A DNA stretch of 64,000 nt from Nocardia asteroides (lineage in GTDB: Bacteria > Actinomycetota > Actinomycetes > Mycobacteriales > Mycobacteriaceae): NCBI RefSeq assembly GCF_900637185.1, contig NZ_LR134352.1, positions 2,408,001 to 2,472,000 on the forward strand, written 5' to 3'. Positions 1 through 64,000 of the stretch are shown piece by piece. Both the position numbers and the translations under genes were made by a program. How positions within the stretch are numbered: the first letter of the stretch is position 1; every line of letters starts with the position of its first letter. Under the pieces are notes generated by a model. That model was not told where the DNA came from, made no database searches, and worked only from the letters and a program-made list of their open reading frames with translations.

Positions 1-702
1 AACTTCCGCCTCGCCGAGACCCCGTTCACCGCCGAGGGCGTGCGCGCGGCGATCACTCATTCGATGGAGGCGGTCGCCGGTGTGGGCGCCCCGCCGACGT
101 GGACTCTGTCCAACCACGACATCGAGCGCGAGGTCACCCGCTACGGCGGCGGCGCGGACGGGGTGGCGCGGGCCAGGGCGATGATGATGGTCGAGCTGGC
201 GCTGCCCGGTGCGGTGTTCGTCTACAACGGCGCCGAACTCGGCCTGCCCAATGTGGACGATCTGCCCGACGACGCGCTGCGGGATCCGGTGTGGGAGCGC
301 TCGGGCCACACCGAACGCGGCCGCGACGGCTGCCGGGTGCCGATCCCGTGGGAGGGCGCGAGCACCCCGTTCGGATTCACCGCGGGCACGCCGTGGCTGC
401 CGATCCCCGCCGAGTGGGCCGACCGCACCGTGGAAGCGCAGCTGGAGACCCTGCACTCGACCCTGTCGCTGTACCGGCTGGCGATCGACTTGCGTGGCAC
501 GCGTGCGGAATTCGCGGGTGAGCGGCTGGAGTGGTACGGCAGCCCCGACGGCTGCCTGGCGTTCCGCAGGCCGGGTGGGCTGATCTGTGTGCTCAACGCC
601 TCGGACGGGCCGATCCAGCTGCCGCCGGGCGAGGTGCTGCTGGCCAGCGCGCCGGTCTCCGACGACCGCCTGCCCGCGAACGCGGCGGCCTGGCTGGTGT
701 GA
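1..702 (+). CDS. aglA: Alpha-glucosidase (GH13), C-terminal part, 5'-truncated by window edge
   Basis: The reading frame is open from the first base, so only the last 233 codons are present and the true start lies outside. The residues Ser-Asn-His-Asp about 35 residues in match the conserved 'NHD' region IV of GH13 glucosidases, which stabilises the transition state. The next section carries the end of the (beta/alpha)8 barrel and a C-terminal beta domain. The family hydrolyses terminal alpha-1,4 (or alpha-1,1) glucosyl bonds of maltose-type oligosaccharides in the cytoplasm. Its place beside the ctaJ-like, DUF5130 and pepN genes matches aglA (Rv2471) in mycobacteria, recalled from memory. 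Exact sugar specificity cannot be read from the fragment. Confidence 0.85.
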   Translation, partial: NFRLAETPFTAEGVRAAITHSMEAVAGVGAPPTWTLSNHDIEREVTRYGGGADGVARARAMMMVELALPGAVFVYNGAELGLPNVDDLPDDALRDPVWERSGHTERGRDGCRVPIPWEGASTPFGFTAGTPWLPIPAEWADRTVEAQLETLHSTLSLYRLAIDLRGTRAEFAGERLEWYGSPDGCLAFRRPGGLICVLNASDGPIQLPPGEVLLASAPVSDDRLPANAAAWLV

Positions 703-774
703 TCGCGGCGGACACGCGAGCCCGAGGACCGGCCGGAGGATGAACTACTACACAGCATCGTCTACCGTTGGACC

Positions 775-1053
775 GTGAGCATTCTCGAGACAGTGCTGAT
801 CTTCGTCGGCATCCCGGCCGCGATCTACTTCGCGATCGCGGGTTTGTCCTATCTCGGTAAGCCACTGCCCGGTGAGAAGCCGGCCCACTTCGCACTCGGG
901 CAGAAGTGGACCCACCCGCCGGTGCTGTGGAGCGCTACCGACGAGGTGACCGCCGCTGGTGGTCACCACACCGCCGAGTCGCATGGCAGCCATGCGTCTC
1001 TCGAAGCCGCGAACGCGGAGCTGATCGGAGGCCGGGCAAGTGGCAAGTTCTAA
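775..1053 (+). CDS. ctaJ: Small one-helix membrane protein, CtaJ-like (cytochrome c oxidase accessory subunit)
   Basis: This 92-residue protein starts at a GTG. Residues about 4-27 form one hydrophobic helix (Ile/Leu/Phe/Ala-rich with a Pro-Ala-Ala). After it come a Gly-Lys-Pro-Leu-Pro-Gly turn, a Trp-Thr-His-Pro-Pro segment and a His-rich soluble tail (His-His at about 64-65, more His later). Size, topology and position directly before DUF5130 agree with the mycobacterial gene whose product was found as subunit CtaJ in the cytochrome bcc-aa3 supercomplex (family knowledge from memory). The next gene begins inside its last five codons, so the two are translationally coupled. The symbol rests on synteny and topology and is therefore tentative. 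Confidence 0.72.
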   Translation: MSILETVLIFVGIPAAIYFAIAGLSYLGKPLPGEKPAHFALGQKWTHPPVLWSATDEVTAAGGHHTAESHGSHASLEAANAELIGGRASGKF

Positions 1054-1504
1054 TTGGCCCGCGGTGGTCGAGGCCGACCTGCCGCACGGTGCGGCGCTGA
1101 CCAGCAGCGGTCGCGTCTCCGCGGTGCACGAGTCGGGCACGGTCTTCGACGAGGTGCCGTTCACCGATCGGGAGCGCATCGCCCTGGACAACGCGCTCAC
1201 CGAGGCGACCCGCGCGACCAAGGTCCGCTTCAACATCTACCTCGGTGACCTCGGCAACGATCCGGCGGCCGGTGCCGCGGCGATCCTGCCCGGCACCCCC
1301 GAGGCGGCCGACTCGGTCCTCATCGCGGTCTCCCCGAATCAGCAGGCCATCGAGGTGCTCTCCGGTGCGAACGTGGCCGAGCGGGCCAACGACCGCATCT
1401 GCCAGCTGGGCGTCACCGCCGCGCTGGCGTCGTTCCGTCAGGGCAACCTGATCGACGGCCTGATCTCCGCGGTCCGCGTGATGGCCGCCGCCATCGGCCG
1501 CTAG
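1040..1504 (+). CDS. DUF5130 family protein
   Basis: This 154-residue protein starts at GTG 1040, with a GGAGG ribosome site 8 bases upstream inside the ctaJ-like gene, and overlaps that gene by 14 bp. It has no signal peptide. It looks like an alpha/beta domain: a Thr-Asp-Arg-Glu-Arg-Ile helix start, a strand with Arg-Phe-Asn-Ile-Tyr-Leu-Gly, and a long C-terminal helical region ending in an Ala-rich amphipathic helix. The order resembles TPM-type folds, but this is inference. The family is mycobacterial/nocardial and stays next to ctaJ and pepN (Rv2468c position). Coupling with the oxidase subunit suggests a role near the respiratory supercomplex; no enzymatic residues can be named. Confidence 0.85.
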   Translation: MASSNWPAVVEADLPHGAALTSSGRVSAVHESGTVFDEVPFTDRERIALDNALTEATRATKVRFNIYLGDLGNDPAAGAAAILPGTPEAADSVLIAVSPNQQAIEVLSGANVAERANDRICQLGVTAALASFRQGNLIDGLISAVRVMAAAIGR

Positions 1505-1517
1505 TCCTCTTCTCCAC

Positions 1518-1556
1518 CGTTCGGCGCGGGCACCCCTGTGGTGCCCGCGCCGAACG
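1518..1556. terminator. Bidirectional intrinsic terminator hairpin
   Basis: A perfect 17-bp stem (1518-1534 with 1540-1556) encloses a 5-base loop. It lies 14 bp after the DUF5130 stop and 9 bp from the stop of the convergent AraC gene, so it can serve both. A short T-rich run follows on the plus strand. Confidence 0.85.
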
Positions 1557-1564
1557 TGTTTCGG

Positions 1565-2584
1565 TCACACCCGCGCCCGCCGGTAGGCATCGGGGCTCTG
1601 TCCCGTCCAGCGCTGGAAGGACCGGCGCAGGGTGCGGGCGTCGGCATAGCCCAGGCGCGCCGCGATCGACCCGACGGGCAGGTCGGACTCGCGCAACAGG
1701 CGTTCGGCGCGGTCACGGCGGGCGGCGTCGACCTCCGCGCGCCAGGTGGTGCCCGCCTCGGCCAGCCGTCGCTGGAAGGTACGCGGGCTGGCCGCGAAGC
1801 GGGCCGCGACCGCGCTCAGGTCGAGGGCGCCCGCGGCGAGGTCGTCGAGGATGGCGGCGCGCAGTGCTTCCTCGTAGGTGGGGACGGGAGCGCTGCCGGC
1901 CAGCGCGAGTTCGGCATGCCTGCGGACCAGGGCGCCCAGCTGCGGGTCGCCGCCGGTGGGCAGGGCCGCGGCGTCGAGGAAGGTCAGCTGGGCGTGGGGC
2001 GCGTCGAAATCGATGCGCCGGGTGCCGAACGCGTCGACCAGGTGCTGCCGGGTCGACGGCGGGCGCTGGCTGAACGCGACGTGGACGGGCGTGATCGGCG
2101 TGCCGGTCGCCTCGCGCATCCGGCGCAGCACGGTCGACAGCACGAACTCCTCGACCGGAGCGAGCACCGGGACCGGTTCGATGGCGGCGATCCGCAGCAC
2201 CAGTAGCCGGTCGTCCTCGTGCACGGTCCAGACGACGCCGGGGTCGGTGGCCAGGGCGCGCAGGTCGAATGCCGCCCGGATGCCGTCGGCGAGGGTGGGT
2301 GCGCTGGTGAACAGGTAGTCCCATTCGAGCAGCCGTCCGCGTTCGGCCGCGCTGCCCGCTCGCAGTCCCGCACCCGCACCGCCGACGGCGTCGATGAGTT
2401 CCCAGACGCGCCAGGTGGTTTCGGTCGGCAGCCGGGACAGGTCGTCGGCGATGCCCGCCGGATCAGGGCCGGGCAGATGGCGGAGTTCGCCCTCGGTGAC
2501 ACCGATGCCCCGCGCGGTGGCCCGGATCAGCCGGGCGGTCCGGACGGGGATGGTGCGGTCGATCACCAGCGGATGGTATTGCAC
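1565..2584 (-). CDS. AraC-family transcriptional regulator with N-terminal ligand-binding (Arabinose_bd-type) domain
   Basis: The last ~90 residues hold the double helix-turn-helix of AraC/XylS proteins, with the typical Phe-Gln-Arg-Arg-Leu, Ala-Glu-Arg-Leu-Leu, Ile-Ala-Ala-Arg-Leu-Gly-Tyr and Phe-Gln-Arg-Trp-Thr-Gly signatures. The N-terminal ~230 residues resemble the VirS/OruR-type effector domain. The frame stays open up to 2755, but that extension is Arg/Pro-rich and unlike the family. I therefore start at GTG 2584, just before the conserved Pro-Val-Arg-Thr-Ala-Arg-Leu segment; GTG 2566 is also possible. No clear ribosome site decides between them. It is divergent from the flavin-protein gene at 2900, its likely target. 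Confidence 0.82.
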   Translation of the reverse strand: MQYHPLVIDRTIPVRTARLIRATARGIGVTEGELRHLPGPDPAGIADDLSRLPTETTWRVWELIDAVGGAGAGLRAGSAAERGRLLEWDYLFTSAPTLADGIRAAFDLRALATDPGVVWTVHEDDRLLVLRIAAIEPVPVLAPVEEFVLSTVLRRMREATGTPITPVHVAFSQRPPSTRQHLVDAFGTRRIDFDAPHAQLTFLDAAALPTGGDPQLGALVRRHAELALAGSAPVPTYEEALRAAILDDLAAGALDLSAVAARFAASPRTFQRRLAEAGTTWRAEVDAARRDRAERLLRESDLPVGSIAARLGYADARTLRRSFQRWTGQSPDAYRRARV

Positions 2585-2765
2585 GCGCACCGGCCGCGGC
2601 GCGGGAGAACGTTTCCGGCTGGGTGCAACGGCGCGTGGAGTCCGCCTCTCGACGTGGGAGGTCCGGGGGCGGGCCCGCGGGTGCGCCGTACGGTCGAAGC
2701 AACCACGACGACACCACCACTCCGAAACTTTCCCGGCTGATCGGGAATCAAACACGCTTGCTGTA

Positions 2766-2779
2766 ACCTTTAAAAAGGT
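2766..2779. promoter_or_regulatory. Perfect palindrome between AraC gene and the PPOX-family gene
   Basis: ACCTTT-AA-AAAGGT is a 14-bp perfect inverted repeat in an AT-rich patch of an otherwise GC-rich 240-bp divergent intergenic region. It is the only clear symmetric site there. It could be an operator for one of the neighbouring regulators. Nothing else of note is seen between 2585 and 2822. Confidence 0.45.
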
Positions 2780-2822
2780 GATGAATGGTTAGACCGAAAT
2801 CCGACGTCTCAGGAATCGAGCC

Positions 2823-2903
2823 ATGACGAACCACACCGTCCCCGCCCGGGTGCCCCGCACCGCCGCCACCGTGAAAAACGAACGCGCCCAGGAGGAGTCG
2901 TGA
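2823..2903 (+). CDS. Candidate 26-residue leader peptide coupled to the downstream gene
   Basis: An ATG with an AGGAA ribosome-site-like sequence 7 bases upstream opens a 26-codon frame. Its stop overlaps the GTG start of the next gene in the form GTGA. Such overlap is typical of translational coupling. The product is short, basic and polar, with no recognisable motif, so it may be a leader that sets translation of the flavin protein rather than a functional peptide. It could also be chance. Confidence 0.35.
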   Translation: MTNHTVPARVPRTAATVKNERAQEES

Positions 2904-3523
2904 CCGGCCGCTACGCGCAGGTCGCGTTCACCCCGCTCGTGCGCGAACATCAGCGCGCGCACGGCAGCCTGCGCAGCTATGAGCGCATGGCGCAGGTGCC
3001 CGAGGTGGCCGACCGCATCGGGCCGGACGAGGCCTGGTTCATCGGGGAGCGCGACAGCTTCTACCTGGCGACGGTCGGGGAGACCGGCTGGCCCTACATC
3101 CAGCACCGCGGTGGCGCGCCGGGATTCCTGAAGGTGCTCGGTGAGCGCACGCTCGGCTTCGCCGACTTCCGGGGCAACAAGCAGTACATCAGCCGAGGCA
3201 ATCTCGATCATGACGACCGGGTCTCGCTGTTCCTGATGGACTACGCCGCGCAGTCGCGGATGAAGATCTTCGGCCGGGCCCGGGTGGTGGAAGCCGCCGA
3301 CGATCCCGAACTGATCGCCGCGCTCACGGTCGAGGGGTATCGCGCGCCGGTCGAGCGCGCGGTGCTGATCGAGGTCGAGGCGTTCGACTGGAACTGCCGT
3401 CAGCACATTCCGCCGCTGTATCCGCGGGCCGCGGTCGCCGAGGCGATGCAGGTGCTGCGCGACCGGATCGTCGAGCTCGAAGGTGAGATCGCCCGGCTGC
3501 GAAGCGAATCCGGGCGCGACTGA
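2900..3523 (+). CDS. Pyridoxamine 5'-phosphate oxidase-family flavin-binding protein
   Basis: This 207-residue protein starts at GTG 2900 with GGAGGAG directly upstream. A split-barrel FMN-binding domain covers about residues 40-185. Family marks are Phe-Tyr-Leu-Ala-Thr-Val, then Gly-Trp-Pro-Tyr-Ile-Gln-His-Arg-Gly-Gly, and Asp-Arg-Val-Ser-Leu-Phe-Leu-Met-Asp. The last ~25 residues form a coiled-coil-like helix rich in Leu, Glu and Arg. Members of this group bind FMN or related flavins and often act on small oxidised molecules; the substrate cannot be read. Divergence from the AraC regulator suggests that regulator controls it. Confidence 0.85.
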   Translation: MTGRYAQVAFTPLVREHQRAHGSLRSYERMAQVPEVADRIGPDEAWFIGERDSFYLATVGETGWPYIQHRGGAPGFLKVLGERTLGFADFRGNKQYISRGNLDHDDRVSLFLMDYAAQSRMKIFGRARVVEAADDPELIAALTVEGYRAPVERAVLIEVEAFDWNCRQHIPPLYPRAAVAEAMQVLRDRIVELEGEIARLRSESGRD

Positions 3524-3603
3524 ATTTCCCCGAGCGGGAATGGGATCGGCCACTGCCCAGTTGTAACCACTGAAATCACTTTAGACAGTTAGGATGTGAG
3601 GGC

Positions 3604-4749
3604 ATGCGGCGCGAGCACCTTGCCTGGGCCGGACTGGCGGCGATGACCGTCTCCTTCGGGCTGAACTTCACCATGGGCGTGTTCTTCGCGCCCACCGCCG
3701 CGGCCTACGGCGTCTCGGCGACCGCGCTGGCCGTGGCCGCCGCGCTCGGTACCACCGTCACCGGCCTGGCCCAGCAGGGCATCGGCAGGCTGCTGGACGT
3801 GGTCGGCCCCAAGCTCGTGCTGATCGGCGGGCTCACGCTCATCTCGGGCAGCTACCTGGTGCTGGCCACGGTCACCGAGACCTGGCAGTTCGTGGCGGCC
3901 TACATGGTGCTCGGTGGACTCGGCTTCGCGTCCTCGTCCACCCTCACGGTGACCACCCTGCTCGGCCGGGCGCACGGTGCGCAGGCCGGACCGGCCATGG
4001 CCAGGGCCGCCATCGGCATCAACCTGGGACAGCTGATCACCCCGTGGGCCGCGACGGCGCTGTTCGATCCGATCGGGGTGCGCGGCACGTTCGCCCTGCT
4101 CGGCGCGATCGGCCTGGCCGCGACCGCCGTGCTCTGGCAGCTGCTGCCCGACGACCCGCGCGTGCCGGCCGTCGCGGGGGCGGGCGAGTCGCTGGCCGAT
4201 CGATGGAAGATGCTGGTGTCGTTCGGCTTACACGCCGCGACGCTGTACGTCGTCGTGCTGATGCTGCCGAAACACGCGGTGGAGCAGGGCTGGTCGGTGG
4301 CGGGGGCGGGCAGGCTGGTCGCGCTGGCCGCGCTGGCGGCCGGTCTCACCTCGGCCGCGATGGTCCGGCTGCTGCGCGTGTACCCGCCGGAAACCCTGCT
4401 GCGCGTGCTGTATTCGGTGCGTCTGGCCGCGCTGCTGCCCGCGGTGTTCGTGCCGGGACCCGCGGCGCTGGTGCTGGTGGCCGTGCTGTTCGGCATCGCC
4501 TCGTTTCCCGTCATCCCGCTGACCATGGCGATCCTGTCGCGTGGTCTGGACCCGGCGCGGATGGGCCGCACCCTGGCGCCCGCCTGGGTGATCCACCAGC
4601 TCTCCGCCGCCGCCGGTCTCGGCGTGGCCACCCTCGTGCACGCCCTCACCGACAGCTACCGCGGCTACTTCGCCCTCGCGCTGGTCTTCACCGTCGCGGC
4701 GGCCGCCCTGATCACCCCGGTTCGCCGCCGCGAACCGGTCACCGTCTGA
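3604..4749 (+). CDS. MFS transporter
   Basis: The 381 residues are almost wholly hydrophobic, with about 11-12 transmembrane helices. A longer charged loop near residue 185-205 is the usual central cytoplasmic loop of major facilitator proteins. The N-terminal half has a Gly-Ile-Gly-Arg-Leu-Leu-Asp-Val segment at the position of the family's motif A between helices 2 and 3. The upstream sequence GAGGGC gives a ribosome site. It is followed after 32 bp by a hydrolase gene in the same direction, so the pair may take up or export and then process one compound. The substrate is unknown. Confidence 0.88.
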   Translation: MRREHLAWAGLAAMTVSFGLNFTMGVFFAPTAAAYGVSATALAVAAALGTTVTGLAQQGIGRLLDVVGPKLVLIGGLTLISGSYLVLATVTETWQFVAAYMVLGGLGFASSSTLTVTTLLGRAHGAQAGPAMARAAIGINLGQLITPWAATALFDPIGVRGTFALLGAIGLAATAVLWQLLPDDPRVPAVAGAGESLADRWKMLVSFGLHAATLYVVVLMLPKHAVEQGWSVAGAGRLVALAALAAGLTSAAMVRLLRVYPPETLLRVLYSVRLAALLPAVFVPGPAALVLVAVLFGIASFPVIPLTMAILSRGLDPARMGRTLAPAWVIHQLSAAAGLGVATLVHALTDSYRGYFALALVFTVAAAALITPVRRREPVTV

Positions 4750-4781
4750 ACCGAAAACCCATCCAGAAAGAGAGAACCGGC

Positions 4782-5648
4782 ATGAGCCAGATCCGCCACA
4801 ACACCGTCCAGATCCAGGGACAGACCGTCTTCTACCGGGAGGCGGGCGACCCGAACGCCCCGACCGTGGTGCTGCTGCACGGGTTCCCGACCAGTTCGGC
4901 CATGTTCCGCAACCTGATCCCCGAGCTCGCCGCCGACTACCACGTGATCGCCCCCGATCACCTCGGCTTCGGCCAGTCGGCCATGCCCGCCGTCGACGAA
5001 TTCGACTACACCTTCGACAAGCTCACCGAGATCACCCTGGAACTGCTCGACACCCTCGGCGTCGACCGCTTCGCGCTCTACATCCAGGACTACGGCGCCC
5101 CGATCGGCCTGCGCATCGCCTCGGCCCATCCCGAGCGGATCACCGCGCTGATCACCCAGAGCGGCAACGCCTACCTGGAGGGCTTCACCCCCTTCTGGGA
5201 GGTGTTGTTCGCACACGCCAACGATCGCGCCACACACGAGCCCGAGGTGCGCAAGCTGCTCGACCTGGACGCCACGAAATGGCAGTACACGCACGGTGTT
5301 CCGGCCGACCGGCTCGCACTGGTCAGCCCCGACACCTGGACGTTGGATCAGGCGTACCTGGATCGCCCGGGCAACAAGGAGATCCAGCTGCAGCTGTTCG
5401 CCGACTACAAGAACAACCTCGACGGCTACCCCGGTTTCCAGAAGTACTTCGCCGAGCACCGCCCGCCGACCCTGATCACCTGGGGTGAGCACGACGAGAT
5501 CTTCGGCGCCGACGGCGCCCGCGCCTACCTGCGCGACCTGCCCGACGCCGAACTGCATCTGCTCGACGCCGGTCACTTCGCCCTGGAATCGCACGGTCCG
5601 GAGATCGCCGCGCTGATCCGCGACTTCCTGGGCCGCATCCTGCGCTGA
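4782..5648 (+). CDS. Alpha/beta hydrolase of the haloalkane dehalogenase/epoxide hydrolase type
   Basis: The protein has 288 residues; I start it at ATG 4782, preceded by AAAGAGAG. The oxyanion-loop sequence His-Gly-Phe-Pro-Thr-Ser is at 33-38. The nucleophile elbow reads Gln-Asp-Tyr-Gly-Ala, so the nucleophile is Asp103, not serine. The likely acid is Asp238 (Gly-Glu-His-Asp-Glu) and the base His265 (Asp-Ala-Gly-His-Phe). Asp nucleophiles mark dehalogenases and epoxide hydrolases, which form an alkyl-enzyme ester. The cap domain is about 140-225. It forms a probable operon with the MFS gene. Whether it acts on halides, epoxides or esters is open. Confidence 0.87.
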   Translation: MSQIRHNTVQIQGQTVFYREAGDPNAPTVVLLHGFPTSSAMFRNLIPELAADYHVIAPDHLGFGQSAMPAVDEFDYTFDKLTEITLELLDTLGVDRFALYIQDYGAPIGLRIASAHPERITALITQSGNAYLEGFTPFWEVLFAHANDRATHEPEVRKLLDLDATKWQYTHGVPADRLALVSPDTWTLDQAYLDRPGNKEIQLQLFADYKNNLDGYPGFQKYFAEHRPPTLITWGEHDEIFGADGARAYLRDLPDAELHLLDAGHFALESHGPEIAALIRDFLGRILR

Positions 5649-5655
5649 TCCGGGC

Positions 5656-5689
5656 CGGCGGCCGGGCGTCCCACGGCGCCCGGCCGCCG
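5656..5689 (+). terminator. GC-rich hairpin terminator
   Basis: A perfect 13-bp stem (5656-5668 with 5677-5689) and 8-base loop start 8 bases after the hydrolase stop. No T-run follows, as is common in actinomycetes. Confidence 0.7.
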
Positions 5690-5761
5690 CGATGCGATCG
5701 AGTACCCTGATCGGCGGTGTGGCGGCCGCGTGTGGCGGCCGTCGGTGGCAGTGGGGGGAAC

Positions 5762-6970
5762 ATGCGCACAGGTATCGCTCGGGGCTTCGTCGCGGCCGCG
5801 GTCGCCTGTCTGGTGCTCTCGGTCTCGGCGTGCGCGCACGACACGATGAGCGCGACCGAGGTCGCGGGGACGCCGCAATCCGATTTCTACTCGCCACCCG
5901 CGGAATCGATTCCGGGACAGCACGGTTCGGTGATCCGGAGCAAGCCGCTGACCGGCACGTCCGCGGTGCCGGGCGCGCGCAACTTCCTCGTGCTGTACCG
6001 CTCGGTCGACGCGCAGAACAAGCCGGTGGCGGTCTCGGGCACCCTCGCGGTGCCGGAGGGTACCCCGCCCGCGGGTGGCTGGCCGCTCATCTCCTGGGCG
6101 CCCGGCACCAACGGCGTCGCCGATGTGTGCGCGCCCTCGCGCACCGAAGGGTCCACGCCGGGCAAGGACGAGCAGGCGCGCTGGATCGCCAAGGGTTACG
6201 CGGTGGCCAGGACCGACTATCAGGGGCTGGGCACGCCGGGCCCGCACGGTTACCTGATCGGGGAGACCGAACAGCGGGCCATGGCCGATATCGCTACGGC
6301 CGCAGGCGAAGTCGACCGATCCGTCGGTACGCGCTGGGTCGCCATGGGACATTCGCAGGGTGGCCACGCCGCCCTGTTCGCCGCGAGCGCGGCGGGCGCC
6401 TGGACGCCCGGTTCGGCACCGCTGGGCGCGGTCGCGCTGGCGCCGGCCTCGCACCTGGGTGAGCAGGTGCGGATGGCGAAGTGGGCGGTGTCCAACCCGC
6501 TCGGCAAACTCGGCACCGGCGACGTCTCGCTCTATCTGCCGTTGCTGGTGCGCGGCGCGCAGACCATCACCGATGTCGATCCGGCCCGCTTCCTCACCCA
6601 GCGCGCGCAGTCGCTGCTGCCGCTGGCCGACTCCGAATGCACGGCGGGACTGCGGGATCGGAGCAAATGGGGCGGGCTGGCCCCGAAGGACGTGTTCAGC
6701 AAGGACGGTGACGTGTCCGGGTTGCTGCGCGTCCTGGACGACAACGATCCGAGCGGCCTGAGTTTCACCACGCCGGTGCTGGTGCTGCAGGGGCGCTCCG
6801 ACATGACCGTTCCGCTGCAGTCCACCGACGCGATGGTCGCCGAGCAGCAGGTGCGCGGCCAGTCGGTGGACTACCGCAAGTACGACGACGTGGACCACAG
6901 CGGCATCGCGGCCGCCTCGTTCGCCGACGCGCTCGGCTGGGTGGACACCCGCTTCGGCATCACCCGCTGA
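5762..6970 (+). CDS. Secreted lipoprotein lipase (LIP family)
   Basis: This 402-residue protein starts at ATG 5762 after GGGGGGAA. It has a lipoprotein signal peptide: Arg at 2 and 7, a hydrophobic core 8-20, and lipobox Val-Ser-Ala-Cys with Cys24 as the lipidated residue. The catalytic elbow Gly-His-Ser-Gln-Gly-Gly places the nucleophile at Ser198. The acid is probably the Asp in Gly-Arg-Ser-Asp near 341 and the base the His in Val-Asp-His-Ser-Gly near 379. This layout matches actinobacterial and fungal secretory lipases that cleave triglycerides or wax-like esters outside the membrane. It stands alone, with its own promoter region. Confidence 0.86.
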   Translation: MRTGIARGFVAAAVACLVLSVSACAHDTMSATEVAGTPQSDFYSPPAESIPGQHGSVIRSKPLTGTSAVPGARNFLVLYRSVDAQNKPVAVSGTLAVPEGTPPAGGWPLISWAPGTNGVADVCAPSRTEGSTPGKDEQARWIAKGYAVARTDYQGLGTPGPHGYLIGETEQRAMADIATAAGEVDRSVGTRWVAMGHSQGGHAALFAASAAGAWTPGSAPLGAVALAPASHLGEQVRMAKWAVSNPLGKLGTGDVSLYLPLLVRGAQTITDVDPARFLTQRAQSLLPLADSECTAGLRDRSKWGGLAPKDVFSKDGDVSGLLRVLDDNDPSGLSFTTPVLVLQGRSDMTVPLQSTDAMVAEQQVRGQSVDYRKYDDVDHSGIAAASFADALGWVDTRFGITR

Positions 6971-7033
6971 GTCCGGTTACGCCGAGAGCAGAAGAACCGG
7001 GTGGATTCGGTCTGCCGTCCCTACCCTCGGAGT

Positions 7034-7438
7034 ATGGGCGAACACAGCGGGTTGCGGGTGATTCCGGGCGGACGCGGCGAGGGGCGGCCGCGCCCCGAAC
7101 CGCTGTGGCGGGAGGCGCTGGGCGACCGCCTGCGCGCCTTGCGCCAGGAACGGCGATCGACTCTGGTCGAGACGGCGAGCCGGGCCGGCATCTCCCCGCA
7201 GTACCTGTCCGAGGTGGAGCGGGGCCGCAAGGAACCCTCCAGCGAGATGATCGCCGCGCTGGCCGGCGCCCTCGACACGTCGCTGAGCGAGCTCGTCGCC
7301 CAGGTGGCCGACGCCATGCGGCGGGCCGTGCCGGTGCGCGCGGTGGTCGTCGGCGAGGATCGCCGGATCGCGGCGCCGACGGGACCCGCGCCGGTGCGGA
7401 ACTCGTTCGCCCCGAACGCCGTGCTGCTGGCGGCCTGA
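7034..7438 (+). CDS. XRE-family regulator, PopR/ClgR-like, with C-terminal Leu-Leu-Ala-Ala
   Basis: The protein has 134 residues; I start it at ATG 7034. The helix-turn-helix lies at about 31-90. Its recognition region Gln-Tyr-Leu-Ser-Glu-Val-Glu-Arg-Gly-Arg-Lys-Glu-Pro-Ser-Ser-Glu (56-71) is very close to the ClgR/PopR class of Clp-gene regulators (family knowledge). The C-terminus ends Val-Leu-Leu-Ala-Ala, like the end of an ssrA tag. In Streptomyces, PopR and ClgR are degraded by ClpP1/P2 through terminal alanines (recalled literature). An accessory clpP pair lies 4 kb downstream (11380-12601). The natural proposal is control of that pair, but the target is inferred, not shown. Confidence 0.82.
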   Translation: MGEHSGLRVIPGGRGEGRPRPEPLWREALGDRLRALRQERRSTLVETASRAGISPQYLSEVERGRKEPSSEMIAALAGALDTSLSELVAQVADAMRRAVPVRAVVVGEDRRIAAPTGPAPVRNSFAPNAVLLAA

Positions 7439-7451
7439 GCCTGCCTGCGCC

Positions 7452-8054
7452 TCAGGCCCGCGCCGGGAGCGATTCGCTCAGGCCGCGCAGCATGTCGACC
7501 AGCGAACCGACCGGCATCTCGGGGTCGATCGCGCGCTGCACGCCCAGACCGATACCGAGCGAGAGCAGCTGCAGCGCGGCTTCCTCGGCCGGGACCGGCA
7601 GTTCGAAGCCCATCTCGTCGGCCTGCACCTGAACCAGCGAGGCCAGCACCGCGGTCATCGACCGCCTGCGTGCCGCCAGTTCGGTGCGCACCTCGGGCAT
7701 GTGCCGGGTACTGGTCGCGAACTCCACCTCGAGTGCCGTCCAGCCGACGTCACCGATGTTCTCGTCGGCCCAGCGGGCGAAGCCCTCGATGCGTTCGGCC
7801 ATGGTGTCGTGCCCCATGACCGCGGCGCTGAGCGATTCGGCGCGTTCCACGTGCACGACGTCGATGACGGCCAGGCCCAGTTCGTGCTTGGTGGCGAAAT
7901 TCGAGTACACCGCGCCCTTGGAGAAACCGGCCGCCGTGGCGACCTTCTCCAGCGACGTCACGTTGTAGCCGTCGGCCAGGAACAGGCGCTTGGCGGTCTC
8001 GACCAGACGTTCACGCGTCTGCGCGTGCGATTCCTTGCGTGTCATCCGGGCCAT
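7452..8054 (-). CDS. TetR-family transcriptional regulator
   Basis: In this 200-residue protein an N-terminal TetR helix-turn-helix spans about residues 10-56. It shows Arg-Glu-Arg-Leu-Val-Glu-Thr-Ala-Lys-Arg-Leu-Phe, then Thr-Ser-Leu-Glu-Lys-Val-Ala, and the recognition helix Lys-Gly-Ala-Val-Tyr-Ser-Asn-Phe. The C-terminal ~140 residues form the effector-binding helical domain. The gene is divergent from the patatin-monooxygenase-SDR operon, with only 60 bp between them containing inverted repeats. It is therefore probably the local repressor of that operon and of itself. The inducer is unknown, but the operon suggests a lipid or ketone. A second ATG lies three codons into the frame. Confidence 0.88.
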   Translation of the reverse strand: MARMTRKESHAQTRERLVETAKRLFLADGYNVTSLEKVATAAGFSKGAVYSNFATKHELGLAVIDVVHVERAESLSAAVMGHDTMAERIEGFARWADENIGDVGWTALEVEFATSTRHMPEVRTELAARRRSMTAVLASLVQVQADEMGFELPVPAEEAALQLLSLGIGLGVQRAIDPEMPVGSLVDMLRGLSESLPARA

Positions 8055-8060
8055 ACGCTG

Positions 8061-8107
8061 GAGTTTAGCAAATCGGGCTACCGCTAGAACTCAAATACCG
8101 TTAGTAT
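8061..8107. promoter_or_regulatory. Divergent operator region between TetR gene and patatin operon
   Basis: The 60-bp spacer has two nested or adjacent symmetric elements. GAGTTTAGC (8061-8069) faces GCTAGAACTC (8083-8092) with one inserted base, and ATAC (8095-8098) faces GTAT (8104-8107) around CGTTA. These are the best candidate TetR sites. The short spacer means both promoters must overlap them. Confidence 0.5.
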
Positions 8108-8114
8108 CCGAATT

Positions 8115-9065
8115 ATGACTACACGACGTGGCCTCGCCATCGGGTGCGGCGGCATCCTCGGCTTCGCCTGGACCGCTGTCGCCCTGGACGCCGTCGGGCG
8201 CGCGCTGGACTGGGACGTGCGCACCGCCGACGTGCTGATCGGCACCTCGGCCGGCGCCGAGATCGTCGCCGCGCTCGGCGCCGGCCGTACTCCGGCGGAT
8301 CTGCTCGCAGCCCTCGACGGCGCCCCGGACGCCGACCCCGTGCTCGCCGCCCATGTGGCCGTCGACCCCGGTTCCGTGCCGCCGGTCCCCGCGCCGGTGC
8401 TGCCCGGGCTCGCGCTCGTCGGAGCGGGCGTGCGCGCCGGTTCGGCCTACACCGCGCTGGCCGGCTTGCTGCCGAAGGGCCGCGGCGACGCGAACTTCCT
8501 GCGGGCCTACGGCCGGGGACTGGTCCCGCGCGGCGGCTGGGTCGGCCATCCGGCCACCTGGCTGGTCGGCGCCGATCGCCGCACGGGCGAACGGGTCGCC
8601 TTCGGCTCGCCCACCGCACCGCATGTCGACCTCGGTGCGGCCATCGCGGCGTCCTGGGCGATTCCCGGCTGGTTCCCGCCGGTGTCGATCGACGGCCGCG
8701 AGTACGTCGACGGTGGCGCGGTGTCGTCGGTCTCGGCCGATCTGCTCGTCCCGCTCGGCCTCGACGAGGTGGTGGTCGTCGCCCCGATGACCTCCGCGGG
8801 CGGCGCCCCCGCCACCGGCCTGAGCCGGGTCGAACGGCTGCTGCGTGCCCAGATGACGCGCGGTCTCGACCGGGAGGTCGCCGCACTGCGTCGCGCGGGC
8901 ACCCGGGTGATCCGGGTCGAGCCCGGCCCCGAGGACCTGGCCGTGATGGGCCCCAACTTCATGGATTTCGCCCGCCGCGCGAACACCCTCGCGACCGCAC
9001 GGCGCACCACCCCCACCCGCGTCGCGGCCGCGATCCGCACCGCGAACGAAGGAGCAACCGTATGA
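8115..9065 (+). CDS. Patatin-like phospholipase
   Basis: In this 316-residue protein the oxyanion loop Gly-Cys-Gly-Gly is at 10-13. The nucleophile motif Gly-Thr-Ser-Ala-Gly puts the catalytic Ser at 45. The dyad Asp is Asp199 in Val-Asp-Gly-Gly-Ala. All three elements of the patatin Ser-Asp dyad are therefore intact. Patatins hydrolyse acyl chains from phospholipids or other esters. The stop overlaps the next start as ATGA, so it is coupled to the monooxygenase. No signal peptide is seen, so it acts in the cytoplasm or at the inner membrane face. Substrate release for the following monooxygenase is a reasonable guess only. Confidence 0.9.
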   Translation: MTTRRGLAIGCGGILGFAWTAVALDAVGRALDWDVRTADVLIGTSAGAEIVAALGAGRTPADLLAALDGAPDADPVLAAHVAVDPGSVPPVPAPVLPGLALVGAGVRAGSAYTALAGLLPKGRGDANFLRAYGRGLVPRGGWVGHPATWLVGADRRTGERVAFGSPTAPHVDLGAAIAASWAIPGWFPPVSIDGREYVDGGAVSSVSADLLVPLGLDEVVVVAPMTSAGGAPATGLSRVERLLRAQMTRGLDREVAALRRAGTRVIRVEPGPEDLAVMGPNFMDFARRANTLATARRTTPTRVAAAIRTANEGATV

Positions 9066-10543
9066 CCACCCACCACGAGGTGATCGTCATCGGCGCAGGC
9101 ATCTCCGGTATCTGCGCCGCCATCAAACTCGCCGAGGCGGGAGTGCGCGATGTCGTGATCCTGGACAAGGCCGACACCTTCGGCGGCACCTGGCGCGCCA
9201 ACACCTATCCCGGCTGCGCCTGCGACGTCCCCTCCGGGCTGTACTCGTTCTCCTTCGCCCCCAACAGCGAATGGTCGCGGCTGTTCGCGACCCAGCCCGA
9301 GATCCTCGCCTACGTCGACGGTGTGGCGCGCGAGCACGGGCTGGCCGAGCGCACCCGCTTCGGTGTGGAGGTGCGCGGCGCCGCGTGGGACCAGACCGAG
9401 CGCCGGTGGCGGCTCGACACCAGCGACGGCGAGCTGACCGCGCGCTTCGTGGTCTCGGCCGCGGGCCCGTGGAACGAGCCGCGGGTGCCGGAGATCCCCG
9501 GCCTGGCGCAGTTCCCCGGCGAGGTGTTCCACTCCGCGCGCTGGAACCACGACTACGACCTGCGCGGCAAGCGCGTCGCCGTGGTCGGCACCGGGGCCTC
9601 GGCGGTGCAGTTCGTGCCCGAGATCCAGCCCGACGTGGCCGCCCTGCACCTGTTCCAGCGCACCGCGCAGTGGGTGCTGCCCAAGCTCGACCACCCGGTG
9701 CCCGGCTTCGAGAAGCGCGTCATGCGCCGGGTCCCGTTCGCGCACAAGGCGTTGCGGTCGATCGAGTACTCGCTGATGGAGAGCCTGGGTGTCGCGTTCC
9801 GCAATCCGCGGCCGCTGATGCAGACGGTGCAGAAGGTGGGCTCGGCGTATCTGCGCGCGGTGGTGCGCGACAAGGAACTGCGCGCCAAGCTCACTCCCGA
9901 CTACCTGCTCGGCTGCAAGCGAATCCTGTTCTCCAACAGCTACCTCCAGTCGCTCACCAAGGACAACGTGGCCGTGCACGCCACCGCCGTCGCCGAATTC
10001 CGCGGCAACACGGTGATCGGCGCCGACGGCAGCACCGCCGAGGTGGACGCGGTCATCCTCGGCACCGGCTTCCACATCCTCGACACCCCGCTGGCCGACA
10101 TCGTGCGCGGCACCGACGGCCGCACCATGGCCGAGCACTGGCAGGGCTCGCCCGAGGCCTACCTCGGCACCGTCACCACCGGATTCCCGAACGCGTTCAC
10201 CGTGCTCGGTCCCAGCCTCGGCACCGGCCACTCCTCGGCGTTCGCGATTCTCGAGGCGCAGGTGGACTTCCTGGTCTCGGCGATCGCGAGCGCGCGCAGG
10301 CGCGGCTGGGCGATCCTCGACGTACGTCCCGAGGTCCAGGCCCGCTATGTCGAGCAGGTGCAGGCCGCGCTGGCGGGCACCGTCTACAACGCGGGCGGCT
10401 GCCAGAGCTACTACCTGGACGCCAACGGCCGCAACAGTTTCAGCTGGCCCTGGTCCACCGGCGAACTGACCCGGCGGGTCAGCGCCTTCCACCCCGACGA
10501 TTTCTCCATTGTCAACGACGACGAAATGGCGGTACCGGCATGA
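9062..10543 (+). CDS. Flavin-containing (Baeyer-Villiger-type) monooxygenase, MymA-like
   Basis: The protein has 493 residues; I start it at ATG 9062, overlapping the patatin stop by 4 bp. The FAD Rossmann motif Gly-Ala-Gly-Ile-Ser-Gly is at about 11-16. A second, NADPH-binding motif Gly-Thr-Gly-Ala-Ser-Ala lies near 180. The Baeyer-Villiger fingerprint Phe-x-Gly-x3-His-x3-Trp is complete at 151-161. The protein resembles the mycobacterial MymA/EthA group, which oxygenate ketones or sulfur compounds using NADPH and O2. The adjacent SDR repeats the mymA-sadH pairing. The natural substrate, perhaps a lipid-derived ketone, is not visible. Confidence 0.9.
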   Translation: MTTHHEVIVIGAGISGICAAIKLAEAGVRDVVILDKADTFGGTWRANTYPGCACDVPSGLYSFSFAPNSEWSRLFATQPEILAYVDGVAREHGLAERTRFGVEVRGAAWDQTERRWRLDTSDGELTARFVVSAAGPWNEPRVPEIPGLAQFPGEVFHSARWNHDYDLRGKRVAVVGTGASAVQFVPEIQPDVAALHLFQRTAQWVLPKLDHPVPGFEKRVMRRVPFAHKALRSIEYSLMESLGVAFRNPRPLMQTVQKVGSAYLRAVVRDKELRAKLTPDYLLGCKRILFSNSYLQSLTKDNVAVHATAVAEFRGNTVIGADGSTAEVDAVILGTGFHILDTPLADIVRGTDGRTMAEHWQGSPEAYLGTVTTGFPNAFTVLGPSLGTGHSSAFAILEAQVDFLVSAIASARRRGWAILDVRPEVQARYVEQVQAALAGTVYNAGGCQSYYLDANGRNSFSWPWSTGELTRRVSAFHPDDFSIVNDDEMAVPA

Positions 10544-11376
10544 GTTATCCCCGCATCGACCTCGACGGCGCGCTGGTCGCGATCACCGGCGCCGCGCGCG
10601 GCATCGGCCTGGCCACGGCGGCGGCCTTCCTCGCCGAAGGCGCCTATGTGGCGCTCGGCGATCTCGACGAGGCGCTGGCCGTGCAGGCCGCCGAAGGGCT
10701 CGGCGACCGGGCCATGGGACACGTCCTCGACGTCACCGACAAGGCCTCGTACGCGGCGTTTCTCGCCGCCGCGTCCGCGTGGCGCGGTGGCCCGCTGGAC
10801 GTGCTGGTCAACAACGCGGGCGTCATGCCCAACGGCGCGTTCCTCGAGCAGTCCGACCGGATCGACCAGCTCACCATGGACGTCAATGTCTACGGCGTCA
10901 TCCACGGCATGCGGCTGGCCCTGCCCGGCATGGTCGAGCGCGGCTACGGTCACGTGGTGAACGTGGCCTCACTGGCGGGCAAGTTCCCGATCAAGGGCCT
11001 GGCGGTCTACAACGCCAGCAAGTACGCGGTGGTCGGGCTGACCGCGGCCACCCGCCTGGAGATGGACGACACCGGCGTCAGCGTGAGCGCGGTGCTGCCC
11101 TCGGCGGTGCGCACCGAACTGAGCTCCGGCATCGACTACGGCATCCTGCCCGCCGTCGACCCCGAGGACATCGCCGCCGCGGTGGTGCGCACGGTCCGGA
11201 CCAGGTCGGCCGAGACGGCCGTGCCGTCGTATGTAGGGCTGGCGGCCAATGCCGCCGGACTCGTCCCCGAGCGGGTGATGCGCCTGGCCCGCAGGGCCGC
11301 GCACGACGACGCCGCGATCACCCGGGTGGACGACCGCGTGCGCCGCGCCTACCTCGACCGCATCGAGAAGCAGTAG
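10540..11376 (+). CDS. Short-chain dehydrogenase/reductase, SadH-like
   Basis: The protein has 278 residues; ATG 10540 overlaps the monooxygenase stop as ATGA. The cofactor motif Thr-Gly-Ala-Ala-Arg-Gly-Ile-Gly is at 16-23. Asn-Asn-Ala-Gly follows near 90, the catalytic Ser in Val-Ala-Ser-Leu near 144, and Tyr157-x3-Lys161. It is longer than classical SDRs at the C-terminus, as in SadH-type enzymes. It probably interconverts an alcohol and a ketone that is substrate or product of the monooxygenase. The gene ends 3 bp before the convergent clpP paralogue, and I see no terminator between them. Confidence 0.9.
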   Translation: MSYPRIDLDGALVAITGAARGIGLATAAAFLAEGAYVALGDLDEALAVQAAEGLGDRAMGHVLDVTDKASYAAFLAAASAWRGGPLDVLVNNAGVMPNGAFLEQSDRIDQLTMDVNVYGVIHGMRLALPGMVERGYGHVVNVASLAGKFPIKGLAVYNASKYAVVGLTAATRLEMDDTGVSVSAVLPSAVRTELSSGIDYGILPAVDPEDIAAAVVRTVRTRSAETAVPSYVGLAANAAGLVPERVMRLARRAAHDDAAITRVDDRVRRAYLDRIEKQ

Positions 11377-11379
11377 GGC

Positions 11380-11970
11380 TCACTCCCGTTCGTGCAGCAC
11401 CATGTCGACCAGGCCGTACTCCGGTGCGGTGTCGGCGGTGAACACCCGATCGCGATCGGTGTCCCGGCGCAGCGTCTCCGGCGTCTGCCCGGTGTGCCGG
11501 GACAGGATCGCCTCGATCGCGGCGCGCATCCGGACGATCTCGTCGGCCTGCAGGATCAGGTCCGGGATGGTGCCCTGACCGCGAGTCGCGGGCTGGTGCA
11601 AGACGATCCGGGTGTGCGGCAGCATCGCGCGATGCCCGGGCGCGCCACCGGCGAGCAGGACGGCGCCGACCGCGATGGCCTGGCCGACACAGGTGGTGTG
11701 CACGGGCGCCTTGATGAACCGCATGGTGTCGTAGACGGCGAGCATCGCCGACAGGTCGCCGCCCTCGCAGTTGATGTACAGGCTGATCGGCTGACCGGGG
11801 CTGTCCGACTCCAGGTGCAGCAGCTGCGCGATGAGCGCGTTGGCGACCCCGGAGTCGATCGGCGTGCCCAGGTAGACGATGCGCTCGCTGAGCAGGTGCG
11901 AGTAGATGTCGGTGATGCGCTCGCCGCCGCGATGCTGCGAGACCACATTGGGAATGGTGTAGCTGGTCAT
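11380..11970 (-). CDS. ClpP-like pseudo-protease (ClpP2-type paralogue lacking the catalytic Ser)
   Basis: This 196-residue protein has the full ClpP fold. The nucleophile motif reads Gly-Gln-Ala-Ile-Ala (96-100), where active ClpP has Gly-Gln-Ala-Ala-Ser, so residue 100 is Ala (codon GCG). The oxyanion region is also changed: Tyr-Ile-Asn-Cys-Glu-Gly-Gly instead of Asn-Ser-Pro-Gly-Gly. The other triad residues, His125 (Leu-His-Gln-Pro) and Asp174 (Asp-Arg-Asp), remain. It is therefore probably a catalytically silent ring partner, like cyanobacterial ClpR, rather than a decayed gene, since length and frame are intact. A GAGGAG site lies upstream. It follows the active paralogue by 25 bp in one operon. 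Confidence 0.92.
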   Translation of the reverse strand: MTSYTIPNVVSQHRGGERITDIYSHLLSERIVYLGTPIDSGVANALIAQLLHLESDSPGQPISLYINCEGGDLSAMLAVYDTMRFIKAPVHTTCVGQAIAVGAVLLAGGAPGHRAMLPHTRIVLHQPATRGQGTIPDLILQADEIVRMRAAIEAILSRHTGQTPETLRRDTDRDRVFTADTAPEYGLVDMVLHERE

Positions 11971-11995
11971 GAGAACTCCTCTGGGACAGCGCGTC

Positions 11996-12601
11996 TCACG
12001 CCGTGATGCCGATGCGGTGACGGTTGGGGACGACCTGGTCGAAGGATTCGACGATGTGGTCGACGAAGCCGTACTCCTTGGCCTGGGCGGCGGTGAACCA
12101 GCGGTCGTGCAGGGAGTCCTCGTAGATCCGGTCGAACGGCTGACCGGTGTCGGCGGCGATCAGGCCGAGCACCGTGTCGACGGTGTAGCGCAGATCGTCG
12201 GCCTGCACCTCCACCTCGACGGCCGAGCCGCCGATCCCGGCCGAGCCCTGGTGCATGAGGATGCGCGCGTGCGGCAGGGCGAACCGCCGTCCCGGGGTGC
12301 CCGAGGACAGCAGGAACTGACCGGCGCTGCACGCCAGGCCGAGCGCGAGCGTCGACACCTCGCACGGCACCAGCCGCATCACGTCCCGGATGGCGAGCAT
12401 CGACGGCACCGAGCCGCCGGGGGAGTGGATCCACAGCGAGATCGGCGCCTCGGGGGATTGGGCCGCCAGGGTCAGCAGCTGGGTGATGAGCAGGGTGCCG
12501 TTGTCGTCGTCGAGCGGGCCGTCGAGGACGAGGATGCGGCGGCCGAACAGCTGTTCGCGGACCCGCCAGCTGAACATCGGAGTCTTGTCGTCGTGTGCCA
12601 T
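11996..12601 (-). CDS. Accessory ClpP protease subunit with intact triad (ClpP1-type paralogue)
   Basis: The protein has 201 residues from ATG 12601; a GTG 8 codons upstream (12625) is an alternative. The triad is complete: Ser92 in Gly-Leu-Ala-Cys-Ser, His117 in Met-His-Gln, Asp166 in His-Asp-Arg-Trp-Phe-Thr. It resembles the window's ClpP1 more than ClpP2, for example in Asp-Arg-Trp-Phe-Thr-Ala and Gly-Gln-Phe-Leu-Leu. It lacks a long propeptide. As first gene of a two-gene operon with a Ser-less partner, it would form mixed tetradecamers in which only one ring or only alternate subunits cut. The unfoldase partner is presumably ClpX or ClpC; neither is adjacent here. Confidence 0.92.
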   Translation of the reverse strand: MAHDDKTPMFSWRVREQLFGRRILVLDGPLDDDNGTLLITQLLTLAAQSPEAPISLWIHSPGGSVPSMLAIRDVMRLVPCEVSTLALGLACSAGQFLLSSGTPGRRFALPHARILMHQGSAGIGGSAVEVEVQADDLRYTVDTVLGLIAADTGQPFDRIYEDSLHDRWFTAAQAKEYGFVDHIVESFDQVVPNRHRIGITA

Positions 12602-12641
12602 GACTCCACGGTGCCTGGCGCGCACCGTGATTCGCGCCCTT

Positions 12642-12673
12642 CGCTGCTGTGAGCGGATCTGCTCACAGCAGCG
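12642..12673. promoter_or_regulatory. 13-bp inverted repeat upstream of accessory clpP operon
   Basis: The arms CGCTGCTGTGAGC and GCTCACAGCAGCG are perfect complements separated by 6 bases. The site ends 41 bp before the ATG of the first accessory clpP gene, where a promoter is expected. Symmetry and position fit an operator, possibly for the PopR-like XRE protein. It could also fold as a hairpin. Confidence 0.6.
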
Positions 12674-12817
12674 CAGCGCCGCCGGCTCAGCCCGCGGTCG
12701 TGCGTCGGAGCGGGCCCTTGAAAGCCGACATGGAGGAAGCTCCCCGTCGCAGCCTACCGGCGATCGACGGGGCGGGCGGAAAGAGCTGGGCCGCAGGGAT
12801 TCAGCTCACCGGACGCG

Positions 12818-12852
12818 GACCGGCCCCCGATCACGAGGATCGAGGGCCGGTC
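12818..12852 (-). terminator. Terminator hairpin after pepN
   Basis: The arms 12818-12832 and 12838-12852 pair over 15 positions with one mismatch around a 5-base loop, starting 11 bases beyond the pepN stop. It separates pepN from the accessory clpP operon, which reads the same way. Confidence 0.75.
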
Positions 12853-12862
12853 GCGGGGGTCC

Positions 12863-15454
12863 CTACTTGGCGTCGAACTCCCTGGCGCGCAGGGAGCGTT
12901 CGATGCCGGCCCGGCCTTCCGATACCAGGCGGTACAGGGCGGGCGGGTGGTCGCCGGCGAGGAACTCGTCGGCCTTGGCCACCGCGTCCTCGCTGATCGC
13001 CCAGTGCGGGTAGAGCCCGATGACGACGGTCTGGGCGACCTCGCTGGAGCGGCGCTCCCACACCGAGGGGATCTCGGCGAAGTAGCGGTCCACATACGGT
13101 GCCAGCAGCTCACCCTGGCCCGCCGGGGCGAACCCGCCGACGATGGCGCGGGCAGTGATGTTGGGGACCGAGTCGTCGCCCATCACGGTCTGCCAGGCCT
13201 GCGCCTTCACCTCGGCGATCGGGCGCGCGGTGGCCGCGGCCGCGGCCTGGCGCTTGCCCGCCGCGGTGGGGTCGCCCGCCAGCTCGGCGTCGATGGTGGG
13301 GGTGCTCACGCCGTCGGCGTCGATCTGGCCTGCCGCGGCCAGCGCGGTGACGATGCGCCACCGCAGATCGGTGTCGACGGTGAGCCCGCTCAGTCCGGCC
13401 GCCGCCGGGTCGCCGTCGAGCAGCTGGGCCAGCACCCCGGTGTGCCGCGATTCCAGCTTCGCGCCGGTCAGGGCGTTGACGAAGGCGAGCTGATGATCCG
13501 AGCCCGCCTCGGCGGCGCGGGCCAGCTCCAGCAGCCGGTCGGCGAAAGCGGGCCAGCCCTCCCGCTCGGCCCACTCCGGATCGGCGTAGCTGGAGATGGC
13601 GGTGACGGCCTGCATGAGCAGCCGCTGCACCACGCCGATCTCGGACTCCGCGCCGATCCCGCGCTGCACCAGCGCGACGAAATCGCGCGCCTTCATCTCC
13701 GCCTGGCGGGTCATCTCCCAGGCGGCCGACCAGGCCAGCGTGCGCGGCAGCGAGTCGGCGATGTCGCCGATGCGCTGTACGACCACGTCCAGGGAGTCGG
13801 CGTCCAGGCGCAGCGAGCAGTAGGTGAGGTCGTCGTCGTTGACCAGCACCAGCTGCCCACGCGGCACCCCGACCAGCTCGGACACCTCGGTGCGCCCGGT
13901 CGCGTCGAGGTCGAGCTCGGCGCGATGGGTGCGCACCAGCTTGCCGTCGACGTCGTCGTAGACACCGATCGCGATCCGGTGCACCCGGTGCTCACCGGCG
14001 CCCGGCGCGGCGCCCTCCTGCACCACGGCGAAGCTCGAGAAGGTCCCGTCCGGCGCCACCAGGAAGTCCGGGCGCAGGATGTTCAGGCCGGTGGTCTTGA
14101 GCCACTGCGCGCCCCAGTCCGACAGGTCGCGGCCCGAGGCCTGCTCCAGCGCGGCCAGCAGATCGTCGAAGGTGGCGTTGCCGTAGGCGTGTTCGGCGAA
14201 GTACGCGCGCAGGCCGGCCAGGAACGGCTGCAGGCCGACGTAGGCGACGAGCTGCTTGAGGACGCTGGCGCCCTTGGCGTAGGTGATGCCGTCGAAGTTC
14301 ACCTCCACCGCGTGCAGGTCGGGGATGTCGGCCGCGATCGGGTGGGTCGAGGGCAACTGGTCCTGCCGGTAGGCCCAGGACTTCTCGACATTGGCGAAGG
14401 TGGTCCAGGCGCTGGTGTATTCGGTGGCCTCGGCCTGGCACAGCACCGAGGCGAAGGTCGCGAACGACTCGTTGAGCCACAGGTCGTCCCACCACTTCAT
14501 GGTGACCAGGTCGCCGAACCACATGTGCGCCATCTCGTGCAGCACGGTCTCGGCGCGGCGCTCGTAGGACGCGCGGGTCACCTTGGAGCGGAAGACGTAG
14601 TCCTCGAGGAAGGTGACCGCGCCCGCGTTCTCCATCGCGCCCGCGTTGAACTCCGGCACGAACAGCTGGTCGTACTTGCCGAAGGCATACGGCACGCCGA
14701 AGTTGTCGTGGTAGAAGGCGAAGCCCTGCTTGGTCTCGGTGAACAGCCGATCGGCGTCCATGTGCCCGGCCAGCGAGGCACGGCAGAACAGCCCGAGCGG
14801 GATCTCGCCGTGGCTGTCGGTGTAGGAGTCGGTCCACTTCGCGTACGGGCCCGCGATCATGGCGACCAGGTAGGTGCTCATCTTCGGGGTGGTGGCGAAG
14901 GTGTGCCGCACCACGGCGCCGACCTTGTGCTCCTCGATCGTGGCGCCGTTGGACACCACCTGCCAGTCGGCGGGCGCGGTGGCCACGATGTCGAAGGTGG
15001 CCTTGAGGTCGGGCTGGTCGAAGCAGGCGAACATCCGCTTGGCGTCGGCGGTCTCGAACTGCGAGTACAGGTAGACCCGGTCGTCGGCGGGGTCGACGAA
15101 GCGGTGCAGACCCTCGCCGGTGTGCGAGTACTCGCAGTCGGCCTCGACGACGAGCTCGTTGGCGGCGGCCAGGTCGGGCAGCGCGATGCCGGTCGACTCG
15201 TCGTAGCCGCTCACGTCCAGCGGGGTGCCGTTGAGCACGGCCGAGCGGACCCGCGGCGCGACCAGATCGATGTAGGTGCTCGCGCCGGGAGTGGCGGTGA
15301 AGGTCACGGTGGTGGTGGAACCGAAGGTGTCCGACACCTCCGAACCGGCGCCGCGCGGCTGGTCGGTGAGGTCGAGTTCGATCCGGTAGTTCTGCACGGC
15401 CACGGTGGCCGCGCGTTCGACCGCCTGGTCGCGGGTGAGATTCGGGGCGGACAT
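12863..15454 (-). CDS. pepN: Aminopeptidase N (M1 family)
   Basis: The protein has 863 residues; I start it at ATG 15454 with AAGGAG 6 bases upstream, which removes an Arg-rich extension in the same frame. The substrate-binding exopeptidase motif Gly-Ala-Met-Glu-Asn is near residue 270. The zinc site His306-Glu-x2-His310 is intact, and the third ligand Glu lies in Asn-Glu-Ser about 18 residues later. The C-terminal ~400 residues form the helical ERAP1-like domain. It removes N-terminal residues from peptides in the cytoplasm, the step after Clp or proteasome cleavage. Its neighbours match the mycobacterial Rv2467 locus. Confidence 0.95.
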   Translation of the reverse strand: MSAPNLTRDQAVERAATVAVQNYRIELDLTDQPRGAGSEVSDTFGSTTTVTFTATPGASTYIDLVAPRVRSAVLNGTPLDVSGYDESTGIALPDLAAANELVVEADCEYSHTGEGLHRFVDPADDRVYLYSQFETADAKRMFACFDQPDLKATFDIVATAPADWQVVSNGATIEEHKVGAVVRHTFATTPKMSTYLVAMIAGPYAKWTDSYTDSHGEIPLGLFCRASLAGHMDADRLFTETKQGFAFYHDNFGVPYAFGKYDQLFVPEFNAGAMENAGAVTFLEDYVFRSKVTRASYERRAETVLHEMAHMWFGDLVTMKWWDDLWLNESFATFASVLCQAEATEYTSAWTTFANVEKSWAYRQDQLPSTHPIAADIPDLHAVEVNFDGITYAKGASVLKQLVAYVGLQPFLAGLRAYFAEHAYGNATFDDLLAALEQASGRDLSDWGAQWLKTTGLNILRPDFLVAPDGTFSSFAVVQEGAAPGAGEHRVHRIAIGVYDDVDGKLVRTHRAELDLDATGRTEVSELVGVPRGQLVLVNDDDLTYCSLRLDADSLDVVVQRIGDIADSLPRTLAWSAAWEMTRQAEMKARDFVALVQRGIGAESEIGVVQRLLMQAVTAISSYADPEWAEREGWPAFADRLLELARAAEAGSDHQLAFVNALTGAKLESRHTGVLAQLLDGDPAAAGLSGLTVDTDLRWRIVTALAAAGQIDADGVSTPTIDAELAGDPTAAGKRQAAAAATARPIAEVKAQAWQTVMGDDSVPNITARAIVGGFAPAGQGELLAPYVDRYFAEIPSVWERRSSEVAQTVVIGLYPHWAISEDAVAKADEFLAGDHPPALYRLVSEGRAGIERSLRAREFDAK

Positions 15455-15585
15455 AGATCTCCTTCGTCGTCGACGAACACGGCACGGTCGAGCGGTCCCG
15501 GCTGCCGCCGGTGCGCACATCAGCGTCCACAATGCCACTTGCCGACGGCGCCCGCTCACGAGTTTCCGGCCGCGCCGGACACGCG

Positions 15586-15614
15586 GGCGCCGCCGCGCGC
15601 GAGGCGGCGGCGCC
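15586..15614 (-). terminator. Terminator hairpin after the oxidoreductase gene
   Basis: The perfect 11-bp GC-only stem 15586-15596 / 15604-15614 has a 7-base loop and lies 8 bases beyond the stop of the minus-strand oxidoreductase. Confidence 0.65.
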
Positions 15615-15621
15615 GGGCGGA

Positions 15622-16569
15622 TCAGCCCACGGTGACGACGAGTTTGCCCAGGGTCCGATCCGTCTCGCCGATGGCGTGCGCCTTCGCCGCCTCGGCCAGC
15701 GGGAACACCCCGGCGATGGTGGGTCGCACGGTCCCCGCGGCGAGCAGGTCGGCGATCGCGGTCATGCCCGCGTGATCGGCCTCCACCAGCATCTCGGTGT
15801 AGCGCACGCCCCGGCGCTCGGCGTCGGCGCGCAGTTCCGGGTCGCCGGTCGGCAGGATGCTGACCAGCACGCCGCCGGGGCGCAGCGTCGGCAGCGAGCG
15901 GCGGGCGTTCTCGGCGCCGAGGGTGTCCAGCACCACGTCCACCTCGGCGACGGCGGCGGCGAAGTCGACGGTGCGGTAGTCGATCAGTTCGTCGGCGCCG
16001 AGCGCGCGCAGATGCTCGTGCTTGTCGGCGCGCGCCGTCCCGATGACGTAGGCGCCGCGGGCCTTGGCGATCTGCACCGCCAGGTGGCCCACTCCGCCGC
16101 CTGCCGCGTGGATCAGCACCCGCTGTCCGGACCGCAGATCTGCGGTGTCGACCAGTGCCTGATACGCGGTGAGGGCGGCGAGCGGGGCCGCCCCGGCGAC
16201 GACGTGGTCGACACCGGCGGGCTTGTGGGCGAAGGCGCGCGCAGGCCCGGTGACGTACTCGGCCAGCGACCCGTGCCCGTGCGGGTAGGGCAGCATGCCG
16301 AACACCTCGTCGCCGGGCGCGAACAGGGTGACGCCGAAACCGACCGCCTCGACGATGCCGGAGACGTCCCAGCCGAGCACGAAAGGCGGTGCGGGCAGGA
16401 ACAATCCGGGCAGCGCGCGGTGTTTCCAGTCGGTCGGGTTGAGCCCGGCCGCGTGTACCCGCACGAGCAGCTGACTCGGGCCGGGGGTGGGGCGGGGCAG
16501 TTCGATCTCGCGCAGGACCTCGGGTCCGCCGAGGGTGTCCTGGCTGATGGCGCGCATGGTGTCGGTCAT
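15622..16569 (-). CDS. NADP-dependent medium-chain oxidoreductase (quinone oxidoreductase-like)
   Basis: The protein has 315 residues; I start it at ATG 16569 because the upstream in-frame extension is not family-like. An N-terminal GroES-like domain (Ala-Gly-Leu-Asn-Pro-Thr-Asp near 42-48) is followed by a Rossmann domain with Ala-Ala-Gly-Gly-Gly-Val-Gly near 152-158. There are no zinc-binding cysteines, so it belongs to the zinc-free QOR group, which reduces quinones or activated alkenes with NADPH. It is divergent from a GlxA-like regulator only 70 bp away, a common arrangement for regulator-enzyme pairs. Confidence 0.88.
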   Translation of the reverse strand: MTDTMRAISQDTLGGPEVLREIELPRPTPGPSQLLVRVHAAGLNPTDWKHRALPGLFLPAPPFVLGWDVSGIVEAVGFGVTLFAPGDEVFGMLPYPHGHGSLAEYVTGPARAFAHKPAGVDHVVAGAAPLAALTAYQALVDTADLRSGQRVLIHAAGGGVGHLAVQIAKARGAYVIGTARADKHEHLRALGADELIDYRTVDFAAAVAEVDVVLDTLGAENARRSLPTLRPGGVLVSILPTGDPELRADAERRGVRYTEMLVEADHAGMTAIADLLAAGTVRPTIAGVFPLAEAAKAHAIGETDRTLGKLVVTVG

Positions 16570-16639
16570 GGGGTCAACGGTGCCGGGCGGCGGCCGTCGA
16601 GAAAATGGCATGAAAGTCATCATCCGATAGGATCGTGCC

Positions 16640-17596
16640 ATGCATCGTGTGGTGGTCCTGGCACTCGACGGCGTCTACCCGTTCGAACTCGGTACGCCAC
16701 AACGCGTGTTCGGCATGCTCGACGACCGGTACGAGGTGCTCACCTGCTCGGCCGACGGCGCATCGGTACGGACCTGCGCCGACTTCCGGATCGCGGTCGA
16801 GCACGGGCCCGAGCTGCTGGCCACCGCCGACACGGTGGTGATTCCCGCGTCCGACATCGCCGAGGCGCTCGCCGGGCTCGGCGAGGTGACCAGGGACGCG
16901 CTCGCCCGGATCCGGCCCGGCACCCGCATCGTGTCGATCTGCACCGGAGCGTTCATCCTGGCCGCGGCGGGCCTGCTCGACGGCAGGCCCGCGACCACGC
17001 ACTGGCGGATGGCCGAGGTGTTCCGGCGCCACTTCCCTCGGGTCCGGCTCGACCCCGAGGTCCTGTTCGTCGACGACGGCGACATCCTGACCTCGGCGGG
17101 CGCAGCCTCCGGCGTCGACCTGTGCCTGCACATCGTGCGCGCCGACCACGGCAGCGCGGTGGCCAACCACGTGGCCCGCCGCTGCGTGGTCCCGCCGTGG
17201 CGCGAGGGCGGGCAGGCCCAGTACATCGAGCAGCCGGTGCCCGATCCGGCGATGGCGAGCACGGCCGCGACCCGGCACTGGGCGCTGGAGAACCTGGTGC
17301 TGCCGTTGACCATGGCCGAGCTCGCCCGGCACGCGGGCATGAGCAGCCGGACCTTCGCCCGCCGCTTCGGCGACGAGGTGGGGCTGAGTCCCGGGCGCTG
17401 GCTCACCCAGCAGCGCGTAGCGCGCGCCCGTGAACTGCTCGAGGTCAGCGACCTGTCGGTCGAGCAGATCGCGAGCCGGGTCGGCTTCGCCACCGGAACA
17501 TCGCTGCGCCAGCACTTCCAGGTCGCGGTCGGCGTCGCCCCGCTGGCCTACCGCCGGACGTTTCGCCGCAGCGACGGCGAGCGCGCGAGCGCCTGA
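16640..17596 (+). CDS. GlxA-family AraC regulator with DJ-1/PfpI domain
   Basis: The N-terminal part of this 318-residue protein (about 1-180) is a DJ-1/PfpI-like domain. The nucleophile elbow reads Ser-Ile-Cys-Thr-Gly-Ala near 102-107, so the elbow cysteine is present. The C-terminal ~95 residues are the AraC double helix-turn-helix, with Met-Ser-Ser-Arg-Thr-Phe-Ala-Arg-Arg-Phe and Ala-Ser-Arg-Val-Gly-Phe. It is divergent from the quinone-oxidoreductase-like gene, its probable target. The DJ-1 domain may sense a reactive carbonyl or other small molecule; this is inference from fold and context. Confidence 0.9.
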   Translation: MHRVVVLALDGVYPFELGTPQRVFGMLDDRYEVLTCSADGASVRTCADFRIAVEHGPELLATADTVVIPASDIAEALAGLGEVTRDALARIRPGTRIVSICTGAFILAAAGLLDGRPATTHWRMAEVFRRHFPRVRLDPEVLFVDDGDILTSAGAASGVDLCLHIVRADHGSAVANHVARRCVVPPWREGGQAQYIEQPVPDPAMASTAATRHWALENLVLPLTMAELARHAGMSSRTFARRFGDEVGLSPGRWLTQQRVARARELLEVSDLSVEQIASRVGFATGTSLRQHFQVAVGVAPLAYRRTFRRSDGERASA

Positions 17597-17793
17597 CCCT
17601 TGTTCGGCGCCGAAGGCCGCACGCGTCGCGACCGTGGTCCGGGCCGGCGCGCGGCGCCGGAACCCGGAGCGCGCCACGCCGGAATGTGACCGGTCTCGCG
17701 TCGCGGTGACCAGGCCGGATTCGACTTGGGGTCGGCCAGTACAGTTCTTGCGTACCGCGTAGGTAAGTCAATCCAGGATTCGGAGGCTCGACG

Positions 17794-18630
17794 TTGAAGC
17801 ATGTGCACGCCGGGAAAGTTCGTGACCTCTACGAGGACGGCGACACCCTGCTGCTCGTCGCCTCCGACCGCGTCTCGGTCTACGACGTCGTCCTGCCGAC
17901 TCCGATCCCGGAGAAGGGCGCGCTGCTGACGCAGCTGTCCAACTGGTGGTTCGAGTACTTCACCGGCATCCCCAACCACGTGGTCTCGGCGACCGACGTG
18001 CCCGCCGAGTTCGCCGGGCGCGGCATCCGGGTCAAGCCGCTGAAGATGGTGCAGGTCGAGTGCATCGCGCGCGGCTACCTGACCGGCTCCGGGCTCAAGG
18101 AGTACCAGCAGTCCGGCACCGTCTCCGGCATCGCGCTGCCGCCGGGCCTGCGCGACGGCGACAAGCTGCCCGAGCCGATCTTCACCCCGTCCACCAAGGC
18201 CGCCGAGGGCCACGACGAGGCGATCAGCTTCGCCGACGTGGTGAACCAGGAGGGCCGCGAGGTCGCGGAGAAACTGCGCGACCTCACGCTGGAGATCTAC
18301 TCGCGCGGGGCCGAGCACGCCGCGAAGGCGGGCGTGATCGTCGCCGACACCAAGGTCGAATTCGGCTGGGACGGTGACGTGCTCACCCTCGGCGACGAGG
18401 TGCTCACCTCCGACTCCTCGCGCTTCTGGCCCGCCGACGAGTGGGAGCCGGGCCGCGCCCAGCGCTCCTTCGACAAGCAGTTCGTGCGCGACTGGTCCAC
18501 CTCCACCGGGTGGAACAAGGAGTACCCGGGCCCGGAGATCCCGGCCGATGTGGTCGAGGCGACCCGGCGCAAGTACGAAGAGGCCTACGAACGCGTCACC
18601 GGCCGGACCTGGCAGGGTATCCAGGCCTGA
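17794..18630 (+). CDS. purC: Phosphoribosylaminoimidazole-succinocarboxamide synthase
   Basis: This 278-residue protein starts at TTG 17794 with GGAGG 8 bases upstream. The signature Gly-Lys-Val-Arg-Asp-Leu-Tyr-Glu is at 7-14 and Ser-Asp-Arg-Val-Ser-Val-Tyr-Asp near 24-31, both from the ATP-binding SAICAR synthetase fold. Cys-Ile-Ala-Arg-Gly-Tyr-Leu-Thr-Gly-Ser is the second family signature. It joins CAIR and aspartate with ATP in purine synthesis. It is slightly shorter at the N-terminus than many homologues. It stands alone among regulators and redox genes, without other pur genes in the window. Confidence 0.95.
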   Translation: MKHVHAGKVRDLYEDGDTLLLVASDRVSVYDVVLPTPIPEKGALLTQLSNWWFEYFTGIPNHVVSATDVPAEFAGRGIRVKPLKMVQVECIARGYLTGSGLKEYQQSGTVSGIALPPGLRDGDKLPEPIFTPSTKAAEGHDEAISFADVVNQEGREVAEKLRDLTLEIYSRGAEHAAKAGVIVADTKVEFGWDGDVLTLGDEVLTSDSSRFWPADEWEPGRAQRSFDKQFVRDWSTSTGWNKEYPGPEIPADVVEATRRKYEEAYERVTGRTWQGIQA

Positions 18631-18636
18631 TCGCTC

Positions 18637-18663
18637 CCGGCGCCCGCTGACCGTGGGCGCCGG
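18637..18663 (+). terminator. Terminator hairpin after purC
   Basis: The arms CCGGCGCCC and GGGCGCCGG (9 bp, 9-base loop) start 6 bases after the purC stop. A second small hairpin (18665-18671 / 18678-18684) overlaps the stop of the convergent HxlR gene. Confidence 0.6.
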
Positions 18664-18672
18664 TCCGGTGCG

Positions 18673-19029
18673 TCAATGCACCGGCGCCGCAACACCTTTC
18701 ACCTCGCAGATGTGGGCCATGTTGTCGCTGCCCCACGCACCCAGCGTCACCAGGGCCGCGTTGAGCGAGACCCCGAGCTCGGTGAGCGAGTACTCGACCT
18801 TCGGCGGCACCTGCGCGTAGATCTCGCGGTGCACGATGCCGTCGTGCTCGAGCTCGCGCAGCTGCTGGATCAGCATCTTCTCCGTCACCCCCGGCACCAG
18901 CCGCTTCAGATCGCCGAAACGCTGGGTGCCGGTGGACAGCGCCCACAGGATCAGGGCCTTCCATTTGCCGCCCACGACGTCGAGCGCGGCATCGATACCG
19001 CAGGAATACGGGCGCTCTCGCTGCTTCAT
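18673..19029 (-). CDS. HxlR-family transcriptional regulator
   Basis: This 118-residue protein carries the whole HxlR winged helix. A conserved Cys at about residue 10 (Tyr-Ser-Cys-Gly-Ile) is in the position used as a redox or electrophile sensor in some members. Family marks are Gly-Gly-Lys-Trp-Lys-Ala-Leu-Ile-Leu, Arg-Phe-Gly-Asp-Leu-Lys, and Lys-Met-Leu-Ile-Gln-Gln-Leu-Arg-Glu-Leu-Glu. It is divergent from an NAD(P)-dependent reductase gene with a palindrome in between, so local control is likely. The signal is not visible, but the cysteine suggests oxidants, aldehydes or quinones. Confidence 0.92.
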   Translation of the reverse strand: MKQRERPYSCGIDAALDVVGGKWKALILWALSTGTQRFGDLKRLVPGVTEKMLIQQLRELEHDGIVHREIYAQVPPKVEYSLTELGVSLNAALVTLGAWGSDNMAHICEVKGVAAPVH

Positions 19030-19053
19030 GCTCGCCTTACTTACTTTTAGGTG

Positions 19054-19078
19054 AGTACCCGACTTGATAGTCGGTACT
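19054..19078. promoter_or_regulatory. Probable HxlR operator
   Basis: AGTACCCGAC (19054-19063) faces GTCGGTACT (19070-19078) with one extra base, in the 125-bp divergent spacer between the HxlR gene and the reductase gene. It is the only clear dyad there and overlaps the expected promoters. Confidence 0.55.
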
Positions 19079-19154
19079 TGTGCAGTGTAGCGCTACCGGC
19101 GAATCTGGGAGGGCGTCGCCGACCGGTGACGAGAGTTTCGGAGCAAGGGGAGAC

Positions 19155-19973
19155 ATGACCAACTCGGCGACGGCACAGCGGGTTTCGGTGCTCGGACTCG
19201 GCGCGATGGGCGCCGCGCTGGCCCAGGCGCTGCTGGCGGGCGGCCACGAGGTGACCGTGTGGAATCGCACCGCGGCCAGGGCCGAGCCGCTGGTGTCGGC
19301 GGGCGCGCTGCTCGCGGCGAATCCGGCCGAGGCGATGGGCGCGGCCGACCTGGTGATCCTGTGCCTGCTCGACGACGCGGCGGTGCGCGAGCACCTCGAG
19401 CCCGCGGCCGACCGGTTGCGCGGGCGCACCGTGGTGAACCTGACCACCACCACGCCCGAGCAGGCGCGCGCACTCGGCCGGTGGGCCGCCGAACGCGAGA
19501 TCGCGCTGATCGACGGCGGCATCATGGCGGTGCCGTCGATGATCGGCGGGCCGGGGTCGTTCGTGCTCTACAGCGGCGTGCCCGCGGCGTTCGAGCGCTA
19601 TCGGACGGTGCTCGAGGTCTTCGGCCGGGCCGAGTTCGTCGGCGCGGATCCCGGCGCCGCGGCGATGTACGACGTGTCGATCCTCGGTGGCATGTACGCC
19701 ATGTTCGCGGCCTTCCAGCAGGGTGGCGCGATGGTTCGCACCACCGGCGGCTCGGCGGCGCGACTCGCGGCCCTGATGGCGCCGTTCCTGCAGGCGATGG
19801 CGACCCTGCTCGCCCAGCACGCGCCGGGCATCGACACTCCGGCGGACCACGTTCCGGAACAGAGCGACGAATTCACCGCCGCCGCCATCGACCTGATCGA
19901 CCAGGCGGCCACCGAATCCGGGACTGCCACCGAGCTTTTCGGTGTCGTGCGCCGAGTGCTGACCGATAGGTGA
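19155..19973 (+). CDS. NADPH-dependent reductase of the beta-hydroxyacid dehydrogenase/imine reductase superfamily
   Basis: The protein has 272 residues; I start it at ATG 19155 after AAGGGGAGA. The N-terminal Rossmann motif Gly-Leu-Gly-Ala-Met-Gly is at about 14-19, with Asn-Arg-Thr at the NADPH 2'-phosphate position about 20 residues later. The C-terminal half is one long helix followed by a helical bundle, as in 6-phosphogluconate/hydroxyisobutyrate dehydrogenases. The usual catalytic Lys of hydroxyacid enzymes is not evident, and the segment Tyr-Asp-Val-Ser-Ile-Leu-Gly-Gly-Met-Tyr looks more like imine-reductase-type proteins. Probable control is by the divergent HxlR protein. Confidence 0.85.
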   Translation: MTNSATAQRVSVLGLGAMGAALAQALLAGGHEVTVWNRTAARAEPLVSAGALLAANPAEAMGAADLVILCLLDDAAVREHLEPAADRLRGRTVVNLTTTTPEQARALGRWAAEREIALIDGGIMAVPSMIGGPGSFVLYSGVPAAFERYRTVLEVFGRAEFVGADPGAAAMYDVSILGGMYAMFAAFQQGGAMVRTTGGSAARLAALMAPFLQAMATLLAQHAPGIDTPADHVPEQSDEFTAAAIDLIDQAATESGTATELFGVVRRVLTDR

Positions 19974-19977
19974 GACG

Positions 19978-20013
19978 GCGTGTGGTGACCGGCGACTCCC
20001 GGTCACCACACGC
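19978..20013. terminator. Bidirectional terminator hairpin
   Basis: A perfect 15-bp stem (19978-19992 / 19999-20013) with a 6-base loop sits between two convergent genes. Confidence 0.85.
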
Positions 20014-20039
20014 TCGCGCGGCTGCCGCGATCCCGCCAC

Positions 20040-20750
20040 TCAGGCGGCGACGAGAGCCGCGGCGAGGAAGTCGTCCACGAAGCCCTCGGCGGTGGCCTCG
20101 AACGCCGCGTAGTGCGCGGCCCTGGCATCGCCGCTGATCGCCTCGCCGATCACGAGATTGCCCTCGGCGTCGAGGCTCTGCGGCTGGTCCTCGGCATCGG
20201 GAAGCAGACCGACCCGGGAGTCGGCGAAGCCGCTGTAGTACGCCAGGCCCGCGCTGAGCTGGGCTTCGAGCAGCTGCTGCATGCCGGGGACGATGTCGTC
20301 GCCCGCGGTGGCTCCGGCCAGGCCGAGCCACAGGATGCGCTTGCCCGCCAGGCGCGGCTTGCTGCGGCCGTAGGCGAAGCCGTAGTTCCAGACGCTGTCG
20401 ATCCAGCCCTTGAGAGTGGCGGGCACGCTCTGCCAGTACACCGGGAACACCACCACGACCACCTCGGCGGCGAGCAGGCGCGCCATGTGCGCCTCCACGC
20501 CGGGGGAGTAGCGCTTGTCGCGATGCCCCCAGTCGGGCTGGTCGGCGACGGTCATCCTGGGGTCGAAACCCTCGGCGTGCAGGTCGAGGAAGTCGATGGT
20601 GTAGCCGGCGGCGGTGAGCCGGTCGGCCGCGCGCCGGGCGACGTGGGCCGACAGCGAGTCGGCGCGATGATGGGCGAGCACGACAAGCGCTGTCCGGGTG
20701 GCCGATTCGGCCCGCTGGGACGCGACGGGGGTGCTGGGCGACTGCGACAC
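20040..20750 (-). CDS. NAD(P)H:quinone oxidoreductase (flavodoxin-like fold)
   Basis: In this 236-residue protein a variable ~18-residue lead precedes the flavodoxin-like fold. Val-Val-Phe-Pro-Val-Tyr-Trp-Gln-Ser-Val-Pro-Ala-Thr-Leu-Lys-Gly-Trp-Ile-Asp is the hallmark of the NQO1/MdaB/KefF group and forms part of the FAD or FMN pocket. Gly-Phe-Ala-Tyr-Gly follows. Members make two-electron reductions of quinones, which avoids semiquinone radicals. The gene is divergent from a cupin-AraC regulator at 20877, its likely controller. Confidence 0.9.
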   Translation of the reverse strand: MSQSPSTPVASQRAESATRTALVVLAHHRADSLSAHVARRAADRLTAAGYTIDFLDLHAEGFDPRMTVADQPDWGHRDKRYSPGVEAHMARLLAAEVVVVVFPVYWQSVPATLKGWIDSVWNYGFAYGRSKPRLAGKRILWLGLAGATAGDDIVPGMQQLLEAQLSAGLAYYSGFADSRVGLLPDAEDQPQSLDAEGNLVIGEAISGDARAAHYAAFEATAEGFVDDFLAAALVAA

Positions 20751-20778
20751 GGTGTTCTCCCTGTTCGATCCTGGTGAG

Positions 20779-20793
20779 GGGGCTCGAAGCCCC
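20779..20793. promoter_or_regulatory. Palindrome in the NQO/AraC divergent spacer
   Basis: GGGGCT-CGA-AGCCCC is a perfect inverted repeat 29 bp upstream of the quinone reductase start. It may be an operator or a small hairpin in its leader. Confidence 0.4.
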
Positions 20794-20876
20794 GTGCCTT
20801 CGAGTACACCGTGAATCGCGTGGACGATCTATGGGTGATCATCTCGGGTTGATAGGAGTTCGTCTACGCTGGTGGC

Positions 20877-21830
20877 ATGGACCCGTTGAGTTCACTGCTG
20901 AGTGGCATCCGCGCCGACGGTTCGGCCCTCGCCCACGCCGTGCTGCACGCGCCCTGGACGATCCACTTCGCCGACCGGGCCCCACTGATCATGATCTGCG
21001 TGCTGCGCGGCGGCGGCACCCTGGTGCTCGCCGACGGCTCGCGCACCCGGCTCGGCGCGGGCGACACGGCGGTGGTGCAGGCCGCGGAACCGTTCCGGCT
21101 CACCGACACCGACACCGACACCGTCGCAGACCGGCCACCGGTGGAGTACGAGCTGTCCTGCTTCGTGCCCGACGGCTTCGGTCCGTCCGATCTGTCCTGT
21201 GCCACCCCGGAATTGATCGAGAAGGCCGCCGAAACCGGTGCGCCCGAGGAGACGTCGATGATCGTCGGTGCCTACCGCGCCTCGGGCCGGCGGCACGAAC
21301 GGCTCCTGCGCGCCCTGCCGCCGGTGATGGTGGTCGCGGCGGACAGCGATGTCTGTACCTGGCTGGAAGACTCGGCCGCCGAAGCGGTCCGGCACAGCGC
21401 GGGCTCACAGGCCATGATGGATCGCCTGCTCGACTGGGCGCTGGTCTGCAACCTGCGTACCTGGCTCGCCGAGCAGCAGCACTGCGCCCCTGCCTGGTAC
21501 CGGGGAATGGCCGATCCCGTGGTCGGGCCCGCGCTGGAAGCCATCCACGCCAAGCCCTTCCAGCGCTGGACGGTGGCGAGCCTGGCGGCCGAGGCCGCGG
21601 TCTCGCGCGCGCTGTTCGCCCGGCGGTTCACCGAGGTGATCGGCGAACCGCCGCTGACCTATCTGACCGAGTGGCGGATGGCCGAGGCCGAGGAACTGCT
21701 CGCCGACCCGGCCCGCAGCGTCGCCCAGGTGGCGACCACCGTCGGCTATTCCGACGCGTTCGGGTTCAGCGCGGCGTTCAAGCGGTCCCGGGGTACCAGC
21801 CCGACCGAGTTCCGGGCCGCGCTGGTGTAG
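20877..21830 (+). CDS. AraC-family regulator with N-terminal cupin domain
   Basis: In this 317-residue protein a cupin-type sensor domain covers about 20-180; Gly-Gly-Gly-Thr-Leu-Val-Leu and Gly-Asp-Thr-Ala-Val-Val are its two beta-hairpins. The AraC DNA-binding domain covers about 215-315, with Ser-Arg-Ala-Leu-Phe-Ala-Arg-Arg-Phe and Val-Gly-Tyr-Ser-Asp-Ala-Phe-Gly-Phe-Ser. This RCS-type group often controls adjacent redox or SDR genes in actinomycetes. It is divergent from the quinone reductase, which is the probable target. The stop is 1 bp from the convergent Ddn-like gene. Confidence 0.9.
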   Translation: MDPLSSLLSGIRADGSALAHAVLHAPWTIHFADRAPLIMICVLRGGGTLVLADGSRTRLGAGDTAVVQAAEPFRLTDTDTDTVADRPPVEYELSCFVPDGFGPSDLSCATPELIEKAAETGAPEETSMIVGAYRASGRRHERLLRALPPVMVVAADSDVCTWLEDSAAEAVRHSAGSQAMMDRLLDWALVCNLRTWLAEQQHCAPAWYRGMADPVVGPALEAIHAKPFQRWTVASLAAEAAVSRALFARRFTEVIGEPPLTYLTEWRMAEAEELLADPARSVAQVATTVGYSDAFGFSAAFKRSRGTSPTEFRAALV

Positions 21831-21831
21831 C

Positions 21832-22263
21832 TCAGGCGCGCGGGGTCAGCAGGACCAGCGGGATCTCCCTGCTGGTCTTGGTCTGGTAGTCGCCGTAACC
21901 CTTGTAGCTCGCCACGACGCGCGGCCACAGTTCGGCACGTTCCTCGGCGGTGGCCACGTGCGCGGTCATCGGCCGGGTCGGGCCCTTCTGCAGCGACACC
22001 TCGACATCGGGGTTGTCCCGCAGGTTCAGGAACCAGGCCGGGTGGGTGGGGTCGCCGCCGCGGGAGGCCACCACGACGATGGTGTCGCCGTCGACCACCG
22101 GCGCGGTCAGCATCACCGCGCGCGGAGTGCCCGATTTCCGGCCGATCGTGGTGAGTTCGAGCGAGGGCATCCCGAAGATGCTGTTGCCGATCCGGCCACC
22201 GCTGACGGCGAGCAGGAATCGGTGACCGGCGTTCATGATCTTCAGCTGCAGATCGCTGGGCAT
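21832..22263 (-). CDS. F420-dependent nitroreductase/quinone reductase family protein (Ddn-like)
   Basis: This 143-residue protein is a split-barrel flavin/deazaflavin-binding protein. The Thr-Thr-Ile-Gly-Arg-Lys-Ser-Gly-x-Pro-Arg stretch near 37-47 is the Ddn family signature that contacts the F420 phosphate. Pro-Ala-Trp-Phe-Leu-Asn-Leu follows near 75-81. Family members use reduced F420 to reduce quinones or nitro compounds at the membrane. Many actinomycetes hold dozens of copies with differing substrates, so the substrate here is not assignable. It is transcribed toward the AraC gene, with the NUDIX gene 28 bp upstream, and may be co-transcribed with it. Confidence 0.9.
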   Translation of the reverse strand: MPSDLQLKIMNAGHRFLLAVSGGRIGNSIFGMPSLELTTIGRKSGTPRAVMLTAPVVDGDTIVVVASRGGDPTHPAWFLNLRDNPDVEVSLQKGPTRPMTAHVATAEERAELWPRVVASYKGYGDYQTKTSREIPLVLLTPRA

Positions 22264-22291
22264 AACCGCAATCTACCCCGGTAAGCCGCGT

Positions 22292-22768
22292 TCAGCCCAG
22301 GTGCTCGGTGAGGCGGGTGAGGAAGGGGCGCTGGCCCTTGCCGAGCTTGTCCTGCGCGGTCAGCGGATCGAACCAGGCGGCGCGGTCGATCTCGGGGAAG
22401 GCGGCGATCTTGCCCGAGCGGGGCGGCCACTCCATGTCGAAGGTGCCGGGGACGATCTCGTCCGGGTTCAGGTCGCCCTCGGCCGCCCACACGGTGAGCG
22501 TCTTGCGCCTGCCGCCGCTGCCGTACCGGACGTCACCGAGTTCGACCCAGTCCCCGCCCGGCGCGGGCAGGCCCAGTTCCTCGGTGAACTCGCGGGCCGC
22601 GGCGGCACGGGCCGCTTCCTCGTCGGGTCGGTACTCGCCCTTGGGAATCGACCACGCCGAGGCGTCCTTCTTCGCCCACAGCGGGCCGCCCATGTGTCCG
22701 AGCAGGACCTCGATCCCCGCCTCGCCCCGGCGGTACAGCAGCACGCCCGCGCTGAAAACATCCGTCAC
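22292..22768 (-). CDS. NUDIX hydrolase
   Basis: In this 158-residue protein the Nudix box is near 44-67, beginning Pro-Lys-Gly-Glu and ending Arg-Glu-Phe-Thr-Glu-Glu-Leu-Gly-Leu. It has one extra residue between the first Gly and Glu compared with the basic pattern, as in the PKGE diadenosine/diphosphoinositol subgroup. The metal-binding Arg-Glu-x2-Glu-Glu core is intact. Proteins of this subgroup cleave a nucleoside diphosphate linked to another group; the exact substrate is unknown. The MarR gene in the same direction lies 26 bp upstream. Confidence 0.9.
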   Translation of the reverse strand: MTDVFSAGVLLYRRGEAGIEVLLGHMGGPLWAKKDASAWSIPKGEYRPDEEAARAAAAREFTEELGLPAPGGDWVELGDVRYGSGGRRKTLTVWAAEGDLNPDEIVPGTFDMEWPPRSGKIAAFPEIDRAAWFDPLTAQDKLGKGQRPFLTRLTEHLG

Positions 22769-22793
22769 GCGGGCAAGTCTGCCAGCCCCGCGG

Positions 22794-23204
22794 TCAGTCG
22801 AGGGCCGCGACGAACCGGCCGAGCAGATCGGCGAAGGCGGCGCGGTCGGTGGCGGACCAGCCGGTCATCGCGCGGTCGAACGCGCCGCGGCGGCGGTCGT
22901 GGGCCCGGTCCAGCAGGTCGCGGCCGTGTTCGGTGAGGACCAGCAGCGAGCGGCGGCCGTCGGCCTGGTCGGCCTCCCGGCGCAGCAGTCCCGCGGCGAC
23001 CGCGCCCGCGACGAGCTTGCTCGCGCGGGGCTGGTCCACGGCCAGCGCGGCGGCCACCGTCGAGACGGTCGGTTCGGTGGCGTCCTCGACCACGTCGAGC
23101 ACGTCGAAGGACTGCCCGCTCGGCTCGTCCGCCGCGAGCGTGCGCCGCGTCTGCCGCCGCCGGATGGCGATCATCGCCCGTTCGATCCGCTCGACCTCGT
23201 CCAC
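22794..23204 (-). CDS. MarR-family transcriptional regulator
   Basis: This 136-residue protein has the winged-helix pattern of MarR: Thr-Val-Ser-Thr-Val-Ala-Ala-Ala-Leu for helices 2-3, then Gln-Pro-Arg-Ala-Ser-Lys-Leu-Val for the recognition helix. The wing reads Arg-Glu-Ala-Asp-Gln-Ala-Asp-Gly-Arg-Arg-Ser, followed by Leu-Thr-Glu-His-Gly-Arg. It is divergent from a second MarR-like gene, with a palindrome between. It may lead an operon with the NUDIX and Ddn-like genes. The ligand is not visible. Confidence 0.9.
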   Translation of the reverse strand: MDEVERIERAMIAIRRRQTRRTLAADEPSGQSFDVLDVVEDATEPTVSTVAAALAVDQPRASKLVAGAVAAGLLRREADQADGRRSLLVLTEHGRDLLDRAHDRRRGAFDRAMTGWSATDRAAFADLLGRFVAALD

Positions 23205-23222
23205 GCGCCCATGCTACCTTCG

Positions 23223-23236
23223 TGCATATACATGCA
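23223..23236. promoter_or_regulatory. Candidate MarR operator between two divergent MarR-like genes
   Basis: TGCAT-ATAC-ATGCA is a 14-bp dyad in the 70-bp spacer. It lies 19 bp from one start and 39 bp from the other, in an AT-rich patch suited to overlapping promoters. Confidence 0.6.
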
Positions 23237-23274
23237 ATAGGACAAGTAGTTGTGATCGGTTATGGAGGTGTGCG

Positions 23275-23694
23275 ATGGTCACGCGCAGATTGATCGGATA
23301 CCAGGTCAAGCGCCTGGATCAGCTCATCGAGAGCACCTTCGAGCAGGCGATCGCGGAGGTCGGCATGACCCGCCGGGAATGGCAGACGCTGAACACCATC
23401 GTCCGGACGCCCGCCGCCGACGCCGACCTGCGGGACGCGTTGCGGCCCTTCTGGGAACGCGGTGCCGAATCGGTCACCGAAGTCACCGCGGTGCTGGCCG
23501 ACCGGGGGTGGATCGTGCGCGACATGGTCGGCAGGCATGTCGCCACCGAGCTCGGCCGCGCCGCGCACGAACAGGCGACGCGGGCCGTCGGTGTCGTCCG
23601 GCAGCGTATGACCGACGGCATCACCCCCGCCGAATTCACCGAGTTCACCGAGACGCTCACGCGCCTGATCGCCAACCTGGAACCGCTCAGCTGA
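23275..23694 (+). CDS. MarR-like winged-helix regulator
   Basis: The protein has 139 residues from ATG 23275, with GGAGG 9 bases upstream. Gly-Met-Thr-Arg-Arg-Glu-Trp-Gln-Thr-Leu-Asn matches helix 2 of MarR proteins. A section rich in charged and Ala residues covers the recognition helix (Ser-Val-Thr-Glu-Val-Thr-Ala-Val-Leu), and Leu-Ile-Ala-Asn-Leu ends the dimer helix. It is less canonical than the divergent neighbour. The stop codon shares an 8-bp palindrome with the stop of the convergent sigma-factor gene. Role unknown; probably shares the operator with the neighbour. Confidence 0.85.
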   Translation: MVTRRLIGYQVKRLDQLIESTFEQAIAEVGMTRREWQTLNTIVRTPAADADLRDALRPFWERGAESVTEVTAVLADRGWIVRDMVGRHVATELGRAAHEQATRAVGVVRQRMTDGITPAEFTEFTETLTRLIANLEPLS

Positions 23695-24955
23695 GCTGGT
23701 CGGGCCGTCCGGAGGCCGCGATCGGATCTCGCCCGGCGGTCGCGCCGGATTCGCCCGCGCGCAACCGGGCCGCGCGCAGCAGCAGATAGTCGCGTTCGGG
23801 GGTGCTCGCCGTCTGGCTCGCGGCCAGCTGGTACTGCGTGACGGCCGCGGCGGCGTCGCCCGCCATCTCGTACAGGTGACCGCGCACCGCGGCGAGGCGG
23901 TGGGAGCGGGCCAACGGTGCGGCGACGGACTCGGCCACGGCGAGCCCGGCGGCCGGGCCGTGCACCATGGCGGTCGCCACGGCCCGGTTCAGCGTGACCA
24001 TCGGATTCGCATTCGCGCGCTCGATCATGGTGTAGAGCACCATGATCCGGGCCCAGTCGGTGTCCTCGACCCGGGCGGCCTGCGCGTGCAGACCCGCGAT
24101 GGCGGCCTGGATCTGGTAGGTGCCGGTGAGCCCGGCGGGCAGGGTGCCGGTGAGCAGCCGCAGGCCCTCGGTGATCTGGGCGCGGTCCCAGCGGGAGCGG
24201 TCCTGTTCGTGCAGCGGGATCAGCTCGCCGTGCGGGCCGGAACGGGCGGCCCGGCGGGCATCGGTGAGCAGCATCAGCGCCAGCAGGCCGGTGACCTCGG
24301 TGCTGTCGGGCAGCAGTGCGCGCAGTGCCCTGGTGAGGCGGATCGCCTCGGCCGACAGGTCGGCGCGGCGCAGCCCGGCGCCCGCGGTGCTGGTGTGGCC
24401 CTCGGTGAAGATCACGTACAGCACCTGGAGCACCGCGCCGAGCCGCGCGCTGTCGTGCGCGCCGTCGGCGAACGGACGCTCCGACTCGGCGAGCCGCTTC
24501 TTGGCGCGGGAGATGCGTTGCGCCATGGTCGCTTCCGGGACCAGGAACGCGGCGGCGATCTCGCCGGTGCTCAGACCGCCGACCGCCCGCAGGGTGAGCG
24601 CGATCGCGCCCGCGGGCGGCAGGTCCGGGTGACAGCACAGGAAGTACATGTCCAGGGTGTCGTCCCGGTCGCTCGCCTCGACGGCGACATCGCGGACGAA
24701 AACCGTGGTCTCCCTGCGCCGCCGCGCCACCTCGGCGCGCACCGCGTCGGCCATCCGGCGCTGGGCCACCTGGATCAGCCAGCCGCGCGGATTCTCCGGC
24801 AGCCCGTCGGCGGCCCACTGGGTGGCCGCGGCCAGCAGCGCGTCCTGCACGGCGTCCTCGGCCAGGTCGAAATCGCCGAACCGGCGGACCAGGACGCCGA
24901 GGACCTGCGGGGCGAGCTCGCGCAGCAGGTCCTCGGTGCGGGCCGTGGTCGTCAC
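23687..24955 (-). CDS. ECF sigma factor of the ECF42/DUF6596 type, with C-terminal TPR-like extension
   Basis: In this 422-residue protein the sigma-2 region is at about 20-85 (Asp-Leu-Ala-Glu-Asp-Ala-Val-Gln-Asp-Ala-Leu; Asn-Pro-Arg-Gly-Trp-Leu). The sigma-4 region is at about 115-170 (Gly-Leu-Ser-Thr-Gly-Glu-Ile-Ala-Ala-Ala-Phe; Gln-Arg-Ile-Ser-Arg-Ala-Lys-Lys-Arg-Leu). After it come ~240 residues of helical, TPR-like repeats found only in this sigma group, which replace a classic anti-sigma factor in control (family knowledge). The preceding gene encodes a DGPF/YCII protein, the usual partner, and overlaps it by ATGA. Confidence 0.93.
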   Translation of the reverse strand: MTTTARTEDLLRELAPQVLGVLVRRFGDFDLAEDAVQDALLAAATQWAADGLPENPRGWLIQVAQRRMADAVRAEVARRRRETTVFVRDVAVEASDRDDTLDMYFLCCHPDLPPAGAIALTLRAVGGLSTGEIAAAFLVPEATMAQRISRAKKRLAESERPFADGAHDSARLGAVLQVLYVIFTEGHTSTAGAGLRRADLSAEAIRLTRALRALLPDSTEVTGLLALMLLTDARRAARSGPHGELIPLHEQDRSRWDRAQITEGLRLLTGTLPAGLTGTYQIQAAIAGLHAQAARVEDTDWARIMVLYTMIERANANPMVTLNRAVATAMVHGPAAGLAVAESVAAPLARSHRLAAVRGHLYEMAGDAAAAVTQYQLAASQTASTPERDYLLLRAARLRAGESGATAGRDPIAASGRPDQLS

Positions 24956-25347
24956 TCGGCGGGCGCGCTCATGATCTGGCGCACCTCGATGTACTCGCCG
25001 ATCGGCGCGCCGCCGGGGCCGGGTGCGGCCGAGGCCTGCGCGGCGATCTCGATCGCGCGTTCGGGGGAGTCCACGTCGACAATCCAGTAGCCGGCGAGGA
25101 ACTCCTTGGTCTCCGGGAAAGGCCCGTCCGTGACCACCGGCGCCGACCGGCCGTCGGAGGATACGATCAGCGCCTGTTCCGGGCCGGCCAGGCCCTGCGC
25201 GTCGACCAGTTCGCCCGCGGCGGCGAGCTGTTCACCCAGCGCCCGCTGGAAATCGATGTGGGCGGCGATGTCCTCGGGCGCCCACTCCGGCAGCGGGGTG
25301 CGGCAGTGGGCGGTCTCGCCGTAGGTCTTGACCAGCATGTACTTCAT
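24952..25347 (-). CDS. YCII-related DGPF-domain protein (ECF42 partner)
   Basis: In this 131-residue protein the DGPF motif with following Phe-Pro-Glu-Thr-Lys-Glu-Phe-Leu-Ala-Gly-Tyr is near 73-88, in a YCII dimeric alpha/beta barrel fold. It starts Met-Lys-Tyr-Met-Leu, as nearly all members do. Genes of this type are coupled to ECF42 sigma factors and are often their targets. Here it lies first in the operon, and the sigma gene starts within its stop codon. Enzymatic activity is not established for the family. Confidence 0.93.
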   Translation of the reverse strand: MKYMLVKTYGETAHCRTPLPEWAPEDIAAHIDFQRALGEQLAAAGELVDAQGLAGPEQALIVSSDGRSAPVVTDGPFPETKEFLAGYWIVDVDSPERAIEIAAQASAAPGPGGAPIGEYIEVRQIMSAPAE

Positions 25348-25453
25348 CGGATCGCTCCTGGTGTCGGTGGCGCCCTGCGGGCGCGCTCGAGACAGGGTCG
25401 GAGCCGACGTGCCGTGTTCGACACATCGACCCCGGCCGTGGATGTGAACTGGG

Positions 25454-26674
25454 TCACAAGGGAATGTCGGGGTCGGCCAGCCGTTCCGGATCGACGGGTG
25501 TGCCCGCCAGGATCAGCTGCTTGATCCGCTCGGTCACATCCCACACATTGACGTTCATCCCCGCGCGCACCCGGTTCTCCGGATCGAGCCAGAACGCGAC
25601 GAACTCGCGCTCGTCCGGTTCGCCGCGCACCACCACCCGCACGTCGTCGCCGCGGCCGACATAGCCGGTGTACTCCATGCCCACGTCGTACTGATCGCTG
25701 AAGAAGTACGGCAGCCGGTCGTAGGAGGCGGACTTGCCGAGCATGGTCAGCGCAGCCACCGCGGGCTGGTTCAGCGCGGTGGCCCAGTGCTCGACGCGCA
25801 CCCGCCGCCGCAACACCGGATGATCCTGTTCGGCGATGTCGCCCACCGCGACCACGTCCGGGTCGCTCGTGCGCAGGCCGGCGTCCACCAGCACCCCGCC
25901 GTCGGTGGCCAGCCCGGCCGCCAGCGCGCCCTCGATGTTGGGTGCGGCGCCCACCGCCACCAGCACCGCCTGCGCGGGCACCACGGTGCCGTCACCGAGT
26001 TGCACACCCGTGGCGTCGCCGTCGTCGGTGAGGATCATGTCGACCTTGGTGCCGGTTCGCAGGTCGACGCCACGGGAGCGGTGCAGGTCGGCGTAGAAGG
26101 CGCCCATCTCCGGGCCGAGCACGCCGATCAGCGGCAGTTCGGCCGCCTCCAGCACGGTGACCTCCACCTGCCTGGCCCGCGCCTGCGCGGCGACCTCGAG
26201 CCCGATCCAGCCCGCCCCGATGATCACCAGCTGCCGACGCGTGCGCAGGATCTGGGCGAGCACATCGGAATCGCCGATCGTGCGCAGGGTGTACACGTTC
26301 GGCGCGTCGGCGCCCGGAATGGGCAGGGTGCGCGGGCGGGAACCGGTGGCCAGGGCCAGTTTGTCGTAGGACAGGGTGGACCCGTCGGGCAGCGTCACCG
26401 TGTGCGCGACCGGATCGAACGCGGTCGCGGTGGTGCCCAGCCGCAGGTCGATGTGATGATCGCGGTACCAGGATCCCTGGTCGACGGTGAAATCGGGCAG
26501 CTGCTGGGTGCCCGCCAGATGCTGTTTCGACAGCGGTGGCCGCTCGTAAGGCAGCTCCTCCTCGGCGGCCAGCACCGTCACCCGGCCGTCGAAGTCGTTG
26601 GCGCGCAGGGCTTCGGCGAGCTTGGCTGCGCCGAGTCCGCCGCCGATGACGACGAAATGCTGATTCGAGCTCAT
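25454..26674 (-). CDS. FAD-dependent ferredoxin/rubredoxin reductase-like oxidoreductase
   Basis: The protein has 406 residues; I start it at ATG 26674 with AAGGAG upstream. The FAD motif Gly-Gly-Gly-Leu-Gly-Ala is at about 11-16. An NAD(P)-binding motif Gly-Ala-Gly-Trp-Ile-Gly follows near 150, and the FAD-ribityl motif Ala-Val-Gly-Asp-Ile-Ala near 275. The C-terminal reductase domain covers about 315-406. The pattern is that of reductases which pass electrons from NAD(P)H to a ferredoxin or rubredoxin for P450s or dioxygenases. No ferredoxin or oxygenase is adjacent, so the partner is elsewhere. It is divergent from the DsbA-family gene. Confidence 0.92.
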   Translation of the reverse strand: MSSNQHFVVIGGGLGAAKLAEALRANDFDGRVTVLAAEEELPYERPPLSKQHLAGTQQLPDFTVDQGSWYRDHHIDLRLGTTATAFDPVAHTVTLPDGSTLSYDKLALATGSRPRTLPIPGADAPNVYTLRTIGDSDVLAQILRTRRQLVIIGAGWIGLEVAAQARARQVEVTVLEAAELPLIGVLGPEMGAFYADLHRSRGVDLRTGTKVDMILTDDGDATGVQLGDGTVVPAQAVLVAVGAAPNIEGALAAGLATDGGVLVDAGLRTSDPDVVAVGDIAEQDHPVLRRRVRVEHWATALNQPAVAALTMLGKSASYDRLPYFFSDQYDVGMEYTGYVGRGDDVRVVVRGEPDEREFVAFWLDPENRVRAGMNVNVWDVTERIKQLILAGTPVDPERLADPDIPL

Positions 26675-26824
26675 GAACGGACTCCTTCTCGCGGACGACC
26701 GGACTCCTCGCCCCGAGCCTAGTGCGCGCCACGCCGGACGGGAACGATTCCGAACCTGGCGGGGTTGCACCAACCGGTGGGACCGCATCGGGCCCGACCG
26801 TGCTGACTGTCGAGAGGAACAACC

Positions 26825-27469
26825 GTGAGCGATCAGGCCACGAAGGACGTCGTCGATTTCTGGTTCGATCCGCTGTGCCCGTGGTGCTGGATCACCTCCC
26901 GCTGGATCCTCGAGGTGGAGAAGGTGCGTGACATCGAGGCGCGCTTCCACGTGATGAGCCTGTCGGTGCTCAATGAGGGCAAGGACGACCTGCCCGAACG
27001 GTATGTCGAGCTGATGTCCGCGGGCTGGGGCCCGGTGCGGGTCGCCATCGCCGCCGCCGAGAAGGCGGGCGAGGAGATCCTGTCGCCGCTCTACACCGCC
27101 CTCGGCACGCGCATCCACGAGCGCCGCGAGGAGTACGCGCGCGAGACCACCCAGGAGACCCTGGCCGCGGTCGTCGCCGACGCCCTCGCCGAACTGGACC
27201 TGCCCGCCGAGCTCGCCGACGCCGCGACCAGCACCGAGTTCGACGAGGCGCTGCGCGCGAGCCACCACGCCGGCATGGACAAGGTGGGTCCCGATGTGGG
27301 CACGCCGACCATCCACGTCAACGGCGTCGCGTTCTTCGGTCCCGTGCTCTCGCGCATTCCGCGCGGCGACGACGCGGGCAAGGTCTGGGACGGCGTCGTC
27401 GCGCTGGCCTCCTACCCGCACTTCTTCGAGCTCAAGCGCACCCGCACCGAGGACCCGGTCTTCGACTGA
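26825..27469 (+). CDS. DsbA-family mycothiol-dependent oxidoreductase
   Basis: This 214-residue protein starts at GTG 26825. The active site Cys18-Pro-Trp-Cys21 sits in Phe-Asp-Pro-Leu-Cys-Pro-Trp-Cys-Trp. A cis-Pro loop reads Val-Gly-Thr-Pro-Thr-Ile near 160. The helical insert between them fits the FrnE/Rv2466c group, in which the mycobacterial member is a mycothiol-linked reductase active on nitro drugs (recalled). No signal peptide, so it is cytoplasmic. Its place near pepN and rpiB is the syntenic position of Rv2466c, here 11 kb from pepN because of inserted genes. Confidence 0.92.
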
Positions 27470-27477
27470 GACACAGC

Positions 27478-27507
27478 ACGGGGTGCCGGAACGATCCGGC
27501 ACCCCGT
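27478..27507. terminator. Bidirectional terminator hairpin
   Basis: A perfect 13-bp stem (27478-27490 / 27495-27507) with an ACGA tetraloop lies between the convergent DsbA and M48 genes. Confidence 0.85.
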
Positions 27508-27512
27508 TCGCG

Positions 27513-28754
27513 TCAGCGCACCGGCAGCGGCGGTGACGCGGGCGGCGCCGTGATCGGCGGGTAGCCGCCCGGCGGCGGGATCATGCCCGGCTTCGGCGCG
27601 TTCGGGCGCAGGAACATCGGGCCGTGCTTGCTGCGGTCGCGCAGCGCCCACATCCGCCAGGTGAGCACCGGATGGCTCGACATCGCGTTGACCAGCCAGA
27701 CGAAGCCGCCCTTCTCCACCGCCGCGCGGTCGGCCATCTCGTCGAAACCCACCTGGGCGTTGAGGTATTTGCCCGCGGCCAGCGTGCCCATCGCACCCGG
27801 CGCGCCCTGATGACGGTTGCAGAAGCCGTGATTGTCCGCGGTGTACTCCTGCGCGCGGATCAGCGAGGACCCCAGGATCGGCAGCCACGGCGCCACGAAC
27901 ATGCCGAGCTGGCGCCAGTAGGACACATGGCCCGCCGCGATATGGCCCACCTCGTGGCCGACGATGAAGGCCAGCGCGTCGGGATCGCGCGCGGCGCCGC
28001 CGATTTCGAACAGATCGCTGTAGACCACGACGAATCGCCGGAACCCGTGCCCGGACGCGAACGCGTTGATCTGGCCGTTGCCGAGCACGACGTAGGCGTC
28101 GGGCACCTTGCTCATCCCGAACCGCGCCGCCGCCTCCTGCACCAGGCGATAGCCCTCCGGGAACTGCGTCGGCGACATCTTCACGCCGTTGATCCGCTGG
28201 GTCGCGTAATTGAGACCACGGCCGATCCACAGCAGCACCGGCGCGAAGACCAGCAGCAGCACATACGGACTGGTGAGGATCGAATCGGTCTCCACGGTCT
28301 GGCCCTTCTCGTCGAGCACCGGCTCGGCGAACAGTTCGGCCAGCAGGATCAGCGCGACGAGCAGATACGCGACGGTGGTGAACATGATCACGACCACCAG
28401 CAGCGGGATCTCCCACGAATGCCGGGCCGGCATCCCGAACGGCGACAATCCGCGCGGCTGCTGCCGAGGCGGGACCGGCGGGCCGCCGGGCGGGTAGTAC
28501 CCCGGCGGGTAACCGCCTTGCGGGACCGGGGGATACGGGCCGGGATACTGCGGCGCCGGCGCGTACGCACCGCTCGGCGGGGCCGGGAAGGCGCCGGTCG
28601 GCGGGCCGGGCTGGGCCCACGGGGACGGCTGCGGGGGTGGGGAAGCGATGTCACCGGTGCCCGTGGCCGGCGACGGCGCCGCGTCGGTGGGCCTGCCCGA
28701 TTGCTCCGGTGGGGGACCTGCCGAATGCGGGGAATGCGGATCGTGCGGGTGCAT
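27513..28754 (-). CDS. Membrane M48-family metalloprotease with proline-rich N-terminal tail
   Basis: In this 413-residue protein, residues 1-108 are low-complexity Pro/Gly/Tyr/Ala, probably cytoplasmic. Hydrophobic helices follow at about 115-140 and 162-180. The zinc motif His267-Glu-Val-Gly-His271 is intact, and Glu303 in Ala-Gln-Glu-Tyr-Thr-Ala-Asp is the likely third ligand. The C-terminal tail is again Pro-rich. The catalytic part resembles HtpX-type proteases that remove faulty membrane proteins. It is divergent from rpiB with a 36-bp spacer. The tails may act as protein-binding or scaffolding segments; that is inference. Confidence 0.9.
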   Translation of the reverse strand: MHPHDPHSPHSAGPPPEQSGRPTDAAPSPATGTGDIASPPPQPSPWAQPGPPTGAFPAPPSGAYAPAPQYPGPYPPVPQGGYPPGYYPPGGPPVPPRQQPRGLSPFGMPARHSWEIPLLVVVIMFTTVAYLLVALILLAELFAEPVLDEKGQTVETDSILTSPYVLLLVFAPVLLWIGRGLNYATQRINGVKMSPTQFPEGYRLVQEAAARFGMSKVPDAYVVLGNGQINAFASGHGFRRFVVVYSDLFEIGGAARDPDALAFIVGHEVGHIAAGHVSYWRQLGMFVAPWLPILGSSLIRAQEYTADNHGFCNRHQGAPGAMGTLAAGKYLNAQVGFDEMADRAAVEKGGFVWLVNAMSSHPVLTWRMWALRDRSKHGPMFLRPNAPKPGMIPPPGGYPPITAPPASPPLPVR

Positions 28755-28790
28755 GAAACGACTCTAAGCGGGCCTGACACAATCGCAGCC

Positions 28791-29264
<474 letters not shown>

Positions 29265-29271
29265 GGAATCC

Positions 29272-30075
29272 TTGCCTGAGGGACACACCCTCCACCGGAT
29301 CGCCCGGCTGCATCAGGAGCGGCTTTCCGGTGGGGTGGTGCGGGTTTCGAGTCCACAGGGGCGCTTCACCGAGGGTGCGGCGCGGGTGGACGGGCAGGTG
29401 CTGGAGTCGGCCGAGGCCTACGGCAAGCACCTGCTGCATCACTACGCGTCCGGGCTGACGGTGCACGTGCACCTCGGCCTGTACGGCACCTTCAGCGAGG
29501 CCGAGCTGCCGATGGCGGCGCCGGTCGGCCAGGTGCGGATGCGGATGCTGGGCGCCGCAACGGATTTCGGCACCGACCTGCGCGGGCCGACCGCCTGCGA
29601 GGTCCTGCTGCCACCCGAGGTCGACGCGCTCACCGCCCGCCTCGGCGCCGACCCGCTGCGGCCCGACGCCGATCACGAACGCGCGGGCGCGCGGATCCGC
29701 CGCTCCCGCAGGGCGATCGGCGCGCTGCTGATGGATCAGTCGATCATCGCCGGCGTCGGCAACGTCTACCGCGCGGAAGTGCTGTTCCGGCACGGAATCT
29801 CCCCGTTCCGGCCCGGCACCTCGATCAGCGCCGCCGAATGGGACGCGCTGTGGGCCGACCTCGTCGACCTGATGCCGGTGGGCGTGGCCACCGGCCGCAT
29901 GCACGTCGTCCGCCCCGAACACGACACCGGCGCACCGTCCTACGCCCAGGACCGCCCCCGCACCTACGTCTACCGCCGCCAGGGCGAACCCTGCCGCGTC
30001 TGCGGCACCCCCGTGGCCCACCAGGTGATGGACGCCCGAAACCTTTTCTGGTGCCCCACCTGCCAGCCCCGCTGA
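29272..30075 (+). CDS. nei: Endonuclease VIII/Fpg-family DNA glycosylase
   Basis: This 267-residue protein starts at TTG 29272; this start leaves Pro2 and Glu3 (Met-Pro-Glu-Gly-His) as required for the Schiff-base and acid roles. The helix-two-turn-helix lies around Gln-Ser-Ile-Ile-Ala-Gly-Val-Gly-Asn-Val-Tyr near 155-165. A C-terminal zinc finger has Cys-x2-Cys ... Cys-x2-Cys (Cys-Arg-Val-Cys and Cys-Pro-Thr-Cys). The enzyme removes oxidised pyrimidines and nicks the strand. Only 7 bp separate it from rpiB, so they form one operon. Confidence 0.94.
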   Translation: MPEGHTLHRIARLHQERLSGGVVRVSSPQGRFTEGAARVDGQVLESAEAYGKHLLHHYASGLTVHVHLGLYGTFSEAELPMAAPVGQVRMRMLGAATDFGTDLRGPTACEVLLPPEVDALTARLGADPLRPDADHERAGARIRRSRRAIGALLMDQSIIAGVGNVYRAEVLFRHGISPFRPGTSISAAEWDALWADLVDLMPVGVATGRMHVVRPEHDTGAPSYAQDRPRTYVYRRQGEPCRVCGTPVAHQVMDARNLFWCPTCQPR

Positions 30076-30132
30076 GCTCGAGCATCGAGAAGGGTTGAGC
30101 CGGACCGCGAAGTGCAGGCTTCGCGATCCGAC

Positions 30133-31089
30133 TCAGCCCGCGACCGCCGTTCCCAGTTCGGGGTCGCCCGATTCGGCGAGCGCGAAACGCCGCCCGCCCG
30201 CGGATTTCGCCGAATACATCGCGCGGTCGGCGCGACGCAGCAGGTCGGTGAAATCGCACGTCTTTCCCGGCGCGCAGAACGCCGTGCCCACGCTGGCCGA
30301 GACCGGTACCGGCCCCGCGCTCGACCACACCGGGTCGCGCAGCGCCGCCACCACGCGGTGCGCCAGCTCGCCGAGCGTGTCGCGCCGCGGATTGGCCGCG
30401 ACGACGAACTCGTCGCCGCCGTACCGGCAGATCACCGTGTCGGGCGGGCACACCTCGCGCAGCCGGTTGGCCAGTTCGACCAGTACCTCGTCGCCGATCG
30501 CGTGTCCGTAGCCGTCGTTGATCTGCTTGAACCGATCCAGGTCGACCACCAGCACGCCGACACCACGGGTGGGGTCGGCCGCGAAGGCGCGGACCCGTTC
30601 CTGCAGCAGCGTGCGGTTGGCCAGATCGGTGAGCGCGTCGTGGGTTGCCTCGTGGCGGAGGCGATGCTGCAGCGCGGCGATCTCCTGAACGCGCAGCGAC
30701 ACCTTCGCCGAAATGTTCTGTTCCTGCTGCGCGAGCGCGCGTTCCTGCAACGCCTGCGCGTAACTGTCGATGGCCTGGCTGGCGACCAGCGGCCACCGGG
30801 TGGCGACCAGCGAGCCCGGCACACCGGACGGGAACCCGAGCAGCCAGCGGGTGGCATGTGCCAGCATCCGGGTTCGTTCGAAGGGCGCCTCGGCAAGCCG
30901 GGCGCCGAGCATGCGCGCCTGTGGCACCGGGAACGGTTCGGTCCGCGCCAGGTGCAGCAGCCGCTCGACGATGTCGACGAGCACCGGCTCCAGCTGGTGC
31001 GGCGCCGTGGACGAACCCGGTTCGGCGCACACCGCACGGGCCCAGGCGCGGGCCATGGCGGCGACCGGTGGCTCGATGTGGACAGTCAT
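30133..31089 (-). CDS. GGDEF-domain diguanylate cyclase
   Basis: The protein has 318 residues from ATG 31089; GTG 31098 is also in frame. Residues 1-~110 are a soluble helical domain I cannot name. A coiled-coil-like linker at about 115-150 is rich in Gln, Ala and Glu. The catalytic domain runs ~150-305, with Asp-Leu-Asp-Arg-Phe-Lys-x-Ile-Asn-Asp and an intact Arg-Tyr-Gly-Gly-Asp-Glu-Phe (GGDEF at 224-228). The Arg-x2-Asp inhibitory site just before it is absent, so product feedback at that site is unlikely. No membrane helix is present. It probably makes cyclic di-GMP from GTP. Confidence 0.93.
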   Translation of the reverse strand: MTVHIEPPVAAMARAWARAVCAEPGSSTAPHQLEPVLVDIVERLLHLARTEPFPVPQARMLGARLAEAPFERTRMLAHATRWLLGFPSGVPGSLVATRWPLVASQAIDSYAQALQERALAQQEQNISAKVSLRVQEIAALQHRLRHEATHDALTDLANRTLLQERVRAFAADPTRGVGVLVVDLDRFKQINDGYGHAIGDEVLVELANRLREVCPPDTVICRYGGDEFVVAANPRRDTLGELAHRVVAALRDPVWSSAGPVPVSASVGTAFCAPGKTCDFTDLLRRADRAMYSAKSAGGRRFALAESGDPELGTAVAG

Positions 31090-31786
31090 CGAGATCACCG
31101 GCGGTCGGTGGCGACGGGCATGCCACCTCGATCGTTCGCACTGCTACGCGGTTGAGTCCACCGAGTTCGGTACACGCTCACCGCCCCCTTTCCAGATACC
31201 CCCGTCCGGCAAAAAGGATCCTAGCAAGCCACCCGAGACCGAAATGGCGCGCAATAGAACGCGTTGCAGGTCTCTCGCGAATGGCGATCGGCTATGACAT
31301 CGCTACAGCCGCTCCGGTGTTACACACTTCCCCGAAAAACTTTGGAAGCATCGAAACGTGCAGCGTGTTGCCCCTCCGGTGGGGGTGGACGTTGCGTCGC
31401 CAATGGTTCCTCCTGGCACAGGGGCGGGTCGTGACAAAGCGGCCGAGTGACCGATGGCTCCCCCCGACAAGGAGCCGTCACGCGCCATCTCATGGTGGCC
31501 TACTCGCCGCCCCCATGCCAGGTTTTTGAGGAAAATTCTCCTATTTATTCCCCCGGTGGAGCAGGCGCCGGTCCCCATGGGCGCGCACAGACAATGGTGT
31601 CCGGGCGGGGGTGGGATTAATAGGGTCATTAGGCCCTAATCGGGCACCTGGGGCGACGGGGCCGAGCGCCGTGCGCGCCGGCGCGGCGCCGTGCTCGCCC
31701 GGGGGCGGATTGGCGTTTCTCGCGCGGGATTCGGTACAGTCGTGGCGCACACGACATCGTGGCGATCCCATCGATGTCGTATGCCT
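31090..31786. other. Long gene-free region before the tRNA genes
   Basis: No credible reading frame was found on either strand in ~700 bp. The middle part (about 31190-31640) has lower GC than its surroundings. Structures seen are a hairpin with nested arms (31447-31451/31477-31481 and 31456-31461/31471-31476) and a perfect dyad ATTAGG-C-CCTAAT at 31628-31640. It could hold regulatory sites for the GGDEF gene, an unrecognised small RNA, or remnants of an integrated element next to the tRNA genes. None of these is shown. Confidence 0.4.
31710..31740 (+). promoter_or_regulatory. Probable tRNA promoter
   Basis: TTGGCG (31710-31715) and TACAGT (31735-31740) are spaced by 19 bp, about 47 bp before the tRNA-Gly gene. 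Spacing is slightly long. Confidence 0.45.
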
Positions 31787-31857
<71 letters not shown>

Positions 31858-31898
31858 CAAACATGTATTCCCTCGACGGCGTCTCGCCTGCGAGGCCT

Positions 31899-31975
<77 letters not shown>

Positions 31976-32024
31976 TCACCAGTTCGCCCATTCGGCCGGT
32001 TGTGTCAGCGCGCTAGGAGTGCCC

Positions 32025-32783
32025 ATGTCCCAGGAACGCAAGGTCGCGATCGTCACCGGTGCCGCGCGCGGTATCGGCGCCGCCGTCGCGGGCAGGCTCG
32101 CCGCCGACGGATTCGCCGTCGCCGTCCTCGATCTCGACGAGGCCGCCTGCGTCAACACCGTCACCGCCATCGAGGCCGCCGGTGGCGCCGCGCTGGCCGT
32201 CGGCGCCGACGTCGCCGACGAAGCGGCCGTGGCCGCGGCGGTCGAGCGCGTGGCCGCCGAGCTGGGCGCGCCGACCGTGCTGGTCAACAACGCCGGTGTG
32301 CTGCGCGACAACCTGCTGTTCAAGATGTCGGTCGACGACTGGGACACCGTCATGAACGTGCACCTGCGCGGTGCCTTCCTGATGACCCGCGCCGTGCAGA
32401 AGTACATGGTCGAGGCGAAGTACGGCCGCGTCGTGAACCTGTCGAGCACCTCCGCGCTCGGCAACCGCGGCCAGGCCAACTACTCCGCCGCCAAGGCGGG
32501 CATGCAGGGCTTCACCAAGACCCTGGCCTTCGAGCTCGGCAAGTTCGGCGTCACCGCCAACGCCATCGCCCCCGGCTTCATCGAGACCGAGATGACCGCG
32601 GCCACCGCGGCCCGCGTCGGCGCCGACTTCGAGGCGTTCAAGCAGGCCGCCGCCGCGCAGATCCCGGTCAACCGGGTGGGCACCCCGGCCGACATCGCGC
32701 ACACCGCCTCGTTCCTCGTGAGCGAGGGCGCCGGGTTCGTCTCCGGTCAGGTCATCTACGTCGCCGGCGGGCCCAAGGACTGA
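32025..32783 (+). CDS. 3-oxoacyl-ACP reductase-like SDR (FabG family)
   Basis: The protein has 252 residues; I start it at ATG 32025, with AGGAG 8 bases upstream. The cofactor motif Thr-Gly-Ala-Ala-Arg-Gly-Ile-Gly is near 11-18. Asn-Asn-Ala-Gly is near 91, the catalytic Ser in Asn-Leu-Ser-Ser, and Tyr-Ser-Ala-Ala-Lys follows. The C-terminus Gly-Gly-Pro-Lys-Asp is FabG4-like. It is likely to reduce 3-oxoacyl groups with NAD(P)H. It is a single gene after the tRNAs, so the exact acyl carrier (ACP or CoA) is open; many actinomycetes have several FabG-like copies. Confidence 0.92.
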   Translation: MSQERKVAIVTGAARGIGAAVAGRLAADGFAVAVLDLDEAACVNTVTAIEAAGGAALAVGADVADEAAVAAAVERVAAELGAPTVLVNNAGVLRDNLLFKMSVDDWDTVMNVHLRGAFLMTRAVQKYMVEAKYGRVVNLSSTSALGNRGQANYSAAKAGMQGFTKTLAFELGKFGVTANAIAPGFIETEMTAATAARVGADFEAFKQAAAAQIPVNRVGTPADIAHTASFLVSEGAGFVSGQVIYVAGGPKD

Positions 32784-32896
32784 CGCGAAGACCGAGGGGT
32801 GCCAGGAATTTTCACGATTCCTACCTGCCGGTAGCGTCGCCGCTCTTACTGTTACCCCCGATAACGGTCGGGGTGTGACTCGGGAGGCTGTGCGGC

Positions 32897-34189
32897 GTGG
32901 GAAAGTGGGCGGTCTTCGGCGCCGCGGTGGTACTGGCCGGATCGATGTCCACCGGAATCGCCGGGGCGGCACCGCGCAGCTGCGACGGACCCGGCTGGGT
33001 GGGCAGCTGGATGGCCGCGCCGTCCGATTCCCTCAGTGCCGCGGACCCGTCGCTGATTCCCCAGCTGTCGATCTCGGATCAGACCTACCGCGTGGTGATC
33101 ACCCCGCATCGGGGCGGATCGGAACTGCGGGTCCACCTGACCAACCGCACCCGGCCGATCGCGATGGGCGTAGGCCGCGTGACCGTCGCGAATCAGACCG
33201 TGGGCGCGGACGTGCACCCAGACTCCGTGCGTGAGGTGACCTTCGGCGGCGCGCGAGCGGTGACCATCCCGCCGTGGAGCGACGTGGTAAGCGACCCGGT
33301 CCAGCTCGATGTCGCCGCGTTCGCGCCACTGGCGGTGAGCGTGCACGTGCCCGGGCTCGCGGTGCTGCCGACCGAACACTTCAACGGCAACGCCACCAGC
33401 TACTACAGCCTGCCGTTCGCCGGTGATCGCACCGCCGATCCGTCGGGCGCGCGGCTGCCCCTGAGCACCACCGCGGTCCCGCTGGTCTCCGGCCTCGACG
33501 TCGAGGCTCCGGCGGGGGTCTCGGCCATCGTGGCGTTCGGCGACTCCATCACCGACGGATACGTCTCGGCCAACTACCTCGGCACGCCGCAGGACCCGGG
33601 CGTGGTCGACCGGAACGTGCGCTACCCGGACTTCCTGCAGCGCCGCCTCGACGCGGCGGGCAAGCCGTTCAGTGTGCTCAACGCGGGGATCTCCGGCAAT
33701 CGGGTCACCCGCGACGGGTTCATCCCGCAGTTCGGCCCCCGGGCCACCGCCCGGCTGCAGGCCGATGTCATCGACAAGGCCGGGGTCGGCGACGTGATCG
33801 TGCTCGAGGGCATCAACGACCTGGGTATCCCCATCGGGGCGAGCTACGAGGAGATCGTCACCGGCTACACCGACATCATCGGGCGCCTGCGTGCCGCCGG
33901 GTTGCGCGTGCACCTGGGCACCATCCTGCCCACGAGCAACGCGCTGGCCGACGGCATGCTGACGCTGCCGTACGCGAATCCGGTCCGGCAGCGGATCAAC
34001 GCGTGGATCCGGACGCAGGAATTGTCCGACAGCGTCATCGATTTCGACGCGGCGCTGCGGGACCCGGCGAATCCGGACGTCCTGGATCCGCGCTACGCGG
34101 GCCCGGACAACCTACATCCGAACGCGGCGGGCTACCGGGCGATGGCCGACGCGGTCGACCTCGATCGGTTCACCCCGGCCTGCGGCTGA
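32897..34189 (+). CDS. Secreted SGNH/GDSL hydrolase
   Basis: This 430-residue protein starts at GTG 32897. A Sec signal peptide (about 1-25) ends at Ala-Gly-Ala-Ala-Pro. An N-terminal beta domain (~30-205) precedes the SGNH domain. Block I Phe-Gly-Asp-Ser-Ile-Thr-Asp-Gly places the nucleophile at Ser217. Block III is Glu-Gly-Ile-Asn-Asp and block V Asp404-x2-His407, so the catalytic set is complete. Such two-domain extracellular esterases act on acylated sugars or lipids in the envelope. It is convergent with a small secreted protein, 4 bp apart. Confidence 0.92.
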   Translation: MGKWAVFGAAVVLAGSMSTGIAGAAPRSCDGPGWVGSWMAAPSDSLSAADPSLIPQLSISDQTYRVVITPHRGGSELRVHLTNRTRPIAMGVGRVTVANQTVGADVHPDSVREVTFGGARAVTIPPWSDVVSDPVQLDVAAFAPLAVSVHVPGLAVLPTEHFNGNATSYYSLPFAGDRTADPSGARLPLSTTAVPLVSGLDVEAPAGVSAIVAFGDSITDGYVSANYLGTPQDPGVVDRNVRYPDFLQRRLDAAGKPFSVLNAGISGNRVTRDGFIPQFGPRATARLQADVIDKAGVGDVIVLEGINDLGIPIGASYEEIVTGYTDIIGRLRAAGLRVHLGTILPTSNALADGMLTLPYANPVRQRINAWIRTQELSDSVIDFDAALRDPANPDVLDPRYAGPDNLHPNAAGYRAMADAVDLDRFTPACG

Positions 34190-34193
34190 CGCC

Positions 34194-34562
34194 TCAGGCG
34201 CAGCGGAAGCGGAACTCGGCGCCCACCCCGGTCCCCGCGGCCACCTGCAGGCGCACCGGGTCCACATCGGCCAGCGCGCAACCGCCCGGCACCGTGATCA
34301 CCTTCGCCTCGTAGCAGCCGTCGGGCAGGGCCGCGGTGGCGCGGCCGTCGGCGCCGCTGGTCAGGGTCGTCACGACCTGGCTCTCGCCGCAGCGGGTGAC
34401 GGCGATCTCGGCCCGGTTGACCGGGATCGGATCGCGGCCGGTGAACGCCAGGACGGTGAGTGTCCCCGCGGTGCTCGTCCCCGGCGGGGCCGGATCGGCG
34501 GCGACCACGCCCGCGCCGACCAGTGGGCAGAGCACGGACAGGGCGAGCAATGTTCGGCGCAT
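34194..34562 (-). CDS. Small secreted protein, carboxypeptidase-regulatory/Ig-like fold
   Basis: The protein has 122 residues from ATG 34562 with GAGGAG upstream; the long frame extending further upstream belongs to no gene. A signal peptide of ~22 residues (Arg-Arg, then a Leu/Val core) ends near Val-Ala-Ala-Asp. The mature part looks like a small beta-sandwich, with Thr-Leu-Thr-Val-Leu-Ala-Phe and Ser-Gly-Ala-Asp-Gly-Arg-Ala-Thr-Ala. It has four cysteines, probably two disulphides. It resembles CarboxypepD_reg-type domains, but this is fold inference. Function unknown. Confidence 0.72.
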   Translation of the reverse strand: MRRTLLALSVLCPLVGAGVVAADPAPPGTSTAGTLTVLAFTGRDPIPVNRAEIAVTRCGESQVVTTLTSGADGRATAALPDGCYEAKVITVPGGCALADVDPVRLQVAAGTGVGAEFRFRCA

Positions 34563-34688
34563 GAACCTCTCCTCGGCGGTGAGTGGGTCGTCCGCCGTGA
34601 TGGTAGGCCGTTTTCCGCCAGTGACGGTTCGTCGTCGCGGGATGTCGAGTTGACGATTCGGCGACGATCCGGGCGCGGCGGCGCCATC

Positions 34689-34868
34689 GTGCCCGACCCC
34701 GAGCACATCATCACCGGTGGCCACGACAACAAGACCGCGCGGACCGTCGCTGTGCACGAGGGCGAAGTGCTGAACGAGCGGGCCCTCGGCGCCATGCTGA
34801 AGCAGATCATCGCCGACAATCGCGCCGGTGGCTGGCGCGCGATCAAGAAGGAACGCGGCGAGGTCTAG
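34689..34868 (+). CDS. Small conserved-looking hypothetical protein
   Basis: A 59-residue version starts at GTG 34689; a TTG at 34650 would give 72 residues. It has Gly-Gly-His-Asp-Asn-Lys-Thr-Ala-Arg-Thr and Leu-Asn-Glu-Arg-Ala-Leu-Gly-Ala-Met-Leu-Lys-Gln-Ile, and a basic C-terminal end. It has no signal peptide or helix across the membrane. Its stop overlaps the stop of the convergent metallophosphatase in the 4-bp palindrome CTAG. I do not recognise the family. Codon usage looks coding, but no ribosome site stands out. Confidence 0.5.
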   Translation: MPDPEHIITGGHDNKTARTVAVHEGEVLNERALGAMLKQIIADNRAGGWRAIKKERGEV

Positions 34869-35665
34869 CCGGTGGGGGTGATGCCGGCGCGCTCGCTCCA
34901 GATCTGTTCGGCGGGGACCGAGACGGTGGTCAGCTCCGGGTAGCGCAGCGCCGACAGGGTGCCGCCGAAGACGGCGCCGGTATCCAGGCACAGTGTGTTG
35001 TTGACCCAGGTCAGCTTGGTGACGGGGGTGTGGCCGTAGAGCACCGTGGCGGCGCCGCGATAGTCCTTGGCCCAGTCGTAGCGGATGGGCAGGCCGTGCT
35101 CGTCGTAGTCGCCGGTGGGGTGGCCGTAGAGGGCGAACGAGCGGGCGCGGCCCGAGGTGCTGCCGTGCAGGCTCTCCGGCAGGCCGGCGTGCGCGACGAC
35201 GAGGCGCCCGCCGTCGAGCAGATAGTGGCTGGGCAGGTCGTGCAGGAAACTCAGTGCGGCCGAACGGAATTCGGTGTCCTCGTCGGCCAGCTGGGCCAGT
35301 GACAGCTCGAGTCCGTGCGCGATCCGGACATTGCGGCCGTCCAGGGCGCGCCGGAGTTTGTCGTCGTGATTGCCGGTGACGCACAGCGCGGTCCGCGCCG
35401 CCACCATGCCCATCGCCAGGCGCAGCACGCCCGGGGTGTCGGGGCCGCGGTCGACCAGATCGCCGACGAAGACCACCGTGCGACCGGCCGGATGGGCGGC
35501 GTCGACCGGGCGGCCCCGCTCGTCGCGGACGATCGTGTAGCCGAGCTCGCCGAGCAGGGTCTCCAGTTCGCCGCGGCAGCCGTGGACGTCGCCGATCACG
35601 TCGAAGGGGCCGGTGAGGTCGCGACGATCACGGGGGAGGGTGTGGGGGCGGCGGGGCTCGGTCAT
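34865..35665 (-). CDS. Calcineurin-like metallophosphatase (Ap4A hydrolase/PrpE-like)
   Basis: This protein has 266 residues from ATG 35665; ATG 35674 is an equal alternative. The metal motifs are complete: Gly-Asp-Val-His-Gly-Cys near 25-30, Gly-Asp-Leu-Val-Asp-Arg-Gly-Pro near 68-75, Gly-Asn-His-Asp near 96-99, and Gly-His-Thr-Pro near 212. It resembles bis(5'-nucleosyl)-tetraphosphatase PrpE and the phosphatase half of bacterial RNA repair proteins (Pnkp), but no kinase or ligase domain is present. The substrate is therefore a dinucleoside polyphosphate or phosphoprotein by inference. Confidence 0.9.
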
Positions 35666-35707
35666 CGATTCCATCGTCGTGCAGGCCGGGCCCGCGCTGC
35701 AACCGCG

Positions 35708-38182
35708 TTACGTCACAGTGGGGATCGCCGCGTCGGGCCACACCCAGTCGGCGACGACCGGGATGTCGGCGCCGTGTTCGCGGGTCCAGCGCCGCGCGAC
35801 GAGCCGGGCGTCGACCATCTCCTGCCGCAGCCCGGCCGCCTGTTCGCGCAGGCCCGGCACCCGGTCGATCACGTCCAGGACCAGGTGGAAGCGGTCGAGG
35901 TCGTTGAGCATCACCATGTCGAAGGGGGTGGTGGTCGTGCCCTTCTCCTTGTATCCGCGCACGTGCAGGTTGGCGTGGTTGGTGCGGCGGTAGGTGAGCC
36001 GGTGCACCAGCCAGGGGTAGCCGTGGAAGGCGAAGATCACCGGGCGGTCGGTGGTGAACAACGCGTCGAACTCGGCGTCGGACAGGCCGTGCGGGTGTTC
36101 GTCGGCGGGCAGCAGGCGCATCAGGTCGACCACGTTGACCACCCGGATCCGCAGCTGCGGCAGCCGATCCCGCAGGATCGCGGCGGCGGCCAGGGTTTCC
36201 AGCGTGGGGATGTCGCCCGCGCATCCGAGCACGACGTCGGGGGTGCTGCCCAGCTCGTCGTTGTGGCAGGCCCACTCCCAGATCCCGGCGCCCCTGGCGC
36301 AGTGCACCGCGGCCTCCGGCACCGAGAGCCAGTCGGGACCCGGCTGTTTGCCCGCGACGACGACATTCGCGTAGTGCAGCGAGCGCAGGCAGTGGTCGTA
36401 GGTGGACAGCAAGGTGTTCGCGTCCGACGGCAGATACACCCGCACGATCTCGGGGCTCTTGTTCGCCACCACGTCGAGGAAGCCAGGGTCCTGATGGGTG
36501 AAGCCGTTGTGGTCCTGCCGCCAGACGTGCGAGGTGAGCAGGTAGTTCAGGCTGGGGATCTTGCGCCGCCACGGCACCGCCAGGCTGGCGTCGAGCCATT
36601 TGGCGTGCTGGTTGAACATGGCGTCGACGATGTGGATGAACGCCTCGTAGCAGGTGAACACCCCGTGCCTGCCGGTGAGCAGATACCCCTCGAGCAGGCC
36701 CTGGCACATGTGCTCGGAGAGCACTTCCACGGCCCGGCCCACCGGCGACAGGTCCACATCCCAGCGGCCCACCTCGGCCTGCCAGTCGCGGCCGGTCACC
36801 TCGAGCACGTCCTGGAGCCGGTTGCTGACCAGCTCGTCGGGGGCGAGGACCAGGAAATCGCGCTCGTTGCGGGCGGTGACATCGCGCAGCCAGCCGCCGA
36901 GCACCCGGGTGGCCTCGTGCTGGGTGGCGCCCGGCCGCTCGACGGTGACGCCGTACGCGCGCCAGTCGGGCAGGTCCAGATCGCGTACCAGCAGGCCGCC
37001 GTTGGCCACCGGGTTCAGGCTCATCGGCTGGTCCGGGACCTGTGCGAGCAGCGCGGGCACCGGGGCGCCCGCGTCGTCGAACAGTTCCTCGGGCCGGTAG
37101 GAACGCAGCCACTCCTCCAGCACCCGGCGATGCCGCGGGTCGGTCCTGGCCGCGGGCAGTGGCACCTGGTGCGCGCGGAAGGTGCCCTCGACACGTTCGC
37201 CGTCGACGACCGGGGGACAGGTCCAGCCCTTCGGGGTGTGCAGCACGATCATCGGCCAGCGCGGGCGGGACATGTCACCGTCCACGCGCGCCGCGCGCTG
37301 GAACTCGGCGATCCGGTCCAGACAGGTCTCCATCGCGGTGGCCATCGCCTGATGCACCGGCGCCGGGTCGTCACCGGAGACGATCAGCGGTTCGTAGCCG
37401 TACCCGCGCAGCAGCGAGACCAGCTCGTCCTCCGGAATGCGGGCGAGAATCGTGGGATTGGCGATCTTGTACTCGTTGAGCGCCAGGATCGGCACCACCG
37501 CGCCGTCGCGGCCCGCGTTGAGGAACTTGTTCGCGTGCCAGCTGCCCGCCAGCGGGCCGGTCTCGGCCTCGCCGTCGCCGATCACGCAGAAGACCGTGAG
37601 ATCGGGATTGTCGAGGGCGGCGCCGTAGGCGTGCAGCAGGCTGTAGCCGAGTTCACCGCCCTCGTGGAACGAGCCGGGGGTCTCCGGCGCGCAGTGGCTC
37701 GGCACGCCGCCGGGGAAGGAGAACTGGTGGAACAGCCTGCGCATGCCGTCGGCGTCGCGCGGGATGTCGGGATAGAGCTCGGCGTAGGCGCCCTCGAGCC
37801 AGGCGCAGGCATTGGGGCCGGGACCACCGTGGCCGGGGCCGGCCACGTACACCGCGTTCAGGTCGCGGGCCCGGATCAGCCGATTGGCGTGCGCCCACAC
37901 CAGATTCAGGCCTGGCACGGTCCCGAAATGGCCCAGCAGCCGGGGTTTGACGTCCTGCTCGCGCAGCGGTGCCCGCAGCAGCGGGTTGCTCATCAGATAG
38001 ATCTGGCCGACCGCCAGATAGTTCGCCGCGCGCCACCAGGTGTCGACCGCGACGAGTTCCTCGCGCGAGAGCGGCCCCGCGGCGTCGGTGAGGACATAGG
38101 GCTTCGGGGCGACGGTCTCGCCCTCGCCGCCGCCCACATCGTCGGCGGCGGTGTCGGCGTGGATATCGCGGGTCCGGGTCAT
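35708..38182 (-). CDS. xfp: Phosphoketolase
   Basis: The protein has 824 residues from ATG 38182 with GAGGAG upstream. Thiamine-binding signature Gly-Asp-Gly-Glu-Ala-Glu-Thr-Gly-Pro is near 195-203, and the phosphoketolase signature Glu-Gly-Gly-Glu-Leu-Gly-Tyr lies ~25 residues earlier. Gly-Pro-Gly-His-Gly-Gly-Pro is the substrate histidine loop. Length and domain order (PP, PYR, C-terminal) match the family. It cleaves xylulose-5-phosphate and/or fructose-6-phosphate with phosphate, giving acetyl phosphate. No acetate kinase is next to it. It is divergent from an FKBP lipoprotein. Confidence 0.95.
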
Positions 38183-38321
38183 CGCGGACTCTCCTCGTAC
38201 TCGGTGAGCTGCGGCGCGACCGCGCCGCCGGGACCTGTCCGTGGCGCCGATCGGCACTCGGCGTCACCGGTGGAGATACGCATCGCCGAGCCTACCGCCG
38301 CCGTGCACTACTGTGCGGGCC

Positions 38322-38876
38322 ATGCATTCTCTCGGCAGGATCATCGGCATCGGACTCGTCGCTGCGGCCGCGGTCGCGACGGCGGCGTGTGGCTCGTCGG
38401 ATTCGGACTCGGCGAGCTCGCCGAGCACCAGCACCGCCGCGGGCGCGCCGACCGCGAGCAAGGGCCGCGAGTGCACCGCCGACGACGTGAAGGTCAGCGG
38501 CGGCTACGGCGACGCACCGGAGATCACCATCCCCGATTCCTGCGACCCGCCGACCACCCTGATCGTCAAGGACCTGGTCCCCGGCAACGGCCCCGGCGCC
38601 GCGGCGGGCCAGCCGCTGACCATGAACTACGCGCTGGTCACCTGGTCGGACAAGCAGACCCTCGACAGTTCCTTCAAGCGCGGCAAGCCCTTCGGGCTGA
38701 CCCTCGGCGCCGGCCAGGTCATCGAGGGCTGGGACCAGGGTCTGCTCGGCGTGCAGCAGGGTGCGCGCCGGCTGCTGATCGTGCCGCCGAACCTCGGCTA
38801 CGGCGCGGGCGGCAACGGCGTCGCGCCGAACGAGACGCTGGTCTTCGTCACCGATGCGGTGCAGGTCGGCCGCTAG
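38322..38876 (+). CDS. FKBP-type peptidyl-prolyl isomerase, lipoprotein
   Basis: The protein has 184 residues from ATG 38322. A lipoprotein signal has core 8-20 and lipobox Thr-Ala-Ala-Cys (Cys23), followed by a Ser/Thr/Ala-rich linker to about 50. The FKBP domain covers ~75-184, with [11 protein letters not shown] and Pro-Pro-Asn-Leu-Gly-Tyr-Gly. It assists folding of exported proteins on the outer face of the membrane. The trigger factor gene follows in the same direction, but has its own promoter. One of several folding helpers in this window. Confidence 0.93.
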
Positions 38877-38888
38877 CCGAGACGCCGA

Positions 38889-38919
38889 TTGCACGGCCGC
38901 GAGGGCGGTCAACTACCCT
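38889..38919 (+). promoter_or_regulatory. Probable promoter of tig
   Basis: TTGCAC (38889-38894) and TACCCT (38914-38919) are spaced by 19 bp, about 86 bp before the tig start. Confidence 0.45.
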
Positions 38920-39004
38920 GGTCGGGATGCGTTCGCCGCACCCGATTCAGGGCGCGACGTCCCATGCGGGGACACCACTGAACTACGAACCAAGGAGCAT
39001 GTCC

Positions 39005-40369
39005 GTGAAGAGCACCGTCGAGCAGCTGAGCCCGACCCGGGTCCGGATCAACGTCGAGGTGCCCTTCGAGGAGCTGAAGCCCGACTTCGACAAGGCGTAC
39101 AAGGCGCTGGCCCAGCAGGTCCGTATCCCCGGCTTCCGTCCGGGCAAGGCCCCGGCCAAGCTGATCGAGACCCGTGTCGGCCGTGGCGCCGTGCTGGAGC
39201 AGGTCGTCAACGACGCGCTGCCGGGCCGCTACGCCGAGGCCGTGCAGTCCACCGAGGTGAAGGTCATCGGCCAGCCCGAGATCGAGATCACCAAGATCGA
39301 GGACGGCGAGGAGCTGGCGTTCACCGCCGAGGTCGACGTGCGCCCCGAGATCGCGCTGCCGGACTACTCGGGCCTCGAGGTCACCGTCGACGCGTTCACC
39401 ATCGAGGACGCCGACATCGAGCAGCAGCTCACCTCGCTGCGTCAGCGCTTCGGCACCCTGACCGGTGTCGAGCGCGCGGTGCAGGACGGCGACTTCGTGT
39501 CGATCGACCTCTCGGCCACCGTCGACGGTGAGGACGTCCCCGAGGCGGCCACCACCGGCCTGTCGCACGAGGTCGGTTCGGGTCAGCTGATCGAGGGCCT
39601 CGACGAGGCGATCACCGGTCTGAAGGCCGGCGAGTCCGCCGAGTTCACCTCCACCCTGGTGGCGGGCGAGCACGCCGGTAAGGAAGCCGTCATCACCGTC
39701 ACCGTGCAGTCGGTGAAGGAGCGCGAGCTGCCCGAGGCCGACGACGAGTTCGCCCAGCTGGCCAGCGAATTCGACACCATCGACGAGCTCAAGGAAGACC
39801 TGAAGGGCCGCGTCGAGCGGACCAAGAAGGTCGAGCAGGCCGGTCAGATCCGCGACAAGGTGCTCGACACCCTGCTCGAGACCGTCGAGGTCCCGCTGCC
39901 CGAGGCCGTGGTCAAGGCCGAGGTCGACGCGGTGCTGCACGACGCCGTCCACGGCTTCGACCACGACGAGGCCAAGCTGGCCGAGGCGCTCGAGGCGCAG
40001 GGCTCCTCCCGCGAGGAGTTCGACAAGGACACCCAGGAAGCCGCCGAGAAGTCGGTGAAGACCCAGCTGCTGCTCGACGCCATCGCCGAGGCCGAGAACA
40101 CCCAGGTCGGCCAGCAGGAGCTGACCGAGCGGATCCTGTTCCAGGCGCAGCGCTACGGCATGTCGCCGGAGCAGTTCATCCAGCAGGTGCAGCAGGCCGG
40201 TCAGCTCGGCGCGGTGTTCGCCGACGTCCGTCGCGGCAAGGCGCTGGCCGGTGTCGTGGGCCAGGTCAAGGTCACCGACTCCGAGGGCAATGTGGTCGAC
40301 ACCACCGAAATGTTCGGTGACCCGGCCGATTCCGCCGAGACCGAGCAGGCCGAGGCGGCTGCCGAATAA
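39005..40369 (+). CDS. tig: Trigger factor
   Basis: The protein has 454 residues. I choose GTG 39005: the AAGGAG at 38992-38997 is then 7 bases away, whereas it would touch ATG 38999. The product then begins Met-Lys-Ser-Thr-Val-Glu-Gln, as in mycobacteria. The ribosome-docking signature Gly-Phe-Arg-Pro-Gly-Lys-Ala-Pro is near 43-50. The PPIase domain lies ~150-240 and the C-terminal helical arms ~250-420; the tail is acidic. It binds nascent chains at the ribosome exit. Directly upstream of clpP1-clpP2, as in mycobacteria. Confidence 0.96.
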
Positions 40370-40387
40370 GTTGTGGCGGCGTGATTT

Positions 40388-40478
40388 GATTGCGCTGTGA
40401 GGGAGCGAAGCGAGCGAACCGGCTGCGCAGCGCGCCTCGCGCACAGTGCGATCGAGCGGAGCGAGATTGCGCTGTGAG
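40388..40478. repeat. Short intergenic repeat with GAGCGNAGCGAGC units
   Basis: The 14-mer GATTGCGCTGTGAG occurs at 40388-40401 and again at 40465-40478. Between them are related units of the form AGCGAAGCGAG and AGCGGAGCGAG in opposite or tandem arrangement. It lies between tig and its terminator. Similar GC-rich tandem units occur between genes in Rhodococcus and Nocardia (from memory), so this may be a dispersed repeat family. Confidence 0.55.
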
Positions 40479-40485
40479 CGAAGAA

Positions 40486-40522
40486 GGGCGGTACCGGGAG
40501 TTCGGTGCCGCCCTGCTTCGTT
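40486..40522 (+). terminator. Terminator after tig
   Basis: The arms GGGCGGTACC (40486-40495) and GGTGCCGCCC (40504-40513) pair over 10 positions with one G-U, followed by a TGCTTCGTT tail. Confidence 0.7.
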
Positions 40523-40527
40523 AGTGT

Positions 40528-40557
40528 TTGTGACGACGAACCGTATGGCCGTAGCAA
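40528..40557 (+). promoter_or_regulatory. Probable promoter of clpP1
   Basis: TTGTGA (40528-40533) and TAGCAA (40552-40557) are separated by 18 bp, 27 bp before the clpP1 start. No ClgR site was recognised with certainty. Confidence 0.45.
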
Positions 40558-40584
40558 ATCGGTGAGAAGAGAAGGCAGGTATCC

Positions 40585-41184
40585 GTGACAATCAACCAGG
40601 CAGGGGTCATGACAGCCGCTACTGCTGGTCTCAACCTCAGTGATTCGGTGTACGAGCGGCTGCTGCGCGAGCGCATCATCTTCCTGGGCACCCAGGTGGA
40701 CGACGACATCGCGAACAAGCTGTGCGCGCAGATCCTGCTGCTCTCGGCCGAGGATCCCACCAAGGACATCTCCCTCTACATCAACTCCCCGGGTGGCTCG
40801 GTCACCGCGGGCATGGCCATCTACGACACGATGCAGTTCGCCGAGTGCGACATCAAGACCGTGGCGATGGGTCTGGCCGCGTCGATGGGGCAGTTCCTGC
40901 TCACCGCGGGCACCAAGGGCAAGCGTTTCGCGCTGCCGCACACCCGGATCATGATGCACCAGCCGTCGGCGGGCATCGGTGGTTCGGCGGCCGACATCGC
41001 GATCATGGCCGAGCAGTTCGCCCACACCAAGCGCGAGCTCAACGAGCTGCAGTCGCTGCACACCGGCAAGTCGGTGGAGCAGGTGACCGAGGACGCGGAC
41101 CGCGACCGCTGGTTCACGGCGAAGGAAGCCCTGGAGTACGGCTTCATCGACCACGTGGTCACCCACGCGAACCAGGCGAAGTAA
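40585..41184 (+). CDS. clpP1: ATP-dependent Clp protease proteolytic subunit 1
   Basis: The protein has 199 residues from GTG 40585. The triad is Ser100 (Gly-Leu-Ala-Ala-Ser-Met), His125 (Met-His-Gln-Pro) and Asp174 (Asp-Arg-Asp-Arg-Trp). The head loop Asn-Ser-Pro-Gly-Gly is intact. In mycobacteria, ClpP1 and ClpP2 form one essential mixed tetradecamer of two different rings; the same is expected here. clpP2 follows after 43 bp. A short propeptide is likely, with cleavage before Leu-Asn-Leu-Ser-Asp or nearby by analogy. Confidence 0.97.
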
Positions 41185-41227
41185 CGCCGCCGTCCCCCCT
41201 CACTCGAGACCAAGCTTGGAGATAAAG

Positions 41228-41893
41228 ATGGCCAACCTCTTCGACCCGCGCGCCGGACATGGCGGCTCCGCTGCGGGCCTCCCGCAGGCGCGCTACATCC
41301 TGCCGCAGTTCACCGAGCAGACCTCGTTCGGTGTCAAGACGTCGGACCCGTACAACAAGCTCTTCGAGGAGCGCATCATCTTCCTGGGCAACCAGGTCGA
41401 CGACGTCTCGGCGAACGACATCATGGCGCAGCTGCTGGTGCTGGAGTCCCAGGACCCCGACCGCGACATCACCATGTACATCAACTCGCCCGGTGGCTCG
41501 TTCACCGCGCTGATGGCGATCTACGACACCATGCAGTACGTCCGCCCCGACGTGGTGACGGTGTGCCTGGGTCAGGCCGCCTCGGCCGCCGCGGTGCTGC
41601 TGGCCGCCGGTGCGCCGGGTAAGCGCGCCGCGCTGCCCAACGCGCGCATCCTGATCCACCAGCCGTCCTCGGGCGGCGTGCAGGGCCAGGTGTCCGACCT
41701 CGAGATCGCCGCGGCCGAGATCGAGCGGATGCGCCGCCTGATGGAGGTCACCATCGCGCGCCACACCGGCAAGTCCGAGGAGCAGGTCCGCAAGGACACC
41801 GACCGCGACAAGATCCTGACGGCCGAGGAGGCCAAGGACTACGGCATCGTGGACCAGGTCTTCGACTACCGGAAGCTCAGCGGTCAGAAGTGA
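41228..41893 (+). CDS. clpP2: ATP-dependent Clp protease proteolytic subunit 2
   Basis: The protein has 221 residues; ATG 41228 has GGAG 7 bases upstream, better than the in-frame TTG at 41216. The triad is Ser119 (Gly-Gln-Ala-Ala-Ser), His144 (Ile-His-Gln-Pro) and Asp194 (Asp-Arg-Asp-Lys). An N-terminal segment of ~40 residues precedes the core and probably contains the propeptide. It is the counterpart of ClpP1 in the mixed ring. The Ser-less paralogue at 11380 is closer to this protein than to ClpP1 in the active-site segment, apart from the Ser-to-Ala change. Confidence 0.97.
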
Positions 41894-41900
41894 CACGCCC

Positions 41901-41940
41901 GGGCCCGTCGCCCGATCTGGGCGGCGGGCCCACCATTTTT
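41901..41940 (+). terminator. Intrinsic terminator after clpP2
   Basis: The 13-bp stem 41901-41913 / 41919-41931 has one G-U pair and a 5-base loop, followed by ACCA and TTTTT. clpX is therefore likely to have its own promoter in the following 190 bp. Confidence 0.85.
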
Positions 41941-42133
41941 CGACCGTGGGCCTCACAATGGTGAGAACCCGCACAACCGTTCACAGAAACATGCGCGAGT
42001 TGTCGACCTCTCTCGCGCACACCAGGTACGGTCGACTCAGGGACCATTGCTCTGATTGACGGCACCGAAACGTATTTCCGGCCCAATCGGGGGACGACGG
42101 TCGCACTCGGAAAAGGAAGTAGGGACCTACGAG

Positions 42134-43414
42134 ATGGCGCGCATCGGAGACGGCGGCGATCTGCTCAAGTGCTCGTTCTGCGGAAAGAGCCAGAAGCAGG
42201 TCAAGAAGCTCATCGCGGGCCCCGGTGTCTATATCTGCGACGAGTGCATCGACCTCTGCAACGAGATCATCGAGGAAGAGCTGGCCGAGTCGAGCGAGGT
42301 CAAGCTCGACGAACTGCCCAAGCCGTCGGAGATCCGGGATTTCCTGGAGAACTACGTCATCGGGCAGGACACGGCCAAGCGCACCCTCGCGGTCGCGGTG
42401 TACAACCACTACAAGCGCATCCAGGCCGGCGACAAGGGCCGCGACAGCCGCGGCGAGACCGTCGAGCTGGCCAAGTCGAACATCCTGATGCTCGGCCCCA
42501 CCGGCTGCGGTAAGACCTACCTCGCGCAGACCCTGGCGAAGATGCTGAACGTGCCGTTCGCCATCGCCGACGCCACGGCGCTCACCGAGGCGGGCTACGT
42601 CGGCGAGGACGTCGAGAACATCCTGCTGAAGCTGATCCAGGCCGCCGACTACGACGTCAAGCGCGCCGAGACCGGCATCATCTACATCGACGAGGTCGAC
42701 AAGATCGCCCGCAAGAGCGAGAACCCGTCGATTACCCGCGACGTCTCCGGTGAGGGCGTACAGCAGGCGCTGCTGAAGATCCTGGAGGGCACCCAGGCGA
42801 GTGTGCCGCCGCAGGGCGGTCGCAAGCACCCGCACCAGGAGTTCATCCAGATCGACACCACCAACGTGCTGTTCATCGTGGCGGGCGCGTTCGCGGGCCT
42901 GGAGAAGATCATCTCCGACCGCACCGGTCACCGCGGGATCGGCTTCGGCGCCGAGGTGCGCTCCAAGGCGGAGGTCGACACCGACGACCACTTCGCCGAC
43001 GTGATGCCGGAGGACCTGATCAAGTTCGGTCTGATCCCCGAGTTCATCGGCCGCCTGCCGGTCGTGGCCTCGGTGACCAACCTGGACAAGGACTCGCTGG
43101 TCAAGATCCTCTCGGAGCCGAAGAACGCGCTGGTCAAGCAGTACGTGCGGCTGTTCGAGATGGACGGGGTGGACCTGGAGTTCACCAACGACGCGCTCGA
43201 GGCCGTCGCGGATCAGGCGATCCTGCGTGGCACCGGCGCCCGTGGCCTGCGCGCCATCATGGAGGAAGTCCTGCTGCCGGTGATGTACGACATCCCCGGC
43301 CGTGACGACGTCGCCAAGGTGGTCGTGAACGCCGACACCGTCACCGAGAACGTGCTGCCGACGATCGTCCCGCGCAAGACCCAGCGCACCGAGCGTCGCG
43401 AGAAGTCGGCGTAA
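42134..43414 (+). CDS. clpX: ATP-dependent Clp protease ATP-binding subunit ClpX
   Basis: The protein has 426 residues from ATG 42134. The N-terminal zinc-binding domain has Cys13-x2-Cys16 ... Cys35-x2-Cys38. Walker A reads Gly-Pro-Thr-Gly-Cys-Gly-Lys-Thr near 120-127, with Cys at the usually Ser position, as common in actinobacteria. Walker B Ile-Tyr-Ile-Asp-Glu-Val-Asp and sensor 2 Gly-Ala-Arg-Gly-Leu-Arg are intact. It unfolds tagged proteins and feeds them to ClpP1/P2, perhaps also to the accessory ClpP pair. Confidence 0.97.
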
Positions 43415-43434
43415 GGATCGCCCACAGGTCAGAG

Positions 43435-43474
43435 AAGAGGGCCCGTACTCCCGAAGGAGTACGGGCCCTCTTTT
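43435..43474. terminator. Very strong bidirectional intrinsic terminator
   Basis: A perfect 17-bp stem (43435-43451 / 43456-43472) with a CGAA tetraloop and a TTTT tail lies between clpX and the convergent membrane-protein gene. Confidence 0.95.
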
Positions 43475-43493
43475 CGTTCGGGGGCGCGGTTCG

Positions 43494-44303
43494 TCAGCCC
43501 TCGCGGAAGGAAGGCGCGGCGGCCAGCAGATCCGCCTCGTCCTCGGCGGGGATCTCGGCCGAGGCGCGGGCGATGGCGGTGCTGTAGCGCGCGCTGGCGG
43601 CGTTGTGGATCATCAGGGCCACGCCGATCATCACCGGGGCCACGGCGTGCACGGCGGCGTCGTACCAGTGCCGCGCGCTCAGGTGCGGATAGGTGTTCAG
43701 GGCGATGGTGAGGGTGAGCAGGAACAGCTCGGCGACCAGCACCTGGGTGCGGTTGCCCATCACGCCCCACTCGGCCACCCGGGTGGTACCGATCATGATG
43801 ATGACCAGGCAGACGCTGATCATGGCCTCCAAGCCGAAGCTGGCCCAGTAGAGCGGGTCGCTCGGGCCGCCGGGGGCGATGTTGTGCTGCACGTTCACCG
43901 CCGACCACAGCATGCCCGCGATCACCACGCCGGCGAGCGCGCGCAGCGACCAGGTGCGGTGCTGGTACAGCGAGGCCAGGCGGGCGCGCGGGTTGGATTC
44001 GCGGCGCTGGGCGGCGATGGCCTTGCGGGCCAGCATCAGATCGGCCATCTCGGCCCGTTCCAGCTCGGCGTTGGTCTCGCGCAGCCGGTCGGCGTGGGTG
44101 GAGGCCGCCTTGATCTGCTTCCAGCGCTGGTCGCGCTCGTAGGTGCGGATCTTCTCGGCGAGCTCCCGCTCGGCGCGCAGTTCGTCCTCGGACAGCGCGT
44201 CGGTCAGCGCCGGATCGGATTGGAACTCGATGCGCCTGCGGGCCCGTTCCACCCGGACGGGCAGTGCGACGACCTCGTCATCGAGCGGGTGTTCCTCGCG
44301 CAT
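43494..44303 (-). CDS. Unknown membrane protein with N-terminal coiled coil and four predicted helices
   Basis: The protein has 269 residues from ATG 44303, with GGAG 5 bases upstream; ATG 44345 is possible but has a weaker site. Residues ~30-105 are highly charged and helical (Glu/Arg/Ala), probably coiled coil. Hydrophobic segments lie at about 118-136, 152-175, 184-205 and 216-236. The layout recalls DUF2637/Spd-type plasmid-spread proteins of actinomycetes, but I cannot support that by motif. It is convergent with clpX and alone in its unit. Function unknown. Confidence 0.75.
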   Translation of the reverse strand: MREEHPLDDEVVALPVRVERARRRIEFQSDPALTDALSEDELRAERELAEKIRTYERDQRWKQIKAASTHADRLRETNAELERAEMADLMLARKAIAAQRRESNPRARLASLYQHRTWSLRALAGVVIAGMLWSAVNVQHNIAPGGPSDPLYWASFGLEAMISVCLVIIMIGTTRVAEWGVMGNRTQVLVAELFLLTLTIALNTYPHLSARHWYDAAVHAVAPVMIGVALMIHNAASARYSTAIARASAEIPAEDEADLLAAAPSFREG

Positions 44304-44766
44304 CGCAACTCCAGACAGCTGTGGGGGTTCGCCGGGTCGCGTCATTCTTGCGCATCGACGGGCCGGGCGTGCAATCGCGGGCCGATTCGGGGCCGGCCCG
44401 CGATGCGCGGAAACGTCTGGCGCACAACTGTGTAGCTGTAACCGCACGATCACGGGGAGCCGGTGACAACCGTCGGGACGGTCGCGCCCGGGGCCGAGGA
44501 GCGTCGTCGATCCTCCGTGGTTCGCCGTTGAACCTTGTCCCGTTTTGTGCTTCTGCTGATGTTTCGCCGCAGGTGGGTGCGGTGTTACGCGGCGGTTCTT
44601 TCGTCCGTTTCGTCCGCCTTGTAGGGCGTTCACCCATTACGACGGGCCCGACGCGCAAAACTCATCGGCGTATCCTCGCGGTGTGTCGGACTGATGCTGC
44701 CGATCCCGTGCTGTTTACTCGGTCCGTCAATCAGATGTTCGAGTGACGAGTGGAAGCGGAGGAGAC
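44304..44766. other. Divergent intergenic region upstream of mihF
   Basis: This 463-bp region has no credible gene. It contains a direct repeat of TTTCGTCCG near 44599-44614 and a TATCCT at 44671-44676 that could be a -10 element for mihF, giving a leader of about 85 bases. No convincing -35 element was found. Confidence 0.4.
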
Positions 44767-45081
44767 ATGGCACTGCCTACGATGACCGCCGAACAGCGCA
44801 CCGAGGCGTTGGCCAAAGCGGCTGCCGTGCGCAAGGCGCGCTCGGAACTGATCGGCAAGGTGAAGGAGGGCAAGGTCACCGTCGCCGATCTGCTCAAGAA
44901 AGCCGACAGCGACGACCTGGTCAAGAAGACCAAGGTCGCCGCGGTGATCAAGGCGCTGCCGGGTGTCGGCCCGGTGAAGGCGGCCAAGCTGATGGATCAG
45001 GCCGAGATCCCCGAGGACCGCCGCATCGGTGGCCTCGGTGCTCGCCAGCGCGCGGCGCTGCTCGACGCCCTCGAGGCCTGA
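44767..45081 (+). CDS. mihF: Mycobacterial-type integration host factor
   Basis: The protein has 104 residues from ATG 44767 with GGAGGAG upstream. It starts Met-Ala-Leu-Pro-Thr-Met-Thr. A helix-hairpin-helix Leu-Pro-Gly-Val-Gly-Pro-Val-Lys-Ala-Ala is near 62-71 and binds the DNA backbone. Leu-Gly-Ala-Arg-Gln-Arg is near the C-terminal helix. It is a nucleoid protein and phage integration cofactor, unrelated to enterobacterial IHF, and typical of actinobacteria. In most relatives it is near gmk; here it is separate. Confidence 0.95.
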   Translation: MALPTMTAEQRTEALAKAAAVRKARSELIGKVKEGKVTVADLLKKADSDDLVKKTKVAAVIKALPGVGPVKAAKLMDQAEIPEDRRIGGLGARQRAALLDALEA

Positions 45082-45094
45082 GCCGAATCGCGAT

Positions 45095-45129
45095 CCGACG
45101 CCCGTGGGCACCACGGCCACGGGCGTCGG
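45095..45129. terminator. Bidirectional terminator hairpin
   Basis: A perfect 13-bp stem (45095-45107 / 45117-45129) with a 9-base loop lies between convergent mihF and the FHA gene. Confidence 0.82.
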
Positions 45130-45150
45130 GACAGTTCGGCCCGCAGCGGA

Positions 45151-46347
45151 TCACACGCAGTAGGTCAGCAGGAAATCGTTGATGCGCAGGCGCCAGCCCG
45201 GCTGCAGTTCGATGGGCAGGGTGCCGACGCGCGACCAGCGTTCGGAGTCGGGGGCGGCGAAGAACGTACCGGAGGTGGCGGGGGCCTCCCGGACGAAAAC
45301 CTTGCCACGGTCGGGGGCGACGAAGGCATGGACCCGGGAGACGAGCCGGTCGCGTTCGATCAGGATCGGCGTGGCCGCGGCGGCCCGCACGGATTCGTCA
45401 CCGGAGGGGTTACGGCCCAGGACGTAGGGCCGATCCAGGGGATAACTGAGCCCGTCCTCGGTGACCAGGGCGCCCCGGGGACTGCTCTGCTGCGTCCCCG
45501 TCTTACCCAGCGCGACGGGCTCGGCCCGCTTGGCCGCGTCGAGCGCTTGGGACCAGGCTAGCGGCGCGTTGGTGGCGGGCGTGTTGCGCGGACCGGTGCT
45601 GACGGTGGCGCCGTCGCCGGTGATCGGGCGCGACCCCGTACTCACGGTCTCGCCCTCGGCGTCGACGGTCTCGGCGGCGGGCGTGAAACCGGTCGCCGGT
45701 CCCGCGGTCGCGGTCTCGGCGCTGGGCGGAGTGAAGCCGGCGGTGGCGGGCCTGGCCTCGCCGTTCTCGGTGTGGTTCGCGGGGTCGCGCAGGGCACGGA
45801 AGCCGGTGGCCTCGGTGGGCGGCGGCTCGTCGATCGTCTCGACCCGGCGCGGCGCGGGATTGCGGCGGCGGCCCAGGGTGAGGACGAAGCCGTTGCCGTT
45901 GACGATGCCCGCGCGCAGATCGGTCCGGGGGTTGGCGCTGGTGGGGTCGGCCATCTCGGCACCCACCGCGATCCGGCGGACGGGTTCGCGGATGATCTCG
46001 TCGACCCAGGTGAAGGCCCGGTCGCCGGCCAGCCTGCGATTGCCCTCGGCGCCGGAGATCTCGGCGATCACCGCGCCGCGCAACAGGATCAGCATCCCGT
46101 CACCGGTCGGGGCGAGGACGCCGAACGGCGGCGGCGCCGAAGCGCCGCCGAAGACCACGCCGGCCAGCCGCTGGGCCAGCGCCGCTCCCGGCGCGGATGC
46201 CGCGGTGCTCATGGCGACGGTTTCGACCGCGCCGAGCAGGCGGTCGGTGGACGGTGTCTCCCCGGCGAGATAGACGACGACGTCGCCGAATCGGGCGACG
46301 ATCCCGGTACCGGGCACGATGGCCACGGTAGACGAATGCGCGCGCAT
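45151..46347 (-). CDS. FHA-domain protein
   Basis: The protein has 398 residues from ATG 46347 with AAGGAGG. Residues 1-~165 are a folded alpha/beta domain, with Ile-Val-Ala-Arg-Phe-Gly-Asp-Val-Val-Val-Tyr, as in actinobacterial proteins paired with Ser/Thr kinase or type VII secretion genes. A Thr/Pro/Ala-rich linker runs ~175-290. The FHA domain is ~300-395, with Tyr-Val-Leu-Gly-Arg-Asn-Pro and Leu-Val-Ser-Arg-Val-His. It should bind phosphothreonine; the linker itself is rich in Thr and could be a kinase target. No kinase or phosphatase gene is adjacent. Confidence 0.88.
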   Translation of the reverse strand: MRAHSSTVAIVPGTGIVARFGDVVVYLAGETPSTDRLLGAVETVAMSTAASAPGAALAQRLAGVVFGGASAPPPFGVLAPTGDGMLILLRGAVIAEISGAEGNRRLAGDRAFTWVDEIIREPVRRIAVGAEMADPTSANPRTDLRAGIVNGNGFVLTLGRRRNPAPRRVETIDEPPPTEATGFRALRDPANHTENGEARPATAGFTPPSAETATAGPATGFTPAAETVDAEGETVSTGSRPITGDGATVSTGPRNTPATNAPLAWSQALDAAKRAEPVALGKTGTQQSSPRGALVTEDGLSYPLDRPYVLGRNPSGDESVRAAAATPILIERDRLVSRVHAFVAPDRGKVFVREAPATSGTFFAAPDSERWSRVGTLPIELQPGWRLRINDFLLTYCV

Positions 46348-46551
46348 CAATGCCTCCTTGTCGGATTGGCCTCTGTCAGCATAGAGCGCTCGCGCGCGCG
46401 GCGATAAGGGTTGGGCGGGTGAACGGTCGGCGGCCGGGTGCGCGCGCGAGGCCGAGCGAGCCAGTGGCGCTACCGGTTTCGGTGGCGGCGCGCTCGCCCC
46501 GATGATCACCGCAGGTGGGCGAGGCGGAAGACGCGTCCCAGGGGTGCGGTG

Positions 46552-46564
46552 CGAACATCGTTCG
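46552..46564. promoter_or_regulatory. Candidate TetR operator
   Basis: CGAAC-ATC-GTTCG is a 13-bp dyad 37 bp before the TetR start. A second partial copy (CGTCGTTCGT) lies 10 bp further on. Autoregulation of the TetR-GNAT operon is plausible. Confidence 0.5.
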
Positions 46565-46601
46565 TGCCAAACGTCGTTCGTCGGGCGCGTATGATCGGCG
46601 C

Positions 46602-47279
46602 ATGAACGCCGCTCCCGTGAGTCGCCGGGCCCGACCGGCGAAAGCACCACTGAGCCGCGAGGTCGTCATCGAGACGGGCCTGCGCGTCCTCGACACCGAC
46701 GGACTCGCCGCGCTCACCATGCGCCGGGTGGCGCAGGAACTCGATACCGGCGCCGCCTCGCTCTACGTCTACGTCGCCAATCGCGACGACCTGATGACCG
46801 GCATGCTCGACCACGTGCTGGCCACGGTGACCACGCCCGACAGCGGTGACTGGCGGGAGCGGCTGACCGCGGTCGTGGAATCGGCCGTCGAGGTGCTCGG
46901 CAGGCACGAAGGGCTCGCGCTCGTCGCGCTGGGCCGGATCCCGACCACCGAGCACGCGCTCGGCCTGATCGAACAGCTGCTCGCGCTGCTGCGCGAGGGC
47001 GGCCTTGACCCGGCGACCGCGAGCTGGGCCGTGGACCTGATCCACCTGCACATCACCGCCGCGGCCGCCGAACAGGCCGCCTACGACACCAAGGGCGGTA
47101 CCGAATCGGAGTACCTGGCCGATATCGCCCGCCGCTTCGACGAACTGCCCGCCGAGCGGTACCCGACCATCGTCGCCCTGCGCGGGCCGATGCTGGCCGG
47201 TGACGGCGACACCCGCGCCCGCTGGGCCCTGCGCGCCATGCTCAACGGCATTCTCGCGACCCCGGTGAGCGCGTCGTGA
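46602..47279 (+). CDS. TetR-family regulator (TetR_C-type)
   Basis: The protein has 225 residues. The helix-turn-helix covers about 19-66, with Leu-Thr-Met-Arg-Arg-Val-Ala-Gln-Glu-Leu and Ala-Ala-Ser-Leu-Tyr-Val-Tyr-Val. This Met-Arg-Arg-Val-Ala form is typical of TetR(A)/(D)-like members with C-terminal domain TetR_C_1 or _33. It overlaps the GNAT gene by 4 bp (GTGA), so both are coupled. A palindrome upstream suggests self-control. The effector is unknown; the acetyltransferase suggests drug or toxin inactivation. Confidence 0.9.
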   Translation: MNAAPVSRRARPAKAPLSREVVIETGLRVLDTDGLAALTMRRVAQELDTGAASLYVYVANRDDLMTGMLDHVLATVTTPDSGDWRERLTAVVESAVEVLGRHEGLALVALGRIPTTEHALGLIEQLLALLREGGLDPATASWAVDLIHLHITAAAAEQAAYDTKGGTESEYLADIARRFDELPAERYPTIVALRGPMLAGDGDTRARWALRAMLNGILATPVSAS

Positions 47280-47842
47280 GCGACCGGCAGGGCAGCCTCG
47301 CGCGGCCCACGATCGGCGGCCCGATCCGGCCGGCGACCGAGGCCGAGATCCCGATCCTGCAGGAGATCGAGCGCCGCGCGGGCGCGCCCTTCGCCGACAT
47401 CGGCATGACGGCCGTCGCCGACGACGATCCGCCCTCGGCCGACACCCTGCGCGAGTTCATCACCGTCGGCCGTGCCTGGGTCTGGCCCGACGAGGTCGGC
47501 CTGCCCGTCGGCTACCTGGTGCTCGGCCTGGTCGACGGGCAGCCGCACATCGACCAGGTCTCCGTCGACCCGGCGTATTCGGGCCTGCGCATCGGCAAAC
47601 GCCTGATCGACCACGCCGTGCGCTGGGCCGGTGAGCAGGGCCTGCGCGAACTCACCCTCACCACGTTCACCGAAGTCCCCTGGAACGGGCCCTATTACGA
47701 GCGGCTCGGATTCCGCTATGTCACCGCGGCCGAGGAGACGCCGGGACTGCGGGCCGTCCGCGCCGCCGAAATCGCCCACGGCCTCGACGAATGGCCCCGC
47801 GCCTGCATGCGGGTCGACCTGGACGACTGGCTCGCGGACTGA
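47276..47842 (+). CDS. GNAT-family N-acetyltransferase
   Basis: The protein has 188 residues from GTG 47276, overlapping the TetR stop. The acetyl-CoA-binding motif A reads Val-Asp-Pro-Ala-Tyr-Ser-Gly-Leu-Arg-Ile-Gly-Lys-Arg-Leu near 97-110, fitting Arg/Gln-x2-Gly-x-Gly/Ala loosely. Motif B includes Tyr-Glu-Arg-Leu-Gly-Phe near 138-143. It transfers an acetyl group to an amine; the acceptor cannot be read. Coupling to TetR suggests an inducible, possibly detoxifying enzyme. Confidence 0.88.
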   Translation: MSDRQGSLARPTIGGPIRPATEAEIPILQEIERRAGAPFADIGMTAVADDDPPSADTLREFITVGRAWVWPDEVGLPVGYLVLGLVDGQPHIDQVSVDPAYSGLRIGKRLIDHAVRWAGEQGLRELTLTTFTEVPWNGPYYERLGFRYVTAAEETPGLRAVRAAEIAHGLDEWPRACMRVDLDDWLAD

Positions 47843-47924
47843 TCGCACCGGGTGGGTCGCCGCGCCGGGTCGCCGCGGCGACGATCGGTGATCTGCCGAC
47901 CCGCTCGGGTGTCCGGGCGACGGG

Positions 47925-49466
47925 TCAGCCGCCGACGGTGGCTCGGGCGAGGGCGGCTTCGGCGGCGGGCCGGGCGGCGTCGCGGTCGGCGGCGACCAGG
48001 CCGATCCGGGTGCGCCGGTCGAGCAGGTCGTCCACGGTCAGGGCGCCCTCGTGGGTGACGGCGAAGTCGAATTCGGCGGCGGTGACGTCGATTCCGGGGG
48101 CCACCGGGGTGCGCAGGGCCGGGTCGGCCAGCCAGGCGGAGACGATGGTGCCCGCCTCGCTGCCGTAACGCTCGATGAGGACCGGGGGCGCGTCGATGCG
48201 GTCGCGCGCGGCGCCGGACACCGCGCCGACCAGCGGAAGGCGGGTGGTGCGGCAGGGCGTCGCGGGCAGGCCCGCGTGCGCGACGGCGGCGTCGACGGCG
48301 TCCTCGGCCATCTTGCGGTAGGTGGTGAGTTTGCCGCCGACCACGGTGATCAGGCCGTCGGGGGAGGTGAGGACCGCGTGCTCGCGGGAGATGTCGGCGG
48401 TGCTGTCGTCGGCGGTCTTCAGCAGCGGGCGCAGGCCGGCGAAGCGGCCGCGGATGTCGGCGCGGGTCAGCGGTTCCCGCAGCGCGGTGTTGATGGTGTC
48501 GAGCAGGAAGTCGATCTCGGACTCGGTGGGCTGCGGCTCGGCGGGGATCGGGCCGGGGGCGTCCTCGTCGGTGAGCCCGAGGTAGACGCGGCCGTGCGCG
48601 GCCGGGAAGGCGAAGACGAACCGGCTGATGCTGCCGGGGACGGGCACGGTCAGCGCGGCGCTCAGACCGCCGAACGCGGCGGCGTCGAACACCAGGTGGG
48701 TGCCGCGGCTGGGGCGCAGTTCGATGCTGCGGTCGACCTCGGCGGCCCAGACACCGGTGGCGTTGAGCACCGCCTTGGCCCGCACGGTCAGCGTCTCGCC
48801 GGAAAGGGTGTCGCGCAGCCGCACCGAATCACCGGTCGCGGCAACGGCTTCGACCCGGGTGAGCACGGTGGCGCCGGCGGCCGCCGCGGTGCGGGCCAGC
48901 GCGACGACCAGACGCGCGTCGTCCACCAGCTGTCCGTCCCAGGCCTGCAGGCCGCCGCGCAGCCCGGCACGGCGCACGGTGGGGGCCAGCCGCAGCGCCT
49001 CGGCGGCGGCGACCCGGCGCGAGCGTGGCAGGGTGCCCGCGGAGGTGTGGGCGGCGACCCGCAGCGCGTCACCGGCGGCGAAACCCGCCCGGATCAGCGA
49101 ACTCTGGGTGGCCTTGATGCCGGGCAGCAGCGGGACCAGCTGGGGGAGCGGGCGCACCAGGTGCGGTGCGGTGGTGCGCAACAGGATGCCGCGCTCGACC
49201 GCGCTCTCGTGCGCGATGCCGACCCGTCCGCTCGCCAGGTAGCGCAGGCCGCCGTGCACGAGTTTCGAACTCCAGCGGCTGGTGCCGAAGGCCAGGTCGT
49301 CGCGCTCGACCAGCAGCGTGCGCAGGCCGCGGGACGCGGCGTCGAGGGCGGCGCCGACGCCGGTGACGCCGCCGCCGATCACCAGCACGTCGACCTCGGG
49401 TCGGTCGCCGAGCGCGGTCAGCTCGGCGGAGCGGCGGGTGGCGGTGAGGTTCGAATCAGGAGTCAT
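47925..49466 (-). CDS. glpD: Glycerol-3-phosphate dehydrogenase (FAD, aerobic type)
   Basis: The protein has 513 residues from ATG 49466; an adjacent GTG adds one residue. The FAD motif Gly-Gly-Gly-Val-Thr-Gly is near 30-35. The signature Lys-Leu-Val-His-Gly-Gly-Leu-Arg-Tyr-Leu is at about 67-76. Val-Val-Gly-Gly-Lys-Leu-Thr-Thr-Tyr-Arg-Lys-Met near 375 is the second GlpD signature. It oxidises glycerol-3-phosphate to dihydroxyacetone phosphate and passes electrons to quinone. It overlaps the upstream TetR gene by 11 bp. The block equals Rv2249c-Rv2252. Confidence 0.94.
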   Translation of the reverse strand: MTPDSNLTATRRSAELTALGDRPEVDVLVIGGGVTGVGAALDAASRGLRTLLVERDDLAFGTSRWSSKLVHGGLRYLASGRVGIAHESAVERGILLRTTAPHLVRPLPQLVPLLPGIKATQSSLIRAGFAAGDALRVAAHTSAGTLPRSRRVAAAEALRLAPTVRRAGLRGGLQAWDGQLVDDARLVVALARTAAAAGATVLTRVEAVAATGDSVRLRDTLSGETLTVRAKAVLNATGVWAAEVDRSIELRPSRGTHLVFDAAAFGGLSAALTVPVPGSISRFVFAFPAAHGRVYLGLTDEDAPGPIPAEPQPTESEIDFLLDTINTALREPLTRADIRGRFAGLRPLLKTADDSTADISREHAVLTSPDGLITVVGGKLTTYRKMAEDAVDAAVAHAGLPATPCRTTRLPLVGAVSGAARDRIDAPPVLIERYGSEAGTIVSAWLADPALRTPVAPGIDVTAAEFDFAVTHEGALTVDDLLDRRTRIGLVAADRDAARPAAEAALARATVGG

Positions 49467-50076
49467 CACAGTCCTTGTCGCGGGGCGGGAGCAGGTAACC
49501 CTCGATCGCCCTCGACAGCTCGGCGTCGAACTCCGTACCGGCCAGCAGCGGCTCCACCGTGCCCGCGGACTGCACCGCGGACTGGGTGATGAGCAGCAGC
49601 ATGGTTGCCATCTGCTCGGCGTCGCCCGCCCGGATCGACCCGTCTTCGTGCCCGAGCCGGATCGCGGTGGCGAACAGCTCGATCAGCGTGCGCTGATTGC
49701 GGCCCAGCCTGCCGAACACGTAGGTGAGCATGAGGTCGGTGTCGGTGCGGAAGATCTTGGCGAACACCGCGTTCGACCGGATCGCCGCCGCGCCCGCCAC
49801 GATGCCCCGCACCAGCCGGTCCCGGCCGAGGCCGATATCGGGCATGGTCTCGCCGACGATCGTGCGTAGCTCACGCACGAGCAGTTCGGCGATCAGCGAC
49901 CCGGTGTCGGGCCAGCGGCGGTAGACCGTCGGCCTGCTGACACCCGCGCGCCGCGCCACCTCGGTGAGGGTGGTGCGCCGGACGCCGAAGTCGACCACGC
50001 AGGCGCGCGTGGCATCGAGGATCGCCACGTCGGTGGGCGAGAGCTGCTCGTCCGCTGTGGACGCGAGTTCGATCAT
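49456..50076 (-). CDS. TetR-family regulator of the glpD/lipid block
   Basis: In this 206-residue protein the helix-turn-helix is at about 17-63, with Ala-Ile-Leu-Asp-Ala-Thr-Arg-Ala-Cys, Thr-Thr-Leu-Thr-Glu-Val-Ala-Arg-Arg-Ala-Gly, and Ser-Arg-Pro-Thr-Val-Tyr-Arg-Arg-Trp. It overlaps glpD and is divergent from the FAD-oxidase gene. The spacer holds a nested palindrome next to the oxidase start, so it probably represses both directions. The syntenic mycobacterial gene is Rv2250c (recalled). The effector is unknown. Confidence 0.92.
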   Translation of the reverse strand: MIELASTADEQLSPTDVAILDATRACVVDFGVRRTTLTEVARRAGVSRPTVYRRWPDTGSLIAELLVRELRTIVGETMPDIGLGRDRLVRGIVAGAAAIRSNAVFAKIFRTDTDLMLTYVFGRLGRNQRTLIELFATAIRLGHEDGSIRAGDAEQMATMLLLITQSAVQSAGTVEPLLAGTEFDAELSRAIEGYLLPPRDKDCDDS

Positions 50077-50236
50077 CGTGGCTTCACCCCGGGTGTGTTC
50101 GGCGGCGCCGGGAGGGGCGCCGTGCTCGAGCTGGAACGCCCAAGGGTATCGAGCGGGCCAGCGGGGTCGCTGTCGTGAAGGGGCTGCGGTGACATCCGAC
50201 AGTGGTCGGCTGCCGATCTCGAGGGAATCTCTATTG

Positions 50237-50269
50237 GTTACTGCTTGACACTATATGTCAGAATGTAAC
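50237..50269. promoter_or_regulatory. Nested palindromic operator ending 2 bp before the FAD-oxidase start
   Basis: GTTAC...GTAAC (50237-50241 / 50265-50269) encloses TGACA...TGTCA (50246-50250 / 50256-50260); both share the centre base 50253. The site lies directly before ATG 50272, with no ribosome site in between. Binding here would block transcription of a leaderless or near-leaderless mRNA. Confidence 0.7.
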
Positions 50270-50271
50270 GC

Positions 50272-51900
50272 ATGGTCGAGACGCAACCCGAAAACACCGG
50301 TGCCACCACCCTGCCGCCGCGTATGGTGTGGGACGCCTGGGGTGTCCCCGCTGGACACCAGCCCCTGTCGGCGCAGATCCGCGGCCTGCTCGCGCAGGTG
50401 TTCGGGATCTCGGGCGAGCCGGTGGCGCGTCGCGACGAGGGCGACGTGCCGCTGCGCCCCACCGCCCTCACCGACGCCGACCGCGCCGGACTGGCCGCGC
50501 TCGTCGGTGAGGAACATCTCACCAGCGCCGACGTCGAGCGGCTGCGACACGCGGGCGGCAAGAGCACCCCCGATCTGCTGCGCCGCCGGGCCGACGGTCC
50601 CCAGGACGCGCCGGACGCCATCGTGCTGCCCGCCGATCACGCGCAGGTGCTCGCGGTCCTGCGCTACTGTTCCGAACACGGCATCGCCGTGGTTCCGTTC
50701 GGCGGCGGCACCAGCGTGGTCGGCGGTGTGGACCCGGCGCGCGGACAGTTCGACACCGTCGTCGCGATCGATCTGCGCAGGCTCGACAGTGTCACCGGCG
50801 TGGACCCGGTCAGCGGCCTGGCGACCCTCGGCGCCGGACTCACCGGCCCGCGCGCGGAGGAACTGCTCGGCGAGCACGGGCTCTCGCTCGGGCACTTCCC
50901 GCAGAGCTTCGAATTCGCCACCATCGGCGGGTTCGCCGCGACCAGGTCCTCGGGCCAGGCCTCGGCGGGCTACGGCCGGTTCGACGACATGGTCGAACGC
51001 CTGGTCGTGGCCACCCCGCAGGGCAGCGTCGAGCTGGGCCGGGCGCCCGCCTCCGCCGCGGGCCCCGACCTGCGGGAGCTGTTCGTGGGCTCCGAGGGCA
51101 CCCTCGGCATCATCACCTCGGTGACCCTGCGGGTGCATCCGGTCCCGGCCACGGTCGCCTACCAGGCCTGGTCGTTCCCCGACTTCGCCACCGGCGCGGC
51201 CGCGCTGCGCACGCTGGTGCAGACCGGCGCCGCGCCGACCGTGCTGCGGCTGTCCGACGAGGCCGAGACCGGACTGAACCTGGCCCGCTCCGGCGACATC
51301 GGTGGCGCGCCGGTTTCCGGCTGCCTGGCCATCACCACCTACGAGGGCACCGAGGATCACGTCGCGGCCCGCGCGCTGGAGGCGAGCGGCCTGCTCACCG
51401 CCGCGGGCGGCACCGCGCTCGGCGAGGCGCCGGCCCGGCAGTGGGAGCACGGTCGCTTCGCCGCGCCGTACCTGCGCGATGCCCTGCTCGACGTCGGCGT
51501 GCTGTGCGAGACCCTGGAGACCGCCACCACCTGGGTCAACCTGACGAACCTGAAGACCAAGGTCACCGGGGCGCTGATGGACGCGCTCGGTTCGCAGGGC
51601 ACCCCCGCCCTGGTGATGTGCCACATCTCGCACACCTACCCGACCGGCGCCTCGCTGTACTTCACCGTGGTGGCCAAGCAGCTCGACGACCCGATCGCGC
51701 AGTGGCGCCTGGCCAAGTCCGCGGCGAGCGACGCGATGGTGGCGGCGGGCGGCACCATCACCCACCACCACGCGGTCGGCGCCGACCACCGCCCGTGGAT
51801 GCGGGCCGAGGTCGGTGACCTGGGCGTGCGGGTGCTGCGTGCGGTGAAACGCGAACTCGACCCCGCCGGCGTGCTCAATCCTGGAAAGCTGGTTCCGTGA
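50272..51900 (+). CDS. FAD-linked oxidase, alkyl-DHAP synthase-like
   Basis: The protein has 542 residues from ATG 50272. The FAD-binding PCMH domain has Val-Val-Pro-Phe-Gly-Gly-Gly-Thr-Ser-Val-Val-Gly-Gly near 139-151. Ala-Thr-Arg-Ser-Ser-Gly-Gln-Ala-Ser follows, as in AGPS enzymes. A His-His-His near 500 (Thr-His-His-His-Ala-Val-Gly) matches the active-site histidines of alkyldihydroxyacetonephosphate synthase. That enzyme swaps an acyl for an alkyl chain to start ether lipids, but true ether-lipid synthesis in these bacteria is not established, so the role is open. Coupled (GTGA) to the lipid kinase gene. Confidence 0.9.
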   Translation: MVETQPENTGATTLPPRMVWDAWGVPAGHQPLSAQIRGLLAQVFGISGEPVARRDEGDVPLRPTALTDADRAGLAALVGEEHLTSADVERLRHAGGKSTPDLLRRRADGPQDAPDAIVLPADHAQVLAVLRYCSEHGIAVVPFGGGTSVVGGVDPARGQFDTVVAIDLRRLDSVTGVDPVSGLATLGAGLTGPRAEELLGEHGLSLGHFPQSFEFATIGGFAATRSSGQASAGYGRFDDMVERLVVATPQGSVELGRAPASAAGPDLRELFVGSEGTLGIITSVTLRVHPVPATVAYQAWSFPDFATGAAALRTLVQTGAAPTVLRLSDEAETGLNLARSGDIGGAPVSGCLAITTYEGTEDHVAARALEASGLLTAAGGTALGEAPARQWEHGRFAAPYLRDALLDVGVLCETLETATTWVNLTNLKTKVTGALMDALGSQGTPALVMCHISHTYPTGASLYFTVVAKQLDDPIAQWRLAKSAASDAMVAAGGTITHHHAVGADHRPWMRAEVGDLGVRVLRAVKRELDPAGVLNPGKLVP

Positions 51901-52847
51901 ACGAACTTTCGGTGCGGCGCGTCCTCGTCGTCACGAACCCGCACTCGGGGTCGGGACGTGGCGACGGCGTGGCCGAGGCGGTGCTCGAGCGGCTGCTGAC
52001 CCAGGGTGTCGAGGTGGCCGAGGTCAGGGCCCCCAGCGCGGCCGAGTCGGTCGAGCAGGTCCGGGCGGCGATCGCGAGCGAGAACCGCAGGCCCGACGCG
52101 GTGCTCTGCGTCGGTGGTGACGGGCTGATGAACGTGCTGCTGGCCGCGGTGGCGCACAGCACGGTGCCGCTGGGCCTGGTGCCCGCGGGCACCGGCAACG
52201 ACCTGGCCAGGGAACTCGGCATCCCGACCGGCGATCCGGAGGCGGCCGTCGACATCGTGCTGCGCGGCCGGGTCCGCCACATCGATCTGGGCCGCATCGA
52301 GTCCACCTACGCGGCTCCCACCTGGTTCGCCACCGTCGTCGGTACCGGCTTCGACGCGCGGGTCACCCTGCGCGCCAACAAGATGCGCTACCCGCGCGGC
52401 CCGCTGCGCTACACGGTCGCCGCGGTCGCCGAACTGATGCGCGGCTACACGCTGCCCTTCACGATCGAGCTGTCGGGCCTGGCGCCCGGCGCGCTCGACA
52501 ACCCCGAGGGCGAGCACGCGGTGGTCCGCACCGACGCGGTGATGGCGCCGATCGGCAACACCCGTACCTACGGCGGCGGCATGCTGGTGTGCCCGGAGGC
52601 GCTGGCCGACGACGGCTACCTCGACATCACCGTGGTCGGCGCGGTCTCCCGGCTCGAGATGGCGCGGCTGCTGCCCGCCCTGTCGGCGGGCAAGCGCATC
52701 GACCACCCGTCGACCAAGCGCTACCGCGCGCGCCGGATCACGGTGAGCGCCGACGGCGGCTACGCGACCGCAGACGGTGAACCCGCGGGCATGCTGCCGG
52801 TGACCGTGCAGGCGATGCCGGGCGCGCTGACGGTGCTGGTGCCCTGA
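51897..52847 (+). CDS. Diacylglycerol kinase-family lipid kinase
   Basis: The protein has 316 residues from GTG 51897, overlapping the oxidase stop by 4 bp. Val-Thr-Asn-Pro-His-Ser-Gly near 12-18, Val-Gly-Gly-Asp-Gly near 71-75, and Pro-Ala-Gly-Thr-Gly-Asn-Asp near 97-103 are the DGK catalytic-domain motifs. It phosphorylates diacylglycerol or a related lipid with ATP. The mycobacterial homologue at the same place (Rv2252) is a diacylglycerol kinase linked to phosphatidylinositol mannoside synthesis (recalled). Works with glpD and the oxidase around glycerolipid head groups. Confidence 0.92.
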   Translation: MNELSVRRVLVVTNPHSGSGRGDGVAEAVLERLLTQGVEVAEVRAPSAAESVEQVRAAIASENRRPDAVLCVGGDGLMNVLLAAVAHSTVPLGLVPAGTGNDLARELGIPTGDPEAAVDIVLRGRVRHIDLGRIESTYAAPTWFATVVGTGFDARVTLRANKMRYPRGPLRYTVAAVAELMRGYTLPFTIELSGLAPGALDNPEGEHAVVRTDAVMAPIGNTRTYGGGMLVCPEALADDGYLDITVVGAVSRLEMARLLPALSAGKRIDHPSTKRYRARRITVSADGGYATADGEPAGMLPVTVQAMPGALTVLVP

Positions 52848-52856
52848 GGGCGTGGC

Positions 52857-53558
52857 TCAGGCGGCGTCGAAGGTGACGCGGTCGACCGCGCTCAGCGTCG
52901 GCCGGTCGACGATCACCACCGAGGCCGAGTCCAATGGCGTCGAGCCCACCGGAAGCGGCCCGTCGCCGCGGGCGCCGAGCTCGCCCATCAGCTGTTCCCA
53001 GCGGCGGCAGTGCGCGGTGAACGCGACCCCGTTGACCCGTCGGCCCCGGGTGATCTGACCGTGTCTGGCCTGCGCCGCGGGCACATCGATCAGCACCATG
53101 TGCAGTTCCCGGCTGCCCTCGCGCGCCCATCGCGCGATCATCCTGCGGCTCCAGCCGAAGGTCGCGCAGTCGTGGATCGCCACCGGACCGTCGGCCGCGC
53201 GCAGCGCGTCGCGGATGGCGCGATAGTGCGCGAGGTGCACCAGGGGCCGCCACAGCGGATAGGGGAGCAGGCCGAGCCGGTGCCGGAGCCGGTTGCGGCT
53301 GTGCTGGGAATCGAGGACCAGCGCGCCCGCTGCCGTGCGCACCGGCTGCTCGGCGTCGGGACCCGCGGCGAAGAAGCGGTGCAGCGCAGTGGATTTGCCC
53401 GCGCCGGGGACACCGGCGAAGACCAGCACGGTGCCCGCGGGATAGCGGAGCTCGTCGACGACCCCCGCGCGTAGGTCCACGAGATCGACCGGGGCGACGA
53501 TCCGGCGGGGCGCGGATCGAGGCGTTGAACTTGCTGCGGAATCGAGCGGGGGCGTCAC
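52857..53558 (-). CDS. P-loop kinase-like ATP-binding protein (zeta-toxin-like fold)
   Basis: The protein has 233 residues; I start it at GTG 53558, right after a GGAGAGG. A TTG 12 codons earlier is possible. The P-loop Gly-Val-Pro-Gly-Ala-Gly-Lys-Ser-Thr is at 49-57. Later, Ile-His-Asp-Cys-Ala-Thr near 133 and Val-Leu-Ile-Asp-Val near 155-159 look like the substrate and Walker B segments of small-molecule kinases. No antitoxin gene is adjacent, so a toxin role is not supported. It is convergent with the lipid kinase, 9 bp apart. Substrate unknown. Confidence 0.8.
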   Translation of the reverse strand: MTPPLDSAASSTPRSAPRRIVAPVDLVDLRAGVVDELRYPAGTVLVFAGVPGAGKSTALHRFFAAGPDAEQPVRTAAGALVLDSQHSRNRLRHRLGLLPYPLWRPLVHLAHYRAIRDALRAADGPVAIHDCATFGWSRRMIARWAREGSRELHMVLIDVPAAQARHGQITRGRRVNGVAFTAHCRRWEQLMGELGARGDGPLPVGSTPLDSASVVIVDRPTLSAVDRVTFDAA

Positions 53559-53754
53559 CCTCTCCAGGCTCCGTGAAAACGGACAATTCGGCAATCGGGG
53601 ATTTCCCGGATTCGCGCCGGAGCGGCATGTCTCACAACAACTTCCGCGTGTCGCCGGTGCTGCGGAACAAAAGTTACCCGTGGGGCAACCAGAAACTGAG
53701 AATTGCCTATGGATTCGGTGGCCCGCCCGAAATCGCCGGTAGTATCACAGGAGT

Positions 53755-53805
53755 AGACGGAGTCTTCGGTGTCCCTCATCCACCGAAGATTCCGTCTCTG
53801 TTTTT
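53755..53805 (+). terminator. Intrinsic terminator inside the valS leader
   Basis: A 17-bp stem (53755-53771 / 53781-53797) with one G-U pair and a 9-base loop is followed by CTG and TTTTT. It reads on the plus strand, but no plus-strand gene ends upstream of it; the neighbour at 52857-53558 reads the other way. It is therefore a candidate attenuator of valS or the end of a small RNA. The rest of 53559-53868 holds no credible gene; part of it (about 53640-53750) is less GC-rich. No T-box sequence was recognised. Confidence 0.8.
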
Positions 53806-53868
53806 CTCCGGGACCTGCCGCCGGAGGTGGTGGTAAGCCGCGAGGGCGGCGCCCCTTAGGATTGGGGC

Positions 53869-56547
53869 GTGACCAGCGCAGCCCCAGACAACTCGCGTAA
53901 TCGTGCCGATGCCCTGCCCAAGAGCTGGAACCCCAGCGAGGTAGAGGCCGACCTGTACGAGGGCTGGGTAGCCGCCGGATACTTCGGCGCCGACGCGACC
54001 AGCGGCAAGCCCGCCTACTCGATCGTGCTGCCGCCGCCGAACGTCACCGGCACCCTGCACATGGGCCACGCCCTCGACCACACCCTGATGGACACCCTCA
54101 CCCGCCGCAAGCGGATGCAGGGTTACGAGGTGCTGTGGCTGCCCGGCATGGACCACGCCGGCATCGCCACCCAGACCGTGGTGGAGAAGCAGCTCGCCGT
54201 CGACGGCAAGACCAAAGAGGACTTCGGCCGCGAGCTGTTCATCGACAAGGTCTGGGACTGGAAGCGCGAATCCGGTGGCGCGATCCAGGCGCAGATGCGC
54301 CGCCTCGGCGACGGCGTGGACTGGAGCCGTGACCGCTTCACCATGGACGAGGGCCTCTCGCGCGCCGTCCGCACCATCTTCAAGAAAATGTACGACGCGG
54401 GCCTGATCTACCGGGCCGAGCGGCTGGTGAACTGGTCGCCGGTGCTGAAAACCGGTATCTCCGATCTCGAGGTGGACTACAAGGACGTCGAGGGCGAGCT
54501 CGTCTCGCTGCGCTACGGCTCGCTCGACGACAACGAGCCGCATGTCGTCGTCGCGACCACGCGTGTCGAGACGATGCTCGGTGACACCGCCGTGGCCGTG
54601 CACCCCGACGATCCGCGCTACGCCGCGATGATCGGCACCACCGTCTACCACCCGATCACCGGCAGCCAGATCCCGATCATCGCCGACGACTACGTCGACC
54701 CGGAGTTCGGTACGGGCGCGGTGAAGATCACCCCCGCGCACGACCCCAACGACTTCGAGATGGGCCTGCGGCACAACCTGCCGATGCCCACGATCATGGA
54801 CGAGGGCGGCCGGATCACCGGCACCGGAACCGAATTCGACGGCATGGACCGCTTCGAGGCCAGGGTGAAGGTGCGCGAGCGCCTCGCCGCCGAGGGCCGC
54901 GTGGTCGCCGAGAAGCGGCCCTACGTGCACAGCGTCGGCCACTCCGAGCGCTCCGGCGAACCGATCGAGCCGCGCCTGTCCATGCAGTGGTGGGTCAAGG
55001 TCGAGTCGCTGGCCAAGGCCGCCGGTGACGCCGTCCGCGAGGGCGACGTGAAGATCCACCCCGCGAGCCAGGAGCCGCGCTGGTTCGACTGGGTCGACAA
55101 CATGCACGACTGGTGCATCTCGCGCCAGCTGTGGTGGGGTCACCGCATCCCGATCTGGTACGGCCCCGAGGGCGAGATCGTGTGCCTGGGCCCGGACGAG
55201 GAAGCGCCCGAGGGCTGGGTGCAGGACCCGGACGTGCTCGACACCTGGTTCTCCTCGGGCCTGTGGCCGTTCTCCACGATGGGCTGGCCCGAGGCCACCC
55301 CGGAGCTGGCCAAGTTCTATCCCACCAGCGTGCTCGTCACCGGCTACGACATCCTGTTCTTCTGGGTGGCCCGGATGATGATGTTCGGCATGTTCGTCAG
55401 CGACGATCCGGTGCTCACGGTCGGCAAGGGCGCGCAGAAGCAGGTGCCGTTCGAGGACGTCTTCCTGCACGGCCTGATTCGCGACCAGCACGGCAAGAAG
55501 ATGTCGAAGTCGCGCGGCAACGGCATCGACCCGCTGGACTGGATCAACTCCTACGGCGCCGACGCGCTGCGCTTCACCCTGGCCCGCGGCGCCCAGCCCG
55601 GCGGTGACCTCTCCGTCGGCGAGGCGCACGCGCTGGCCTCGCGCAGCTTCGTCACCAAGCTGTTCAACGCCACCAAGTTCGCGCTGATGAACGGCGCCCG
55701 CTCGGGTGAGCTGCCGCCGCGCGAGACCCTCACCGACACCGATCGCTGGATCGTCGACCGGCTCGACGAGGTGCGCGCCGAGGTCGACGCGGCCTTCGAC
55801 GCCTACGAGTTCGGCAAGGCCTGCGAGGCGCTCTACCACTTCGCCTGGGACGAGCTGTGCGACTGGTACCTGGAGCTGTCGAAGGTGCAGTTCGCCGAGT
55901 CCGACGCGCGCGCCGAGAGCACCGCCGTGGTGCTGGGCACCGTGCTCGACGCGGTGCTGCGCCTGCTGCACCCGGTGATCCCCTTCGTCACCGAGACCCT
56001 GTGGAAGGCCCTGACCGGCGGCGAATCGGTGGTCGTCGCCCCGTGGCCGGCCGCGACCGGCGTCGGCACCGACACCGTGGCCGCCCAGCGGGTCGCCGAC
56101 ACCCAGCGCCTGATCACCGAGATCCGCCGCTTCCGCAGCGATCAGGGCCTGGCCGACAAGCAGAAGGTGAAGGCCACCCTGGTCGGTCTGGACGAGGCCG
56201 GGCTCGGCGCGTTCGCCGGTTCGGTGGCCAACCTGGCCCGCCTGACCGAACCGGGTGACGACTTCGCCACCACCGCCGAGGTGCAGGTCCGCCTGTCGTC
56301 CGCGACGGTCACCGTGCAGCTCGACACCTCCGGCGCCATCGACCTCGACGCCGAGCGGCGCAGGCTGGAGAAGGATCTCGCGGTCGCGCAGAAGGACCTC
56401 GACACCACCACGGCCAAGCTGGGCAACGAGGCGTTCCTGGCCAAGGCGCCGCAGCAGGTGGTGGACAAGATCACCGGCCGCCGCGACGTCGCCGCGGCCG
56501 AGGTCGCGCGGATCGGCGCCCGGCTGGCGGAGCTGAGCGGCAAGTGA
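53869..56547 (+). CDS. valS: Valyl-tRNA synthetase
   Basis: The protein has 892 residues from GTG 53869. The class I signature His64-Met-Gly-His67 and Lys544-Met-Ser-Lys-Ser548 are intact. The editing (CP1) domain covers ~190-390, with [10 protein letters not shown]. A C-terminal coiled coil (~830-892) is the tRNA-binding arm. It charges tRNA-Val and heads a coupled operon with folC and DUF4233 (4-bp overlaps). The 5' leader contains an intrinsic terminator (53755-53805), which hints at attenuation. Confidence 0.96.
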
Positions 56548-58004
56548 ACGACGAGCCGGAGCCCCAGTTCGACGCCGACGACCACACCCCGGCGCCGCTG
56601 GGCGCCGGTCCGTCGCCGGTCGACCTGGCCGAGATGGCGCTGGTCGAGGCCGAGCTCGACAAGCGCTGGCCGGAGACCAAGATCGAGCCGTCGCTGACGC
56701 GGATCGCCACGCTGATGGACCTGCTGGGCAACCCGCAGCGCAACTACCCGGCGATCCACGTCGCCGGGACCAACGGCAAGACCTCGGTCACCCGGATGAT
56801 CGACGCCCTGCTCACCGCCCTGCACCGGCGCACCGGCCGGATCACCAGCCCGCACCTGCAGCTGGCGACCGAGCGGATCAGCGTCGACAACGCCCCGATC
56901 AGCCCGGCGAAGTACGTGGAGACCTTCCGCGAGCTCGAGCCCTACATCGGCATGATCGACCAGCAGTCCGCGGCCGCGGGCGGCCCGGCGATGAGCAAGT
57001 TCGAGGTGCTCACCGGCATGGCCTTCGCCGCCTTCGCCGAGGCGCCGGTCGACGTGGCGGTCGTGGAGACCGGCATGGGCGGCACCTGGGACGCGACCAA
57101 CGTCGTCGACGGCCAGGTCGCGGTGATCACCCCGATCGGTCTCGACCACACCGAGTACCTCGGCCCCGACCTGCCCTCCATCGCCAAGGAGAAGGCCGGG
57201 ATCATCAAGCGCGCGCCCGAGTCGCTGGTGCCCACCGACACCGTCGCGGTGATCGCCGAGCAGCAGCCCGAGGTGATGGACGTGCTGCTGCGCCGGGCCG
57301 TCGAGGCCGACGCCGCCGTCGCCCGCGAGGGTGCGGAGTTCCGGGTGCTGGAGCGGGCGGTCGCGGTCGGCGGCCAGCTGCTGACGCTGCAGGGTCTCGG
57401 CGGTGTCTACGACGAGATCTTCCTGCCGCTGCACGGCGAGCACCAGGCCCGCAACGCCTCGCTCGCGCTGGCCGCGGTGGAAGCCTTCTTCGGCGCGGGC
57501 GCGGATCGTCAGCTCGACATCGAGGCGGTGCGCTCCGGTTTCGCGAGCGCGGCCAGCCCGGGCCGGATGGAGCGGATGCGCAACGCGCCCACCATCTTCG
57601 TCGACGCGGCGCACAATCCCGCGGGCGCGCAGGCGCTGGCGAACACCCTCACCGGCGAGTTCGACTTCCGCAAGCTGGTCGGCGTCGTCGCCGTGCTCGC
57701 GGACAAGGACGCCGCGGGCATCCTGGACGCGCTGGAACCGGTCTTCGACGAGGTCGTGGTCACCACCAACGGCTCGCCGCGCTCGATGGAGGTCGACGCG
57801 CTCGCCGACCTGGCCGTGCAGCGCTTCGGCGACGAGCGGGTGGTCATCGCCGAGACCCTGCCCGACGCGCTGGAATCGGCGATCGCGCTGGCCGAGCAGG
57901 CGGGCGACGCCGGCGACGTGATCTCCGGCGCCGGTGTCGTGGTGACCGGTTCGGTGGTCACCGCGGGCGCCGCGCGCGCCCTCTTCGGAAAGGCCCCGTC
58001 ATGA
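56544..58004 (+). CDS. folC: Folylpolyglutamate synthase/dihydrofolate synthase
   Basis: The protein has 486 residues from GTG 56544, overlapping valS by 4 bp. The Mur-ligase-type P-loop His72-Val-Ala-Gly-Thr-Asn-Gly-Lys-Thr80 is intact. Thr-Ser-Pro-His-Leu-type residues (Ile-Thr-Ser-Pro-His-Leu) follow near 95. The C-terminal glutamate ligase domain has Val-Asp-Ala-Ala-His-Asn-Pro-Ala-Gly near 353-361. It adds glutamate to (dihydro)pteroate and folates. The first ~35 residues are acidic and low-complexity. Confidence 0.95.
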
Positions 58005-58396
58005 GCGATGTCCCTCCTCCCACGACCGATCCCTGGAAGGGACTGCGCGGGGTCATGGCCGGGACGCTGGTCCTCGAGGCGATCGTGGTGCTGCTGGCGC
58101 TGCCGGTGGTCGCCGACGTCGGCGGCGGGGTGACCTGGTTCTCCGGCACCTACCTGGTGACCCTGGCGGTGCTGATGATCCTGGGCGCCGGGTTGCAGCG
58201 CAAACCGTGGGCGATCCCGTTCAACCTCGGCCTGCAGGTGTTGGTGCTGGCGGGCGTCTTCATCCATCTGTCCATCGGGATCATCGGTCTGGTTTTCCTG
58301 GCGGTGTGGGCGTTCATCCTGGTGCTGCGCTCGGATGTACAGCGCCGGATGGACGCCGGTTTGCTGCCCAGCCAGCGGATGGGCCGCAAGAACTGA
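58001..58396 (+). CDS. DUF4233 membrane protein
   Basis: The protein has 131 residues from ATG 58001, overlapping folC as ATGA. It has four hydrophobic helices at about 12-36, 40-62, 66-87 and 90-109. A short basic C-terminal tail follows. The family always sits between folC and ndk in mycobacteria and relatives, and has no known function. Conserved coupling suggests a transport or support role for folate or nucleotide metabolism, but nothing in the sequence proves it. Confidence 0.92.
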   Translation: MSDVPPPTTDPWKGLRGVMAGTLVLEAIVVLLALPVVADVGGGVTWFSGTYLVTLAVLMILGAGLQRKPWAIPFNLGLQVLVLAGVFIHLSIGIIGLVFLAVWAFILVLRSDVQRRMDAGLLPSQRMGRKN

Positions 58397-58439
58397 GACG
58401 AGTTCGGCCCGGCGCGGCGGCGCCGGATAGAGTGTCGCC

Positions 58440-58856
58440 GTGACTGAGCAGACTTTGGTACTCATCAAGCCGGACGGCGTCTCCCGTGGCCTCGTCGGCG
58501 AGGTGCTCGCGCGGATCGAGCGCAAGGGCCTCATCATCAAGGCGCTGGAGCTGAAGAACGTGTCCGTGGCGCTCGCCGAGGAGCACTACGCCGAGCATGC
58601 CGAGCGCCCGTTCTTCGGCTCGCTCATCGAGTTCATCACCTCGGGCCCGGTCGTCGCGGCCGTGCTGGAGGGTCCGCGCGCGATCGCGGCGTTCCGTCAG
58701 CTGGCCGGCGGCACCGACCCGGTGGAGAAGGCCACCCCGGGCACCATCCGCGGCGACTTCGGTCTGGAGACCCAGTTCAACCTCGTCCACGGCTCCGACT
58801 CGCCCGAGTCCGCCAAGCGTGAGATCACGCTCTGGTTCCCGGAATTTCCTGCCTGA
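58440..58856 (+). CDS. ndk: Nucleoside diphosphate kinase
   Basis: The protein has 138 residues from GTG 58440. The active-site motif Asn-Leu-Val-His117-Gly-Ser-Asp-Ser is intact; His117 carries the phosphate. Leu-Ile-Lys-Pro-Asp-Gly-Val near 7-13 and Arg-Gly-Leu-Val-Gly-Glu near 15-20 complete the family pattern. It balances nucleoside triphosphates by moving the gamma-phosphate. It follows DUF4233 by 43 bp and ends at a hairpin terminator. Confidence 0.96.
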
Positions 58857-58870
58857 TTCGCGCTGTACTC

Positions 58871-58901
58871 GCTCGTCGCGTCCGGTGCGGACGCGACGAG
58901 C
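58871..58901 (+). terminator. Terminator after ndk
   Basis: The arms 58871-58883 and 58889-58901 form a perfect 13-bp stem with a 5-base loop, 14 bases after the ndk stop. Confidence 0.82.
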
Positions 58902-59345
58902 TCGAGCGGCGCGGAGTTCGCCTGAGTTGCGCCGATGGCGATCGCAGCGCGAACCGTATGGGATACTGACTATGGATGTGTTCGACGCCGATGCCTCTCA
59001 TGGGCGGTTGGTGACAGCCTGTCGCGCAGGTACGCGACGGCGGCGACGGACATGACCGGATGACACCGCGATCGGATGCCGATCATCGCTGCCATGGACG
59101 ACCCTGTTGCTGGGGTTGCCCGCCCGGCACGCTGGATGAGCGCTCGGAACGCGGCGTCACGCCGTACAGCCAGGCGCCGCGTGACCGGTTGGCCCGCCAG
59201 AGTTCGATCGAGGTGTGGCCGGACACGCGGGGCGAGACCAGATGACCCTCGTACCTTCGGTGCGAGGTGCACGGACGATGCCCCCGCGACGGCCGCGTCA
59301 CTCCCGTACCGGGGAGGGACGCGCCCGGGGGCCCGAGGAGACTTC
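58902..59345 (+). promoter_or_regulatory. Long upstream region/leader of rne
   Basis: About 440 bp lie between the ndk terminator and rne. The rne frame is open upstream to 59076, but that part is Arg-rich and unlike RNase E, so I treat it as untranslated. A GATACT at 58962-58967 could be a -10 element, giving a leader of ~370 bases. In E. coli the long rne leader is an autoregulatory RNase E target; a similar role is possible here. Confidence 0.45.
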
Positions 59346-62300
59346 GTGGCCGATACAGAGCCGCTGGACACAACACAACAGGATGCCGATCAATTGCCGG
59401 AGCGAATTCGAGTTCATGCACTGGCCAAGCGGTTGGGAGTGACCAGCAAGCGCATCCTGGCCAAACTGGCCGAACTGGGAGCCGAGGCACGCAGCGTCCA
59501 GTCGAACGTGGATCGCGCGGTCGCCGAGACCGTCCGGGACGCGATCGCCGCCGCCGACGCCGAGACCGGCGAATCCCCGGCATCCACCCCCGCCGCGGCG
59601 CAGCCCGCCGCACCCACCGTCGCCGAGCAGCCGGCCGACCCGACCGCGCCCGCGCCGATGTTCTCGGCGACCGAGCCCGCGGGCACCGACCCGCACACCG
59701 ATCTGTTCACCCATCGCGTCACCGAGACCCCGGTGGCCGAGCCGGTGACCTTCGACGCGCCCGCCTTCGTGGCCCCGCTGTTCCTGCCGCCGGACGCCAC
59801 CGCCGCCGAGGAGACCCGCAAGCGCCGCCGCGCCGAGCGCACGGCCAAGCGCGTCGAGGAGCCGGTCGACGAGGTCGAGCCCGAGACCGCCGCCGAGGAC
59901 GAGGCCGAGCCGGGCGACGCCAGCGACAACGACACCGGCGACAACGACGCCGACGGTCAGCCGCGTCGCCGTCGTCGTGGCCGCCGTGGCCGTGGCCGCG
60001 GCCGTGGCGAGCAGGCCGCCGACGGTGACGACACCGACACCGAGGGCGCCGACACCGACACCGACGACGAGTCGGCCGCCGCGGAGGCCTCGACCGACGA
60101 GGCCGAGCAGGCCGACGACGCCGAGACCGACACCGAGGACGAGGACGGACTGCCCGAGGGCGCGAGCCGTCGCCGCCGTCGTCGCCGCCGCCGCAAGGTC
60201 GGCGGGGAATCCGGCGAGGACGCCGGGTCCGACGACGATCCGCCGAACACCGTGGTGCACGAGCGCGAGCCGCGCAACAAGAGCCGGGGCCGTTCGGGCT
60301 CCGACGAGGTGCAGGGCATCTCCGGCTCCACCCGGCTCGAGGCCAAGCGCCAGCGCCGCCGCGACGGCCGCGAGGCGGGCCGCCGCCGTCCGCCGATCCT
60401 GACCGAGTCGGAGTTCCTGGCTCGCCGCGAGGCGGTCGACCGGGTGATGGTCGTGCGGGAGAAGGCGTTCGAGGCGAGCGAGCACGCCGGTCACCAGACC
60501 ACCACCCAGGTGGCGGTGCTGGAGGACAACATCCTGGTCGAGCACTTCGTGACCAGCTCCGGCCAGGCGTCGATGGTGGGCAACGTCTACCTCGGCAAGG
60601 TGCAGAACGTGCTGCCCAGCATGGAGGCCGCGTTCATCGACATCGGCCGTGGCCGCAACGGCGTGCTCTACGCCGGTGAGGTGAACTGGGAGGCCGCCGG
60701 TCTCGGCGGCCGGGAGCGCAAGATCGAGCAGGCGCTCAAGCCCGGCGATCAGGTGCTGGTGCAGGTGTCCAAGGACCCGGTGGGTCACAAGGGCGCCCGG
60801 CTGACCACCCAGATCTCGCTGGCCGGTCGCTTCCTGGTGTACGTGCCGGGCGGCACCTCCACCGGGATCAGCCGCAAGCTGCCCGACACCGAGCGCAAGC
60901 GGCTCAAGGAGATCCTGCGCGACATCGTCCCGGCCGACGCCGGGGTGATCATCCGCACCGCGTCCGAGGGCGTGAGCGAGGCCGAGCTGGCCCGCGACGT
61001 CGAGCGGCTGCAGGCCACCTGGCGCACCATCGAGGAGGCCTCGAAGTCCTCGGGCAAGGACGCGCCCAAGGCTCTCTACGAAGAGCCGGACATGCTGGTC
61101 AAGGTCATCCGCGACCTGTTCAACGAGGACTTCGCCAAGCTGGTCATCGAGGGCGAGCGCGCGTGGAGCACCGTCGAGACCTACGTGCGCACCGTCGCGC
61201 CGGACCTGCTGCCGCGGGTGAACCGGCACGAGAACAACGGTGTCGACGTGTTCGACGCGTTCCGCATCGACGAGCAACTGGCCAAGGCGCTCGACCGCAA
61301 GGTGTGGCTGCCCTCGGGCGGCACCCTGGTGATCGACCGGACCGAGGCGATGACCGTCGTCGACGTCAACACCGGCAAGTTCACCGGCTCGGGTTCCTCG
61401 AACCTGGAGGAGACCGTCACCAAGAACAACTTGGAGGCGGCCGAGGAGATCGTGCGGCAGATGCGCCTGCGCGACATCGGCGGCATGATCGTCGTCGACT
61501 TCATCGACATGGTGCTCGAATCCAACCGCGACCTGGTGCTGCGCCGTCTCACCGAGGCGCTGGGCCGGGACCGCACCCGGCACCAGGTGTCGGAGGTGAC
61601 CTCGCTGGGCCTGGTCCAGATGACCCGCAAGAAGCTGGGCACCGGACTGGTCGAGGCGTTCTCCACCACCTGTGAGCACTGCCACGGTCGCGGCATCCTC
61701 GTGCACTCCTACCCGGTCGACGCCGCGTCGGGCGCCGACGAGCAGGCGGGCCGGGCCAAGGAGGGCGGTTCGCGCCGTCGCCGCGGCAAGGACAAGGACC
61801 GCGACAAGCAGACCGCCGCGCCCGCCACCAACGGCACGGCCCCGGCCGCCGAGCACGCGGGCGAGGAGGACATCGCGGTCAAGCGGGCCCACCCGGTCGC
61901 GCTCGCGATGGCCGCCCACCACGGTGAGGACGCCGAGCACGTCGAGGAGCAGGCCGTGGCCGCGGCGCCCGAGGAGGCGGTGGTCGAGGAGACCGTCGCC
62001 GCCGAGCCCGCCCGCCGCACGCGGTCGCGGTCGCGTCGGTCCAGCCGGGCCGCCGCGAGCAGTGAGCAGGCCGCGGAGGCGCCGGCGCTGACCGGGGTCA
62101 TCCCGGCCGAGCCCGCCGCCGAGGCAGCGGAGCCGGAAGCCGAGGAGCCGCCGGCCGATGAGCCGGTGACCGCCGCGGTCGAGCCCGAGCAGCCGGTGGC
62201 CGAGCAGCCCGCGGCCGCCGCGGTCGAGCCCGAACCGGAACCCGAACAGCCCGTCGCCGAGGAACCTGCCCCGCGCACGCCTCGCAGGCGGCGGGTGGCC

Positions 62301-62480
62301 CGTTCGACGGCCGCTCCGGCGGCGGACAGCGCGGGTGCCGTGTTCGTCCTGTCGACGAACGAGCAGCCGCCCGCTGCGGCCGTGGTGGACTTCGCCGCCG
62401 AGCCGGTGGTGGTCCCCGAGCGCAAGCCGCGCAGGCGGGCGGTGGCGCGTCCCGCGGGCGCGCCCGCCGACTCGCAGTAG
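59346..62480 (+). CDS. rne: Ribonuclease E/G
   Basis: The protein has 1044 residues from GTG 59346 with GAGGAG upstream. An IF2_N-like segment (Arg-Val-His-Ala-Leu-Ala-Lys-Arg-Leu-Gly, near 20-55) opens the protein, as in mycobacteria. Acidic and Arg-rich low-complexity tracts (~60-385) surround Arg/Gly-rich RNA-binding clusters. The catalytic core has an S1 domain from ~395, metal-binding Asp in Val-Val-Asp-Val-Asn-Thr-Gly (~672) and Val-Val-Asp-Phe-Ile-Asp (~718), and the zinc-link Cys-Glu-His-Cys near 776. The C-terminal ~240 residues are Ala/Glu/Pro-rich scaffold. It starts decay of mRNA and matures rRNA and tRNA. Confidence 0.95.
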   Translation: MADTEPLDTTQQDADQLPERIRVHALAKRLGVTSKRILAKLAELGAEARSVQSNVDRAVAETVRDAIAAADAETGESPASTPAAAQPAAPTVAEQPADPTAPAPMFSATEPAGTDPHTDLFTHRVTETPVAEPVTFDAPAFVAPLFLPPDATAAEETRKRRRAERTAKRVEEPVDEVEPETAAEDEAEPGDASDNDTGDNDADGQPRRRRRGRRGRGRGRGEQAADGDDTDTEGADTDTDDESAAAEASTDEAEQADDAETDTEDEDGLPEGASRRRRRRRRRKVGGESGEDAGSDDDPPNTVVHEREPRNKSRGRSGSDEVQGISGSTRLEAKRQRRRDGREAGRRRPPILTESEFLARREAVDRVMVVREKAFEASEHAGHQTTTQVAVLEDNILVEHFVTSSGQASMVGNVYLGKVQNVLPSMEAAFIDIGRGRNGVLYAGEVNWEAAGLGGRERKIEQALKPGDQVLVQVSKDPVGHKGARLTTQISLAGRFLVYVPGGTSTGISRKLPDTERKRLKEILRDIVPADAGVIIRTASEGVSEAELARDVERLQATWRTIEEASKSSGKDAPKALYEEPDMLVKVIRDLFNEDFAKLVIEGERAWSTVETYVRTVAPDLLPRVNRHENNGVDVFDAFRIDEQLAKALDRKVWLPSGGTLVIDRTEAMTVVDVNTGKFTGSGSSNLEETVTKNNLEAAEEIVRQMRLRDIGGMIVVDFIDMVLESNRDLVLRRLTEALGRDRTRHQVSEVTSLGLVQMTRKKLGTGLVEAFSTTCEHCHGRGILVHSYPVDAASGADEQAGRAKEGGSRRRRGKDKDRDKQTAAPATNGTAPAAEHAGEEDIAVKRAHPVALAMAAHHGEDAEHVEEQAVAAAPEEAVVEETVAAEPARRTRSRSRRSSRAAASSEQAAEAPALTGVIPAEPAAEAAEPEAEEPPADEPVTAAVEPEQPVAEQPAAAAVEPEPEPEQPVAEEPAPRTPRRRRVARSTAAPAADSAGAVFVLSTNEQPPAAAVVDFAAEPVVVPERKPRRRAVARPAGAPADSQ

Positions 62481-62484
62481 CCGG

Positions 62485-62523
62485 GCGCTTGCGTGCGCGG
62501 GTCCGTCCCGCGCACGCAAGCGC
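62485..62523 (+). terminator. Strong terminator after rne
   Basis: A perfect 17-bp stem (62485-62501 / 62507-62523) with a 5-base loop starts 4 bases after the rne stop. Confidence 0.9.
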
Positions 62524-62548
62524 ACCAAAACCGTGCTCACCTGCCGAA

Positions 62549-62578
62549 TTGGGGGACGGGGTGCGGTTCTGGTAACCT
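62549..62578 (+). promoter_or_regulatory. Probable promoter and structured leader of rplU-rpmA
   Basis: TTGGGG (62549-62554) and TAACCT (62573-62578) are spaced by 18 bp. The resulting ~160-base leader contains the hairpin TGCCCA/TGGGCA (62590-62595 / 62601-62606), enclosed by GGTC/GACC. This fits control at the leader, as is usual for ribosomal protein operons. Confidence 0.55.
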
Positions 62579-62744
62579 GGGTCGGTCGCTGCCCAGCGAT
62601 TGGGCACCTGGCTGACCAGTCCGGGTGATACCGCAGGCAAGCGACCAAATTCCCTCCCTGCGCAGGCGGGGATGAGCCAAAGATCCACGTCGCAGCTGTG
62701 ACGTGAAACGAGCACGACCAACCGTGAGTGGAGGAAGCCGACCG

Positions 62745-63056
62745 ATGGCAGCGTACGCAATCGTCAAGACCGGCGGAAAGCAGTACAAGGTCGCGGTCGG
62801 TGACCTGGTGAAGGTCGAGAAGATCGAGGGCGAGCCCGGCACTGCCGTGGCCCTGACCCCGGTTCTCGTCGTCGACGGCGCCGATCTGACCACCGACGCC
62901 GACAAGCTGGCCAAGATCTCCGTGGCCGCCGAGGTCGTCGACCAGACCAAGGGCCCGAAGATCCGGATCCACAAGTTCAAGAACAAGACCGGCTACCACA
63001 AGCGCCAGGGTCACCGTCAGCAGCTGACGGTCATCAAGGTCACCGGCATCAAGTAA
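62745..63056 (+). CDS. rplU: 50S ribosomal protein L21
   Basis: The protein has 103 residues from ATG 62745 with GGAGG upstream. It begins [14 protein letters not shown], the L21 signature. [15 protein letters not shown] near the end binds 23S rRNA. It heads the rplU-rpmA unit; rpmA follows after 18 bp. Confidence 0.98.
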
Positions 63057-63074
63057 GCGCGAGGAGACGAAGCA

Positions 63075-63341
63075 ATGGCACATAAGAAGGGCGCATCCAG
63101 CTCCCGGAACGGTCGTGATTCGAACGCCCAGCGCCTCGGCGTGAAGCGCTTCGGTGGCCAGAAGGTCAGCGCGGGCGAGATCCTGGTCCGTCAGCGCGGA
63201 ACCCACTTCCACCCCGGCGTGAACGTCGGTCGTGGCGGCGACGACACCCTGTTCGCCCTGGCGGCGGGCGCGGTCGAGTTCGGCACCAAGCGTGGCCGCA
63301 AGACCGTCAACATCGTCGTCCCGGAGCCGGCCCAGGCCTGA
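63075..63341 (+). CDS. rpmA: 50S ribosomal protein L27
   Basis: The protein has 88 residues from ATG 63075. It starts Met-Ala-His-Lys-Lys-Gly, without the cleaved N-terminal extension of Firmicutes. Gly-Ser-type residues Ser-Ser-Ser-Arg-Asn-Gly-Arg-Asp-Ser and Arg-Gln-Arg-Gly-Thr-x-Phe-His-Pro-Gly are family signatures. Its N-terminal tail reaches the peptidyl transferase centre. A perfect hairpin follows before obg. Confidence 0.98.
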
Positions 63342-63372
63342 CCGCCTGGAGCGTCAGCTCCCCACGGACACC

Positions 63373-63406
63373 GGAGCGGGTCAGGGTTCATTCCCTGACC
63401 CGCTCC
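63373..63406 (+). terminator. Hairpin between rpmA and obg
   Basis: A perfect 14-bp stem (63373-63386 / 63393-63406) with a 6-base loop lies 31 bases after the rpmA stop. There is no T-run, so termination may be partial. Confidence 0.75.
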
Positions 63407-63462
63407 GTCGTGTTCGCCCACCCTTACCGCAATCGACCAGTCAGAAGGAGGAGGATCAACCC

Positions 63463-64000
63463 ATGTCCAAATTCATCGACCGCGTCGTGCTACATGTTCG
63501 TGCCGGTAGAGGTGGACACGGTTGCGCCTCGGTGCATCGTGAGAAGTTCAAGCCGCTCGGCGGGCCCGACGGTGGCAACGGCGGCAACGGCGGGGACGTG
63601 ATCCTCGAGGTCGACGCCAACGTCCACACCCTGCTCGACTTCCACTTCCACCCGCACGCCAAGGCAGGCAACGGCAAGCCCGGTGAGGGCGGCAACCGCG
63701 ACGGCAAGATGGGCACCGATCTGGTGCTGAAGGTGCCCGACGGCACCGTGGTCGTCAACGGCGACGGTGAGGTCGTGGTCGACCTCGTCGGCGCGGGCAA
63801 CCGCTACGTGATCGCCAAGGGCGGACGCGGCGGCCTGGGCAACGCCTCGCTGGCGTCCAAGGCGCGCAAGGCGCCCGGTTTCGCGCTCCTCGGCGAGGAG
63901 GGCGAAGAGTCCGACCTGGTCCTGGAGCTGAAGTCGGTCGCCGACGTCGGCCTGGTCGGGTTCCCGTCGGCGGGCAAGTCCTCGCTGGTGTCGGTGCTCT
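63463..64000 (+). CDS. obg: GTPase Obg/CgtA, N-terminal part, cut by window edge
   Basis: Only the first ~179 codons are present, from ATG 63463 with GGAGGAGG upstream. The Obg fold (1-~158) is glycine-rich: [14 protein letters not shown]. The G1 P-loop Gly166-Phe-Pro-Ser-Ala-Gly-Lys-Ser-Ser174 follows. It is an essential GTPase of ribosome assembly and stress response. The order rplU-rpmA-obg is conserved across bacteria. Confidence 0.97.

Follow-up and report, generated by a model that had tools for sequence, protein, structure and literature searches.

A putative PopR-type backup-protease circuit with an asymmetric ClpP pair in Nocardia asteroides

We analysed a window, a stretch of 64,000 nucleotides of Nocardia asteroides DNA, in which a small XRE-type regulator lies in the neighbourhood of two accessory clpP genes. 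Positions refer to this window; papers are cited by PMC number, and what is said of them concerns excerpts of their text. The locus comprises the following features.

6980-6991, plus strand: single box CGCCGAGAGCAG 5' of the XRE gene, 42 nt ahead of its ATG
7034-7438, plus strand: PopR-type XRE regulator (ClgR paralogue), 134 aa, assigned by profile, structure and locus comparison
7424-7435, plus strand: Leu-Leu-Ala-Ala C-terminus, a proposed ClpX-type degron (translation; tail conservation)
7452-11376: inserted cassette between regulator and target, with a TetR gene (minus strand) followed by patatin-like, FMO-type monooxygenase and SDR genes (plus strand)
11380-11970, minus strand: second accessory clpP (ClpP4-like), CLP_protease, Ala in place of the catalytic Ser
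11671-11673, minus strand: codon 100 of the second clpP, GCG (Ala), at the expected position of the catalytic Ser
11996-12601, minus strand: first accessory clpP (ClpP3-like), CLP_protease, Ser-His-Asp triad complete
12644-12671, no strand assigned: tandem PopR-type box, 42 nt ahead of the ATG of the first accessory clpP (layout compared with that excerpted from PMC9775585)

The initial annotation had described an XRE protein with a ClgR/PopR-type helix that ends in Leu-Leu-Ala-Ala, and the description holds. Translation yields the C-terminus ...SFAPNAVLLAA, Pfam assigns HTH_31/HTH_3, the top NCBIfam model is ClgR and the nearest solved structures are ClgR 3f51/3f52 and 5woq. The protein thus has the ClgR-type XRE helix-turn-helix and the C-terminal Ala-Ala that characterize the PopR family. 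Its score of 69.9 bits lies far below the cut-off for ClgR membership (NF041677, >170 bits), a strict test when applied alone, because the genome's own ClgR, at 134.8 bits, also falls short. That ClgR-like gene occupies a separate locus between cinA-like and PspA-like ORFs and its product ends in LVKGM, with no Ala-Ala; the XRE protein is distinct from it, as PopR is from ClgR. Judged from its sequence, the protein encoded at 7034-7438 is a PopR-type paralogue of ClgR.

The proposal had been staked on a genomic association between this XRE type and clpP pairs, and such an association exists: among the matches listed, 45 of 46 same-genus relatives carry an XRE protein of the PopR kind and an accessory clpP pair on one contig, the linkage to a two-gene clpP operon that marks the PopR family. 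Tail-to-tail is the usual arrangement, and across 52 convergent loci (window included) the gap has a median of 92 bp. In the window, the open-frame gap between the XRE regulator and the second clpP extends to 3947 bp and encloses the TetR, patatin, FMO-type and SDR genes. The two extra clpP genes noticed some 4 kb from the XRE gene proved to be CLP_protease genes (11380-12601), and the view that a TetR/patatin/monooxygenase/SDR cassette parts the regulator from the pair is borne out by profile matches and by the four closest relatives, which also contain the cassette.

The region 5' of the clpP pair had been predicted to be the target of the regulator, and it does contain a tandem box laid out as published for PopR. 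The S. lividans PopR site, as given in the excerpted review (PMC9775585), reads TCTGCC-3N-GGCGAATCTGCC-3N-GGCAGA upstream of clpP3; the Nocardia box agrees with it in layout and period, has variant half-sites, and is a unique, single site in its genome. At no more than one mismatch, the box was found in 44 of 47 same-genus genomes (own included), at one site each, 5' of the accessory clpP; G029 is the sole one of the 44 with an additional 1-mismatch site, and at this threshold the box was not found in same-genus G008, G017 and G041. Among the matches listed, four genomes of other genera (G053, G063, G066 and G074) have 1-mismatch matches away from their accessory clpP genes. A scan for the box pattern on DNA only covered at least 120 actinobacterial loci, of which 110 were assessable, and placed it 5' of clpP at 109 of the latter, with L147 (27% identity) entered as a miss.

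A chance origin of the tandem box was ruled out by shuffles and by a reversed control. Scanning the window with up to three mismatches returned three matches, namely both strands of 12644-12671 (0 mismatches) and position 19308 (3 mismatches), against a mean of 0.06 in shuffled windows, of which 1 in 100 reached three; the reversed pattern had no match in any of 79 genomes. A looser tandem pattern gave an additional 0-mismatch match at G000:C1:6914476. A scan for a sigma-70-like promoter adjoining the box found none. Neither the tandem box nor the loss of Ser in the second subunit had figured in the initial annotation.

The genome contains four clpP matches in total, and the remaining two are the housekeeping clpP1-clpP2 genes, situated in the same window at about 40609-41893.

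40470-40480, no strand assigned: ClgR-type box CGCTGTGAGCG 5' of clpP1, assigned by conservation
40609-41184, plus strand: housekeeping clpP1, its start set at ATG (a GTG lies 24 bases upstream)
41228-41893, plus strand: housekeeping clpP2, triad complete

A ClgR-type box (CGC..GCG) precedes clpP1 with 0 mismatches in 26 of 30 genomes, and it is on this conservation that the assignment rests, because chance alone should yield isolated matches of this type in the window. Single boxes ahead of the XRE gene were found at 32 of 56 loci, and 21 of these 32 are likewise of the ClgR-like CGC..GCG form. Along with the best family model and the nearest structures, both of them ClgR, this favours an alternative that makes the XRE protein a second ClgR-like regulator of the general clp/lon regulon, its proximity to the accessory pair being incidental. 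We regard this alternative as highly improbable, given the low ClgR score, the separate ClgR-like gene and the nature of the operator: the accessory pair is preceded by a tandem TGC..GCA box, once per genome with the one exception among 44, whereas the clpP1 box is CGC..GCG.

An Ala-Ala end is found in 108 of 118 regulators of convergent layout (46/51 relatives, 62/67 named genomes, with some genomes present in both sets), whereas control ORFs taken at these loci have it in only 20 of 616 cases, a comparison that rules out a chance tail; the controls were picked by length and codon-position GC, take in clpP genes and may contain a small number of regulators whose open frames are long. Among the window's other coding-like ORFs, 2 of 35 end in this way. 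Just 3 of the 118 convergent regulators end in neither AA nor VA. At codirectional loci, mostly from Micromonospora, 5 of 20 regulators have the AA end, and the proposed degron is therefore not universal. The organism's own tmRNA (SsrA) tag ends in ALAA.

XRE proteins are frequently repressors, and the tandem box lies just 42 nt from the start codon; both points would suit a regulator that represses the clpP pair from this box until some inducer, left unspecified, intervenes, with an Ala-Ala tail that is no degron. We consider this very unlikely, since the excerpts consulted (PMC9765437, PMC9775585) describe PopR of S. lividans, whose box is laid out alike, as an activator, and since the last two residues of the regulators are conserved while the tail ahead of them is variable.

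The two accessory subunits differ in their active sites. The catalytic triad is complete in 155 of 155 readable first subunits (6 of 161 rows were unreadable, as was 1 of 130 second-subunit rows), while Ser or His is missing in 107 of 125 distinct second subunits. Most have lost one triad residue only, and which one depends on lineage: His in Streptomyces, where 32 of 32 readable second subunits have a broken triad (S. lividans not among them), and Ser in Nocardia. Both residues are retained in 18 of the 125, including same-genus G024. The comparison kept 125 distinct sequences of 129 rows, with the genome's own ClpP2 as outgroup; a single clpP matched twice (L088) was left out of the triad and pocket counts as a second-subunit row, so that one of the seven SHD triads in the initial tally does not belong to a second subunit. 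Second subunits without Ser or His have been remarked upon earlier in one paper, for two species. The possibility that ClpP2-type subunits generally lose the triad was rejected because housekeeping ClpP2 retains SHD in 27 of 27 loci readable by text pattern (30 fetched, own genome included). With Ala for Ser, the window's second accessory subunit belongs to the ClpP family and lacks a catalytic residue, as ClpR-like proteins do.

The second subunit is ClpP2-like both by sequence and by the residues of its hydrophobic pocket, and the pocket Tyr is present in 130 of 130 second-subunit rows. The contrast with the first subunit is not clean, because the third pocket position is also Tyr or Phe in 26 of 161 first-subunit rows and in the organism's own housekeeping ClpP1. 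Since it lacks a cutting residue, the second accessory subunit probably serves only to dock the unfolding motor. Its broken triad could also suit a decoy or inhibitor that keeps the accessory core, or ClpP1, inactive and is itself no docking partner, and for the ADEP producer a ClpP that disrupts ClpP1 oligomers is reported (PMC12607617, in excerpt). This appears unlikely in view of the retained pocket Tyr and of two findings from the excerpted literature: M. tuberculosis can grow with a catalytically dead ClpP2 in its core (PMC9067928), and S. lividans needs at least one of clpP1P2 or clpP3P4 (PMC9765437), in a genus whose second subunits, as read here in other species, are triad-broken throughout.

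We consider it very probable that the window encodes a PopR-type backup-protease circuit with an asymmetric two-subunit ClpP core, the second subunit of which would dock a Clp ATPase. That PopR logic applies at this locus, with regulator and target split, had been suggested by the initial annotation, and the genomic association and the tandem box argue for it. While ClpXP1P2 is working, the XRE/PopR protein would be destroyed via its C-terminal Ala-Ala; were the housekeeping protease blocked or lost, PopR would accumulate, bind the tandem box at 12644-12671 and activate the accessory clpP operon, probably its sole tandem-box target. The predicted product is a mixed core with a division of labour, in which all catalysis would come from the first subunit and docking of the ATPase would fall to the second, which has Ala in place of the catalytic Ser but a ClpP2-like Tyr in the pocket.

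With this circuit, the backup-protease logic of PopR would reach beyond Streptomyces into Nocardia and other actinobacteria. Its operator is concrete and its regulon apparently consists of one promoter, which makes the circuit directly testable. Our results also suggest that the forced-asymmetry Clp core, engineered in M. tuberculosis, has evolved more than once, which bears on the reason for two-ring ClpPs and on the targets that active-site ClpP inhibitors can reach. A broader reading, tentative and somewhat short of an even chance in our estimation, is that PopR circuits across the Actinomycetes keep on standby a Clp protease that is obligately asymmetric and whose docking-ring active site was disabled separately by lineage (His in Streptomyces; Ser in Nocardia, Streptosporangium and Nonomuraea, Amycolatopsis and others). 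A Ser-less ring could not be acylated by active-site inhibitors, and the circuit would be a sensor of Clp poisoning that answers with a core of fewer targets; the ClgR-like box before popR would form an upper tier, through which ClgR primes the alarm.

The closest known system is PopR-clpP3 clpP4 of S. lividans, with which the locus shares a ClgR-paralogue XRE protein with C-terminal Ala-Ala, an adjacent two-gene clpP operon, a tandem site of two imperfect palindromes with a 15 bp period (as excerpted) and, in the Streptomyces loci read (S. lividans not among them), a broken second-subunit triad. The half-sites are CTGCT/AGCAG in Nocardia and TCTGCC/GGCAGA in the excerpted S. lividans site; same-genus relatives usually have the box 42 nt from the start codon, whereas at the Streptomyces loci about 130-200 nt lie between it and the matched clpP start; the second subunit has lost Ser rather than His; and a four-gene cassette separates regulator and target in the window, unlike the S. 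lividans locus. With the ClgR-clpP1P2 regulon the circuit has in common the regulator superfamily and the box geometry (GC-N5-GC), and it differs from it in the tail and genomic setting of the regulator and in the form of the clpP1 box. Cyanobacterial and plastid ClpP3/ClpR mix an active ClpP with a triad-less ClpP-like subunit (PMC4673316, in excerpt), and the accessory pair may co-assemble in a like manner, a point on which its operon pairing and pocket residues bear; most of the second subunits compared here lose a single triad residue and are ClpP2-like in sequence and pocket. Finally, in ClpP1P2 of Mycobacterium and Streptomyces one subunit catalyses and the other docks the ATPase (PMC9765437, PMC9067928), as we propose for the accessory pair. 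The wild-type second subunit of those systems, as the excerpts describe it, retains its catalytic Ser, whereas in the Nocardia accessory pair the asymmetry is fixed in the sequence.

The regulator and the accessory protease genes lie where the initial annotation had placed them: the XRE ORF, encoding a PopR-type paralogue of ClgR, at 7034-7438 and the accessory clpP pair at 12601-11996 and 11970-11380. The genome, a single contig of 6.98 Mb, holds four clpP matches in total, the other two being the housekeeping clpP1-clpP2, likewise inside the window. Aligned identities mark the first accessory ClpP as ClpP1-like (46.6% to ClpP1 of the same genome, 35.2% to ClpP2) and the second as ClpP2-like (46.4% to ClpP2, 40.3% to ClpP1). 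The XRE protein is a member of the ClgR superfamily, yet it is distinct from the genome's own ClgR (G000:C1:5519649), which scores 134.8 bits against the ClgR model versus 69.9 for the XRE protein. Judged by their sequences, the ORFs beside the ClgR gene appear to resemble cinA and pgsA on one flank and PspA on the opposite flank; in contrast to the PopR-type protein, ClgR ends in LVKGM, without an Ala-Ala tail.

The accessory pair is preceded by a tandem box:

12644-12671, minus strand, tandem box CTGCTGTGAGCAGATCCGCTCACAGCAG upstream of the accessory clpP pair

Both halves of this box are near-palindromic and the repeat period is 15 bp, a layout identical to that of the Streptomyces lividans PopR site, given in a review as TCTGCC-3N-GGCGAATCTGCC-3N-GGCAGA (PMC9775585). 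At up to one mismatch, the genome contains one such site; relaxing the pattern to a 26-base form adds a match at C1:6914476. Allowing the same mismatch, the box precedes the accessory clpP in 44 of the 47 genomes of the genus, this one among them, with one site per genome except in G029, where an extra site is found on one strand with one mismatch; in G008, G017 and G041 a single extended box takes its place. Eight of the 32 other-genus genomes have a match, four at an accessory clpP (G049, G060, G064, G072) and four elsewhere with one mismatch (G053, G063, G066, G074). Across all 79 genomes, a reversed version of the pattern, used as a control, gave zero matches. The loci fetched from the three genomes with the extended box, TCTGCTGTYGGCAGA, have a divergent accessory clpP pair and an XRE gene of their own (L047, L055, L077). 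Between the accessory clpP promoter and a long minus-strand gene ending near 12863 sits a 15-bp inverted repeat (12818-12852, 93% complementary), perhaps a transcription end; the repeat is absent from the output of the terminator scan.

The proposed genomic association of this XRE type with accessory clpP pairs was borne out in a sample of 79 genomes (own, 46 same-genus, 32 other-genus). In 43 of the 46 same-genus relatives, the XRE match and the first accessory clpP share a contig at a distance of about 7 kb or less, and in G025 and G026 the XRE gene and the second clpP are on a common contig, bringing the linked genomes to 45; the one left outside is G015, which is 78% complete. In three of the 45 (G008, G017, G041) the linked pair is the divergent one, with 45-46% identity in its first subunit. 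Among the matches listed for the 32 other-genus genomes, at least six show the convergent layout, with regulator and pair tail-to-tail, and at least two (G060, G072) have a lone clpP in codirectional layout; no linked pair was seen among those listed for the remaining 24. The initial annotation also held that the regulator had been split from its target by an insertion, a claim upheld because regulator and second clpP usually lie close together (median gap 92 bp in 52 convergent loci, window included, versus 3947 bp in the window itself) and the intervening genes are confined to few loci. Genes for TetR, patatin, FMO and SDR proteins occupy this interval in the window and also in four relatives (L054, L068, L074, L082; identity 72-89%); in the searched loci, matches to TetR, patatin and SDR are limited to these four, and FMO has one more.

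Convergent regulators mostly end in Ala-Ala, a putative degron: 46 of 51 in the relatives (four VA) and 62 of 67 in the named genomes (three VA), with L069, L189 and L216 having neither ending. Control ORFs of the same loci end in AA in 20 of 616 cases, and the genome's own SsrA tag is ADSNQREYALAA. In Streptomyces, ClpXP1P2 is reported to degrade PopR (PMC9765437), and a review names the terminal alanines as the likely recognition site (PMC9775585). The 20 codirectional regulators have five AA, two VA and 13 other tails; because just five carry AA, this layout may be controlled in another way. The codirectional layout occurs in several Micromonospora loci (L101, L108, L119, L123, L128 and similar), where the XRE gene lies upstream of just one clpP, which has the tandem box.

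Named genomes were also scanned by box pattern alone, ignoring proteins, which yielded at least 120 loci. A ClpP-like match started within 400 bp in the correct orientation in 106, including L147, which at just 27% identity was scored as a miss. The 14 loci lacking such a match comprise nine titled non-actinobacterial and five actinobacterial (L099, L185, L193, L205, L213), in all five of which the box is about 210 bases or less from the locus edge. For the genomes behind four of these, record coordinates put a clpP at a distance of 130-182 bp from the box, the numbered contig being equated with the record on coordinate fit; L213 was left out of the assessable set. The box is thus upstream of clpP in 109 of 110 assessable actinobacterial loci, from genera including Streptomyces, Micromonospora, Cellulomonas, Nocardia, Amycolatopsis, Nonomuraea and Frankia. 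In two Frankia loci (L116, L209) a PopR-type box precedes an operon with a ClpP2-like second gene that retains its triad, and no XRE gene was seen within the stretch available.

Single boxes occur ahead of two further genes, and the two paralogues would each have a box type of their own. In 26 of the 30 genomes covered, this one among them, the ClgR-type box CGCYNNNRGCGAA stands ahead of clpP1 with zero mismatches. The form CTGCYNNNRGCAG was not found upstream of clpP1 in these 30, the best match having two mismatches. A single box lies 41-43 nt ahead of the XRE ATG in 32 of 56 loci (CGC..GCG 21, CGC..GCA 9, TGC..GCA 2; none in 24), and a freer scan matched 37 of the 56 at up to one mismatch versus 1.4 expected from shuffles. 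In the window, boxes stand 42 nt ahead of the ATG of both the XRE gene and the first accessory clpP, a pattern that suggests self-activation or ClgR control of the regulator gene.

The two subunits differ in their catalytic residues. Ser-His-Asp is present in all 155 readable first-subunit rows (161 rows, six unreadable), whereas Ser or His is missing from 107 of 125 distinct second subunits and both are kept in 18. The broken Ser/His states are AH (70), SG (31), GH (3), GQ (1), SA (1) and AQ (1), all SG rows and the single SA row coming from Streptomyces; L089 has Glu instead of Asp as well. Housekeeping ClpP2 retains SHD in 27 of 27 readable loci (30 fetched). A quick tree of second subunits requires at least eight intact/broken changes, a number of losses that is uncertain because many of the branches are poorly supported and long ones join; His loss in Streptomyces and Ser loss elsewhere are, nonetheless, different changes. 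The closest second subunits from named genomes belong to Nocardia species, pointing to Nocardia as the genus. The second clpP products of L062 and L210 have an intact triad within clades having Ala at the Ser position, which makes reversion possible.

At the pocket positions mutated in Streptomyces ClpP2 (S94, Y96 and Y116; PMC9765437), second subunits have the middle Tyr in 130 of 130 rows, and their third residue is Phe, His or Tyr in 129. Among the 161 first-subunit rows, the middle position is Trp in 81 and Tyr in 68, and the third is Leu in 122; this contrast is a tendency, as 26 rows have Tyr or Phe there and the genome's own housekeeping ClpP1 has Phe. The mutated patch of Mycobacterium tuberculosis ClpP1 includes S61, Y63 and L83 (PMC9067928). 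The pocket pattern fits a division in which the first subunit would cut and the second would dock the ATPase.

According to two studies, catalysis comes from ClpP1 and docking from ClpP2 in Streptomyces and M. tuberculosis (PMC9765437, PMC9067928), and an M. tuberculosis strain with forced asymmetry grew as controls did (PMC9067928). One clpP allele without predicted catalytic residues had already been remarked in both Nocardia asteroides and Streptomyces coelicolor (PMC9067928). In the accessible text of the openly licensed literature searched, we found no link of catalytic-residue loss to a PopR-controlled operon, no description of PopR in Nocardia and no report of different routes of triad-residue loss. 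On every PopR feature that can be judged from sequence, the circuit belongs to the PopR kind; its distinctive traits are a fixed catalytic asymmetry, what is apparently a single-promoter regulon and a displaced regulator.
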